Of a stretch of 35,617 nucleotides of DNA, positions 1-35,617 are shown piece after piece. This DNA comes from a virus. The notes under the pieces were generated by a model. It had not been told where the DNA came from. It was given only the letters and a program-made list of their open reading frames with translations, and did no database searches. The stretch spans positions 1 through 35,617 of the IMG/VR virus record IMGVR_UViG_3300042923_000422. One strand, written 5' to 3'. The position numbers and the translations under genes were made by a program. The first letter of the stretch is position 1. Each line of letters starts with the position of its first letter.

Positions 1-39
1 CTCACCGCCGCGCTCGAGGCGTTGGGAGGTGCCTCGTGA
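1..39 (+). CDS. C-terminal end of a gene that starts outside the window
   Basis: Only the last 12 codons are present, reading LTAALEALGGAS and then TGA at 37-39. The stop overlaps the GTG of the next gene in a GTGA junction, so the two are translationally coupled. Because holin-like genes follow, and a gene beginning at the right edge of the window is placed as if entering a lysis module, this may be the end of an endolysin. The fragment has no motif that proves it. Joining the right edge directly to this end would not keep the reading frame, so the two partial genes are not shown to be the same. Confidence 0.5.
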   Translation, partial: LTAALEALGGAS

Positions 40-347
40 CCGAGGACGCGCCCCCCATGCGGCCACAGGACCAAACCAACTTCCTCCTCGGACAGTTGAC
101 CGGTCAGGTGGGTTCGTTGCAGTCGTCAGTGGAGTCGAACACGAACACCCAGGCCGACCTGAACAACTCTTTCAGGGCCGGCATCGAGAAAGCCCAGTCG
201 ACCGCAGACCGGGCACTGTCTCAGACCGAGATGGTGGCTCAGCGCATCCCGTTGCGAACGCCCTGGTACCAGATCGGTAGCGGCCTAGCAGGGTTCGCCG
301 CGCTCGTACTCGCAGCCATCGCACTACTCCCCAACTTGCTTCGCTAG
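36..347 (+). CDS. Small tail-anchored membrane protein of the lysis module
   Basis: This 103-residue protein starts at GTG 36, overlapping the upstream stop and preceded by GGGAGG at 24-29. Residues 1-75 are polar with a heptad-like region (around GQLTGQVGSLQSSVES), probably a short coiled coil. Residues 80-100 form one hydrophobic segment (GLAGFAALVLAAIALL) near the C-terminus. That layout, N-out or N-in soluble domain plus a single C-terminal anchor, is common for small lysis-module proteins in actinophages, but nothing identifies it as a holin rather than an accessory membrane protein. It ends 9 nt before the next gene. Confidence 0.65.
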   Translation: MTEDAPPMRPQDQTNFLLGQLTGQVGSLQSSVESNTNTQADLNNSFRAGIEKAQSTADRALSQTEMVAQRIPLRTPWYQIGSGLAGFAALVLAAIALLPNLLR

Positions 348-356
348 GAGAACAAC

Positions 357-596
357 ATGTCTGACATTCCCACCGCTTCACAGCTCGGCGTGATCGTGAA
401 GAACGCGAAAGCACGCGCCATCATCTACGGCACCTACGTGGTCGCGATCATCGTGGCCGGCGCAGCACAGGTCGCATACGCGTCACTCGAGCTCGGCCAG
501 CCCGACATCCTTGTTGCCGCTGTTGCGGTGCTCGCATACCTGGGTGTCCCGGTCGGCACCCTCGCCGTCGCGAACACCAACAGCAGCGCCGCTTGA
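357..596 (+). CDS. Holin-like protein with two membrane segments
   Basis: This 79-residue protein is preceded by AGGAG at 347-351. It has a short polar N-terminus and two hydrophobic segments, about residues 22-43 (IIYGTYVVAIIVAGAAQVAYA) and 50-70 (ILVAAVAVLAYLGVPVGTLAV). Size, two membrane spans and position directly after the partial gene and before a strong terminator fit a class II-type holin, which would permeabilise the cytoplasmic membrane and release endolysin. The call depends on topology and context because holins share no conserved sequence motif. Confidence 0.65.
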   Translation: MSDIPTASQLGVIVKNAKARAIIYGTYVVAIIVAGAAQVAYASLELGQPDILVAAVAVLAYLGVPVGTLAVANTNSSAA

Positions 597-664
597 TCCG
601 GTTCACGCCCTTCAAGGGCAACGCGATCCGCCTCGCCTTCGGGTTCCTGTTCCCCTGGTTCTAA
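593..664 (+). CDS. 23-residue hydrophobic micro-ORF ending the lysis operon
   Basis: A TTG at 593 overlaps the TGA of the holin-like gene (TTGA) and opens a 23-codon frame, MIRFTPFKGNAIRLAFGFLF then PWF, stopped by TAA at 662-664. Every sense codon after the start ends in G or C, as expected for real coding in this genome. The peptide is cationic at the N-terminus and then strongly hydrophobic and aromatic, like a small membrane-active peptide. It lies just before the terminator. No function can be assigned, and chance cannot be excluded at this length. Confidence 0.45.
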   Translation: MIRFTPFKGNAIRLAFGFLFPWF

Positions 665-670
665 CCAACA

Positions 671-714
671 CCGCCCCGCATTCCACCTTCATTGGTGGGG
701 TGCGGGGCGGTTTC
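671..714 (+). terminator. Intrinsic terminator of the lysis operon
   Basis: A long GC-rich hairpin pairs CCGCCCCGCATTCCACC (671-687) with GGTGGGGTGCGGGGCGG (694-710) around a short TTCATT loop, followed by TTTCGTCGTT. It separates the rightward lysis genes from the leftward integrase gene. Confidence 0.85.
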
Positions 715-883
715 GTCGTTTCAGGTGCGCCTTGGTACGGATGCGATAACCCTGGTGGCGGTTTAGTGGCTGTTTTCAGAGACTACTTGTGACTCCCTGT
801 GGCTACTCGCCCGCAGAATCACGGCAAACGGTAGGGGGAAGTAGCGGCAGGTAACCGCGACTGCATACCAGACTGCTTAGCTG
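714..883. other. Gap of about 170 bp with no recognised gene
   Basis: This stretch lies between the lysis terminator and the end of the leftward integrase gene. I see no plausible start with a ribosome binding site and no clear intrinsic terminator for the integrase transcript. Confidence 0.5.
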
Positions 884-2077
884 TCAGGTGAGTTGCTTCA
901 GCGTCCGGACATTGGCGAGAGTGCCGCCGATGACGTCGGCCATTTGGATGTGTGCTTCGGGGACGAGGTGGCCGTACACGTTGACGGTGGTTTGGATGGA
1001 TTCATGCCCGAGGCGTGACTGGACGTAGGGGAGTGGTGTTCCTGCTGCGATGAGCCAGGATGCGTGGGAGTGGCGTAGGTCGTGTGGGGTTGGCCGGCGC
1101 GTCAACGGCACAAGCCCCGCAGCCTCGCACAGTTCAACGTCCATCGCGTTGACTACGGCGGGGTTCCATACCCGGTCGCGGAACATCTGGTTGCTGATGC
1201 GACGGTGGAGGACGCGGGTGGCGAAGACGAGCTCGTTGGTTGCGCCCTTCTCACCCATCGCGGCTACCGCGTCGGGTTGGAGGCTGATCGTCCGTCGCGC
1301 CTTCGATGACTTCGGGTGCTTCAGTACGGGTGTGTTCGTCTCAGACTTCTTCCACGCCTTATCAATACGGACCACGGCAGGGGTGACTCGAGTGTTCACA
1401 TCCCCCCACGTGAGCGCGGTCGCTTCACCCCAACGGCATCCGGTGGACGCGAGGAACAACACGAACCCTTGGTAGTAGTCCTGGGTGAAGTAGAGGAGTG
1501 TGGTGAACTCATCCGGGGACAGGAACACACCCTCCCGTTTCACGCCTTTAGATAGACGCGTCTTGTGTGCGGGGTTGTCTTCCCGGATCTTCTCGGACAC
1601 TGCGGAACTCAGGACCGCGGAGAGGATGCCGTGATAGTTGCGGATCGTCTTCGCCGCCACAGCCCTCCCGCCGCCACGCCGGGAGGGCTGCGCTTCCTGC
1701 CATGCGAGCCAACGGCCGACGTCGGCGCGTTGGATGGCGTCTACGGGGAAGTCTCCGAGGATGCGGAGAAAGCTGTTGTTCGCCGCCCGTTCGTACCCTT
1801 TCCTAGTGCCGGGCTCCACACCGGTCAGGAGACCACTGGCAGGGTCTAGGTAGCGGGCGGTCCAGGCGCGGAGTGTTACCGCCTCAGATTGTCCCTGACG
1901 GCGTCTCTGGAGGACTTGCCGGGCTGCTTGTCCGCCTGCGGTTTCCACGAGGCGGGCGAACTCTGCCGCACCGCGTTCAGTCTCGAACGTTTCCTGGACG
2001 ACCTTGTCACCGATGCGGAACTGCACCCGCCACGAGACTGTGCCGTCCTTGTTCTTCCGGGGCGACGGCTTAGGCAT
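884..2077 (-). CDS. int: Tyrosine site-specific integrase
   Basis: This 397-residue protein catalyses recombination between the phage attachment site and the host chromosome. Residues 1-55 form the arm-type DNA-binding (AP2-like) domain, about 65-165 the SAM-like core-binding domain, and 180-385 the catalytic domain. The active-site set is visible: R215 (GCRWGE), a lysine in the 254-259 KHPKSSK loop, H332 and R335 (HDLRHSHA), H358 (GHES) and nucleophile Y368 (NVYGH). The length is normal for the family. The ATG at 2077 overlaps the end of the upstream gene by 8 nt, so the two are coupled. The attachment site lies about 0.7 kb upstream. Confidence 0.96.
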   Translation of the reverse strand: MPKPSPRKNKDGTVSWRVQFRIGDKVVQETFETERGAAEFARLVETAGGQAARQVLQRRRQGQSEAVTLRAWTARYLDPASGLLTGVEPGTRKGYERAANNSFLRILGDFPVDAIQRADVGRWLAWQEAQPSRRGGGRAVAAKTIRNYHGILSAVLSSAVSEKIREDNPAHKTRLSKGVKREGVFLSPDEFTTLLYFTQDYYQGFVLFLASTGCRWGEATALTWGDVNTRVTPAVVRIDKAWKKSETNTPVLKHPKSSKARRTISLQPDAVAAMGEKGATNELVFATRVLHRRISNQMFRDRVWNPAVVNAMDVELCEAAGLVPLTRRPTPHDLRHSHASWLIAAGTPLPYVQSRLGHESIQTTVNVYGHLVPEAHIQMADVIGGTLANVRTLKQLT

Positions 2078-2327
2078 CAGCTGTCCACGGCTCGTCGCGC
2101 CATGCGTTGAGGCCGCGGTAAAAGATCACTCCCGGCTCGCTTAGCGCCTGCGCCACTTCGCCGTCGTTCCCCGTCTCGCACCCGTCCTGGTTAAACTGGT
2201 AACGGGTCATCCCCGTCAACCGCAGGACATCAGAAACGCTGCGTGCGGCCACGATGAAGCGCGCCTGGCTCTTAGTCATCCCGGTCTTGTGTCCGCGCCA
2301 ACCGTAGACCTTTAGTCGCTCGCTCAT
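2070..2327 (-). CDS. Small conserved-type protein upstream of integrase, unknown function
   Basis: This 85-residue protein starts at ATG 2327, overlapping the upstream gene's TGA by one base; an in-frame GTG at 2330 is an alternative. It is soluble and basic at the N-terminus, with a possible short helix-turn-helix-like stretch around residues 24-45 (ARFIVAARSVSDVLRLTGMT). It is co-transcribed with integrase and overlaps its start, so a role in controlling recombination is possible. It does not look like a classical excisionase, and I do not recognise the family. Confidence 0.7.
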   Translation of the reverse strand: MSERLKVYGWRGHKTGMTKSQARFIVAARSVSDVLRLTGMTRYQFNQDGCETGNDGEVAQALSEPGVIFYRGLNAWRDEPWTADA

Positions 2328-2590
2328 CACTCACCCCTATCGGCGGCGGAGTCCTCGAGCGTCAGGTGGATGTCGACGCGATAGGTGACGTCCGGAACGG
2401 GCAATCCACTCTTGTCGAACCTGTCGGTCATGTACAGGTCGACGTAGAGGACATCGCCTACAAGCCGGTAGTCACGATCCCCCTCGCCAAGCTCGTTGGT
2501 TGTGACGAGGTCTGCAACGACGTCGTCCGGAAGGTTGGCGATCACTGCGGCCATCCGCCGCCCGCTCATCGCCTCGGTAGAATCTGTCAT
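2327..2590 (-). CDS. Small acidic protein, first gene of the integrase operon
   Basis: This 87-residue product starts at ATG 2590, chosen because AAGGAG lies 8-9 nt upstream on the minus strand; the longer open frame upstream has no ribosome binding site. It is acidic, with alternating beta-like stretches (YRLVGDVLYVDLYM, VTYRVDIHLTLED). No catalytic or DNA-binding motif is evident. It begins the leftward int operon immediately beside the attachment site. Confidence 0.7.
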   Translation of the reverse strand: MTDSTEAMSGRRMAAVIANLPDDVVADLVTTNELGEGDRDYRLVGDVLYVDLYMTDRFDKSGLPVPDVTYRVDIHLTLEDSAADRGE

Positions 2591-2617
2591 GTCGAACTCC
2601 TTGTTAGTTCGTCCATC

Positions 2618-2653
2618 GCCCCGGCCTGTCGCTAGCAGGTGCGGGGCTCTTTT
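2618..2653 (+). terminator. Possible rightward terminator in front of the int operon
   Basis: A hairpin pairs GCCCCG (2618-2623) with CGGGGC (2642-2647), and inside it CCTG (2625-2628) with CAGG (2636-2639), followed by TCTTTT on the plus strand. Read on the minus strand it would instead form a leader hairpin of the int operon. It may block stray rightward transcription into the attachment site. Confidence 0.45.
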
Positions 2654-2718
2654 GTGGGTGGTACTCACCTACAGATTAACAGGGATGTAGGCCTAGTTGT
2701 AGGCATGGAACGGAAAAA

Positions 2719-2745
2719 CCCCCAAGATCCGCGGAATCTCGGGGG
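2719..2745 (-). terminator. Bidirectional hairpin terminator next to the att core
   Basis: A 12-bp stem (CCCCCAAGATCC against its near-complement at 2734-2745, with two wobble pairs in RNA) is flanked by AAAAA at 2714-2718 and TTTT at 2746-2749, so it can terminate in both directions. It sits 7 nt beyond the tRNA-like CCA end. After integration it would serve as the terminator of the host tRNA-His gene whose 3' end the phage rebuilds. Confidence 0.75.
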
Positions 2746-2751
2746 TTTTAC

Positions 2752-2779
2752 TGGGGTGAGTAACGGGACTCGAACCAGT
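2752..2779 (-). other. tRNA-His 3' end (T arm, acceptor strand, CCA) forming the att core
   Basis: On the minus strand the segment reads a T-arm with loop TTCGAGT, then CCCGT, acceptor strand TACTCAC, C73 and CCA. C73 is a hallmark of bacterial tRNA-His, and actinobacterial tRNA-His genes commonly end in ACTCACCCCA. No matching 5' acceptor strand (GTGAGTA) lies upstream, so this is a fragment, not a working gene. One T-stem pair is mismatched at its phage-proximal side, suggesting that identity with the host begins near the T loop. Integration would restore a full tRNA gene. Confidence 0.75.
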
Positions 2780-2896
2780 TACGCACCATCCGTGTGAATG
2801 GGCAACTTCCGCGGAATTACGCGGGAAACCGGGGTCTCGGGTCATCCCACGCCTATGCAGAAATATGCAGGTTTGATGGGCCATATGTAGGCACGC

Positions 2897-3112
2897 CTAC
2901 GTCTCTCCGGCTCGTTCCAGCTTCCGGCGATGCTCTGCCACACGCCGCTCGAGACAGTCGCGGACCATCTCGCTCGCGCTCGCGAAACCCTCGTCCTGAG
3001 CGATCGCCTTCGCCTCTTCCCACAACTCGTCGGGTATGCGGATGCCGCGTATCGTCGTTGCGGGCTGATTCGGCATACGCGACAGTCTGCCACCGCTGGG
3101 CTCACTGTTCAT
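2897..3112 (-). CDS. Ribbon-helix-helix DNA-binding protein (CopG/Arc-like)
   Basis: This 71-residue protein has the ribbon-helix-helix pattern at residues 20-57: a beta strand TTIRGIRIP, helix DELWEEAKAIAQDEG, turn and helix SASEMVRDCLERRV. Such proteins bind DNA as dimers through the strand pair and usually repress their own promoter. The start has an excellent AGGAGG 7 nt upstream. Three copies of TGTTCATACA lie over the start codon and promoter, a natural autoregulatory operator. The gene sits across the attachment site from the int operon, so it might regulate integration or act as the recombination directionality factor, which is inference. Confidence 0.85.
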   Translation of the reverse strand: MNSEPSGGRLSRMPNQPATTIRGIRIPDELWEEAKAIAQDEGFASASEMVRDCLERRVAEHRRKLERAGET

Positions 3113-3198
3113 ACAGATACCTCCTCCCCATCAGGCAAGAGTACTCCGGTGTTCATACACCCTCAAATGGAGGTGAATAGCACATATCTGTATGAACA
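3106..3198 (-). promoter_or_regulatory. Promoter of the RHH gene with three TGTTCATACA operators
   Basis: On the minus strand a -35 TTGAGG (3161-3166), 17-bp spacer and -10 TACTCT (3138-3143) precede the RHH gene. The 10-mer TGTTCATACA occurs at 3106-3115 (covering the start codon), at 3150-3159 (inside the spacer) and inverted at 3189-3198. Centre spacings are 44 and 39 bp, about four helical turns, so a protein bound at all three could lie on one DNA face. Confidence 0.75.
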
Positions 3199-3388
3199 GA
3201 TGCGCACTTGACTGAGGTTGGCTAGCGAAGTTACCCAATCGTTATCAGTTTGTCCCCCGAAAGGAGGACACGTCCGTACGAATTCGCCACCCGCAATGTC
3301 CGACTACCGGGTTAGCCTCAGAGTGTTCCCCGGGACGCACCGTGCGCCGTCCAGGCAAACGGGGAAGCGTCATCCTGGGGGGACGAAA

Positions 3389-3553
3389 ATGGGCGTATGC
3401 GGTATCGGGTTGACCTGCGAGCTGATCTGTCCGGCGAAGAAGCCGGGTCACGAATGCACGCTGACCATGCTCGAGTTCGCTGAGCTACTTGATACGCGCC
3501 TCGACGTCGCGCCAAAGGGCAGCGAAGTTCTGGTGACCGTAGGTGTTGTGTAA
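3389..3553 (+). CDS. Possible 54-residue protein convergent with the repressor gene
   Basis: An ATG at 3389 preceded by GGGGGGA opens a 54-codon frame with mostly G/C third positions. The product has four cysteines (MGVCGIG, TCELIC, HEC) and an acidic C-terminal half. Its last 69 nt overlap the 3' end of the repressor gene on the other strand. No convincing promoter is seen; TTGACT at 3208 lacks a good -10. It could be a real small immunity-region gene or a chance frame. Confidence 0.35.
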   Translation: MGVCGIGLTCELICPAKKPGHECTLTMLEFAELLDTRLDVAPKGSEVLVTVGVV

Positions 3554-3781
3554 GTAGTCCGCCAGGGTTGCCACCTGGATGATGTCCAACTTCTGCGGCG
3601 GCGTCTTCAACCACCTGTAGAACGTCTTCGGCGACATGCCGGCCTCTTCTGCCGCGCTCGTGATGTTCACTCGATCATCGTTAGCGATGTTTTCGCGGAT
3701 CATCCGCATCAATTCAATGGCGCGAGCGCGCGCCAAGTCTCGGCGTCCAGCGGTCCCCATAGCGGCTGAGTCTAGCGTCAC
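3485..3781 (-). CDS. HTH immunity repressor
   Basis: This 98-residue protein starts at GTG 3781; an internal ATG at 3760 is the alternative and neither has a strong ribosome binding site. A helix-turn-helix lies at about residues 38-60 (VNITSAAEEAGMSPKTFYRWL), followed by KLDIIQVATLADYL, resembling the XRE-type region in which helices pack against the recognition helix. It is transcribed leftward, divergently from the tandem-HTH gene, with two identical-type operators between them, the classic position of a phage repressor. It lacks any protease or oligomerisation domain and is much shorter than lambda CI, as is common in actinophages. Confidence 0.75.
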   Translation of the reverse strand: MTLDSAAMGTAGRRDLARARAIELMRMIRENIANDDRVNITSAAEEAGMSPKTFYRWLKTPPQKLDIIQVATLADYLHNTYGHQNFAALWRDVEARIK

Positions 3782-3818
3782 AGTGCCTAAGAGTTCGCAC
3801 TATTGAGCCTGATACGTG

Positions 3819-3856
3819 CTATAACCTCCAACGAATCAGGTTCTCAATTGTGAGAA
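3819..3856 (-). promoter_or_regulatory. Repressor promoter with operator OL
   Basis: On the minus strand TTGAGA (3842-3847), a 17-bp spacer and TTATAG (3819-3824) form a good promoter for the repressor gene. Its -35 lies inside the perfect inverted repeat TTCTCAATTGTGAGAA at 3841-3856, so a protein bound there would block RNA polymerase or, if positioned as an activator, touch it. Confidence 0.7.
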
Positions 3857-3889
3857 ACCGAAGTTCCACAGATCTGCCGTATCAGGCGG

Positions 3890-3932
3890 TAGACAGCGGA
3901 CTCTGCGCGGCGTACATTCTCATTTATGAGAA
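3890..3932 (+). promoter_or_regulatory. Early rightward promoter with operator OR over a leaderless start
   Basis: TAGACA (3890-3895), a 17-bp spacer and TACATT (3913-3918) form the early promoter. The inverted repeat TTCTCATTTATGAGAA at 3917-3932 overlaps its -10 and the ATG at 3926. The ATG is 7 nt after the -10, so the transcript should start at or next to the start codon, giving a leaderless mRNA. The two operators share the half-site TTCTCA with a 4-bp gap and are 76 bp apart. Confidence 0.75.
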
Positions 3933-4351
3933 CTCCCGCACTCCCGGCTCAGCAGATCAGCCGGCTCCTAGCCACCCAGGGTCGTGACTACGACTGGTTG
4001 GCTCAGGCGTCGGGAATCCATGCTGACAAGCTCCGTTCCGTCATCGTTGACGGCTCACAAGACCTCACCTTTGAGGACGCTGCGGTCATCGCAGACACCC
4101 TCGGATGCGACCTCCCGTTTCTCATTCATGGGACTGAGGAAGTCGCCGTGGGTATCCCGCAGATCGCCTCGATGCTGGGAGTTTCGACCGACACCATCTA
4201 CCGGATGGTTCGGGGCGGCGACATCCCCGGTTTCAAGATGAAGGGCGTTTGGCGGTTCTTCCCCTCTGAGGTGAAGGAGTACGTCAAGGCTCCGAAGGTT
4301 GACCCGTGGGCTCAGTCCGCGCGGTCCCGGTCCCGGAAGCGGGTGGCCTGA
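3926..4351 (+). CDS. Tandem HTH protein: Cro-like domain fused to an excisionase-type domain
   Basis: This 141-residue protein has two DNA-binding regions. Residues 8-68 resemble a small XRE/Cro-like fold (WLAQASGIHADKLRSVI, then FEDAAVIADTLGC). Residues 76-121 match the excisionase-family MerR-like HTH: VGIPQIASMLGVSTDTIYRM, then the wing GDIPGFKMKGVWRFFPSEV. The C-terminus is basic. It is the first gene of the early operon, divergent from the repressor, so it occupies the place of cro, while its second domain is of the kind used by Xis. No separate excisionase is otherwise visible. A dual role is inference; it may simply be an early regulator. Confidence 0.75.
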   Translation: MRTPALPAQQISRLLATQGRDYDWLAQASGIHADKLRSVIVDGSQDLTFEDAAVIADTLGCDLPFLIHGTEEVAVGIPQIASMLGVSTDTIYRMVRGGDIPGFKMKGVWRFFPSEVKEYVKAPKVDPWAQSARSRSRKRVA

Positions 4352-4558
4352 ATGTTCCGTGCGTTGAATGCGATCGCTGGAGGGTTCCTGTTCTTCTTCG
4401 GCGCGACCCTTGTGTTTTTCGGTGTGGACGGGTGGGTGCCGCTTGGTATCGGGGCGGTGTTGCTTGCGGTGGATCTGCTGGTTGAGCACCGTCAGCACGA
4501 AGCCGTACAGGGCCGGCCGAGGTTTGAGTCGGACGTTGACCACATGGGGGGTGTGTGA
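4352..4558 (+). CDS. Small membrane protein with two predicted segments
   Basis: The ATG follows the previous stop directly (TGAATG). The 68-residue product has hydrophobic segments at about residues 8-24 (AGGFLFFFGATLVFFG) and 28-45 (VPLGIGAVLLAVDLLVE), then a charged histidine-containing tail. This is a superinfection-exclusion or other host-takeover type of architecture seen early in temperate phage operons, but no sequence motif supports a specific role. Confidence 0.65.
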   Translation: MFRALNAIAGGFLFFFGATLVFFGVDGWVPLGIGAVLLAVDLLVEHRQHEAVQGRPRFESDVDHMGGV

Positions 4559-4683
4559 TGTCTGATCGTGAGTTTGCGTTCGGTCAACTCCTCGCCACCC
4601 TGGGGCCGTTGGGTGAGGTTGAGCAGGATTTCGCGCAGTGCGTGTTCAACGCCGGGTGGGACGCAAGCGGGGAGGCCCACTGA
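4558..4683 (+). CDS. 41-residue hypothetical protein
   Basis: ATG 4558 overlaps the previous TGA (TGATG) and the frame ends at TGA 4681-4683. The acidic product begins MSDREFAFGQLLATLGPLGE. The tight junctions on both sides and coupled starts support it being real. No motif is recognised. Confidence 0.6.
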   Translation: MSDREFAFGQLLATLGPLGEVEQDFAQCVFNAGWDASGEAH

Positions 4684-4820
4684 TGTACACGGACTACACC
4701 TACGAGTTCGCAGCCGACTGGTTCCGTCACCCGAAGACCGACGTCGTGATCCTCGCGGAAGACATGCCGTGGGAACTGTGGCCGGCATTCGCTCACCGCA
4801 TCAACGGGGGTGCGTCGTGA
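4683..4820 (+). CDS. 45-residue hypothetical protein
   Basis: ATG 4683 overlaps the previous stop by one base. The product is aromatic-rich at the N-terminus (MYTDYTYEFAADWF) and contains DVVILAEDMPWELW. It lies in a run of coupled small early genes. Function unknown. Confidence 0.6.
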   Translation: MYTDYTYEFAADWFRHPKTDVVILAEDMPWELWPAFAHRINGGAS

Positions 4821-4894
4821 ACGTGTCTCGTCCTGTTCCGGACATCCTCACAGAAGACCTCCCACTTCCCACGGACATACCAGAGCTCGAGTAA
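4817..4894 (+). CDS. 25-residue acidic proline-rich micro-ORF
   Basis: GTG 4817 overlaps the preceding TGA in a GTGA junction. The frame encodes 25 residues rich in Pro, Leu, Asp and Glu and ends with TAA at 4892-4894. Coupling to the upstream gene is the only support. It is the last gene before a 525-bp non-coding stretch. Confidence 0.4.
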   Translation: MNVSRPVPDILTEDLPLPTDIPELE

Positions 4895-5310
4895 CCCGAA
4901 CTAACGAGCCTCTTACTTCGGCTTGGCAGGCGCTCACAGATCGCTGCCTAGCACTATTCGTCGCGCCATCGTGCGGGCGGATGCAACTACATACCCGTCT
5001 CCTCAAACCCCGTTCGCGGGGCAGGCCTTGATAAGCCACAAGCCGATGCGCGCTCAGTGCCCGGTGGGGGAACCCGAGAGGGAGACGGTGACGAATAGGC
5101 CATCTGTTGACGGGCGTTCGCTGGTGAGATGCGGCGCTGTTGGGGTGGAGGTTCTTGTCGAAGGGAACCGATCGTTTTGCAGGAGCCGCCTAGTGCGGTC
5201 CTGATACATCGACTGGCCGACAAGTCTGTCGGAACCGGGGGCGCTTGGGTTAGGGCGTTCGTTGGCTGGGGGTTAGTCGTCCCAGAACCGTGCCGCCTGG
5301 GTCAAGCGGC

Positions 5311-5353
5311 TGCGCTGAACGGCATACACCCGTGTTCAAGTCACGGCAGCGCA
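5311..5353 (+). ncRNA. tRNA-like acceptor/T-arm minihelix
   Basis: TGCGCTG (5311-5317) pairs perfectly with CAGCGCA (5347-5353), and inside that CCGTG (5330-5334) pairs with CACGG (5342-5346) around the seven-base loop TTCAAGT, a canonical T loop. The T stem is directly followed by the 3' acceptor strand, as in tRNA. Only 12 nt replace the D and anticodon arms. It may be a relic or a mimic of tRNA, or a coincidence of a hairpin with a T-loop-like sequence. Confidence 0.4.
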
Positions 5354-5356
5354 CAC

Positions 5357-5396
5357 GTGGGGTTCGGGTCGGCCATACGGGGGTACCGAACCCCAC
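5357..5396 (+). promoter_or_regulatory. 11-bp perfect stem-loop upstream of gene 5420
   Basis: GTGGGGTTCGG (5357-5367) is perfectly complementary to CCGAACCCCAC (5386-5396) with an 18-nt loop. It ends 14 nt before the ribosome binding site (GGGGAGAG, 5408-5415) of the next gene. A leader structure that modulates or protects the downstream message is plausible. Confidence 0.5.
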
Positions 5397-5419
5397 AACA
5401 CACAAACGGGGAGAGCGTC

Positions 5420-5677
5420 ATGAGTGAAACCATCAGCGCCGACTACTGCGACGACCTCGGTGGCGTCGTCATCTGCGGCACCCACATGGAGGAAGCCCAC
5501 CGGACGTCAGAGGGGGAACGCTGGTGCTTCACGTGCCGGAAGCGTCACGAGTTCTGGTGGGTCGTCATGGCGCCGGTCGGGATCAGCTACTACGGCCCGA
5601 GCGCACACATGGAAGGTGTGCGGCGTGACTGCACCGACCTGTTCCCGGGGTGGTACCGGCAGGCGGTCGACGAATGA
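5420..5677 (+). CDS. 85-residue protein with a Cys/His cluster
   Basis: ATG 5420 is preceded by GGGGAG. The product contains VICGTHMEEAH and CFTCRKRHEFWW, giving C-x2-C and His residues that could bind zinc, then an aromatic-rich second half ending GWYRQAVDE. It is soluble, with no catalytic signature. Its stop overlaps the next start (ATGA), beginning a new set of coupled early genes after the structured non-coding region. Confidence 0.65.
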   Translation: MSETISADYCDDLGGVVICGTHMEEAHRTSEGERWCFTCRKRHEFWWVVMAPVGISYYGPSAHMEGVRRDCTDLFPGWYRQAVDE

Positions 5678-5835
5678 AACGCGACGACCTGGCGTGGGTT
5701 GACGACAAGCCCGGATGGATTCGCCGTGAACGCAACCACACCCTCCACGACGCCATCCTCTACGGGCTCATAACAGCCCTCACCCTCCACGCCATCTTCC
5801 TTGTGGCGTTCTCACCAAACCGGAGAAACCGATGA
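5674..5835 (+). CDS. 53-residue single-span membrane protein
   Basis: ATG 5674 overlaps the previous TGA. A charged N-terminal half (RDDLAWVDDKPGWIRRERN) precedes one hydrophobic segment at about residues 28-47 (AILYGLITALTLHAIFLVAF) and a basic tail. By the positive-inside rule both ends are basic, so topology is unclear. Function unknown. Confidence 0.6.
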   Translation: MKRDDLAWVDDKPGWIRRERNHTLHDAILYGLITALTLHAIFLVAFSPNRRNR

Positions 5836-5978
5836 CATTCCGCGAGCACGAACGGCACGGCTGGGAACGCCAGTCAACCGCGCACATCCGAAATGTCGCC
5901 TACCTCACCACGCATTGGCTGATGAAGTGCCCGTGCGGTTGGTACGGGTGGGCGCCTCGCGAGGGGTACGAGCGATGA
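5832..5978 (+). CDS. 48-residue protein with a CPCGW zinc-type motif
   Basis: ATG 5832 overlaps the previous stop (ATGA). The product carries His residues in TTHWLM followed by KCPCGWYGWAP, a compact half-zinc-finger look shared with many tiny actinophage proteins. It ends in an ATGA junction with the next gene. Function unknown. Confidence 0.6.
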   Translation: MTFREHERHGWERQSTAHIRNVAYLTTHWLMKCPCGWYGWAPREGYER

Positions 5979-6193
5979 ATGCTGTTGAGGCTGATGACGC
6001 ACTCACCGAAGCCGTGGGATACCGGAACGAAGCAGCCCTAATGCTGGAACGTGCAAGGAACGCCGCGCATGTTGCCGCACAGAACCTTGGGTTCGCGGAA
6101 CGTCATTACGCGGCGATGGAAGCGATGGTTGCGCAGCGGGAACGGGTGCTACGGGAACTGACCATCGCAGACGACGGCGGGTACCAACCGTGA
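5975..6193 (+). CDS. 72-residue alpha-helical protein
   Basis: ATG 5975 overlaps the previous TGA. Residues 5-63 are strongly helical and amphipathic (EAVGYRNEAALMLERARNAA, then AQRERVLREL), consistent with a coiled coil or helical bundle. No enzymatic or DNA-binding motif is visible. It is followed by a GTGA coupled start. Confidence 0.6.
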   Translation: MNAVEADDALTEAVGYRNEAALMLERARNAAHVAAQNLGFAERHYAAMEAMVAQRERVLRELTIADDGGYQP

Positions 6194-6270
6194 ACGACGC
6201 TCCAACCGAAAGCACCTCGGAGTTGGACTTACAGTCCGACGCTCCAACTGCAAGTGGAGGGTCGTCGTGA
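6190..6270 (+). CDS. 26-residue micro-ORF with internal repeat
   Basis: GTG 6190 overlaps the previous stop and TGA 6268-6270 overlaps the next start, so the frame is bounded by coupled junctions. The peptide is Ser/Thr/Asp-rich and repeats the tripeptide-coding unit GACGCTCCAAC (residues DAPT at positions 3-6 and 17-20). It may be a translational linker gene or a spacer. Confidence 0.4.
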   Translation: MNDAPTESTSELDLQSDAPTASGGSS

Positions 6271-6428
6271 ACCGTCCCACTGAGCAAGCGCTGATTATCA
6301 CCGTCACAGGCCGCGGGCTCCTGGCGTCCTGCTCATGCGGTGACGAACTGGGCGAGTCGGTTTCGTGGGATTCGAGCGTCGCGCGGCATGCCGAACACGT
6401 CGACCAGAACCACGGGGACGAGTCGTGA
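6267..6428 (+). CDS. 53-residue protein with CSCG motif
   Basis: GTG 6267 overlaps the previous TGA. The product reads MNRPTEQALIITVTGRGLLA then SCSCGDELGES and a His-containing C-terminus (ARHAEHVDQNH), consistent with a small zinc-binding fold (C-x-C...H-x2-H). Its first 16 nt, with 4 upstream, are repeated exactly at the start of the next gene, pointing to a local duplication. Confidence 0.6.
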   Translation: MNRPTEQALIITVTGRGLLASCSCGDELGESVSWDSSVARHAEHVDQNHGDES

Positions 6429-6571
6429 ACCGTCCCACTGATCTTGGCCCTATGGGTGAAGCCGCCCCCGTGAAGGGTGCCCGCCGACACCGCCCGAATG
6501 TCCTTGTGGTCGTCGGTTGGCTGTTCGCCGCCGCCGTCATCATCCGAATCATCGTGGAGGTAACCCTGTGA
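6425..6571 (+). CDS. 48-residue single-span membrane protein
   Basis: GTG 6425 overlaps the previous TGA. It begins MNRPT like its neighbour, has a basic stretch KGARRHR and then one hydrophobic segment, residues 26-46 (VLVVVGWLFAAAVIIRIIVE), suggesting N-in topology. Upstream ATG-initiated extensions lack a ribosome binding site. Function unknown. Confidence 0.6.
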   Translation: MNRPTDLGPMGEAAPVKGARRHRPNVLVVVGWLFAAAVIIRIIVEVTL

Positions 6572-7146
6572 ACGAATACACCGCAAGCAACGGCATCCCG
6601 GTCACGGTCTACACGCCAGTGGGCGCAGCGCTACCTGTCCTGGAGGTACAGAACCCCAACCACACCTATCCGGCGACGGTTGCGGTCGGCGAGTTCATCG
6701 ACGCCCTGCGTGAGTTCTTCCGTGCTGAGGAAGACGAACGCCTCGGACGGTGGCGCTGGAACGAGAACCCCGACTACGTCGTTTACCCCACGATCGAGCC
6801 CGCGCACGAGGTGGCGTTCGGGCAGGACTTGTCGGTGATGATCCTCCACGAGCCGTCTGGTGTCCTCAAGGGGTACTGCCGGGCTGAAGACCAGGGGGGG
6901 AGCAGCCGAGAGTATCAGGGTGCGGCGCGCGCCTACTTCGATGCGCAGCCGAAGTCCGCTTGGCACAGCGCCGAGCCGGGGGAGGCATGGGTCGTAACGC
7001 GCGGCGTAGACACTTACGTCCTACTCGTCGAGGACTTCTCTGCCGAAGGACGCTGCTTCGCTGACGCCAGCGAGTCCGTCACCATCCCGATCCTCGATCC
7101 GGAAATCACGTTGGCTCGCCGCATCTACCCCGAGGGGGACTCATGA
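6568..7146 (+). CDS. 192-residue protein of unknown function
   Basis: GTG 6568 overlaps the previous stop and has GGAGG at 6556-6560. The acidic soluble protein contains a helical stretch VGEFIDALREFFRAEEDERL and beta-rich segments (VSVMILH-like, AWVVTRGVDTYVLLVED). It lies directly upstream of the RecE-like nuclease with an ATGA overlap, so a role in recombination or a nuclease-associated function is possible, but no family is recognised. Confidence 0.7.
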   Translation: MNEYTASNGIPVTVYTPVGAALPVLEVQNPNHTYPATVAVGEFIDALREFFRAEEDERLGRWRWNENPDYVVYPTIEPAHEVAFGQDLSVMILHEPSGVLKGYCRAEDQGGSSREYQGAARAYFDAQPKSAWHSAEPGEAWVVTRGVDTYVLLVEDFSAEGRCFADASESVTIPILDPEITLARRIYPEGDS

Positions 7147-7994
7147 CCGTCATCTACGATCTTCCAGACGCCTCCTACCACACGCGCCCCGAGCTCTCGA
7201 GCACCGGGGCGCGACTTCTTCTCCCCGAGTTCGGTGGGTCGCCGGCGAAGTTCAAGTACCGGCAGGGACGCGAATACCACTCGGCTGCGTTCGACGTCGG
7301 CAAGGCAGTGCACGCTGCGGTTCTCGGGGTTGGTGCGCAGGCGGTCGCATACCCGGATGATGTGCTCGCGTCGAACGGCGCCGCATCCACGAAAGCCGCG
7401 AAGGACTGGGCTGACAGTGTGCGGTTCGAGGGGAAGATCCCGATGAAAGCCGCCGACCTGCGACCCATCACCGGCATGTCCGAAGCCGTGTTGAAACATC
7501 CGACCGCACGTGCACTGTTCGAGCTTCCCGGTCACAGGGAGGTGTCCGTGTTCAGTGAGGTTGACGGGGTGAAGGTTCGGGCACGGTTCGACGCGCTCAC
7601 GGATGAGACCCCGCAGGGTGTGTTCGGCATCGACCTGAAAACATCCTCCGACTCCGCCGACGGCGACACGTTCACGAAGACGGTTGTGAAGTACGGGTAC
7701 CACGTGCAGCAGGAGTTCTACAAGGACGCCTACCGCCCCCACGGGGAGATCGAATTCGTGTTCGTCGTCGTCGAGACCACGGCTCCATACCTCGTCGCCG
7801 TCCACCGCCTCGGGGTCATGTACGAGGAGATGGGCCGCACCCTCGCCGACGTCGCCAGGAAGACGTACGCGGCCTGTGAAGCGGCCAACACGTGGCCCGG
7901 ACACCCCGAAGACGTGCAAACCCTCGAACCGCCCGTGTGGGCGGCAATGGCACACGAAGAACGCTACGCACTCAGCTCAGAAATCAGGATCTGA
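7143..7994 (+). CDS. RecE/exonuclease VIII-like PD-(D/E)XK nuclease
   Basis: This 283-residue protein belongs by pattern to the YqaJ/RecE-type PD-(D/E)XK exonucleases that resect double-stranded DNA ends for phage recombination. Visible motifs are the G-x3-H of VGKAVHAAV (H57), E139 of the FSEVDG strand, D150 (RARFDALTD), the D164-L-K166 catalytic pair in GIDLKTSS, and the Q-x3-Y motif QQEFYKDAY (Q190, Y193-196). Length matches the catalytic domain of RecE-like enzymes without long extensions. It starts in an ATGA overlap and is followed by two genes that may form its recombination module. Confidence 0.85.
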   Translation: MTVIYDLPDASYHTRPELSSTGARLLLPEFGGSPAKFKYRQGREYHSAAFDVGKAVHAAVLGVGAQAVAYPDDVLASNGAASTKAAKDWADSVRFEGKIPMKAADLRPITGMSEAVLKHPTARALFELPGHREVSVFSEVDGVKVRARFDALTDETPQGVFGIDLKTSSDSADGDTFTKTVVKYGYHVQQEFYKDAYRPHGEIEFVFVVVETTAPYLVAVHRLGVMYEEMGRTLADVARKTYAACEAANTWPGHPEDVQTLEPPVWAAMAHEERYALSSEIRI

Positions 7995-7995
7995 C

Positions 7996-8301
7996 ATGAC
8001 CGAACGAATCGACCACGCCGCCGAGGCGCTGCGGAACATCAACGGACTGCACGACTACCAGTCCGAGGAAGGCATGAGCGACGCATCCATGCTGACCGTC
8101 GCGATCGAGGCCCAGGCCCACGCGACCCTCGCCCTCGTCGAACAACAGCGCATCGCGAACCGAATCGCGCTTGCAGTGGCAATCCGCGAAGACACCGTTC
8201 TTGGCGGGAGCGCAACGGATCTGTCGGACTGGTTGCACGAGGGCAACGGAGTCGTCGGGTACTTCTCGGCGGCTGAGCAGGAAGACCTAGGGGTCTCTTG
8301 A
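7996..8301 (+). CDS. 101-residue helical protein between recombination genes
   Basis: ATG 7996 lies one base after the nuclease stop. The product is almost all helical (DHAAEALRNINGL, TVAIEAQAHATLALVEQQRI) with an acidic C-terminus. Small helical proteins of this sort occur widely in Microbacterium-type phages next to replication genes; no activity is known to me. Position suggests co-expression with the nuclease. Confidence 0.65.
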   Translation: MTERIDHAAEALRNINGLHDYQSEEGMSDASMLTVAIEAQAHATLALVEQQRIANRIALAVAIREDTVLGGSATDLSDWLHEGNGVVGYFSAAEQEDLGVS

Positions 8302-8855
8302 TGGACATCACTCGGACGGTTGAGCCGAAGTCGGATCAACTCAACTACGACGACGTCGCCTCGACGCCACTGACGATCACCGTCACTGAGGTGAAGGCTG
8401 GCGGACCGGAACAGCCCGTCGAACTGCACAACGCTGAATACCCCGGACGACCGTACAAGCCCGGCAAGTCCATGCGACGCGTACTCATCGCCGCGTGGGG
8501 CACAGAGGCGTCCGCGTACGTTGGCCGGCGCATCACCCTCTACGGCGACCCGACCATCCGGTTCGGGAAGGACGCTGTCGGGGGCATCCGCATCCGGGCG
8601 CTGTCCCACCTCACCGAACCCTTGACGGTCGCCCTCACCGTGACACGTGGCAAGCGTGCACCGTTCACCGTGCAACCACTCGCGGATGCCGTCGATCCGG
8701 TTCAGTCCGCGCTGGATGACATCGAGAAGGCCACGTCGATCCCTGCTCTCAAGGCGGCATGGGATCTCGCCGGCACACGCGGCATCCAGAACCACCCCGA
8801 CGTCGTCGCCGCCAAGGAACGACGCAAGACCGAGCTCGCGAAGGAGGAGTCGTGA
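8301..8855 (+). CDS. 184-residue protein, candidate partner of the RecE-like nuclease
   Basis: ATG 8301 overlaps the previous stop (TGATG). Residues 1-120 are beta-rich and resemble an OB-like or annealing-protein accessory fold (STPLTITVTEVKAGG, VGRRITLYGDPTIRFG). Residues 125-184 form charged helices (DPVQSALDDIEKATSIPALK ... KERRKTELAKEES), like the tail of some RecT-type proteins. It stands where a single-strand annealing protein normally follows RecE, yet I see no RecT, Erf or Redbeta signature. Function is therefore inferred from position only. Confidence 0.65.
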   Translation: MDITRTVEPKSDQLNYDDVASTPLTITVTEVKAGGPEQPVELHNAEYPGRPYKPGKSMRRVLIAAWGTEASAYVGRRITLYGDPTIRFGKDAVGGIRIRALSHLTEPLTVALTVTRGKRAPFTVQPLADAVDPVQSALDDIEKATSIPALKAAWDLAGTRGIQNHPDVVAAKERRKTELAKEES

Positions 8856-9049
8856 TGTCCAAGCCGTCCAAGCCGAAGAAGTACCCCTACGTCTTCCACT
8901 CCCCCTACAGGGACCACCACATGTGGGCTGTCGTGTACAAGCCGGGACAAGTTGACTGGCTCCCCACATGGCGTGAAGCGTTCGACAAGGCGTTCACCTG
9001 GGCGCGGGTCTCACACGTGGCAACAACGGTCATGCGGGATCTGCCATGA
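8855..9049 (+). CDS. 64-residue basic/aromatic protein
   Basis: ATG 8855 overlaps the previous TGA and has AAGGAGGAG at 8841-8849. The protein opens with a Lys/Pro-rich stretch (SKPSKPKKYPY) and is rich in Trp, Tyr and His. It may bind nucleic acid, but no motif confirms this. An ATGA junction leads to the next gene. Confidence 0.6.
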   Translation: MSKPSKPKKYPYVFHSPYRDHHMWAVVYKPGQVDWLPTWREAFDKAFTWARVSHVATTVMRDLP

Positions 9050-9213
9050 GTTACCCGCGCACGGACTACATCGACGCTCAACCCGCCGAGTTCCAGGTCA
9101 GGTACTACCGCGGTATCAACCAGAGCCTCACCCGTGCTCTCACCGTGGCGACTGCGCGCTGGTTGAAGGCTGCGGCGCGTGTGAAGGAACTCGAAGCCGA
9201 GGGGGAATCGTGA
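9046..9213 (+). CDS. 55-residue basic helical protein
   Basis: ATG 9046 overlaps the previous TGA. The second half is a basic amphipathic helix (TVATARWLKAAARVKELEAE). Bounded by coupled starts at both ends. Function unknown. Confidence 0.6.
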   Translation: MSYPRTDYIDAQPAEFQVRYYRGINQSLTRALTVATARWLKAAARVKELEAEGES

Positions 9214-9482
9214 GTGTTCTCGACACGCCCCGGGTAGACACGATCATCCTCGACGAAACAATCCTCGACGACGACCCGTCCTGTCAGGCCGCTTACGGGT
9301 GCGACAAGACCGCCGAATGGTCATGCGTCATGCGGTGCTGCGGTGACAGCGCGTGCCTCTGCGCCGGGTGTCTCGCCAAGGCCCGCAAGGTCGCTGACGG
9401 TCACTACATCACGTGCTCATCCTGCGGTCATTGCTTCGGTTTTGCCCGGTTCGAGACCATCGTCAGGACTGTGCCGCTGTGA
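9210..9482 (+). CDS. 90-residue cysteine-rich zinc-binding protein
   Basis: GTG 9210 overlaps the previous stop. Eleven or so cysteines occur in pairs: CQAAYGCDK, CVMRCCGDSACLCAGC, and YITCSSCGHC. The spacing suggests a treble-clef or RING-like double zinc site. Such proteins are common in actinophage early operons, but their targets are unknown. It overlaps the following HNH gene by 4 nt. Confidence 0.7.
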   Translation: MSVLDTPRVDTIILDETILDDDPSCQAAYGCDKTAEWSCVMRCCGDSACLCAGCLAKARKVADGHYITCSSCGHCFGFARFETIVRTVPL

Positions 9483-9922
9483 CCACCACGCGAACGATTA
9501 CGCGGGCGTCGGATGTTCCATCTGGCGAGCCGTATCGATACCTCAACCATCGGGGCTACGTGAGGCTGCGGTGGCTAGTCGGTCGTACTGAGTACGTCGA
9601 GGTCTACGAGCACCGCATGAACGCAGGGTTCCCGCCCTCGCATCTGCACGTGCACCACGTCAACGGCGTGAAGACCGACAACCGTCCCGAGAATCTGATG
9701 GTCCTGACGAGCTCGGAACACCAGAAGTTGCACGGTGCCGATCCTAAGTGGATGGCTCGAGCGCTCGCCAACAGGAGTCCGCGCCAGCCTCTCTCCGAGT
9801 ACCCGCGGTGTAGCCGTGAGGGCTGCACTGGTCCTGCCCGCTGCATTGACCGGACCGTGTGTCTCAAGCATTACAAGGCACTCGTCCGTAGCGGTGAGGT
9901 AAAGCCCCGGAGGCGATCGTGA
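9479..9922 (+). CDS. HNH endonuclease with C-terminal zinc motif
   Basis: This 147-residue protein starts at GTG 9479, in a GTGA overlap. The HNH core is at residues 58-92: HVHHVNGVKTDNRPENLM, then LTSSEHQKLH, with paired His, the central Asn and the final His. It is preceded by NHRGYVRLRWLVG strands typical of the HNH_3 family. Residues 112-140 add a Cys cluster (PRCSREGCTGPARC ... CLKHYKAL) that likely binds zinc or DNA. It may be a mobile endonuclease or a resident DNA-processing enzyme. Confidence 0.85.
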   Translation: MTTTRTITRASDVPSGEPYRYLNHRGYVRLRWLVGRTEYVEVYEHRMNAGFPPSHLHVHHVNGVKTDNRPENLMVLTSSEHQKLHGADPKWMARALANRSPRQPLSEYPRCSREGCTGPARCIDRTVCLKHYKALVRSGEVKPRRRS

Positions 9923-10215
9923 GGTGGCCGGCGAAGGTTGTGGCCGCGGTCCACGAGCGAAGCGGCGGAGTGTGCGAGGGGTGCGGTCAGCGCCCTGCGA
10001 CAAACATCCACCATCGCAAGTACGCCAGCCGTGGCGGCAAGAGCGAGATCGTCAACGCGCTGCACCTATGCGGCATGGGGAACGTTCTCGGTGCCGGATG
10101 CCACGGTATCGCGCACTCCACTGAAGGGCACGAGATGGGTTGGTCAATTCACTCGTGGGAAGACGCCGAGACGGAACCGGTTCTGTACCGCGGCGTGATG
10201 CGCCGACTCGACTAG
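9919..10215 (+). CDS. Second HNH endonuclease, short form
   Basis: This 98-residue protein starts at GTG 9919 in a GTGA overlap with the previous HNH gene. It has a zinc knuckle CEGCGQRP, the His pair IHHRKYASRGG, N46 in EIVNALHLCG and a final CHGIAHS, the C-x2-C ... HH ... N ... C/H order of compact McrA-like HNH enzymes. Two unrelated HNH genes directly overlapping is unusual and suggests that they function in the operon, since mobile homing genes usually sit alone. Confidence 0.85.
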   Translation: MRWPAKVVAAVHERSGGVCEGCGQRPATNIHHRKYASRGGKSEIVNALHLCGMGNVLGAGCHGIAHSTEGHEMGWSIHSWEDAETEPVLYRGVMRRLD

Positions 10216-10225
10216 GAGGCCAGTT

Positions 10226-10453
10226 ATGTCGTCAGAGTCATATCCGGGCCGTGAAGACCCGTGGGTTATGAACCTCATCACGATGGCATCTGGTCCCGCA
10301 GCACCCGCCCGTGACGCCGCCATCCGTGCCCTGTGGATCAACCACGGGTGGACGGTCGACGACATCAACGAGGTGTGTTCTGTGGGGCTCGACATCATCC
10401 GGTGGGCACTCAACCACCACCCAATCAGCAGACCCCCGGAAGGAAGTGGGTAG
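10226..10453 (+). CDS. 75-residue protein before the replication initiator
   Basis: ATG 10226 has AGGAGG at 10215-10220. The product has a helical middle (APARDAAIRALWINHGW) and TVDDINEVCSVGLDIIRWAL, which might form a small HTH-like unit. Its TAG overlaps the GTG of the replication initiator by one base. Context suggests a replication-associated role. Confidence 0.65.
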   Translation: MSSESYPGREDPWVMNLITMASGPAAPARDAAIRALWINHGWTVDDINEVCSVGLDIIRWALNHHPISRPPEGSG

Positions 10454-11259
10454 TGCCACGTATCAGGACGATCAAGCCGGAGTTCTGGGACTCGCCGGGA
10501 ACCGCTCGAGCCAGCCTCCGCGCCCGACTGTTCTTCATCTCCCTCTGGAACTGGGCTGATGACTGGGGTGTCGGTACCGCGAACCCGAAGCAGCTCATCG
10601 GTTTCGCGTTCCCCAACGACGATGACGTTACAGTCGCGGAATTTCCGCACCTCCGCACGGAAGTTGCAGAGTGCTACGGCGTGCAGTGGTACGAGGTCGA
10701 AAACCGGCCTTACTACGCCATCCCGTCATGGGATGACCACCAGAAGAACGAACGCCGAGCCAACAGGCGAAATCCCACCCCTGACCAGGGCATTCCTACT
10801 GACACGGAAATGCACGGAGATTCCGCGCCTACACGCGGAGATTCAGCCCTAGGAACAGGGGAACAGGGGAACAGGGGAACAGGGGAACAGGGGAAGCAGG
10901 TATCCGCACCTGCGGTGCTGGCGAGCGCGTTCGAGGCCGCATGGAGCCACTGGCCGAAGAAGGTAGACCGCAAGCAAGCAGAAGCACGATTCGCCACCGC
11001 CGCCCGACGCATCGACATCGCAGAGCTCGTGAACCACATCATCCGCTTCGGCGACGCATACAGGGACACCACGGAGAAGCAGTTCATCCCCGCGCTCGGG
11101 ACATGGCTGAACCGCGACCGGTGGAACGACGAACTGCCACAGAGCCGCGACACCAAGCAGTCCCGCGCGGATGAGAACGCCGCCGACTACTACCGCTACT
11201 ACGGAGGAAACGATGAACGAGCCGGAAGCGTTCCAGCTCTTGACCCTGGCGTCGGCTAG
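10453..11259 (+). CDS. Replication initiator / replisome organiser
   Basis: This 268-residue protein starts at GTG 10453. The opening RIRTIKPEFW is the hallmark of phage replisome-organiser N-terminal winged-helix domains, followed by RARLFFISLWNWADDWG and HLRTEV segments (residues 1-95). Residues 105-150 are a low-complexity Thr/Gly/Gln linker encoded by octanucleotide repeats. Residues 152-230 carry a DnaD-like C-terminal region (AFEAAWSHWPKKVDRKQAEA, then IPALGTWLNRDRWNDE). Such proteins bind the origin and recruit a helicase loader. The helicase-loader-like gene overlaps its 3' end by 47 nt, which fits. Confidence 0.85.
   Translation: MPRIRTIKPEFWDSPGTARASLRARLFFISLWNWADDWGVGTANPKQLIGFAFPNDDDVTVAEFPHLRTEVAECYGVQWYEVENRPYYAIPSWDDHQKNERRANRRNPTPDQGIPTDTEMHGDSAPTRGDSALGTGEQGNRGTGEQGKQVSAPAVLASAFEAAWSHWPKKVDRKQAEARFATAARRIDIAELVNHIIRFGDAYRDTTEKQFIPALGTWLNRDRWNDELPQSRDTKQSRADENAADYYRYYGGNDERAGSVPALDPGVG
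10822..10891. repeat. Octanucleotide tandem repeat and hairpin inside the initiator gene, candidate origin
   Basis: GGAACAGG is repeated five times head to tail at 10852-10891, then a degenerate sixth copy (GGAAGCAGG). Just upstream TCCGCG (10822-10827) and CGCGGA (10834-10839) form a hairpin. Direct repeats within the linker of an initiator gene are where lambda-type phages place their origin iterons. Because the unit is 8 bp, a copy-number change would shift the reading frame. Confidence 0.6.
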
Positions 11260-11554
11260 GGATGGCCGGAAGGTGTCGCCGTCTGTGGCGAGGGTGTGGG
11301 CTGGGGATCTTGCCCGCGTAGACCTCGACGTTGCTGTTGAGGCGGCGACCCTGCATTACCGGGAGTCGTCGGACTGGTTGATGCCGGTGCATGTGATCCG
11401 TAACGCCCGTCGTGTCCTCGAGGGTCGGGAGCGCACCGCACGGTTGCGCCGGCAACTGGAACCCGAGAAGCGGGAGTTCTCCGACGAGGGGATCAAGGCG
11501 TACTGGGATGAAGTCGAACGCCTGAAGGCACTCAAGGCGGGGAGCGGGTCATGA
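11213..11554 (+). CDS. Helicase loader-like protein (G39P type)
   Basis: ATG 11213, with GGAGG at 11203-11207, lies 47 nt inside the initiator gene in another frame. The 113-residue product matches the pattern of the SPP1 G39P helicase-loader family: a helix ending in VARVWAGDLARVDLDVAVEA, then AATLHYRESSDWLMPVHVIR. The Trp and the (Y)x(5)(F/W)xP motif are its usual anchors. The acidic/basic C-terminus is a long helix. Together with the initiator it would load the host replicative helicase, since no phage helicase is visible. Confidence 0.6.
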   Translation: MNEPEAFQLLTLASARDGRKVSPSVARVWAGDLARVDLDVAVEAATLHYRESSDWLMPVHVIRNARRVLEGRERTARLRRQLEPEKREFSDEGIKAYWDEVERLKALKAGSGS

Positions 11555-11715
11555 CGGACGACCGAATCGAGCGCGCCAAGGATCTCGCGAAGAGGTTCGG
11601 CTACATGCGCGACTCGGGCATTTGCTCACCGACGACGCGTGGGCTGCTGGACGACGCTCAGTGCCTCATTGCCGAGCTGATCGACCCGCTGATGTACCCG
11701 GAGGCGGCGTCGTGA
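11551..11715 (+). CDS. 54-residue hypothetical protein
   Basis: ATG 11551 overlaps the previous stop (ATGA). A helical product (RIERAKDLAKRFGYMRDSG, then LLDDAQCLIAELIDPLMY) with no recognised motif, coupled on both sides. Confidence 0.6.
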   Translation: MTDDRIERAKDLAKRFGYMRDSGICSPTTRGLLDDAQCLIAELIDPLMYPEAAS

Positions 11716-11948
11716 GGCGTTTGTCTGATGCGGTGTTGACGGCCCGCGGCCACCTGCTCGAGAAGTACCAGGGCGTGTGGGTCCGGTTCGATACCCCGGT
11801 GCGGATTGTGGACGCGAGACCACGACGCAACACCCCGAACTATTTGGGGTGGGCGCGTGTCGACGCAGAACCGTTGCCGGGTGGTCGTGTCCCGGTGAGG
11901 TGGATCAACGAAACCAACTTCAACAGGTACTACCGAAAGGTGCAGTGA
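11712..11948 (+). CDS. 78-residue beta-rich hypothetical protein
   Basis: GTG 11712 overlaps the previous TGA. After an N-terminal helix, residues 20-70 alternate short strands (VWVRFDTPVRIVDARP, RVPVRWINETNF), resembling an SH3-like or OB-like small barrel. The next gene begins in TGATG. Function unknown. Confidence 0.6.
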   Translation: MRRLSDAVLTARGHLLEKYQGVWVRFDTPVRIVDARPRRNTPNYLGWARVDAEPLPGGRVPVRWINETNFNRYYRKVQ

Positions 11949-12121
11949 TGCGTCAGCGGGAGATTCGCTACATGCTCGACGGCAACACCGTGGTCGTGCC
12001 CATCGACCCGAAGATGCCCGACGATGACGTGTTCGAGATAGCACGACGCGTCACGGGAGTCATCTACGAGCGCACCGTCACGGACTGGCAGCCGGTCCGC
12101 ATTGTCAAGGCGTCGTCGTGA
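11948..12121 (+). CDS. 57-residue hypothetical protein
   Basis: ATG 11948 overlaps the previous stop by one base. The small protein alternates strands and a helix (REIRYMLDGNTVVVPID, DDDVFEIARRV). No motif recognised. The stop overlaps the next GTG. Confidence 0.6.
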   Translation: MRQREIRYMLDGNTVVVPIDPKMPDDDVFEIARRVTGVIYERTVTDWQPVRIVKASS

Positions 12122-12267
12122 ACGTTCCTCGTGTTCGTGTACCTATGACCATGTCCGGGTACTGCGCCCACCCGAGCGACCCCGAACACACGGGTTGCAG
12201 GCGGGTGTCGTGTACCTGCACCGACTGTGACCACCACCGTAGCCAGACCACACCCGAAGGAGCATGA
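12118..12267 (+). CDS. 49-residue zinc-finger-like protein
   Basis: GTG 12118 overlaps the previous TGA. It contains YCAHPSDPEHTGCRRVSCTC then TDCDHHRS, a C-x2-H...C...C-x-C-x2-C-x2-H cluster consistent with one or two zinc ions. ATG 12145 or 12151 are alternative starts. It ends in an ATGA overlap. Confidence 0.6.
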   Translation: MNVPRVRVPMTMSGYCAHPSDPEHTGCRRVSCTCTDCDHHRSQTTPEGA

Positions 12268-12482
12268 CCATGCGATTCACCACCATCTGGACCCTGCCCG
12301 CAATGACGCTCCGTGAGCGCCTGAACCGTACCGGCGAGTGGGCCGCGATCAAGGTCGCTTGGGCTCTCCCGCGACGGGTGCTCTACTGGTCGGCTGTCCG
12401 CGCCGCCGTCACCGTCGAGCCGAGCAGCGACCCGTCTGGCGTGACCGTCTCCCAGATGATGGCGACCATCGGCCATGACTGA
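12264..12482 (+). CDS. 72-residue basic hypothetical protein
   Basis: ATG 12264 overlaps the previous TGA; ATG 12270 with GAAGGAG at 12257-12263 is an equally good start. The product is basic and contains a possible amphipathic/partly hydrophobic stretch (WAAIKVAWALPRRVLYWSAV). It is the last gene before a 91-bp gap with two hairpins. Function unknown. Confidence 0.6.
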   Translation: MTMRFTTIWTLPAMTLRERLNRTGEWAAIKVAWALPRRVLYWSAVRAAVTVEPSSDPSGVTVSQMMATIGHD

Positions 12483-12490
12483 CGTCGAAC

Positions 12491-12552
12491 CGACTGCTTC
12501 GTAGTCGTCTTCATCCATTTTTCGAGGGTCACACCGTAATGGTGTGGCCCTC
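12491..12552 (+). promoter_or_regulatory. Two leader hairpins before the RHH-HTH regulator gene
   Basis: The first stem, CGACT/AGTCG (12491-12507), is followed by a T-rich stretch ending in TTTTT (12519-12523 region) and could be a weak terminator. The second pairs GAGGGTCACACC (12524-12535) with GGTGTGGCCCTC (12541-12552), a 12-bp stem with one wobble and a 5-nt loop, 10 nt before the AGGAG of the next gene. This is one of few gaps in the early operon, so it may set a separate level for the regulators that follow. Confidence 0.5.
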
Positions 12553-12573
12553 ACTGCATACCAGGAGACCCGC

Positions 12574-12849
12574 ATGAAGATCCAGGTCGACCTTGATCCG
12601 AAGGACGTGTGGCGCATCCAGGAAACAGCGGAACGCCGAGGCATCACCCCGGGACAAGTCCTACGCGACGAACTCCTACGCCAACGCCACGGCCGCGACT
12701 TCCGAGAAGCCGTCCGCTCCAGGGTCATCGCCGGCATGTGCGACGCCGACATTGCCTCCGAGCTCGGATGGCCCACAGTCGGCACCATCGCCCAGATACG
12801 CCGCTCCCACGGGCTCCCCGCCAACCCCCGATACCAGAAGAAGAACTGA
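12574..12849 (+). CDS. RHH-HTH fusion regulator
   Basis: This 91-residue protein starts at ATG 12574 with CAGGAGA upstream; longer forms would run through the hairpin. Residues 1-36 match a ribbon-helix-helix domain (MKIQVDLDPKDVWRIQETAE, then GITPGQVLRDELL). Residues 43-80 form a second DNA-binding unit (REAVRSRVIAGMCDADIASE, LGWPTVGTIAQIRRSHGLPA), a homeodomain-like HTH with the usual degenerate resolvase style. Its gene overlaps the WhiB-like gene (TGATG), so the pair probably acts together, perhaps on late transcription. Confidence 0.75.
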   Translation: MKIQVDLDPKDVWRIQETAERRGITPGQVLRDELLRQRHGRDFREAVRSRVIAGMCDADIASELGWPTVGTIAQIRRSHGLPANPRYQKKN

Positions 12850-13190
12850 TGCCCAACGACAAACTCCCCTGCCCCCGCTGCGGACTCGTCCGCACCATCT
12901 TCCAGGGGAAAAGCATGAACCGCTCCGGTTACTGCATGGACTGCAAAACCCAACGCGGACAAGACACCGTCTCACGCACATGGATGGACGACGCAGCCTG
13001 CGCCACCGTCGACCCGGAACTTTGGTTCCCCAGCGAAGAGGACGACTGGCGCCCCACACGTGACGCGAAGGCGATTTGCGCGTCCTGCCCGGTGCGTGAC
13101 CTGTGCCTCGCTGACGCACCTGCCTGGGACCGGTGGTCGATCCGGGGCGGGCAGACCGCTACCGAACGCCGACGAAAGGCCGTCGCATGA
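12849..13190 (+). CDS. WhiB-like transcription factor with N-terminal zinc ribbon
   Basis: The 113-residue protein starts at ATG 12849, overlapping the previous stop. Residues 46-110 carry the WhiB iron-sulfur domain: C51, C77, C80 and C86 in the C-x(n)-C-x2-C-x5-C order, then the G-rich turn IRGGQTATER. WhiB proteins are confined to actinobacteria and their phages and act with the principal sigma factor. Residues 8-32 add a separate C-x2-C...C-x2-C zinc ribbon (CPRCG, CMDC) that is not part of the usual family. It is a strong candidate to regulate phage or host promoters. Confidence 0.9.
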   Translation: MPNDKLPCPRCGLVRTIFQGKSMNRSGYCMDCKTQRGQDTVSRTWMDDAACATVDPELWFPSEEDDWRPTRDAKAICASCPVRDLCLADAPAWDRWSIRGGQTATERRRKAVA

Positions 13191-13396
13191 CTGACAGCAT
13201 CAACCAGCCGGCCCACTACACGCGGTTCCCGGTCGAGGTGATCGACATCGCCGGGCACCTGAACTTCCCCCGCGGGAACGTCGTGAAGTACGTCGCCCGC
13301 GCCGGGCACAAGGCGGGGGCTGACGAGCTCGACGACCTGCGGAAAGCACGCGTCTACCTGGACTGGGAAATCAATCGACTTGAGGCGGACGCATGA
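13187..13396 (+). CDS. DUF3310 protein
   Basis: The 69-residue product starts at ATG 13187 in an ATGA overlap. It matches the DUF3310 pattern: NQPAHYTRFPVEVIDIAGHL, then GNVVKYVARAGHKAG and ADELDDLRKARVYLDWEINR. The family is widespread in phages next to nucleotide-metabolism and replication genes and is sometimes labelled nucleotide kinase-like, but no biochemical function is established. Length is normal. Confidence 0.85.
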   Translation: MTDSINQPAHYTRFPVEVIDIAGHLNFPRGNVVKYVARAGHKAGADELDDLRKARVYLDWEINRLEADA

Positions 13397-13758
13397 CTGA
13401 CGACAGGCACACGGTCGCGTTCGCGTGGACCCGGCCACCGTTGACATCGAACCAACGCCTCCACTGGGCGGCGAAAGCGAAGATCACCGCGAAGGTGCGC
13501 GCGGAAGCGGCGGAGGTGTTCGCGCAAGACCGCCCCGCAGAACGTGTCGAGGTCACACTCACGTGGTTCGTGAAGGACAAGCGCCGACGAGATGCAGACA
13601 ACCTCGTACCCACCCTGAAAGCACTCTGCGACGGGCTTGTGGACGCCGGGATCGTCCCGGACGACACCCCCGAATACATGGTCAAGCACATGCCCGTCAT
13701 CAAGTACAACCCCGATGGGGTGCAGGTGCTGGTCCTCGAGGTAAGGGAGATCACATGA
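13393..13758 (+). CDS. rusA: RusA-like Holliday junction resolvase
   Basis: This 121-residue protein starts at ATG 13393, overlapping the previous stop. It shows the RusA signature: a basic N-terminal region, then RRRDADNLVPTLKALCDGLV, in which D67 and D69 supply catalytic acids with D80 and a later Asp of the IVPDD segment (D90/D91). RusA cuts four-way junctions symmetrically and would resolve recombination intermediates made by the RecE-like pathway. Length matches the family. Confidence 0.92.
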   Translation: MTDDRHTVAFAWTRPPLTSNQRLHWAAKAKITAKVRAEAAEVFAQDRPAERVEVTLTWFVKDKRRRDADNLVPTLKALCDGLVDAGIVPDDTPEYMVKHMPVIKYNPDGVQVLVLEVREIT

Positions 13759-13904
13759 GCCCGATACTCGCCGGGTTCCTCCCACTCATCACCGTCGCCG
13801 CCCTAACCGGGGTGGCGTTTCTGTTGGCGGTCGTAGGTGCGGCCGTCATGCTTCTCCGCCAAGCACGCGGGGAATTCGACCTAGACAACGAGGAAGACGA
13901 CTAA
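13755..13904 (+). CDS. 49-residue single-span membrane protein
   Basis: ATG 13755 overlaps the previous TGA. A long hydrophobic segment spans about residues 5-34 (AGFLPLITVAALTGVAFLLA, VVGAAVMLL), followed by RQARGEF and an acidic tail of DNEEDD. One or two membrane passes are possible. Function unknown. Confidence 0.6.
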   Translation: MSPILAGFLPLITVAALTGVAFLLAVVGAAVMLLRQARGEFDLDNEEDD

Positions 13905-14284
13905 TGGCTGACATCAAGTTCACCGCGTTCATCGAAGACACCGTCGCGAACCAGCAGGGTGACGTGTTCGTCCTCAAGACCGCCGAACCCCACTCGAAGA
14001 AGAACGACCAGGACCGGTGGGAAACAGTCTCACGCACGTTCCGTGACGTGAAGGTGTCACGGGATGCGGGTATCCAGCTCGCCCAGTTCGCCAAAGACGA
14101 GCGGATCGACGTCGTGGGTACGGAGAAGACCGAAACACGAACCGACACGAACGGGAAGAAGCATTACTCGTTGGTCGTGTGGGCGTCGTCGATCACCCGT
14201 GCGGGACAGGCGCCGGCCGCTGCGCCCGAGCCCGTAGACGCTTGGGCGACCGCGGGCGACTTTGGGGACCAAAGTCCCTTTTGA
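13904..14284 (+). CDS. ssb: Single-stranded DNA-binding protein
   Basis: The 126-residue protein starts at ATG 13904, overlapping the previous stop. An OB-fold pattern runs through residues 1-100 (strands KFTAFIEDTV, DVFVLKTAE, KVSRDAGIQLAQFA, YSLVVWASSI). A Pro/Ala linker leads to the acidic, aromatic tip GDFGDQSPF, which closely resembles the SSB C-terminal tail that recruits replication and repair proteins. It is shorter than host SSB, as is usual for phage versions. It would protect ssDNA made during replication and resection. Confidence 0.75.
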   Translation: MADIKFTAFIEDTVANQQGDVFVLKTAEPHSKKNDQDRWETVSRTFRDVKVSRDAGIQLAQFAKDERIDVVGTEKTETRTDTNGKKHYSLVVWASSITRAGQAPAAAPEPVDAWATAGDFGDQSPF

Positions 14285-14395
14285 CCAGGGAATTCCCAGG
14301 CGCTAGTTCTAACTAACCGAACGAATCTTCGATAGAATTGAGACGGCCCCGGGAAGCGCGCCAACGCTGACCGGGGCCTAACCCACCTGATCGAT
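14285..14395 (+). promoter_or_regulatory. Intergenic region with 8-bp GC hairpin before an HNH gene
   Basis: GGCCCCGG (14344-14351) pairs with CCGGGGCC (14370-14377) around an 18-nt loop. TAGAAT at 14333-14338 could be a -10 but has no good -35 at the right distance. The break in the overlapping gene chain here fits the insertion of the mobile HNH gene that follows. Confidence 0.45.
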
Positions 14396-14971
14396 ATGAG
14401 CGATAGGAGGGCTGCTTTGCAGTCTACCGATGCGACCCCAAGCAACTTTCGGACCACGGAGCGTTGGAACTCTGTTCCCGTTCCCGAGCGTGTCGCGCAA
14501 CGCGCATACGAGCGAGTAGAGAAGCAGCCGGACGGTTGCTGGATCAGCACCTACTCCGTCGCATCGCACGGATATTCACAGATCGGCTGGCAGAACCGCG
14601 GTAGCCGGCATGTCGTTCTCGGTCACCGTGCTGCGTGGGTACACGTCAACGGCCAGATGCCTCTCGGCATGACACTCGACCACCTATGCAAGACGCGGCG
14701 CTGTGTGAACCCGGATCACCTCCGCATGCTGCCCAACTACGAGAACGCCCGCCGTGTCAACGGCATGGACTGGCCCATGGGAACTTGCGCCAACGGGCAT
14801 CCGAACAGCATGCGAACTTACCTCGGCACCGCAACGAAAAAGGGCCGGCGCCGGAAGGTTCTCTACTGCGAGCCATGCAAGGGGATCTACCAGCACCGCG
14901 GCGTCTGGCGTGCAAGTCACCCGAACGAGCCGATGCCGGAGCACCTGTTGCTGGCATCCGAGAAGAACTGA
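14396..14971 (+). CDS. HNH homing-type endonuclease
   Basis: This 191-residue protein carries the HNH_3 motif at residues 81-122: HRAAWVHVNGQMPLGMTLDH, then CKTRRCVNPDHLRMLPNYEN, with HH, Asn and the C-x(n)-C of a zinc site. A second zinc-like cluster lies near the C-terminus (CANGHPN, CEPCKGIY). ATG 14396 has no ribosome binding site; TTG 14417 (residue 8) is preceded by AGGAGGG and may be the true start. It has free flanks and more AT-rich codons than its neighbours, as expected for a recently acquired mobile gene. Confidence 0.85.
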   Translation: MSDRRAALQSTDATPSNFRTTERWNSVPVPERVAQRAYERVEKQPDGCWISTYSVASHGYSQIGWQNRGSRHVVLGHRAAWVHVNGQMPLGMTLDHLCKTRRCVNPDHLRMLPNYENARRVNGMDWPMGTCANGHPNSMRTYLGTATKKGRRRKVLYCEPCKGIYQHRGVWRASHPNEPMPEHLLLASEKN

Positions 14972-14984
14972 AAGGCGGTGTGAC

Positions 14985-15152
14985 ATGGGCCAGCCACGTC
15001 CTTGGTGGAACCCGTCGAAGGCTCAGCAGGCGGTCATTGACGCTGTCCGGAACCCTCCACCCGAACCGCCCGCGCATGTGTGCGGCAACTGTCGGAACCC
15101 GTTCACAGGGGGACGACCCGACTGCCCCAACGCAAGGAGAACCGGTGGCTGA
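14985..15152 (+). CDS. 55-residue zinc-knuckle protein
   Basis: ATG 14985 has AAAGGCGG upstream. It contains a Pro-rich middle and HVCGNCRNPFTGGRPDCPN, a C-x2-C...C zinc motif. It overlaps the next gene by 8 nt. Function unknown. Confidence 0.6.
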   Translation: MGQPRPWWNPSKAQQAVIDAVRNPPPEPPAHVCGNCRNPFTGGRPDCPNARRTGG

Positions 15153-15342
15153 CGAATACTCCCGCGGATTCCGCGACGGATACACGCAGGGCAAAGAAGT
15201 CGGACTCTCCGAGAGTGGGCGCGGAGGGGAGGTTGCTGCACTCCGCGCCCAGCTCGAGCAGGCACGAAACCAGCACGACCAGTTCGACCACTGCCAGGGA
15301 TGTCAAGCCGCGTACCAGTCCCGTGAAGGAGTGCCGACATGA
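15145..15342 (+). CDS. 65-residue coiled-coil protein with CxxC
   Basis: GTG 15145 is preceded by AAGGAGA. Residues 28-46 are a heptad-rich helix (GEVAALRAQLEQARNQHDQF), followed by a short HCQGCQAAY motif. Coupled to the next gene through a 4-nt overlap. Function unknown. Confidence 0.6.
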   Translation: MADEYSRGFRDGYTQGKEVGLSESGRGGEVAALRAQLEQARNQHDQFDHCQGCQAAYQSREGVPT

Positions 15343-15656
15343 GCAAGCTCGGTCCTGTCCTGCCGACCACCGCGAAGGGTCATTGCGGGTTCGTGACGTC
15401 GTGGGCTGTTCACATGTGCGGTGCCCCCGCAACCACCCATTACCTGATCGACCCGGAGTCGAACATGTTCGCGTGTGCGGAGCATGCAGCCCGGGTTGCT
15501 GTCGTGTTTCCCCCGGTTGACGGTCACCCTGTCGCTTCGGAGTGTGTGCATCCGGGGTCGGAGTGGCGCATGTCGGGGGCAAGGGTGGGGTTCTGTTTCG
15601 TGCCTACGGAGGATGTTGAGCTTGTGAACGAATCGCAGGAAGTAGGCACCCGATGA
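15339..15656 (+). CDS. 105-residue Cys/His-rich protein
   Basis: ATG 15339 has GAAGGAG upstream. Cysteines at about residues 16, 27, 45, 70 and 85 and the CAEHAAR motif suggest a zinc-stabilised fold of the HVT-like small-protein type found in many actinophage operons. No activity is recognised. It overlaps the next gene (ATGA). Confidence 0.6.
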   Translation: MSKLGPVLPTTAKGHCGFVTSWAVHMCGAPATTHYLIDPESNMFACAEHAARVAVVFPPVDGHPVASECVHPGSEWRMSGARVGFCFVPTEDVELVNESQEVGTR

Positions 15657-15811
15657 CCGAACAGACCCGCGAGACCACGATTCACGACGTCGTCCACTTC
15701 ATCCTCAAGGGCAACTGTCCCGACTGCTTCCACCCGGAATGTCTCGCGCGGGTAGATGTCGTCGAGCACTTGATGCGCGTACTCGAAGCGGAGGCAAACG
15801 GTGTCGGCTGA
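15653..15811 (+). CDS. 52-residue zinc-type protein
   Basis: ATG 15653 overlaps the previous stop. It contains a helical N-terminus with His residues, then NCPDCFHPECLARV, a C-x2-C-x4-C motif, and an amphipathic helix. It overlaps the next gene by 11 nt. Function unknown. Confidence 0.6.
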   Translation: MTEQTRETTIHDVVHFILKGNCPDCFHPECLARVDVVEHLMRVLEAEANGVG

Positions 15812-16427
15812 ACAGAACGAACTATTGGATGCGGTCGACGCACTTACGAAGCCGGGGGTGTTGCATCACACGATTCAGGATTCCCGGTTCACGTGTGTCG
15901 TGTTCGACACGCCCTTGTTGGACCGGTTGGAGAACGAGATCCGGTTCTCCCTCAGCCGGGAAGGCAGCAAGTCGCTCCCGAATCAGCGGGTACCGATCAA
16001 CTCCGGCGCCCTCCACCTGTTCATGCGTATCAGTTCGCAGATCACGGACTGGGCGCATGACGCGAAAGCGACGGTGCATAAGGGTGACCCGGGGCGGACG
16101 TTGCGGGCATGGTATGTGGCGTGGACGCAGACGGAACGGGAACCGCAGAACGTTGCAGCACGGGCGCGTCTGCTCACCGGATGGGAAGCATCCATCCGTA
16201 GGGAGATTGAACCACCCCGACAGAAAGACCTCCCCGACCCGTGTCCTACATGTGGTGCGTCGGAGTGGTGGAGGGATGGGGAACGATACCCACGCCCCCT
16301 TGTCGTCGAATCACCCCGGAACCCCGACAAGTCCCTGATCGACGAGTCCACTGCTCATTGTCGTGCGTGCGACAAGCGGTGGGGCGCACGAGAACTCGCC
16401 TACGAACTCGAAACCAGGGAGGGGTGA
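15801..16427 (+). CDS. 208-residue phage protein with C-terminal zinc ribbon
   Basis: GTG 15801 lies 11 nt inside the previous gene. Residues 1-135 are helical (TKPGVLHHTIQDSRFTCVVF, NQRVPINSGALHLFMRISSQ) and resemble a family often seen in actinophage early regions (I recall it as DUF7341-like; not checked). Residues 148-195 hold two cysteine pairs, CPTCGASEWW and CRACDKRWG, separated by a 40-residue insert, a split zinc ribbon. It may bind nucleic acid. It ends two bases before the antisense gene's stop. Confidence 0.7.
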   Translation: MSAEQNELLDAVDALTKPGVLHHTIQDSRFTCVVFDTPLLDRLENEIRFSLSREGSKSLPNQRVPINSGALHLFMRISSQITDWAHDAKATVHKGDPGRTLRAWYVAWTQTEREPQNVAARARLLTGWEASIRREIEPPRQKDLPDPCPTCGASEWWRDGERYPRPLVVESPRNPDKSLIDESTAHCRACDKRWGARELAYELETREG

Positions 16428-16428
16428 G

Positions 16429-16605
16429 TCACTTGGCTTTGGCGGCTTTCATGGCGCCTGGGTGTGTCATGCCAAGAGCTTCGGCGATCGTCGGCCAGGA
16501 GTGGCCGGCTGCTCTGGCTTCGGCGATCAGCGCGGCGCGTCGTTTCGGCATGGCGTTCATGCGTTCCTGGAACGCGCGGAGGGTTTCGAGAGTGGAATCG
16601 GTCAC
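16429..16605 (-). CDS. Antisense 58-residue HTH protein, probably autoregulated
   Basis: A GTG at 16605 on the minus strand opens a 58-codon frame with strong GC third-position bias, ending at 16429. Residues 19-52 form a helix-turn-helix: KRRAALIAEARAAGHSWPTI, AEALGMTHPGAMK. The GTG lies 7 nt after a -10 (TACAAT) with no ribosome binding site, indicating a leaderless mRNA. It is the only leftward gene in the 12-kb early operon. Its start faces a rightward promoter across paired operator-like repeats, so it may repress both. Confidence 0.75.
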   Translation of the reverse strand: MTDSTLETLRAFQERMNAMPKRRAALIAEARAAGHSWPTIAEALGMTHPGAMKAAKAK

Positions 16606-16612
16606 GAGATTT

Positions 16613-16659
16613 ATTGTAACTGGAGTTGCGCTCCTGCGTCATACCTGTTACTCTAGTTA
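16613..16659. promoter_or_regulatory. Divergent overlapping promoters with TAACTNNAGTTA operators
   Basis: Rightward: TTGCGC (16626-16631), 17-bp spacer, TACTCT (16649-16654). Leftward: ATGACG (16637-16642 on minus), 18-bp spacer, TACAAT (16613-16618), for the HTH gene. Two 12-mers, TAACTGGAGTTG (16617-16628) and TTACTCTAGTTA (16648-16659), each match the palindrome TAACTNNAGTTA with one mismatch and are exactly 31 bp apart. One covers the leftward -10 and rightward -35, the other the rightward -10, so occupancy would control both directions. Confidence 0.65.
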
Positions 16660-16675
16660 CACAAGGAAGAGAGAG

Positions 16676-16696
16676 GGTTCCCCATCCGGGGGAACC
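16676..16696 (+). promoter_or_regulatory. Leader hairpin of the 16731 operon
   Basis: GGTTCCCC (16676-16683) pairs perfectly with GGGGAACC (16689-16696) around a 5-nt loop, early in the transcript expected from the 16626-16654 promoter and 34 nt before the start codon. GGCC/GGCC (16703-16714) adds a second small stem. They may stabilise the message or modulate translation. Confidence 0.45.
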
Positions 16697-16730
16697 ACCT
16701 TCGGCCCTCGGGCCAGGAAGGAGGGCCATC

Positions 16731-16985
16731 ATGGCTCTTCACTTCTTCCCCTCCACCGAGGCTCTGGCCTCGATGCCCGTCCAGGTCGCGGCGCTGCCGC
16801 TCGACCTCCGCATCCTCGACGCTTCGGCGTCGGTGGAAGCGGCCGAGACGGTCTGGGCCATGCGCGCCCGTGACCTCGAGGCCCGTCCGTCCGAGCAGGC
16901 GCTTCGCCTCGCTCGCTGGGCCGGCGAGGAGCTTCGGGAGGCGCTCGACGCTCTCGAAGCTCTCCGCGCGGAGGCTCGGGCATGA
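16731..16985 (+). CDS. 84-residue alanine-rich helical protein
   Basis: ATG 16731 has GAAGGAGGG at 16717-16725, one of the best ribosome binding sites in the window. The product is helical and Ala/Glu/Arg-rich (SVEAAETVWAMRARDLEARP, then EELREALDALEALRAEARA), likely a coiled coil. It is first gene of the small operon driven from the divergent promoter. Function unknown. Confidence 0.65.
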   Translation: MALHFFPSTEALASMPVQVAALPLDLRILDASASVEAAETVWAMRARDLEARPSEQALRLARWAGEELREALDALEALRAEARA

Positions 16986-17116
16986 CCGCCCGGGCCTCGG
17001 CCCAGGTCGTCCACGAGATCGTGGGCGGCTTTTGCCGCGTGTGCGGAGACACTGCCGAGTACCTGGAAGACCGTGGCCGAGACGCCATCACCTACCCGGA
17101 AGAGGGTGCCGAATGA
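16982..17116 (+). CDS. 44-residue CxxC protein
   Basis: ATG 16982 overlaps the previous TGA. It contains GGFCRVCGDTAEYLEDRGRD, with one C-x2-C. Too short for a full zinc site unless it dimerises. Overlaps the next gene in ATGA. Confidence 0.55.
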   Translation: MTARASAQVVHEIVGGFCRVCGDTAEYLEDRGRDAITYPEEGAE

Positions 17117-17256
17117 ACGCCCGGGATCTATCCCTCCTTGCCGCGGGATGGGACGCGGCCATCGCCGCAATGCGCTACGAAGACGGAACCCCCGTGGAGA
17201 TCGTAAGCATGGTCAATCCCTACCGCCAACACTCAAGCCTCGAGGAGCAGCCATGA
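17113..17256 (+). CDS. 47-residue hypothetical protein
   Basis: ATG 17113 overlaps the previous TGA. A helical N-terminal half (ARDLSLLAAGWDAAIAAMRY) is followed by a polar tail. Coupled on both sides. Function unknown. Confidence 0.55.
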   Translation: MNARDLSLLAAGWDAAIAAMRYEDGTPVEIVSMVNPYRQHSSLEEQP

Positions 17257-17432
17257 TCGCGAGCGTGTATCAGCGCCGAATCCGGACCGACGCAACCCGG
17301 TCAAGCGCATCCACCGGCCGACAGTATGCGCCCGCCTACCGGTGGGGATACGTCGAGGGGGAGCCCCGGTGGATTCGCACAGCCCACGTGGAACTGGCAG
17401 CATCGGGCCACACGGATGGGAGCGCGACGTGA
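17253..17432 (+). CDS. 59-residue basic hypothetical protein
   Basis: ATG 17253 overlaps the previous TGA. The product is basic with aromatic residues (YQRRIRTDATR, YRWGYVEGEPRWIRTAHVEL). No motif recognised. Its stop overlaps the GTG of the next gene. Confidence 0.55.
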   Translation: MIASVYQRRIRTDATRSSASTGRQYAPAYRWGYVEGEPRWIRTAHVELAASGHTDGSAT

Positions 17433-17704
17433 GCGGCGCACACGCATCGGGAACCGCGAGCGGTGGCACGTTCATTGCCTGCTCGTGGCACAGAGGATGC
17501 TCGGCCCAGTTCCACGGCAGCGCGTTCACGAACACTCGTGGAGCCCGCCAAGAGGCCCGCCGCGAGGGCTGGCTCGTCGGGCAGGAGGGTGGCCGCTTTG
17601 CCAACTCGCTCGGTCATGTGATCCGAGTGGACTACTGCCCCGAGCACGCGCCGCGCGAACGTGAGCGGCGGGGGCTTCGCTCAGTCATCGTATCGAGTGG
17701 ATAG
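17429..17704 (+). CDS. 91-residue Cys/His protein, last gene of the early operon
   Basis: GTG 17429 overlaps the previous TGA. It contains IACSWHRGCSAQFHG and DYCPEHAPRERER, giving C-x3-H-x2-C and C-x2-H pairs that look like a zinc site, with EARREGWLVGQEGGR between them, a pattern shared by many actinophage zinc proteins. It ends 5 nt before the strong promoter at 17710, marking the early/late boundary. Confidence 0.65.
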   Translation: MSGAHASGTASGGTFIACSWHRGCSAQFHGSAFTNTRGARQEARREGWLVGQEGGRFANSLGHVIRVDYCPEHAPRERERRGLRSVIVSSG

Positions 17705-17709
17705 GTGGC

Positions 17710-17738
17710 TTGCATACGAACGTTCGTGTGTGTATAAT
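17710..17738 (+). promoter_or_regulatory. Near-consensus late promoter with internal palindrome
   Basis: TTGCAT (17710-17715), exactly 17 bp, TATAAT (17733-17738): the best sigma-70-type promoter in the window. Its spacer contains the perfect 12-bp palindrome ACGAACGTTCGT (17716-17727), with further symmetric bases outside it. The half-sites GAAC/GTTC resemble those of LexA boxes but abut with no 4-bp gap, so a phage regulator is more likely than LexA. Confidence 0.8.
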
Positions 17739-17744
17739 CAGCCA

Positions 17745-17915
17745 TAGGTCGCTTCCGCATGCCCGGGAACGGCCTTTCCTGTTCTCCCCGCTGAGCGAGA
17801 CCACCGCCGAAACGGGTTCGAGAAGGGCCCGACGTAGCAGCCGGCCGCATCAACAAACACGCCGTGGCGTGCGAGAGCCTGACCCGACACAACCGGGTCA
17901 GGCTCTCACCCTTTC
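17745..17915 (+). ncRNA. Short leader RNA between late promoter and terminator
   Basis: Transcription from 17710-17738 should begin near 17745 and meet the terminator at 17873-17907, giving an RNA of about 165-170 nt. The only small frame inside starts at ATG 17759 and has 11 codons. This geometry matches lambda's pR'-6S RNA-tR' unit, in which a phage antiterminator allows read-through into late genes. The RNA and its function are inferred from the DNA. Confidence 0.5.
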
Positions 17916-17917
17916 AC
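17873..17917 (+). terminator. Strong terminator 134 bp after the late promoter
   Basis: GAGAGCCTGACCCG (17873-17886) pairs perfectly over 14 bp with CGGGTCAGGCTCTC (17894-17907), 7-nt loop, followed by ACCCTTTCACTTT. The stem is very stable; the T-tract is imperfect, which would suit a terminator that can be overridden. Confidence 0.75.
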
Positions 17918-17979
17918 TTTCCCTGTGTACGCGCCCCGCGCTTTCCGGGGGAGTGTGCACCCAACCATGGGGGTACCTC

Positions 17980-18201
17980 GTGGAAATTGATCTTGCCGGC
18001 GACCTCGCCAAACTCCGAAGCGGAAGACGCCGCACGTTCGAACAGTGGCTCACTGTCGCGGACGACGAGACGAAGAACATGGTGCTCGCCGCTATCGCGG
18101 ACCACAGCATCCCGGCGAACCCGCTGGCGAAACTGCTGACCGACAAGCACGGGATTCCGATCACGCGCGAGACGATTGTGAAGCGCCGTGAGTCTTGCTG
18201 A
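17980..18201 (+). CDS. 73-residue HTH-type protein heading the late operon
   Basis: GTG 17980 is preceded by GGGGG at 17968-17972. The product begins EIDLAGDLAKLRSGRRRTFE and contains NMVLAAIADHSIPANPLAKL followed by HGIPITRETIVKRR, a helix-turn-helix-like arrangement with a basic C-terminus. It occupies the first position of the late operon and overlaps the metallophosphoesterase gene by 14 nt. It may be a DNA-binding protein of packaging or transcription; the family is unknown to me. Confidence 0.65.
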   Translation: MEIDLAGDLAKLRSGRRRTFEQWLTVADDETKNMVLAAIADHSIPANPLAKLLTDKHGIPITRETIVKRRESC

Positions 18202-19339
18202 TGACCTGGACGATCTGACCGTCCCCACGCCTCCGAAGAAGTATCAGAAGCGGGCCGAGTACGACACCGAAACCGGCAAGGGTGAGGGTGCGACTGGTCC
18301 CGTCCGGACCAAGATCACCGACCACGCTCAACTCCTCGAGCTCGCCGGGTTCGACCCTGACAACTTCCGCATCGTGGGGCGTATCGCCCAGTGGACGAAG
18401 ACGTTCCACGACAAGGAAGACACCTACTCGTTCTTCTTCCAGACGGAACTGATCCGTCCCGAAGAAGACGCCATTGACCTCCCTGCCCTCTACGCCGAGG
18501 CGAGACGCAAACCGCGAACCCCCATCAGGGGTACGGCTGACAGCCGAGTTACTGTCGTCGCTCTATCGGACGTTCAAGCGGGCAAGGTTGACCACAGGGG
18601 CGGCACGCCGGAACTCATTGACCGTTTGGCGGGGATGAGGGAACGGCTTGCCGCCCACCTGAAAGCACGGAAGCCGCAGGCGACTGTGCTCGCTGAGGTG
18701 GGGGACCTGTTCGAGGGGTTCGAGTCGGGTGGGAACCCGATGTTCACCAACGACCTGTCCCTGGCGCAGCAGATGGACCTTGCCGGTACCGAGGTGTACC
18801 GGTTCATCGAGGTCATGCAACGCCACGGGCGTGTGGACGTGGTGTCAATCCCGTCGAACCACACCCAATGGCGGTCAGGGAAGCAGCAGCTCGGCAGGCC
18901 CGGCGACGACCTCGGCATTTTCGTGCACAGGCAGGTTGAGAAACTGGCGAACGCGGCCGGTATCGACGCTCACTGGACGTTCCCCGACATGTACAACGAG
19001 TCCGTCGTCATCGACGTCCTCGGCACCGGCCTGGGTGTCGTCCACGGGAACCAGTTCAACACTGGCCAGGCGGTCACGTGGTGGCAGAAGCAGCAGCACG
19101 GTGGCATGCCCACCGCGACCGCCGACATCCTCCTCACCGGCCACTACCACCACCTCACCGTGATCCCCTCGGGCCGAAACCCGGTCACAGGGAAACCGAA
19201 GTGGTGGCTCCAGGCGCCCACGACCGACAACGGTTCGTCATGGTTCCGGAACGTTGGTGCCGGCGACAGTGACGCGGGCCTGCTGGTGTTCGACATCACG
19301 GAGGACGGTTTCGACCTCTCGAGCCTCACGGTCCTCTGA
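18188..19339 (+). CDS. Calcineurin-like metallophosphoesterase
   Basis: This 383-residue protein starts at GTG 18188, inside the previous gene. The metallophosphoesterase motifs occur in order: LSDVQAGKVD (D-x-Q in place of D-x-H), EVGDLFEGFE (GD block), PSNHTQWRSG (N-H block), VVHGNQFN, and LTGHYHHLTV (GH-x-HH). The metal ligands are therefore mostly present, with Q replacing the first His. The N-terminal 115 residues are a separate domain (including NFRIVGRIAQWTKTFHDKED). SbcD-like enzymes trim DNA ends; whether this one is a nuclease or phosphatase cannot be told. Confidence 0.85.
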   Translation: MSLADDLDDLTVPTPPKKYQKRAEYDTETGKGEGATGPVRTKITDHAQLLELAGFDPDNFRIVGRIAQWTKTFHDKEDTYSFFFQTELIRPEEDAIDLPALYAEARRKPRTPIRGTADSRVTVVALSDVQAGKVDHRGGTPELIDRLAGMRERLAAHLKARKPQATVLAEVGDLFEGFESGGNPMFTNDLSLAQQMDLAGTEVYRFIEVMQRHGRVDVVSIPSNHTQWRSGKQQLGRPGDDLGIFVHRQVEKLANAAGIDAHWTFPDMYNESVVIDVLGTGLGVVHGNQFNTGQAVTWWQKQQHGGMPTATADILLTGHYHHLTVIPSGRNPVTGKPKWWLQAPTTDNGSSWFRNVGAGDSDAGLLVFDITEDGFDLSSLTVL

Positions 19340-19426
19340 TTAGAGAAAACGCGGAAGCCGTTAACTCTAATACGCGTCCACGATCACCCAACTTTGCGTG
19401 GGTATACCGATTGTGTATGCCCACGC
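19340..19426 (+). promoter_or_regulatory. Two stem-loops between the phosphoesterase and a zinc protein gene
   Basis: The first pairs TTAGAG (19340-19345) with CTCTAA, with an inner AACG/CGTT. The second is a 12-bp stem, GCGTGGGTATAC (19396-19407) with GTATGCCCACGC (19415-19426), that contains the candidate start ATG 19417. Neither has a T-run. A folded start codon suggests translational control of the next gene. Confidence 0.5.
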
Positions 19427-19716
19427 AAGTTACCTTCTACCGCGAACGGCGGTGCGTCATGGCCTGTCGGGTGTGCGGTTTCCCCGCAAAACAACGCTGC
19501 TACAAGTGCGGCGCTGACGTTTGTGATGCTGACGGACGGTTCTACTTCGACGGCAACAACAAGGCGATCAGCGACAACGCGAAACCCGAGTGTCCGATGT
19601 GTTTCCCGCCGACGTACCCGCGCCCGTACTCGTGGGTGCGTGCTCTCGAACGTGGCGAAGCGGAACTGGATTGGTTTCCGCCCGACCGTGAACCGGCAGT
19701 ACCAAGACCCCGATAG
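19417..19716 (+). CDS. 99-residue cysteine-rich zinc-finger protein
   Basis: ATG 19417 lies inside a hairpin; ATG 19459 is an alternative start with no clear ribosome binding site. Cysteine pairs at ACRVCGFPAKQRCYKCGADV, CDADG and ECPMCFPP give a cross-brace zinc pattern similar to zf-HIT or B-box modules. The C-terminal part is Arg/Pro-rich. Such proteins may bind nucleic acids or partner proteins. Function unknown. Confidence 0.6.
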   Translation: MPTQVTFYRERRCVMACRVCGFPAKQRCYKCGADVCDADGRFYFDGNNKAISDNAKPECPMCFPPTYPRPYSWVRALERGEAELDWFPPDREPAVPRPR

Positions 19717-19728
19717 GGCGGTGTCGTG

Positions 19729-19902
19729 ATGGTCCATGCGGTCTACATGCGCGGCGATCACCGCGCCACCGGGTTCGGGCACGACGGCGCCTATTGGAAA
19801 GCTGTCGACCCTAGGACACCGTTCTGGTACTTCACGGCCGACACGTGCGCTGAGGCGCTACGCGTCTGGCATCAGGAGTGGCGGCAGGTTCGCCATGCTT
19901 GA
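19729..19902 (+). CDS. 57-residue hypothetical protein
   Basis: ATG 19729 is preceded by GTG 19726 and AGGGCGG. The product is aromatic-rich with several His residues (MVHAVYMRGDHRATGFGHDG, then FWYFTADTC). It overlaps the next gene by 8 nt. Function unknown. Confidence 0.6.
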   Translation: MVHAVYMRGDHRATGFGHDGAYWKAVDPRTPFWYFTADTCAEALRVWHQEWRQVRHA

Positions 19903-20098
19903 CGACGAACTCGAATGGCACCGCATCACCGCGCAAGACCGGTGTGACAAGTGTGCCGCGCAGGCGTATGTCGTCACCCGCATCTACGGGACCGACATGC
20001 TCTGGTGTGCCCACGACTACCGGGAGGGTGAAGCGAAGCTCGTCAAGGTCGCTACCCGCATCTGGGACTTCCGGTTCCTCCTCGAGGAGGAAGCATGA
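19895..20098 (+). CDS. DUF7455-like small zinc protein
   Basis: ATG 19895 lies within the previous gene. The 67-residue product contains DRCDKCAAQAYVVTRIYGTD then MLWCAHDYREGEAKL, the C-x2-C...C-x2-H zinc pattern typical of a small actinobacterial and actinophage family (I recall it as DUF7455). The role of the family is not established. It overlaps the next gene by 4 nt. Confidence 0.65.
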   Translation: MLDDELEWHRITAQDRCDKCAAQAYVVTRIYGTDMLWCAHDYREGEAKLVKVATRIWDFRFLLEEEA

Positions 20099-20277
20099 AC
20101 GACCGCATCCTGTGTGTCGAGTCGTGGCCTGACGGAACCATCACATGGGACGGGCGCCGCAAAGCCGTGTCGCACGACGGACGGTACTGGTTGGTCCGAC
20201 GTAACGGCCTGTTTCGGCGTTGGCAGTGGCTCCCACACCACGGACAGTACGTGGACCTGTATCCGGTGGCTGACTGA
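20095..20277 (+). CDS. 60-residue hypothetical protein
   Basis: ATG 20095 overlaps the previous TGA and has GGAGGAAGC upstream. The product is Trp/Arg/His-rich with beta-like repeats (GTITWDGRRKAVSHDGRYWL). No motif recognised. Confidence 0.6.
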   Translation: MNDRILCVESWPDGTITWDGRRKAVSHDGRYWLVRRNGLFRRWQWLPHHGQYVDLYPVAD

Positions 20278-20405
20278 TGTGCCGGTGTGACGCGGACGAG
20301 TGTGGTGATCTTCGGGCTGAGTACATCGATTCGCGCATCGGACGTCTGGTGTCAGAGCAAGCCGACCCGCCACTTAAGTCGCATGCAATTGAGGGTGAGG
20401 GCTAA
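20277..20405 (+). CDS. 42-residue Cys-rich N-terminus protein
   Basis: ATG 20277 overlaps the previous stop by one base. It begins MCRCDADECGDL, an acidic Cys-rich turn, then a helical segment. Ends in TAA 20403-20405. Function unknown. Confidence 0.55.
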   Translation: MCRCDADECGDLRAEYIDSRIGRLVSEQADPPLKSHAIEGEG

Positions 20406-20407
20406 CT

Positions 20408-20545
20408 GTGGCGGACACGGAAACCTGCACGGTCACACTCGTCCTCGACTACGACTCACTCGACTGCTACCTGCCCGCAGGTCACGCCGGTCCGCACAAG
20501 GGTGTCGGTGATGGTGGCCGGTTCTTCTGGGCATACGACCGATGA
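20408..20545 (+). CDS. 45-residue hypothetical protein
   Basis: GTG 20408 follows the previous stop by 2 nt. The product contains VTLVLDYDSLDCYLPAGHAG and HKG, resembling small actinophage proteins with a paired Cys/His site. It overlaps the next gene in ATGA. Function unknown. Confidence 0.55.
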   Translation: MADTETCTVTLVLDYDSLDCYLPAGHAGPHKGVGDGGRFFWAYDR

Positions 20546-20793
20546 GCGACGCAACGAAAGACGCCCTCGACGCAGCCCTCGCCGCACACATCGCAGACAG
20601 CATCGAAGAGAACGTCCTGGTCACCGGTTACGTCATCCAAGCCGCCTACGTAACCATCAGCACGGAAGACCGCCGCACCACCGGATACTTCTCAGAGTTC
20701 GCGGACGACCAGCCGTACCATGCTGGCCTCGGGCTCGCGGTACACCTCGTCGACCTGTACCAGTCAGGCGCGTTCGAGGAAGATGACGATTGA
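20542..20793 (+). CDS. 83-residue acidic hypothetical protein
   Basis: ATG 20542 overlaps the previous TGA. A helical N-terminus (ATKDALDAALAAHIADSIEE) is followed by beta strands (VLVTGYVIQAAYVTIS) and an acidic tail FEEDDD. It is the last rightward gene before the tRNA. Confidence 0.6.
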   Translation: MSDATKDALDAALAAHIADSIEENVLVTGYVIQAAYVTISTEDRRTTGYFSEFADDQPYHAGLGLAVHLVDLYQSGAFEEDDD

Positions 20794-20845
20794 TCTGGGG
20801 GGGTTCTCGTCTATCTCGTCGCGGTGACGACGCAAACCACACCGA

Positions 20846-20918
20846 ACTCTCGTCGTCCAACTTGGCAGGATGCCCGGCTCTGACCCGGTCGATCGTGGTT
20901 CGAATCCATGCGAGAGTG
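20846..20918 (+). tRNA. tRNA-Gln(CTG)
   Basis: A full cloverleaf can be drawn over 73 nt: acceptor ACTCTCG (20846-20852) with CGAGAGT (20911-20917), D arm GTCC/GGAT, anticodon stem (20873-20877 with 20885-20889, one mismatch at the base) enclosing CTCTGAC with anticodon CTG at 20880-20882, a 4-nt variable loop, and T arm CGTGG/CCATG with loop TTCGAAT. The discriminator is G, as in glutamine tRNAs. CCA is not encoded. Phage tRNAs supplement host decoding, here of CAG codons. Confidence 0.85.
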
Positions 20919-20938
20919 CAATTCCCTTCGACACTGTT

Positions 20939-21100
20939 CTACGTGCGGGCGACATCCTCGGGCGCAAAGGGCTCCGGGATCAACCCGGCCCGAATCAGAC
21001 GATCCTCCGCAAGAGCCGCCCTGAACTGCTCCCCAATCCGCTTAGCGAGCGCAGCATCACTAGCACTCAAGTTCAGATCAGTTCCCTTGAAACCCCTCAT
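20939..21100 (-). CDS. Reverse-strand 53-residue protein
   Basis: On the minus strand ATG 21100 is preceded by GGAGGGG at ideal spacing and opens a 53-codon frame, ending at 20939. The product is helical (LNLSASDAALAKRIGEQFRA, then LAEDRLIRAGLIPEP). It is the second leftward gene embedded in the rightward part of the genome and lies between the tRNA and the HNH/terminase genes. No family is recognised. The ribosome binding site is the main support. Confidence 0.6.
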   Translation of the reverse strand: MRGFKGTDLNLSASDAALAKRIGEQFRAALAEDRLIRAGLIPEPFAPEDVART

Positions 21101-21151
21101 GGTCCCCTCCATACGTCGGATTAGCGAAGCCTAGCGGCAAGGGGGCATGGC

Positions 21152-21523
21152 ATGGCATCCCCCAGACACAACGCCAACGGGCACCGCAGACGCGAACTCG
21201 TCAAGAGAGTACGTGCGGAAGAGACCCGCTGTGCCCTCTGCGACAAGCCCGTGGACAAGACCCTAGGTATGAAGCCGGGGGAGCATGGCCGGAAGTGCCC
21301 TGGCGGGGGATGCGCTGGCTGCATCCCACATCCACTACGCGGCGAAGTAGACGAAGACCTACCACGCTCAAGAGGTGGCTCACCATATGAGCGAAGCAAC
21401 TGTCGCCTCATGCACCGCGAATGCAACAGGTGGAAGTCAGACATGACATTGAGTGAAGCGCGAAAGAAACTTCACGGCACTACAGGACCAGTCACTCCCA
21501 CCGTCGCGTCACCCATCTGGTAA
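21152..21523 (+). CDS. HNH endonuclease next to terminase
   Basis: The 123-residue protein has zinc-type cysteines (CALCDKP, KCPGGGCAGC) followed by the HNH core GEVDEDLPRSRGGSPYERSN, then CRLMHRECNRWKSDM. HNH proteins encoded beside terminase in cos-type siphoviruses (as in HK97) help the terminase cut packaging sites. Position just before the small and large terminase genes supports that role here. It is unlike the other three HNH proteins in the window in length and motif spacing. Confidence 0.85.
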   Translation: MASPRHNANGHRRRELVKRVRAEETRCALCDKPVDKTLGMKPGEHGRKCPGGGCAGCIPHPLRGEVDEDLPRSRGGSPYERSNCRLMHRECNRWKSDMTLSEARKKLHGTTGPVTPTVASPIW

Positions 21524-21630
21524 CCCCACACACATGACCCAACGGGGGACCCCTCCCACCCCCCGCCTAGGCACCCCCGAGGTACTGGGCCTTTTCACAC
21601 ACGGCAGTTTTCGACCCCTTTGGAGGCGTC
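21524..21630 (+). other. C-rich spacer before the terminase genes, possible cos region
   Basis: This 107-bp gap contains runs of C and G (around 21543-21570) and no gene. In cos phages with HNH-terminase clusters the packaging site usually lies nearby. No palindrome or overhang can be identified by eye, so the cos assignment is only a location guess. Confidence 0.25.
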
Positions 21631-21843
21631 ATGGCTGATCGTGCGAAGGAGCTTGAAGACCTGCGGGCGTTCCTTTGGGAGTCGATTCGTGCGGTCGATC
21701 CTGACAAGACGGCGCCGATCGCTAACCAGCTTCGGGCGACTCTTGCTGAGCTCGCGGAGTTGACCAAGGGTTCTGGGAAGGTTGGTGACCCGGTTGACGA
21801 AATCACCGCCCGTCGCGCTGCTCGGAGAGCAGGCACCGCCTAG
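21631..21843 (+). CDS. Terminase small subunit-like protein
   Basis: ATG 21631 has TTTGGAGGC upstream. The 70-residue helical product (ELEDLRAFLWESIRAVDPDK, then NQLRATLAELAELTKGSG) matches the short proteins that precede the large terminase in many Microbacterium- and Gordonia-type phages, usually taken to be small terminases that recognise DNA. It is shorter than classical small subunits and lacks an obvious HTH. It overlaps the large-subunit gene by about 60 nt. Confidence 0.65.
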   Translation: MADRAKELEDLRAFLWESIRAVDPDKTAPIANQLRATLAELAELTKGSGKVGDPVDEITARRAARRAGTA

Positions 21844-23254
21844 GGTTCTGGTTCTCCCCGACCGGTCTGTCGGTAGTGACTGGGAAGACGTTTCGGATCT
21901 GTCTGCTGGCTACGGGCTGACTCTCGACGCGTGGCAGGACGACATTCTGCGCGCGGCGATGAGTGTCCGTGCAGACGGGACGTGGGCGGCGAAGCAGGTT
22001 GGCATCTCCGCTCCTCGGCAGAACGGCAAGTCGCAACTGATCGTTGCTCGAGCCTTGGCCGGCGCACTTGTGCTGGGCGAGAAGAAGATCATCATCTCTG
22101 CTCATCAGCAGGACACTGCGCGTGAGACGTTTATGAAGTTCCTTGAACTGTTCGACGCGAACGATGACCTCCGCGCGAAGGTCAAGCAGGTTATGAACGC
22201 GATCAATCGCGAGTTCATCAAGTTCAACAACGGTGCAGAGATCCGCTTCAAGGCTCGGTCTAAGTCCGGCAGTCGCGGCTTCTCGTCTGACCTGCTGCTG
22301 TTGGATGAGGCGCAGATCCTCGGGATGCCGGCGTGGGTGTCGATCAACTCCACGATGTCGGCTCGCCGGAATCCCCAGATCTGGCTACTCGGCACACCTC
22401 CAACGCCGGAGGATGACGGCGAGGTTTTCACCGTCATCCGCGATGCCGCGCTCGAGGGTCGATCGAAGGCCCTCGCCTACCTCGAGTGGTCGGCGGAACC
22501 GGACGATGACCCGACGTTGGAGTCCACGCTTGCGAAGGCCAATCCTGCATGGCTCACCCGCATCAATCACGATGTGGTGCTGAGCGAACAAGAGACTTAC
22601 CCCGCTGTGCGGTTCGCGATGGACCGGCTAGGCATCTGGGCGACCGAGCTCGGCATCAAGGGCGCGATAACCACGGCAACGTGGGAAGGGCTTGCGGTCG
22701 ATGAGGCTCCCGCGGGTCAGCTCGGCGCTTTCGCTGTGGCGTTCTCCGCTGATGGCATGCGCTACGCGGTTGCTGGTGCTTTGACGGCAGGCGAGAGCGC
22801 CCACGTGGAGCTCATCAGCGCTGACGTGGGTTCTGTGGAGGCCGGGCTTGCACCTCTCGCGGACTGGTTCACGGAGCGTGTCGGCGGCGTGGCGCGCTGG
22901 CGTCGAGTCGAGTCGATCGTGATCTCTGGCCGTGCGGGTGCTTCCGTCCTCGCGCAACTGCTGAAGGATCGTGGCGTTTCTGAGCGTCGAATCGTCCTGC
23001 CGTCCACCGGCCAGTACTTCGAGGCGTGCGGCGCGCTGCTCGAGCGGTGCAGGCAGGGCACTATCTCCCACCTCAGCACGGGGCAGGAGCGACTAGACGA
23101 GTCCGTGCTAGGCGCGGTTCAGGTTCAACGCACGCGCGATGGTGCGTGGGGTTGGGATGTACCCGGTGGGGATGAAACACCGGTTGAGGCAGTGAGTTTG
23201 GCGCTACTCGGCGCGCGGACTTCGCGTCGGGGCACTCCCCGCCGCATCTACTAA
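21785..23254 (+). CDS. Terminase large subunit
   Basis: This roughly 489-residue ATPase-nuclease packages DNA into the prohead. Residues 77-83 hold the Walker A variant PRQNGKS, 170-177 the Walker B LLLLDEAQ and about 197-203 the coupling motif LLGTPPTP. The C-terminal half is the RNase H-like nuclease (AVAFSADGMRYAVAG, VISGRAGASVLAQLL, then VDE-like acids and DESVLGAVQ). Start is uncertain: GTG 21785 has GAAGG close upstream, and TTG 21782 is in frame just before it. Confidence 0.95.
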   Translation: MTRLTKSPPVALLGEQAPPRVLVLPDRSVGSDWEDVSDLSAGYGLTLDAWQDDILRAAMSVRADGTWAAKQVGISAPRQNGKSQLIVARALAGALVLGEKKIIISAHQQDTARETFMKFLELFDANDDLRAKVKQVMNAINREFIKFNNGAEIRFKARSKSGSRGFSSDLLLLDEAQILGMPAWVSINSTMSARRNPQIWLLGTPPTPEDDGEVFTVIRDAALEGRSKALAYLEWSAEPDDDPTLESTLAKANPAWLTRINHDVVLSEQETYPAVRFAMDRLGIWATELGIKGAITTATWEGLAVDEAPAGQLGAFAVAFSADGMRYAVAGALTAGESAHVELISADVGSVEAGLAPLADWFTERVGGVARWRRVESIVISGRAGASVLAQLLKDRGVSERRIVLPSTGQYFEACGALLERCRQGTISHLSTGQERLDESVLGAVQVQRTRDGAWGWDVPGGDETPVEAVSLALLGARTSRRGTPRRIY

Positions 23255-23265
23255 AGGGGGTTTGC

Positions 23266-24603
23266 ATGGCCGTTACGCCTGCTGAATGGCTCCCGGTATT
23301 GGCTAAGCGGCTCGATGACCGGCGTGCCCGGGTTGATCTGCTGATGTCGTATGTGACGGGCGATGCACCACTGCCGGAGATGAATCGTGCGACCCGGGAG
23401 GCGTGGCAGAGGTTCCAGCGTGAAGCTCGGACCTCGTACGGGCTTCTGGTGGTCGAGGCGCTTACTGATCGGTTCGTTCCGAACGGTGTGCGCGTCGGTG
23501 ATGATGACGTGTCTGACGCTTCGATTGCAGCGCGGCGGATCTTCCGTGACAACCGACTGTCGGTTGTATTCCCGGATGCCGCTCGTGTCGCTTTCACATG
23601 CTCGGTGGGGTATCTGATCGTTGGTGAGGACGCCGGCAAGGCTGTCATCACGGCGGAGTCTCCAGAGTTCGTGACGACGGCTCCCGACCCGCTGCGCCCG
23701 TGGGTTTCCCGTGCGGCGATCAAGGTGTGGCGAGACGAGGATGTGCGGTTCGACTTCGCGTTCGTCTGGGCCAACGGCATCCGGCAGAAGTTCGCTCGTC
23801 CGATCAACGATCAGAACATGAGGCCGTGGCGGACAGCCGCGGATGGCACGTGGACGCCGCTGGGAACCCCGGAGCCGTATGAGGGCAATGTTCCTGTCTT
23901 CGCACTCGACAATAAGGGCGGTGTGGGCGAGTTCGAGCCCCACCTGGACATGCTGAACGGACTCAACCGGAGCAAGCTCAACCGCCTGACAACAGTTGCT
24001 ATGCAGGCTTTCAAGCAGCGCATGCTTGAGGGCGGGCTTCCCGAGACCGACGAGGCCGGTAATGCGCTGGACTGGGCTCGGGTGTTCGAGCCTTCGCCCG
24101 GCGCTGTGTGGGATCTCCCCGAGGGCGTCAAGGTTACGGAGCTCGCGGATGGAGCCCAGGGCATTATGGCGATGCTCGCGGCGGAGAAGGAAGACGTGCG
24201 CGCGTTCGCGGGCGTGACGAAGACTCCACTCCCCATGCTGATGCCGGAGAACGACTCTGCGGCAGGTGCCGAGAACCAGATGTCCGGGCTTAACTCCAAG
24301 GCGAAGGATCGCATCTCGCGCTTCAAGCCGCCTCTCGCTTTGGCGATGGTCTACGCGCTCCGTATCGAGGGTTTCAAGGATGTCGGCGATGTCGAGATCC
24401 TGACCGAAGAGCCCGAGCACGTGACCATCTCGGAGAAGTATGCGGCGGCGGCTCAGGCTACGGGGCTCCTTGCGATCCGCACGATTCAGCGTCAGATCCT
24501 TGGCATGTCTCAGGCGGCTATCGCTGAGGATGAGGTGAACCGCGCGGCTGAGCAGCTTTCGGCGTTCACGTTGACGGGCGGGGCGGATGCCGAGCAGCAG
24601 TGA
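23266..24603 (+). CDS. Portal protein
   Basis: The 445-residue protein starts at ATG 23266 with AAAGGGGG upstream. It has the SPP1 gp6-like portal pattern: an N-terminal helical part (WLPVLAKRLDDRRARVDLLM, NRATREAWQRF), a beta-rich stem/wing (FVPNGVRVGD ... VGYLIVGEDAGKAVITAESP), and C-terminal crown helices (FAGVTKTPLPMLMPENDSAA, ISRFKPPLALAMVYALRIEG). Twelve copies form the DNA channel at one capsid vertex. Its position directly after terminase and before MuF-like and scaffold genes is canonical. Confidence 0.93.
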   Translation: MAVTPAEWLPVLAKRLDDRRARVDLLMSYVTGDAPLPEMNRATREAWQRFQREARTSYGLLVVEALTDRFVPNGVRVGDDDVSDASIAARRIFRDNRLSVVFPDAARVAFTCSVGYLIVGEDAGKAVITAESPEFVTTAPDPLRPWVSRAAIKVWRDEDVRFDFAFVWANGIRQKFARPINDQNMRPWRTAADGTWTPLGTPEPYEGNVPVFALDNKGGVGEFEPHLDMLNGLNRSKLNRLTTVAMQAFKQRMLEGGLPETDEAGNALDWARVFEPSPGAVWDLPEGVKVTELADGAQGIMAMLAAEKEDVRAFAGVTKTPLPMLMPENDSAAGAENQMSGLNSKAKDRISRFKPPLALAMVYALRIEGFKDVGDVEILTEEPEHVTISEKYAAAAQATGLLAIRTIQRQILGMSQAAIAEDEVNRAAEQLSAFTLTGGADAEQQ

Positions 24604-25294
24604 CCGGATCATCCTCGGATACGCGGGGGCGGTCGCTGATGTTCGGAAGCGGGTTGTCCAGTTCGCGCGTACCGCCTGGCTGGGCATGCCCGACTATCGG
24701 GATGCGGATGTGGACCGTCTTGTGCGGCTCGTCACTCCGGTTGTGCTCGCTGGGCAGACCCGTGCGGCTTCTCTGACGGTTGCTTACCTTCAGGCGCTCG
24801 CGACGGAGGCTGGCGTTGCCCTTCCTGGCGCTGTGGACGCCGCTGTGACGGCCTATCGGGGTGTCCCTGCGGTATCCGTGTATCGACGTCCTGCTGTGAC
24901 CGTGTATACGGCCCTAGCGAACGGTGTCCCGTTTGCTGAGGCGAAGCAGCAGGGGCTTACACGGCTCGTGTCGCTCGCTTCGACGGACATTCAGCAGGCT
25001 CGGAACCGGCAGGCGGCGTCATCCATCGCCGGTTCGGGGTTCAAGTCGTTCTCACGTGTGCTGTCTGGCGCGGAGGACTGCGAGCTCTGCACCGTCGCCG
25101 CGGATCGGACCTACTACCGCGGCGATCTCATGCCGATTCATCCCGGCTGTGATTGTGGCGTGACTCCGAATGGTTTCGGGCGCGCTTCTGATCCGGTCGA
25201 GTCCACCCGTGAAGCCGTCGTGCACGATCACGGCGAGTACGGCCCGACGCTCGCCTGGGCTGGTGACAACTTCACCACCCAGGACGACTTCTAA
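24587..25294 (+). CDS. MuF-like minor capsid protein
   Basis: ATG 24587 lies 17 nt inside the portal gene. The 235-residue product has a long helical N-terminus (residues 1-150) and the phage Mu F-like C-terminal motif EDCELCTVAADRTYYRGDLM, then PIHPGCDCGVTPNGFG, with paired cysteines and His. MuF proteins are packaged or associated with the prohead and are commonly encoded after portal. No protease catalytic residues are evident, so a separate capsid-maturation enzyme may be absent or not needed. Confidence 0.85.
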   Translation: MPSSSDRIILGYAGAVADVRKRVVQFARTAWLGMPDYRDADVDRLVRLVTPVVLAGQTRAASLTVAYLQALATEAGVALPGAVDAAVTAYRGVPAVSVYRRPAVTVYTALANGVPFAEAKQQGLTRLVSLASTDIQQARNRQAASSIAGSGFKSFSRVLSGAEDCELCTVAADRTYYRGDLMPIHPGCDCGVTPNGFGRASDPVESTREAVVHDHGEYGPTLAWAGDNFTTQDDF

Positions 25295-25316
25295 CACTTC
25301 CCACTTCCGTGGGTTG

Positions 25317-25342
25317 GCCCTGCCGCAACGGTGGGGCTTTTT
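25317..25342 (+). terminator. Terminator/attenuator between the portal and capsid gene blocks
   Basis: GCCCTGCCG (from about 25317) pairs with CGGTGGGGC (25329-25337), 9 bp with two wobbles and a CAA loop, followed by TTTTT at 25338-25342. It sits 25 nt before the scaffold start. Partial termination here could tune terminase/portal against capsid transcripts, or a promoter for the capsid genes may lie after it. Confidence 0.7.
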
Positions 25343-25366
25343 CTATGCCCGAAACGGGGATCTGCA

Positions 25367-25906
25367 ATGCCTGAAGAGATTGAACCTGTCGTTGAAGTGG
25401 CGCCGGCTGAAACGGTCGACACGCCTACCCCGACAGATGCGCCGGACCCCGCCGCAGAGGCGGAGAAGTGGAAGGCGCTCGCACGAAAGAACGAGCAGCG
25501 GGCGAAAGAGAACGCGGACAAGGCGAAACGCTTTGACGAGTTCGAGGAAGCCCAGAAGACCGAGCAGCAGAAGCTTGTAGAGCGCGCAGAGCGTGCCGAA
25601 CAGGCCCTCGTTGCAGCGGAAGCTGCTCGCCTCCGCGCATCCATTGCTGCGAAGCACGGCGTCCCCGAGGCGCTTCTCAACGGTTCAACCGAAGAAGCCC
25701 TCGAGCAGGCCGCAACCGCGCTTCTCGCGTTCAAGGGACCGCAGCCCACCGCACCGTCACCGGACGGTCAGGGCGTCGTCGGTGTCCCCATCTCAGGTCA
25801 GACGAAGCAGATCACGTCACTCGACGAACTCAGCAAACTCTCTCCCGCAGAAGTGAACCAGGCACGCCGCGAAGGCCGACTGGATTCCCTTCTCGGCAAC
25901 TCTTGA
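25367..25906 (+). CDS. Scaffolding protein
   Basis: The 179-residue product starts at ATG 25367 with GGGGAT upstream. It has an acidic Pro/Thr/Ala N-terminus, a highly charged central coiled coil (residues 40-95, WKALARKNEQRAKENADKAK, ERAERAEQALVAAEAARLRA) and a C-terminal basic/helical tip (SLDELSKLSPAEVNQARREG, RLDSLLG), the classical scaffold shape. It would guide prohead assembly and be expelled or degraded. It is immediately upstream of the major capsid gene. Confidence 0.88.
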   Translation: MPEEIEPVVEVAPAETVDTPTPTDAPDPAAEAEKWKALARKNEQRAKENADKAKRFDEFEEAQKTEQQKLVERAERAEQALVAAEAARLRASIAAKHGVPEALLNGSTEEALEQAATALLAFKGPQPTAPSPDGQGVVGVPISGQTKQITSLDELSKLSPAEVNQARREGRLDSLLGNS

Positions 25907-25923
25907 AAGGAGGGTGATCCCTC

Positions 25924-26739
25924 ATGGCGATCACCAACTACATCCCCACGATCTGGCACGCGTCTCTCCTCGAGAACCTGCACCAGAACACGTTCGTCAT
26001 CCCGACGCTGAACCGCGACTACGAGGGTGACATCAAGAACGGCGGTGAAATCGTCAAGATCACCGGTTTCACTCAGCCGACGATCGGTACCTACGCGGGT
26101 TCGATCACCCGTCAGGCGCTCACCGACTCGAGCCAGTCGCTCACTATCGACCAGAAGCGCTACTACGCGTACCTCGTGGATGACGTGAACCGGGTTCAGG
26201 CTGCGGGTTCGTTCGACCAGTTCCAGGCTGACGCCGGTGCTGGCCTCGCGGACACGGCTGAGGACTTCGTGCTGACGACCATGCTGTCGGGTGGCACCTC
26301 GGCCGGCACGACCGCTGTCACCACGGCGGCTCTCGCTGACACCGCGGTCCGGAGCATTCGCACCGCGCTCGTCAAGGCCAAGGTTCCGTCCGCTGGGCGC
26401 TTCCTCGCGGTCAACCCGGAGGCGGCGGCGTACCTCATGGACTCGTCCACGTCGCTGTTCAAGGCGAACGAGTCGGGCTCGGACGAGACGATCCGCAACG
26501 GTGTCATCGGTCGCTACCGCGGCTTCACCGTCGTGGAGACCCCCTCCGCGTCGCTCACGAACACCTCGAAGCCGGTCTTCATCGGCTACTGGGGTCGTGC
26601 CGTGGCATTCGCTGAGCAGCTCGTCCAGCAGCGCGCGAACCCGGCCCTCGACGCGTTCGGTGACCAGATCGACGGTCTGCACGTCTACGGCGCGAAGGTT
26701 CTGCGCGCCACGGCTGTCCAGCACTACGTCTCGGCGTAA
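25924..26739 (+). CDS. Major capsid protein
   Basis: ATG 25924 has GAAAGGAGGG at 25907-25916, by far one of the strongest ribosome binding sites, as expected for the most abundant protein. The 271-residue product shows the HK97/P22-type coat features of actinophages: N-arm FIPTIWHASLLENLHQNT-like opening, the E-loop/A-domain segments GEIVKITGFTQPTIGTYAGS and YAYLVDDVNRVQAAGSFDQF, and a P-domain helix. There is no long N-terminal prodomain, consistent with a separate scaffold. Confidence 0.93.
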   Translation: MAITNYIPTIWHASLLENLHQNTFVIPTLNRDYEGDIKNGGEIVKITGFTQPTIGTYAGSITRQALTDSSQSLTIDQKRYYAYLVDDVNRVQAAGSFDQFQADAGAGLADTAEDFVLTTMLSGGTSAGTTAVTTAALADTAVRSIRTALVKAKVPSAGRFLAVNPEAAAYLMDSSTSLFKANESGSDETIRNGVIGRYRGFTVVETPSASLTNTSKPVFIGYWGRAVAFAEQLVQQRANPALDAFGDQIDGLHVYGAKVLRATAVQHYVSA

Positions 26740-26746
26740 GTCGACG

Positions 26747-26774
26747 GGGGGTGGCGGCTTCGGCCGTCACCCCC
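26747..26774 (+). promoter_or_regulatory. Very stable UUCG hairpin after the major capsid gene
   Basis: Eleven pairs plus C-G close a TTCG tetraloop (26747-26758 with 26763-26774). It follows the capsid stop by 7 nt and has no T-tract, so it is probably an RNA stabiliser or a barrier to 3' exonucleases for the capsid message, and less likely an intrinsic terminator. Confidence 0.65.
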
Positions 26775-26805
26775 TCCCCAGCCCGTCACAACTTTCGGAG
26801 GCGTC

Positions 26806-27378
26806 ATGGCAGTTGTAAAACTGGCATCACAGGATGATGTCGAGGCCAGCTTTGGTCGTAGCTTGACCTCCGCTGAGGCTGGTCGGGTTGATGCGATCCT
26901 CGACAAGCTCTCGGAACTGTTCAGGCGTGAGTCTGGTCAGCGGTTCACGGTGGGTTCGTCCACGGTGCGGCTGAAGGTGAACGGCGGCAGGGTGTACCTG
27001 CCTCAGGTGCCGCTTGTGGAGGTTGTGTCAGTCGTTGACGACGACGCCGTTGAGGTGGAGTACACCGCCGCGGGTTCGTGGCTGACGGTCGATCTGGCCT
27101 CGAATGAGTTCGTCACTGTGGAGTACGAACACGGCAGTGCGAAGGCGCCGGATCTCGTGCGTCTGGCGGTCGCCGACGCGGCTCGTCAGGTGCTCTCCGT
27201 CGATCCCATCGCGGCGACTGGGGTGTCTCAGCGCGGAGTGACCACGGGGCCGTTCTCGGACCAGTACACCTACGCGGGGTGGGCGCAGGGCGGTTCCGCT
27301 CGGCTTTCACCCGATGATGTTGCTCTTGCTCGCTCCTACCGGGTGAAGGTTCCGACCGTCTGGGTGCAGTCCCCGTGA
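26806..27378 (+). CDS. Head-tail connector (adaptor) protein
   Basis: The 190-residue protein starts at ATG 26806 with TCGGAGG upstream. The N-terminal helical segment LASQDDVEASFGRSLTSAEA, AILDKLSELFRRESG and the following beta region (RVYLPQVPLVEVVSV) match the adaptor (gp15/HK97 gp6-like) proteins that attach below the portal. Position as first gene after the capsid supports this. Confidence 0.8.
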   Translation: MAVVKLASQDDVEASFGRSLTSAEAGRVDAILDKLSELFRRESGQRFTVGSSTVRLKVNGGRVYLPQVPLVEVVSVVDDDAVEVEYTAAGSWLTVDLASNEFVTVEYEHGSAKAPDLVRLAVADAARQVLSVDPIAATGVSQRGVTTGPFSDQYTYAGWAQGGSARLSPDDVALARSYRVKVPTVWVQSP

Positions 27379-27710
27379 GGGCGGTCTCGGAGTACGTGGA
27401 CCACGCGGCGTTCGAGGCGGGTTCTGTGGACTCGCACGGCAACCCGGTGGAGGCGTGGGCTACTGCGACTTCGGTGGGCGTGTATGCGTTCGATCCGGGG
27501 GCGACTTCGGAGCCCCGTGAACCGGGACGCGATCGTGTGGACACGTCCCCGACCGTCTACCTTCCGTCGACTGTCGTGTTCGGTGCGCGCGACCGGGTGA
27601 CCGCTCGAGGCGTGCTGTACGAGGTGGAAGGCGTCACCCGTCAGTTCGTCCACCCCACTGATGCCGACCGGGCCGCGAACGTGGCGACACTACGGGCGGT
27701 GATCGGGTGA
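27375..27710 (+). CDS. Head closure/stopper protein
   Basis: GTG 27375 overlaps the adaptor stop. The 111-residue beta-rich protein (ATSVGVYAFDPGATSEPREP, VDTSPTVYLPSTVVFGARDR, VTARGVLYEVEGVTRQ) fits the SPP1 gp16/lambda FII-type head-closure fold, which seals the connector after packaging. Order adaptor - closure - gp10-like - tail terminator is standard in siphoviruses. Confidence 0.75.
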   Translation: MRAVSEYVDHAAFEAGSVDSHGNPVEAWATATSVGVYAFDPGATSEPREPGRDRVDTSPTVYLPSTVVFGARDRVTARGVLYEVEGVTRQFVHPTDADRAANVATLRAVIG

Positions 27711-27967
27711 ACGTCAAGTGGAAGTTCCACATCATCAAGGGCTACTGGGAGTTCCAGCGTCAGGCCGCTGTTGGTGAGGCACTGCTGGCCCGTGGTGAGG
27801 CTATCGCCGCAGCCGCGGGGGATGGCGTGGAGGCGGAACTTACACCGCGCCAGGCAGGCCGTCGTGGGACGCCGGTTGTCCGGGTTCGGACTGTCACGAA
27901 CGAGGCGCGTGAAGCTGAGGCGCAGTCGCGCACGTTGACACGAGCTCTGGATGCGGGGCGGCAGTGA
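27707..27967 (+). CDS. Neck protein (HK97 gp10-like)
   Basis: GTG 27707 overlaps the previous TGA. The 86-residue basic/helical product (KGYWEFQRQAAVGEALLARG, then EAREAEAQSRTLTRALDAGR) is shorter than typical HK97 gp10 proteins but has the central GRRGTPVVRVRTVTN strand block and sits in the corresponding position between head closure and tail terminator. It probably helps join tail to head. Confidence 0.65.
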   Translation: MNVKWKFHIIKGYWEFQRQAAVGEALLARGEAIAAAAGDGVEAELTPRQAGRRGTPVVRVRTVTNEAREAEAQSRTLTRALDAGRQ

Positions 27968-28347
27968 TGGAAGCGATCAAGTTCCCCGACGTTGAGGCCC
28001 TGCTGGTCGAGTACCTGAACGGGTTGCTGGCGGAGCCGGTGTCCACGAAGGTTCCCTCTCCTCGCCCCGCGACATTCGTTCGCATCATCCGCACGGGCGG
28101 GTTCACCACGGGACTCGTCACCGACGAAGCACTCATCACGTTCGAGGCGTGGGCGGCAACCGAGCCGGCCGCGCAGGATCTCGCGCAGCGTGTGCGCGCA
28201 TACCTCCGCGCGGTCGATGTTGTCGACGGTGTGCAGTTCTACGGGCCAATCAATCCGACTGGCCCGGTCAATCTTCCTGACCCTGCTACCCAGCAGGCCA
28301 GGTACACGGGCCTCGTGTCCGTGGGGGTTCGGGGATCAGCCATCTGA
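27967..28347 (+). CDS. Tail terminator protein
   Basis: ATG 27967 overlaps the previous stop; GTG 27964 in the same frame is an alternative. The 126-residue protein begins with a helix (VEALLVEYLNGLL) and strands KVPSPRPATFVRIIRTGG, then AQDLAQRVRAYLRAVDVVDG, closely resembling lambda gpU/SPP1 gp17-like terminators that cap tail-tube growth and bind the head. Order in the operon agrees. Confidence 0.78.
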   Translation: MEAIKFPDVEALLVEYLNGLLAEPVSTKVPSPRPATFVRIIRTGGFTTGLVTDEALITFEAWAATEPAAQDLAQRVRAYLRAVDVVDGVQFYGPINPTGPVNLPDPATQQARYTGLVSVGVRGSAI

Positions 28348-28391
28348 CCTTCCCGAAAAGGTGACGGCGAATCATCCAATAGGGAGTTGCA

Positions 28392-28940
28392 ATGCCTACT
28401 GCTGCAAATGTGCGCGTTGGCAAGCCGAAGTCTACGGGTGGCGTGTACGCGGGTGCGCTTGCGACTGCTGCCCCGACCGACGCCGCCACCGCGCTTGCTG
28501 TCGGTTTCGCTTCGCTTGGTTACGTCTCGGAAGAGGGCGTGACCCAGACGAAGGGGATCGAAACGGAAACGATGGTCGCCTGGGGCGGTGACGAAGTGCG
28601 GGTGATGAAGACTTCCGACGCGCTCTCGTATGCGCTGACGCTCATCGAAACGTCCCCCGCTGTTCTCGCCGAGTACTTCGGCGCCGACAACGTGGCGACG
28701 GTCGGGGATGTCACGACGGTCTCCGTCAACGGCACCGAGCTGCCGCGACGGTCTTACGTTTTCGAGCTTCTGGACGGGGACTCCGCGATCCGCGTGTACC
28801 TTCCGGTGGCGCAGATCACGAACACCGACGACATCACGTTCGTGGATGGCGAGCCCATCGGGTTCCCCATCACCATTTCGGCCTATCCCGACGAGGCCGG
28901 CAACAAGGCGTACTGGTTCCTCGAGGACGTGGGCGCCTAA
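28392..28940 (+). CDS. Major tail protein
   Basis: ATG 28392 has TAGGGAG upstream. The 182-residue protein has the beta-rich tail-tube pattern: VGKPKSTGGVYAGALATAAP, FASLGYVSEEGVTQTKGIET, then VRVMKTSDALSYALTLIETS, and a final helix/strand. It self-assembles into the tail tube. It precedes the frameshifted chaperone genes, as is canonical for long non-contractile tails. Confidence 0.88.
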   Translation: MPTAANVRVGKPKSTGGVYAGALATAAPTDAATALAVGFASLGYVSEEGVTQTKGIETETMVAWGGDEVRVMKTSDALSYALTLIETSPAVLAEYFGADNVATVGDVTTVSVNGTELPRRSYVFELLDGDSAIRVYLPVAQITNTDDITFVDGEPIGFPITISAYPDEAGNKAYWFLEDVGA

Positions 28941-28949
28941 CCAAAGACA

Positions 28950-28990
28950 TGGGGTGGGTGGAGAACTTCGCCGTCACGCCACCCACCCCA
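28950..28990 (+). promoter_or_regulatory. 12-bp perfect hairpin after the major tail gene
   Basis: TGGGGTGGGTGG (28950-28961) pairs perfectly with CCACCCACCCCA (28979-28990) around a 17-nt loop, 9 nt after the major tail stop and with no T-tract. It parallels the hairpin after the capsid gene, suggesting that both abundant-protein messages are bounded by stable 3' structures. Confidence 0.65.
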
Positions 28991-29027
28991 GCAGTACCTC
29001 AGGTGACGGCGGAAAAGGTGACGGCTG

Positions 29028-29315
29028 ATGGTTTTTCAGGTTCCCCCTTCGAATGCGTCGAAGGATCAGAACAAGTTCAAGTTCGACATTGATGGCGTGG
29101 AGCATGTCATCCCAAAGCTGAAGTTCCTCCCGGTGGGTACCGCGGAGAAGCTGGCTGACCCTGAAGTGCTCGAGTCGGTGAAGATGCTGCTGCCCTTCCC
29201 CGAGGGTCCGGTGCGGGACGCGGTTCGCACGCTTGACAGCGAGCAGTTTCAGGCACTCGTTCAGGCATACCGCGACGATTCCGGCATCAGCGTGGGGGAA
29301 TCCTCGGCCTCCTAG
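29028..29315 (+). CDS. Tail assembly chaperone, short form (gpG-like)
   Basis: This 95-residue protein (starting at ATG 29028) reads VPPSNASKDQNKFKFDIDGV, then HVIPKLKFLPVGTAEKLADP, typical of the G chaperones that load the tape measure during tail assembly. Near its 3' end at 29294-29300 is G GGG GAA, where a -1 shift continues into the downstream frame to give a fusion. The order G, GT, tape measure is conserved in siphoviruses. Confidence 0.88.
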   Translation: MVFQVPPSNASKDQNKFKFDIDGVEHVIPKLKFLPVGTAEKLADPEVLESVKMLLPFPEGPVRDAVRTLDSEQFQALVQAYRDDSGISVGESSAS

Positions 29316-29728
29316 AGTTCGTTCGCGAGTTCGAGGAGGCCGTTGAGTTTCATCTGATCGTCCTCGGGTTGCGGCTGGAGTGGCTCGGCTCTGAGGCGCT
29401 GTCATGGCGTGATCTGTTGCTCATCGCGAAGTTCGCAGACCCGACGTCCGTTCTGTTCCGTGCCGTTCATGGGCATGTGTGGACCGACACGGAACAACTG
29501 TTGGCGATCGTGGCCGACAGCGTGCGCGCGGCGAACTGGCAGCGTGCGGGCGGCAAGGGCGGCAAGCCAAAGCCGCTGCCCCGCCCGAAGCCGAAGCCGC
29601 GGAAGTTGAGCCCCGACGAGATCCGCGACCTCGGGCGCGGTGTGGCACGTACCGGTGCGATGGGAACGGCCCGCGATATGTCCGATGTGAAGTCTTGGTT
29701 GGAGGCTAAGAATGGCCGCAGGCGTTGA
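29297..29728 (+). CDS. Tail assembly chaperone, -1 frameshift extension (gpGT)
   Basis: In the -1 frame the sequence immediately after the slip reads GILGLLEFVREFEEAVEFHL, then WLGSEALSWRDLLLIAKFAD, the standard T segment, and ends in a basic proline-lysine stretch. The full gpGT is 90 codons of the upstream gene (29028-29297) plus 143 residues, about 233. The slip uses a GGG codon repeated one base earlier; the second tRNA re-pairs poorly (GAA to GGA), so the efficiency is likely low, as required. A separate initiation for this frame lacks a ribosome binding site. Confidence 0.85.
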   Translation, partial: GILGLLEFVREFEEAVEFHLIVLGLRLEWLGSEALSWRDLLLIAKFADPTSVLFRAVHGHVWTDTEQLLAIVADSVRAANWQRAGGKGGKPKPLPRPKPKPRKLSPDEIRDLGRGVARTGAMGTARDMSDVKSWLEAKNGRRR

Positions 29729-31358
29729 GCTCGCAACAGCGTATTTCAGCCTCGTCCCTTCGATGGACGGGGTGGCTGGAGCTACGAAGCAGGGCTTCGG
29801 TGACAGTCAGATTGACAAGACTGCCGAGGAGGCTGGTAAGCGCACGGGTGGCCGGTTCACTGCCGGCGCGAGGGTAGCGATCACTGCGGGTGCTGCTGCG
29901 CTGTCGGCTGGCATCGTCAAGGTGTTTCAGACGGGCATGGAGGAGTTGAAGTTTGGTGAGCAGATCAGTGCTCAGACGGATCAGCTCATTGCTAACACGG
30001 GTGCGGCGTTCTCTACATCGTGGGTGGAGGATTACACGCTCGCGCTGTCGCAGGTGTCTGGCATCTCGGAGGAGGCGTTGCAGGAGGCGGGCAACAGCGT
30101 TCTCAAGTTTGGGGATGTGAGCCAGGGGAACTTTGAGCGTGCCGTGGACGCGATCAACAACATGGGTGCGGCTGGCAAGGACGTTAAGGGTGTTGGTGAG
30201 GCGCTGGGTAAGGCTCTCGCTGAGCCGGCCGAAGCTGCGGGGCTCCTGAAGCGTGCCGGCGTGATCCTCGACGACGAGCAGCAGAAACTTATCGACAGTT
30301 TCACTGCGGTTGGGGACAAGGCCGGCGCCCAGGCGGTGATTCTCGATTCGCTCGAGGGCACGTATGGCGGGATGGCTGAGGCGACCGGCGCAACTCTGAC
30401 GGGCAACCTGAACAAGCTCGGCAACGCGTGGGAGAACACTGCGGCGATTGCTGTGGAAGCTCTCATGCCCGCGATCATGGGCATTGTCGACGTTCTTGGC
30501 ACGGTGTTCACGTGGATTCAGGACAACGAAGGCATCATGCCTCTCCTCGCGGTAGGGGTCGGCATCCTCGCAGCAGCATTCATTGCGCTCAGCGTTGCGA
30601 TGTGGGCGGCTTCGGTGACTCCCATCGGGTTGGCTATCGCCGGCATCGTGATTGCCATTGGTCTACTCATCGCGGGCATCGTCGCCCTGGTTATGAACTG
30701 GGACACGGTGGTGAAGTTCCTCTCCGACATCTGGGGTGGCTTCCTGGATTGGGTGACTTCGGTAACCGAGGGGTTCGTCTCCTGGTGGAACGACGTGTGG
30801 GAGGGCTTCGGCAACTTCCTCGCTGACATCTGGCGGAACATCGTTACGGGCATCGAGACGGCTCTTGGTTTCGTGAGCGCCATCATCGGCAAGGTGCTCG
30901 CCACGATCACCGGTGTGTGGGAGTCGATGTGGCAGGGGATGGTTGACTTCCTCAGCACTGTGTTCGCTGGCATTGTCGGGGTGGCGAAGGCTCCCATCAA
31001 CGGGATCATTGCGCTCATCAACGGCGCCATCGAGGCACTGAATCAGCTCAGTGTGACGATTCCTGACTGGGTGCCGGTCATCGGCGGTCAGACGTGGGGT
31101 TTGAACCTCCCGAAGATCCCGATGCTCGCTGAGGGTGGCACCATCATGCGTTCCGGTTCGGTGATCGTCGGGGAGAACGGCCCTGAGTTGCTGCGGTTGC
31201 CGCGGGGGGCTTCGGTGGACCCGGATATCAGCGGCGCCGGCACTGGCGCTGGCATCGAGATCACGCAGAACATCTACCCCGCTGAGGGGATGAGCGAAAG
31301 CCAGATCGCCCGTATTGCTGCGGAGCGGTTGGCGTTTGCGGCTAGGGGCAACGGGTGA
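29712..31358 (+). CDS. Tape measure protein
   Basis: The 548-residue protein starts at ATG 29712, overlapping the chaperone extension. Residues 40-250 are helical, and 276-328 form a long hydrophobic region (MPLLAVGVGILAAAFIALSV, then PIGLAIAGIVIAIGLLIAGI) of the kind predicted to insert into the host membrane. Further Trp-rich amphipathic segments follow (IWGGFLDWVTSVTEGFVSWW). The C-terminus has the GGTIMRSGSVIVGENGPELL motif common in phage tapes. At about 1.5 angstrom per residue it predicts a tail of roughly 80 nm, short for a siphovirus. Confidence 0.93.
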   Translation: MAAGVELATAYFSLVPSMDGVAGATKQGFGDSQIDKTAEEAGKRTGGRFTAGARVAITAGAAALSAGIVKVFQTGMEELKFGEQISAQTDQLIANTGAAFSTSWVEDYTLALSQVSGISEEALQEAGNSVLKFGDVSQGNFERAVDAINNMGAAGKDVKGVGEALGKALAEPAEAAGLLKRAGVILDDEQQKLIDSFTAVGDKAGAQAVILDSLEGTYGGMAEATGATLTGNLNKLGNAWENTAAIAVEALMPAIMGIVDVLGTVFTWIQDNEGIMPLLAVGVGILAAAFIALSVAMWAASVTPIGLAIAGIVIAIGLLIAGIVALVMNWDTVVKFLSDIWGGFLDWVTSVTEGFVSWWNDVWEGFGNFLADIWRNIVTGIETALGFVSAIIGKVLATITGVWESMWQGMVDFLSTVFAGIVGVAKAPINGIIALINGAIEALNQLSVTIPDWVPVIGGQTWGLNLPKIPMLAEGGTIMRSGSVIVGENGPELLRLPRGASVDPDISGAGTGAGIEITQNIYPAEGMSESQIARIAAERLAFAARGNG

Positions 31359-31780
31359 ACGTGACAGTCGGCGGTCTCACGTTTGTATCCGAAGATGGCA
31401 GTGCTCCGACCTACGCGATAGATAAGGACGGTCTCAAGGGCTGGTTTGAGGGCGTGGAGATGCGTCGCGAGATCATCGCCCGCCCGAACGGCGACGGTGA
31501 TTTTCCCACGCCTGGGCATCTCGGGCCTCGGCTCATCACTCTGTCGGGTGTCATCACGGCAGGCGATGATGCGGCGTTCGAGGTTGCGATGAAGGCGCTT
31601 GAGGATCTGCTTGCTGACGGCAGCATGGGCACGTTCTCAGTGGAGCAGGCGACGGGGACATACACGGCAGAGGTTGGCCGGGTGGGTTCCCCGGAAATCA
31701 TCATCGAGAAGTACGGGGCCTGGGCGCGCTACCGGCTCGAGTTCTGGGCGCCTGATCCGACGAAGGAGCTGCTTCCGTGA
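31355..31780 (+). CDS. Distal tail protein (Dit-like)
   Basis: GTG 31355 overlaps the tape measure stop. The 141-residue protein has the Dit N-domain pattern: MRREIIARPNGDGDFPTPGH, RLITLSGVITAGDDAAFEVA, then VEKYGAWARYRLEFWAPDP-like ending. Dit forms the ring at the tail tip on which baseplate parts assemble. Length equals a Dit without a C-terminal carbohydrate-binding domain. Confidence 0.85.
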   Translation: MNVTVGGLTFVSEDGSAPTYAIDKDGLKGWFEGVEMRREIIARPNGDGDFPTPGHLGPRLITLSGVITAGDDAAFEVAMKALEDLLADGSMGTFSVEQATGTYTAEVGRVGSPEIIIEKYGAWARYRLEFWAPDPTKELLP

Positions 31781-32850
31781 CGTGGTCCTTCAACATTTAC
31801 AACACGCAGTCGGGTGCGCATGTGTTGACGCTCCCTGAGCCGAGTGCGGGGGAGTGGAACACGCGCCTGTCTGGTAAGGGTCGCGGCCGGCACGCGTTTC
31901 CGTTGTATGGGGCGGGGGTTTCGCGTGCTGATATTCGGGAGTTCACTACTGGCAACAAGTACACGATTGCGCAGGAGTGGGGTTCGCATGTTGCGTATGC
32001 GGGGGTGATTCAGCGGCCGACGTATACGAAGAAGACGCGGACTCTTGAGGTGGCGTCGGGTGAGCTCCGTGGTGCGTATCTGAATGATCGCATGTTGTAC
32101 GGTGTGGACGCTTATCATCCGACGAACTCGATCCTTACTGTGTCGTCTCGGTCGCGTTCGGGTGCGGCGCGGGCGGTGCTGGGTCTTGCGACGTCGACTC
32201 CGGGGTTCGCGCTTCCTATTGATCTGCCTGCTGATGGGTCGGGTGGGTTCTCTGCGGACTGGAAGCATAGCGAACGGTTGAAGGTTGAGGATCATCTTCA
32301 GCAGGTTGAGGATGACGGTTGCGAGATTTACTTGCGACCGTACAAGTCGGGTTCGGCGTTGCGGTTTGAGACGGTCGTGGGGGCGCCTGGGGTTGAGATT
32401 GGTTCGGCGACTGCGATTGATCTGGCTGGGGACGATAGCCCGGTTCTGGATCTTCAGGTTTACACCGACTATGTGAAGCAGATGACGGGTGTGCTCGCGT
32501 TTGGTACGGGCGGTGCGTCGGCGCCGACAGCGTATGCACCTCTGTCGGGGTATCCGGGTGGGATTGGTATTCGTGACACGTGGATGACGTTCAGTGACAT
32601 CTCTGACGTGACTCGGTTGCAGGATGCGGCGAACAACACGTATGCGTTTTTGCATGTTCCTACTGAGGTTATGTCGTTCGGGTTGCATGTGTACCCGGGT
32701 GGGCCGGCGTTTGCTGCACCGGGGCGGTTGCTTGAAGTTACGTCTACGGGTGATGAGTACATCCTTGATGGGCCGTACACGAAGCGTGTTGTGGGGTTGC
32801 GTGGCGACCTTGGTTTGACTGTGACACCGGAGGTTCAGGATGCCAGTTGA
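31777..32850 (+). CDS. Minor tail / tail-associated (Tal-like) protein
   Basis: GTG 31777 overlaps the Dit stop. The 357-residue protein begins FNIYNTQSGAHVLTLPEPSA and contains repeated beta segments (AQEWGSHVAYAGVIQRPTYT, RLKVEDHLQQVEDDGCEIYL), matching the gp44/Tal-like tip hub fold of actinophages. It would close the tail tube and may contact the host surface. There is no enzymatic domain at the C-terminus. Confidence 0.82.
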   Translation: MTWSFNIYNTQSGAHVLTLPEPSAGEWNTRLSGKGRGRHAFPLYGAGVSRADIREFTTGNKYTIAQEWGSHVAYAGVIQRPTYTKKTRTLEVASGELRGAYLNDRMLYGVDAYHPTNSILTVSSRSRSGAARAVLGLATSTPGFALPIDLPADGSGGFSADWKHSERLKVEDHLQQVEDDGCEIYLRPYKSGSALRFETVVGAPGVEIGSATAIDLAGDDSPVLDLQVYTDYVKQMTGVLAFGTGGASAPTAYAPLSGYPGGIGIRDTWMTFSDISDVTRLQDAANNTYAFLHVPTEVMSFGLHVYPGGPAFAAPGRLLEVTSTGDEYILDGPYTKRVVGLRGDLGLTVTPEVQDAS

Positions 32851-33598
32851 TGACCCGTCTGATCTGAATGCTGGGGACCGGACACTGCGGAAGCGGGTTG
32901 AACGGCTTGAGGCTGGCACCGCGGACGGTGGGGATAGTGACCATGCGGGGTCTGCTGCGGATTCGACTCAGGTTGGTGATGATGCGGATGCGTCTGGTGT
33001 TGGGTCGTCCGCGTATGGGTTCCATGCTGAGGCGACCGGCACTGATTCGACTGGTGTAGGTAACTTCACTAACGCTGAGGGTGATAACTCGGTTGCGGTG
33101 GGGAAGTCTGCTACAGCTCTGGCGTCTAGTGGCACGGCTGTTGGTCATGGTGCGTATGCGCAGAATGTGTCGGCGACGTCGTTGGGTGCGTTTGCGAACG
33201 CGTTGCATGACGACAGCACTGCTATTGGTACGGGTGCGGATACGACGGCTACGGATCAGATCATGTTGGGTACGTCGGGGATGACGGTGGTGGTTCCGGG
33301 TACGTTCTCGAACCCGTCCGCGCGCAGGTTGAAGCGGAACATTGTGCCGGCGCCGTGTCTGAGGTCGATCTTCCCCACCCAGTACGAATGGGAGTACATC
33401 GCTGACGAGAAGCATCGGCGTCACGTCGGGCCTATCGCTGACGAACTGCTCGGCACTGACGCGGAACGGTTTCTGACGTTCGATGATGACGGGGCTGTGG
33501 CGGGGATCGACAAGCTCGGGCTGTACGGCGCGCAGATCGCCGTGCTACTGGCGCGCATTGAAGCTCTTGAAGAGGAACTGAGGGGACGCAATGGCTGA
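32840..33598 (+). CDS. YadA-like fibre with C-terminal peptidase S74 chaperone
   Basis: This 252-residue protein starts at ATG 32840 with CGGAGG upstream. Residues 40-145 are YadA-type head repeats of about 14 residues (as in NSVAVGKSATALASSGTAVG), forming a trimeric left-handed beta roll. Residues 158-245 match the intramolecular chaperone domain of the peptidase S74 family: S160 and K165 in NPSARRLKRNIVPAP supply the Ser-Lys dyad that self-cleaves after trimerisation, and the C-terminal coiled coil AQIAVLLARIEALEEELRG. Fibre assembly and receptor binding at the tail tip are likely. The Ser-Lys pair is intact. Confidence 0.88.
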   Translation: MPVDDPSDLNAGDRTLRKRVERLEAGTADGGDSDHAGSAADSTQVGDDADASGVGSSAYGFHAEATGTDSTGVGNFTNAEGDNSVAVGKSATALASSGTAVGHGAYAQNVSATSLGAFANALHDDSTAIGTGADTTATDQIMLGTSGMTVVVPGTFSNPSARRLKRNIVPAPCLRSIFPTQYEWEYIADEKHRRHVGPIADELLGTDAERFLTFDDDGAVAGIDKLGLYGAQIAVLLARIEALEEELRGRNG

Positions 33599-33944
33599 GC
33601 TGGCTCAACTGCCTGGGGTGCTGGATCTTCGCATCTACCGGGGTGATGACTCGAACTTTCAGGTGACGATCACGGACACGGAGTCTGGTGACCCGTTGGT
33701 GTTGCCGACGACGGGGTGGCGTGCGCAGGTGCGTCTGGATACTGCTGTGACGAGCCCGGTGTTGTTCTCGTTGACGGTGGACGCGTCGGATGCTGCGACT
33801 GGTGTCATCGGCCTGTCGGTTGTGGGTACGGATACGGCTGAGCTTGAGGGTCCGGTGTACTGGGATTTGGAGAACACGGACCTGGACCGCACGTACCTGG
33901 CGGGGAAGATCAAACTGTCGGGGCAGGTGAGCCGCGATGAGTGA
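33591..33944 (+). CDS. Baseplate/minor tail protein, BppU-like beta sandwich
   Basis: ATG 33591 overlaps the fibre stop and has GAGGGGAC upstream. The 117-residue protein reads LDLRIYRGDDSNFQVTITDT, then PLVLPTTGWRAQVRLDTAVT and VYWDLENTDLDRTYLAGKIK, the pattern of an Ig-like beta sandwich resembling the N-terminal domain of lactococcal BppU-like proteins. It probably connects fibres to the tail. Confidence 0.75.
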   Translation: MAELAQLPGVLDLRIYRGDDSNFQVTITDTESGDPLVLPTTGWRAQVRLDTAVTSPVLFSLTVDASDAATGVIGLSVVGTDTAELEGPVYWDLENTDLDRTYLAGKIKLSGQVSRDE

Positions 33945-34653
33945 TATCACCGTAGCGGTCACCGCTCAGCCGGCCATCAGCGTTGAGGTGACGAACGCGG
34001 GGGCTACCGGGCCGGATGGTCCTGCTGGTCCTGTCGCGGTCTCCGCGGATGACGGCAACATTGCGGTCCTTGGGTCTGACGACCTGATCTTTGTTCCGGA
34101 GTCGGGTGGGGGCGGGGCGGTTGATTCCGTCGCTGGCAAGACCGGTGTTGTGGTTCTTGAGAAGGCTGATGTTGGTCTCGGGAACGTGGACAACACGGCG
34201 GACGCGGACAAGCCTGTCAGCACGGCTACAGCGACCGCTCTGGGCGGTAAGTCGAACACGGGGCACACTCACGCGCAGTCCGACGTTACGGGGCTTACAG
34301 CGGCGCTGAGCGCGAAGGCTGACGCGGCCTCGGTGACGACTGCTCTGGCGGGGAAGTCCGATGTTGGGCACACGCATGCGCAGTCTGATGTCACAGGGCT
34401 GACCGCAGCACTCGCGGGGAAGTCGGACACCGGGCACACGCACACAGCATCCAACGTGACGGACTTCAACACGGCTGCGGACGCACGTGTCGCGGCGGGC
34501 ATCATCGTTGCCGGTACCGCGAACAACCCGCACACCACGCAGGGCGCCGCACGTAACAGCGCGCTTCCGAAGAACTTCTGGCAGTACACGGGCACCGAGG
34601 GTGTCGATGACCCGACGAACGCTGCCCTTGGCGACGAATGGATTAGTGCCTGA
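33937..34653 (+). CDS. Tail fibre with repeated GHTHxQSDVTGL units
   Basis: ATG 33937 overlaps the previous stop. The 238-residue protein has an N-terminal strand, a collagen-like turn GATGPDGPAGPV, a coiled region, and three repeats of about 35 residues containing GKSNTGHTHAQSDVTGLTAA. The His-Thr-His motifs are like those of long tail fibre shafts where each trimer binds a metal ion. It likely forms the shaft of a fibre with the next gene's product as tip. Confidence 0.82.
   Translation: MSDITVAVTAQPAISVEVTNAGATGPDGPAGPVAVSADDGNIAVLGSDDLIFVPESGGGGAVDSVAGKTGVVVLEKADVGLGNVDNTADADKPVSTATATALGGKSNTGHTHAQSDVTGLTAALSAKADAASVTTALAGKSDVGHTHAQSDVTGLTAALAGKSDTGHTHTASNVTDFNTAADARVAAGIIVAGTANNPHTTQGAARNSALPKNFWQYTGTEGVDDPTNAALGDEWISA
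34252..34472 (+). repeat. Fibre-shaft coding repeats
   Basis: Three near-identical units, starting at about 34252, 34354 and 34417, each encode GKS/D-x-GHTHxQ/T-S-DVTGLTAALxxK. Sequence differences between units are mostly third-base, so the repeats are under protein-level selection. Recombination between them could change fibre length. Confidence 0.7.
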
Positions 34654-35471
34654 TGGTTCAGCGGTGGGCGGTTGCGACAGGCAACTGGTCGAGCACGGGG
34701 ACGTGGGACGGTGGGACGCTCCCGGGGTCGACGGATGATGTGTACGCGAACGGCTTCACTGTCACCATTGATCAGGATGTGGTCGCGAACTCGCTGAACA
34801 TCGTGGCCGGGACTACAGCGGTGCAGGGTGGCGCGTTCCAGTGCTCGACGACGCGGACTATTGCGTTGCAGCAACTCCAGGTGGGGCTGTTCTCTGGGGC
34901 GAGTGCGCACATGCTGCTGCTTTCGGGCGGTTCGGTCACGTTGTCAGTCGCGGGCACGATGTCGGGTGATGGTTCCTCGGGTGGCGCCGAGCCGCGGACT
35001 GTAGCGATCTCCGGTGGGACGCACACGATCTCTGCGGGGACTTGCACGGGCGGGCTCAGCCCTGCTATCGAGATGACGGGCGGCGCGGCGACATTCACGG
35101 GGAATGTCGATGGGGGCACGCTCTCGCAGCCCGCAATCGCGTTGGTGACGGGCTCCCCGGCGCTGACTGTCTACGGGGCGGTTACTGGCGGGACGACCGC
35201 GGTGGGGATTCAGGTCACCTCCGGCATCCTCCGTCTGGACGCGGAACTCGTCTATGGTCCGACAGGTGTTGCTCCGGTGAACGGTGGGCCGAGCGCTGGC
35301 GGGATCGTGTTCATGCGTGACGGGGCGAACCTTGCAGTCACCGCGCCATCCGATGATGACTGGCCCGGCGTCTCGGGTGCCCCGCTCACACTCACTGAGG
35401 GTGGTGGCGGCGGCGGGGTTGACCCAAAGCGCTACCTGCTGACAGGCGCCGGCTGGGTACCCATCCAGTAA
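34653..35471 (+). CDS. Tail tip / receptor-binding candidate, beta-helical
   Basis: ATG 34653 overlaps the previous stop. The 272-residue protein is rich in Gly, Thr and Ser with short repeating strands (NWSSTGTWDGGTLPGSTDDV, VTIDQDVVANSLNIVAGTTA, TVAISGGTHTISAGTC), which indicates a right-handed parallel beta helix, common in host-range determinants. It ends in a Gly-rich linker and LLTGAGWVPI. As the last gene of the structural operon it is the best receptor-binding candidate, but no enzyme motif is seen. Confidence 0.7.
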   Translation: MVQRWAVATGNWSSTGTWDGGTLPGSTDDVYANGFTVTIDQDVVANSLNIVAGTTAVQGGAFQCSTTRTIALQQLQVGLFSGASAHMLLLSGGSVTLSVAGTMSGDGSSGGAEPRTVAISGGTHTISAGTCTGGLSPAIEMTGGAATFTGNVDGGTLSQPAIALVTGSPALTVYGAVTGGTTAVGIQVTSGILRLDAELVYGPTGVAPVNGGPSAGGIVFMRDGANLAVTAPSDDDWPGVSGAPLTLTEGGGGGGVDPKRYLLTGAGWVPIQ

Positions 35472-35541
35472 TCCGAGATTCGTTCAGGTCCGCTGTATCA
35501 GGGGTTGGTGTATCTGCTCGTAAGGGTCATGGGCGAACATC

Positions 35542-35570
35542 TTGTGAACCGTAACGACAACCAGTACACT
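35542..35570 (+). promoter_or_regulatory. Promoter before the next (lysis) gene
   Basis: TTGTGA (35542-35547), 17-bp spacer, TACACT (35565-35570). The ATG at 35577 lies 6 nt after the -10, so transcription would start at or next to that codon. This would let lysis genes be expressed separately from the structural operon. Confidence 0.6.
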
Positions 35571-35576
35571 TCACGC

Positions 35577-35617
35577 ATGGAGACCACAATGGACGTCGAC
35601 ACCAGCATCTTCCCCGC
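35577..35617 (+). CDS. Start of the next gene, probably endolysin
   Basis: Two in-frame ATG codons at 35577 and 35589 open a frame reading METTMDVDTSIFP that runs off the window. ATG 35589 has a TGGAG at 35578-35582 and conventional spacing; ATG 35577 would be leaderless from the promoter above. The position after the last fibre gene and the lysis genes at the left end suggest an endolysin, but too little is present to prove it. Confidence 0.5.
   Translation, partial: METTMDVDTSIFP

What the first reader, a model, noticed from the sequence alone, without database searches (positions are those of the whole stretch)
17710..17917. Promoter-leader RNA-terminator unit resembling lambda pR'-tR' at the early/late boundary
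Seen: a near-consensus promoter (TTGCAT-17-TATAAT) followed 134 bp later by a perfect 14-bp hairpin terminator, with no convincing gene between, immediately before the late operon. Known: in lambda this geometry makes 6S RNA until Q antiterminates. Inferred: an early product, such as the WhiB-like protein, RHH-HTH or 73-residue HTH protein, may allow read-through here. No Q homologue is recognisable. The palindrome ACGAACGTTCGT inside the spacer hints at an additional repressor.
Basis: partly seen in the sequence, partly recalled or inferred. Interest (0 to 1): 0.75.

Follow-up and report, generated by a model that had tools for sequence, protein, structure and literature searches.

The report
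Possible Q-like late-gene switch in actinophages
Just before its late genes this phage of a soil-type actinobacterium carries a promoter followed at once by a stop signal for transcription and a folded leader RNA, and related phages repeat the layout next to a gene for an unstudied zinc-binding protein that may be what lets transcription through, a possible answer to how such phages switch on their late genes.

Summary
The promoter (17710-17738) and the perfect 14-bp hairpin (17873-17907) exist and are each unique in the window. Comparison with relatives shows that the terminator-like element is a different hairpin, H1 (17747-17774, then TTTCCTGTTC), directly after the start site. The order promoter, short hairpin, strong terminator recurs in diverse actinophages and prophages, with no promoter-like site after the terminator. 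It goes with one early gene: DUF7341/DUF7340 (PF24030/PF24029; window 15801-16427), a ~200-aa protein with a four-cysteine zinc ribbon. With this gene as independent bait, 21 of 32 loci have a strong terminator downstream, 16 of them 38-98 nt after its stop codon, against 2 of 32 upstream controls. This is the geography of lambda Q and pR'-tR', with a protein that shows no detectable relation to Q. I propose antitermination by the DUF7341/7340 protein; that step is inferred. Main rival: H1 simply ends the early operon. Che8, Llama (M. smegmatis) and Footloose (Microbacterium) make it testable.

The parts
15801..16427 (+). DUF7341 (PF24030) + DUF7340 (PF24029) gene, 208 aa, C-terminal zinc ribbon (CPTC...CRAC); candidate antiterminator, positional analogue of lambda Q
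   Evidence: Pfam 1.5e-10 and 1.9e-4; 4 Cys, W and P invariant in 27 homologues; lies 0.2-3 kb upstream of the late operon in 28 of 29 records
17710..17738 (+). late promoter TTGCAT-17-TATAAT
   Evidence: sequence; only TATAAT in the window; same promoter class in L005, L009, L012, L013
17716..17727 (.). palindrome ACGAACGTTCGT in the spacer, candidate operator
   Evidence: conserved in L009, L012, L043
17747..17774 (+). H1: promoter-proximal hairpin (stem GGTCG-TTCC/GGAA-CGGCC), terminator-like
   Evidence: (d -2.3 here; relatives mostly above 0), fold; compensatory change against L006 and L011
17775..17784 (+). T-rich tract after H1 (TTTCCTGTTC)
   Evidence: TTTC directly after the stem in most relatives
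17784..17822 (+). P1 of the leader RNA (CTCCCCG...CGGGTTCGAG)
   Evidence: covariance model R1, window 64 bits, E 5e-11; covariation
17826..17846 (+). P2 of the leader RNA (GGCC...AGCAGCCGGCC)
17859..17871 (+). P3, variable small hairpin
   Evidence: fold; present with different sequence in relatives
17873..17907 (+).
   Evidence: equivalent helix in 16 relatives, mostly with a different sequence, all five P4a pairs standard
17922..17965 (+). hairpin just before the ribosome-binding region of the first late gene (GTGTACGCGCCCC...GGGGGAGTGTGCAC)
   Evidence: fold; similar in L003, L005, L006
17980..18201 (+). first late gene, 73-aa HTH-like protein, beyond both hairpins
   Evidence: 89% identical in L002
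18188..19339 (+). MRE11-type exonuclease gene, second late gene, used as bait

Best explanation
The region is the late-operon control unit of a tailed actinophage. Transcription starts at about 17745 from the 17710-17738 promoter and is expected to stop, or be held, at the promoter-proximal hairpin H1 (17747-17782), giving a very short RNA of about 35-40 nt. Late in infection RNA polymerase is changed so that it passes H1, makes the structured leader P1-P4 and goes on into the HTH-MRE11-terminase operon. The most likely agent is the early DUF7341/DUF7340 zinc-ribbon protein, acting as antiterminator: it would load at the promoter or on the 5' hairpin of the nascent RNA. Shown by comparison: the promoter, H1, the leader RNA, and the gene association. 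Inferred: that H1 terminates, that read-through is regulated, and that this protein does it. The role of P1-P4 is open; it may help read-through further on, protect the mRNA or control translation.
For: MRE11-bait set of 31 loci: best terminator score median 16.6 against -12.5 in shuffles; above 10 in 71% against 4%. DUF7341-bait set of 32 loci, many without the MRE11 gene: d above 10 in 21/32 downstream of the gene against 2/32 upstream and 4% of shuffles; 16 terminators start 38-98 nt after the stop codon. Promoter-like scores are high before the terminator (mean 13.2) and low after it (9.3), at -400 (9.7) and in shuffles (11.1); paired p 4e-9. Among MRE11-bait loci, a terminator goes with the DUF7341 gene: 26/29 above d 0 with it, 7/21 without; Fisher p 5e-5. 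Pre-terminator leaders fold better than shuffles (39 loci, mean z -1.56, p 1e-9) and share a motif about 13-21 nt after the -10 (log-likelihood 85 against at most 56 in shuffles). The leader RNA covaries.
Against: In the window itself H1 scores only d -2.3 and has a short T run, so termination there is not certain. The d score was made for E. coli. A terminator just after the last early gene is also what a simple end-of-operon terminator would look like. The predicted structure of the DUF protein matches no solved structure and its profile finds no Q protein in the PDB. Eleven of 32 independent loci lack a good terminator within 730 nt. In the window the DUF7341 gene is 1.3 kb from the promoter, not adjacent. 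No expression data were available.
Confidence: 0.5

Rival explanations
1. H1 is an ordinary terminator that ends the early operon. The promoter just before it is weak or serves something else, and late genes are driven by an undetected, phage-specific promoter further downstream that the DUF7341/7340 protein or another factor activates.
For: Terminators cluster just after DUF7341, the last early gene. Late promoters recognised with a phage activator need not look like sigma-70 sites.
Against: A promoter-like site lies before the terminator in most loci and none with score 13 or more lies in the 128 nt after it. In the window class the promoter-H1 unit is far from the DUF7341 gene but still intact. 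A conserved structured leader directly follows H1 in the same orientation.
Confidence: 0.25
2. The promoter and H1 form a stand-alone small RNA gene (about 35-100 nt) that acts in trans; the leader P1-P4 is a separate cis element of the late mRNA.
For: Short hairpin plus strong terminator directly after a promoter is the anatomy of a small RNA gene. The pre-terminator part shares a motif.
Against: The short leaders are very diverse in sequence although position and architecture are kept. The late operon would then lack a recognisable promoter.
Confidence: 0.12
3. Read-through of H1 is intrinsic: the 5' hairpin is a put-like element that modifies RNA polymerase without a phage protein, and DUF7341/7340 does something else, for example acts as activator or repressor of the promoter.
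For: A stable hairpin precedes H1 in most loci. HK022 putL lies just downstream of its promoter and needs no phage factor (PMC9378689).
Against: The leader P1-P4 is transcribed after H1 and cannot help there. The terminator goes with the DUF7341 gene, which a protein-free element would not need.
Confidence: 0.08
4. Chance or annotation artefact: unremarkable GC-rich hairpins and one AT-rich hexamer.
For: In the window alone the promoter -35 is poor and H1 is borderline.
Against: All comparative tests exceed shuffles and controls.
Confidence: 0.03

Closest known systems
lambdoid Q antitermination: pR'-tR' late promoter/terminator with Q (lambda, 21)
   Same: Last early region encodes a roughly 200-aa regulator; one late promoter followed within tens to hundreds of nt by a terminator; late operon lies beyond it. 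The assay promoter-tR'-reporter is described for 21Q (PMC6606751).
   Different: The protein shows no detectable homology to Q; terminator is nearer the start site (H1 at about +3 in the window); a Q-binding element and a -10-like pause element were not identified; a structured leader follows the terminator.
HK022 put RNA
   Same: Folded RNA element at the 5' end of a phage transcript next to a terminator.
   Different: put is about 70 nt, two stem-loops, protein-independent, in early operons (PMC9378689). Here the hairpin before H1 is shorter and variable, and a protein gene goes with the unit.
lambda N/nut
   Same: If the 5' hairpin before the terminator is the recognition site, an RNA-hairpin-binding phage protein would load on the nascent RNA as N does at boxB (own knowledge).
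   Different: No boxA or arginine-rich peptide recognised; late rather than early operon; no test of RNA binding.
PF24030 DUF7341 / PF24029 DUF7340, PHROG 1467
   Same: The window protein is a member by profile.
   Different: These families have no assigned function and no paper in the held library names them.

Membership tests
lambda Q-type antitermination unit | promoter followed by a promoter-proximal intrinsic terminator before the late operon | tested here: met
   met for the group; borderline for the window's own H1 (d -2.3)
lambda Q-type antitermination unit | homologue of a Q protein | tested here: not met
   profile search of PDB sequences found no Q protein; Foldseek PDB no match; PHROG 1467 has no function
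lambda Q-type antitermination unit | regulator gene is the last conserved early gene, just upstream of the late promoter | tested here: met
   28 of 29 records with PF24030 have it 0.2-3 kb upstream of the late operon, same strand; 16 of 32 independent loci have a terminator 38-98 nt after it
lambda Q-type antitermination unit | -10-like sequence in the initial transcribed region causing a sigma-dependent pause, and a Q-binding element | tested here: inconclusive
   by eye only: TAGG motif after the -10 in the window class (CATAGGT, CCTAGGT, CTTAGGT) is not a consistent TAnnnT; no systematic test
lambda Q-type antitermination unit | short RNA without the factor, read-through with it | not testable with these tools
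   needs transcription assays or RNA-seq
HK022 put | about 70-nt RNA of two stem-loops that works without a phage protein | tested here: inconclusive
   one stable hairpin before H1 in most loci; P1-P4 lies after H1; activity not testable
known Rfam family | leader RNA matches an Rfam covariance model | tested here: not met
   no family hit in the window-type leaders searched (window and L003 also at E up to 10)
DUF7341/DUF7340 (PF24030, PF24029) | profile match | tested here: met
   1.5e-10, above the Pfam cut-off for DUF7341; 1.9e-4, below the cut-off for DUF7340

The most novel reading that the evidence does not exclude
DUF7341/DUF7340 proteins are a previously unrecognised class of phage antiterminators, unrelated to Q and N, that control late genes of many actinophages (Mycobacterium, Gordonia, Arthrobacter, Microbacterium and others) by loading at a promoter whose transcript carries a 5' hairpin directly before an intrinsic terminator; in the window's clade a conserved P1-P4 leader RNA is an added part of the mechanism.
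Probability: 0.4. Interest if true: 0.87.

Novelty: new variant of a known kind. Interest (0 to 1): 0.72.

Why it matters
I found no paper in the held library that describes antitermination in actinophages or names DUF7341/DUF7340. If right, this gives a named protein family a function, supplies a missing late switch for phages of M. smegmatis and other actinobacteria, and suggests that the promoter-terminator-antiterminator logic of lambda Q arose again with another protein. It is directly testable in phages kept in collections (Che8, Llama, Footloose, Kukla).

Tried and rejected
2) Direct DNA search in phage and plasmid records: no match. 3) The spacer palindrome as immunity operator: rejected, since the switch region 3782-3932 has a different palindrome twice. 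4) Palindromes as a general feature of these promoters: only weakly supported (45 promoters, p 0.03; clear in about 12). 5) Rfam identity of the leader: none; the window hits at E up to 10 are chance. 6) RNAalifold on MAFFT alignments of the whole leader failed, so helices were taken from single folds, tested with a covariance model and counted. 7) DUF7341 alignment as a DNA-pattern query failed for lack of a conserved stretch, so Pfam searches of genomes were used. 8) Leader model R1 in 400 Microbacteriaceae genomes: nothing; without a positive control this is weak. 9) Structural match of the DUF protein to a known transcription factor: none in the PDB; only other actinophage proteins in BFVD.

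Full report
WHAT IS THERE. The promoter TTGCAT-17-TATAAT (17710-17738), the palindrome ACGAACGTTCGT (17716-17727) and the 14-bp hairpin (17873-17907) are in the sequence. The window is 62.7% GC. TATAAT occurs once in it, on either strand, and this is the only TTGnnn site with a good -10 at the right distance; the hairpin is the only perfect one with arms of 12 bp or more. The -35 matches only TTG (one search misses the site). The window is a 35.6-kb virus record; its MRE11-type gene is 73% identical to that of Microbacterium phage Footloose, so the host is probably a Microbacterium or a near relative (inference).

WHAT RELATIVES SHOW. With the MRE11 gene as bait, 80 related viral loci were fetched. 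Upstream of that gene the close relatives keep one layout: a promoter, a hairpin directly followed by TTTC..., a conserved RNA of about 105-160 nt, then the small HTH gene and the MRE11 gene. Promoter sequences come in several types on nearly the same leader RNA (for example L003 and L005), so the parts are swapped as modules.

THE LEADER RNA. Four helices, P1-P4, are seen in single folds. A covariance model of P1-P2 finds the window (64 bits) and 17 other contigs at E below 1e-6, all at this place. Pair counts exceed shuffles and slid controls: 85% of cells paired against 78% and 29-54%; covariation score 0.212 against 0.121 and at most 0.076 (the alignment was fitted to the structure, so this leans towards it). 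P4 was segmented by hand: all five P4a pairs are standard in 17 of 17 sequences and each occurs as two to four pair types. In most members P4 has an AGC/NGG internal loop and, in one subtype, a GUAAAG-like apical loop. Rfam has no match.

THE TERMINATOR IS ELSEWHERE. I scored hairpins followed directly by a T-rich tract (d'Aubenton-Carafa score with RNAfold energies). In 31 MRE11-bait loci the best score has median 16.6 against -12.5 in dinucleotide shuffles; 71% against 4% exceed 10. In the window the best site is H1, 17747-17774, d -2.3, whose stem varies with compensation in L006 and L011. P4 scores -4.2 in the window, -5.9 in L016 and -28 to -54 elsewhere. So H1 is the conserved terminator-like element. 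The window's own copy is a weak example.

THE GENE THAT GOES WITH IT. The window gene 15801-16427 matches DUF7341 and, more weakly, DUF7340. PF24030 is found in 29 of 50 related records; 28 of the 29 lie 0.2-3 kb before the late operon on the same strand. A divergent set with the TTGACA-type promoter (L003, L007, L014, L017) has a homologue in the same place (E 1e-23 to 1e-29 with a profile of alignment A5, which includes these four sequences). Twenty-seven homologues share four cysteines, a tryptophan and a proline. Among MRE11-bait loci 26/29 with the gene but 7/21 without it have d above 0 (Fisher p 5e-5).

INDEPENDENT TEST. DUF7341 as bait in about 800 actinobacterial genomes plus named phages gave 32 loci. 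Downstream of the gene 21/32 have d above 10, upstream 2/32, shuffles 4%; 16 terminators start 38-98 nt after the stop codon. Examples: Footloose gp62, then TTCCCCACCGTCCTCCGGGCCTGGTGGGGTTTTTTG; Kukla gp83; Llama gp101 and Che8 gp100, M. smegmatis phages (in Che8 one gene lies between). Before the terminators promoter-like scores are high, after them low (13.2 against 9.3, paired p 4e-9; 9.7 at -400; 11.1 in shuffles). This favours a promoter that must be read through the terminator over a terminator that merely ends the early operon, but does not prove it.

BETWEEN PROMOTER AND TERMINATOR. The 39 leaders in which this stretch is separate from H1 fold better than shuffles (mean z -1.56, p 1e-9), often as one composite hairpin (H0). 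A de novo motif (about GTGTCTCNAAA) scores 85 against at most 56 in shuffles, and 34 of 44 best sites start 13-21 nt after the -10. The -10 used as anchor was picked by hand, so the positional statistic is somewhat optimistic. This hairpin is a candidate loading site on the nascent RNA (inference). In the window and its nearest class H0 and H1 appear to be one hairpin.

MECHANISM AND COMPARISON. The geography, a regulator gene at the end of the early region, a promoter, a terminator within about 100 nt, then the late operon, is that of lambda Q with pR'-tR'. In that system Q loads at the promoter and makes polymerase resistant to terminators (PMC6606751). The DUF7341/7340 protein is not recognisably a Q: no PDB relative by profile or fold (model pLDDT 83.7) and its best matches in BFVD are other, mostly actinophage, proteins of unknown function. 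So it works like a Q unit at best, and is not a member of the Q family on present evidence. HK022 put shows that RNA alone can do it (PMC9378689), but P1-P4 is made only after H1. I give 0.5 to antitermination by the DUF7341/7340 protein, 0.25 to an early-operon terminator with another late promoter, 0.12 to a small RNA gene, and 0.08 to a put-like element.

NOVELTY. No paper in the held library names DUF7341 or DUF7340 or describes antitermination in actinophages as far as my searches show; subscription journals are mostly not held. I rate it a new variant of a known kind.

Noticed in passing
L024:5152-5187; L021 and Footloose L084:3104-3157 have the same motif: An abiF RNA (RF03085, 43 bits, in L024) sits in the late leader of phages, just before the small HTH gene. 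A solitary phage copy could be a decoy for AbiF (Abi_2) defence.
   Followed up: partly
L020 (about 5560-5780), L084:2897-2981, L021, L024, L047: tRNA or tmRNA-like genes are inserted in the late leader between P4 and the HTH gene (Footloose: annotated tRNA-Leu; the others read by eye).
   Followed up: no
L055, L057, L060, L064 upstream of the MRE11 gene: Loci mostly without a DUF7341-like gene have a different, strongly structured-looking leader (AGTTTCC...GACGC...AAGGG.ATTCC...CTGCTCATC...GGATTCACTT). Possible second RNA family.
   Followed up: no
L046, L097, L104, L105 late promoters: Palindrome TTACACGCGTGTAA (or CGCT in the centre) overlaps the -35 region in several late promoters; possibly one shared regulator site.
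   Followed up: partly
window 3841-3856 and 3917-3932: Two copies of TTCTCAnnnnTGAGAA between divergent HTH genes: likely immunity operators; the second overlaps the start of the 3926 gene.
   Followed up: no
window 20846-20919: tRNA-Gln (CTG) in the late region before the terminase gene.
   Followed up: no
window 17759-17794: A possible 11-codon open frame (ATGCCCGGG...CGCTGA) runs across H1; no conservation seen by eye.
   Followed up: no
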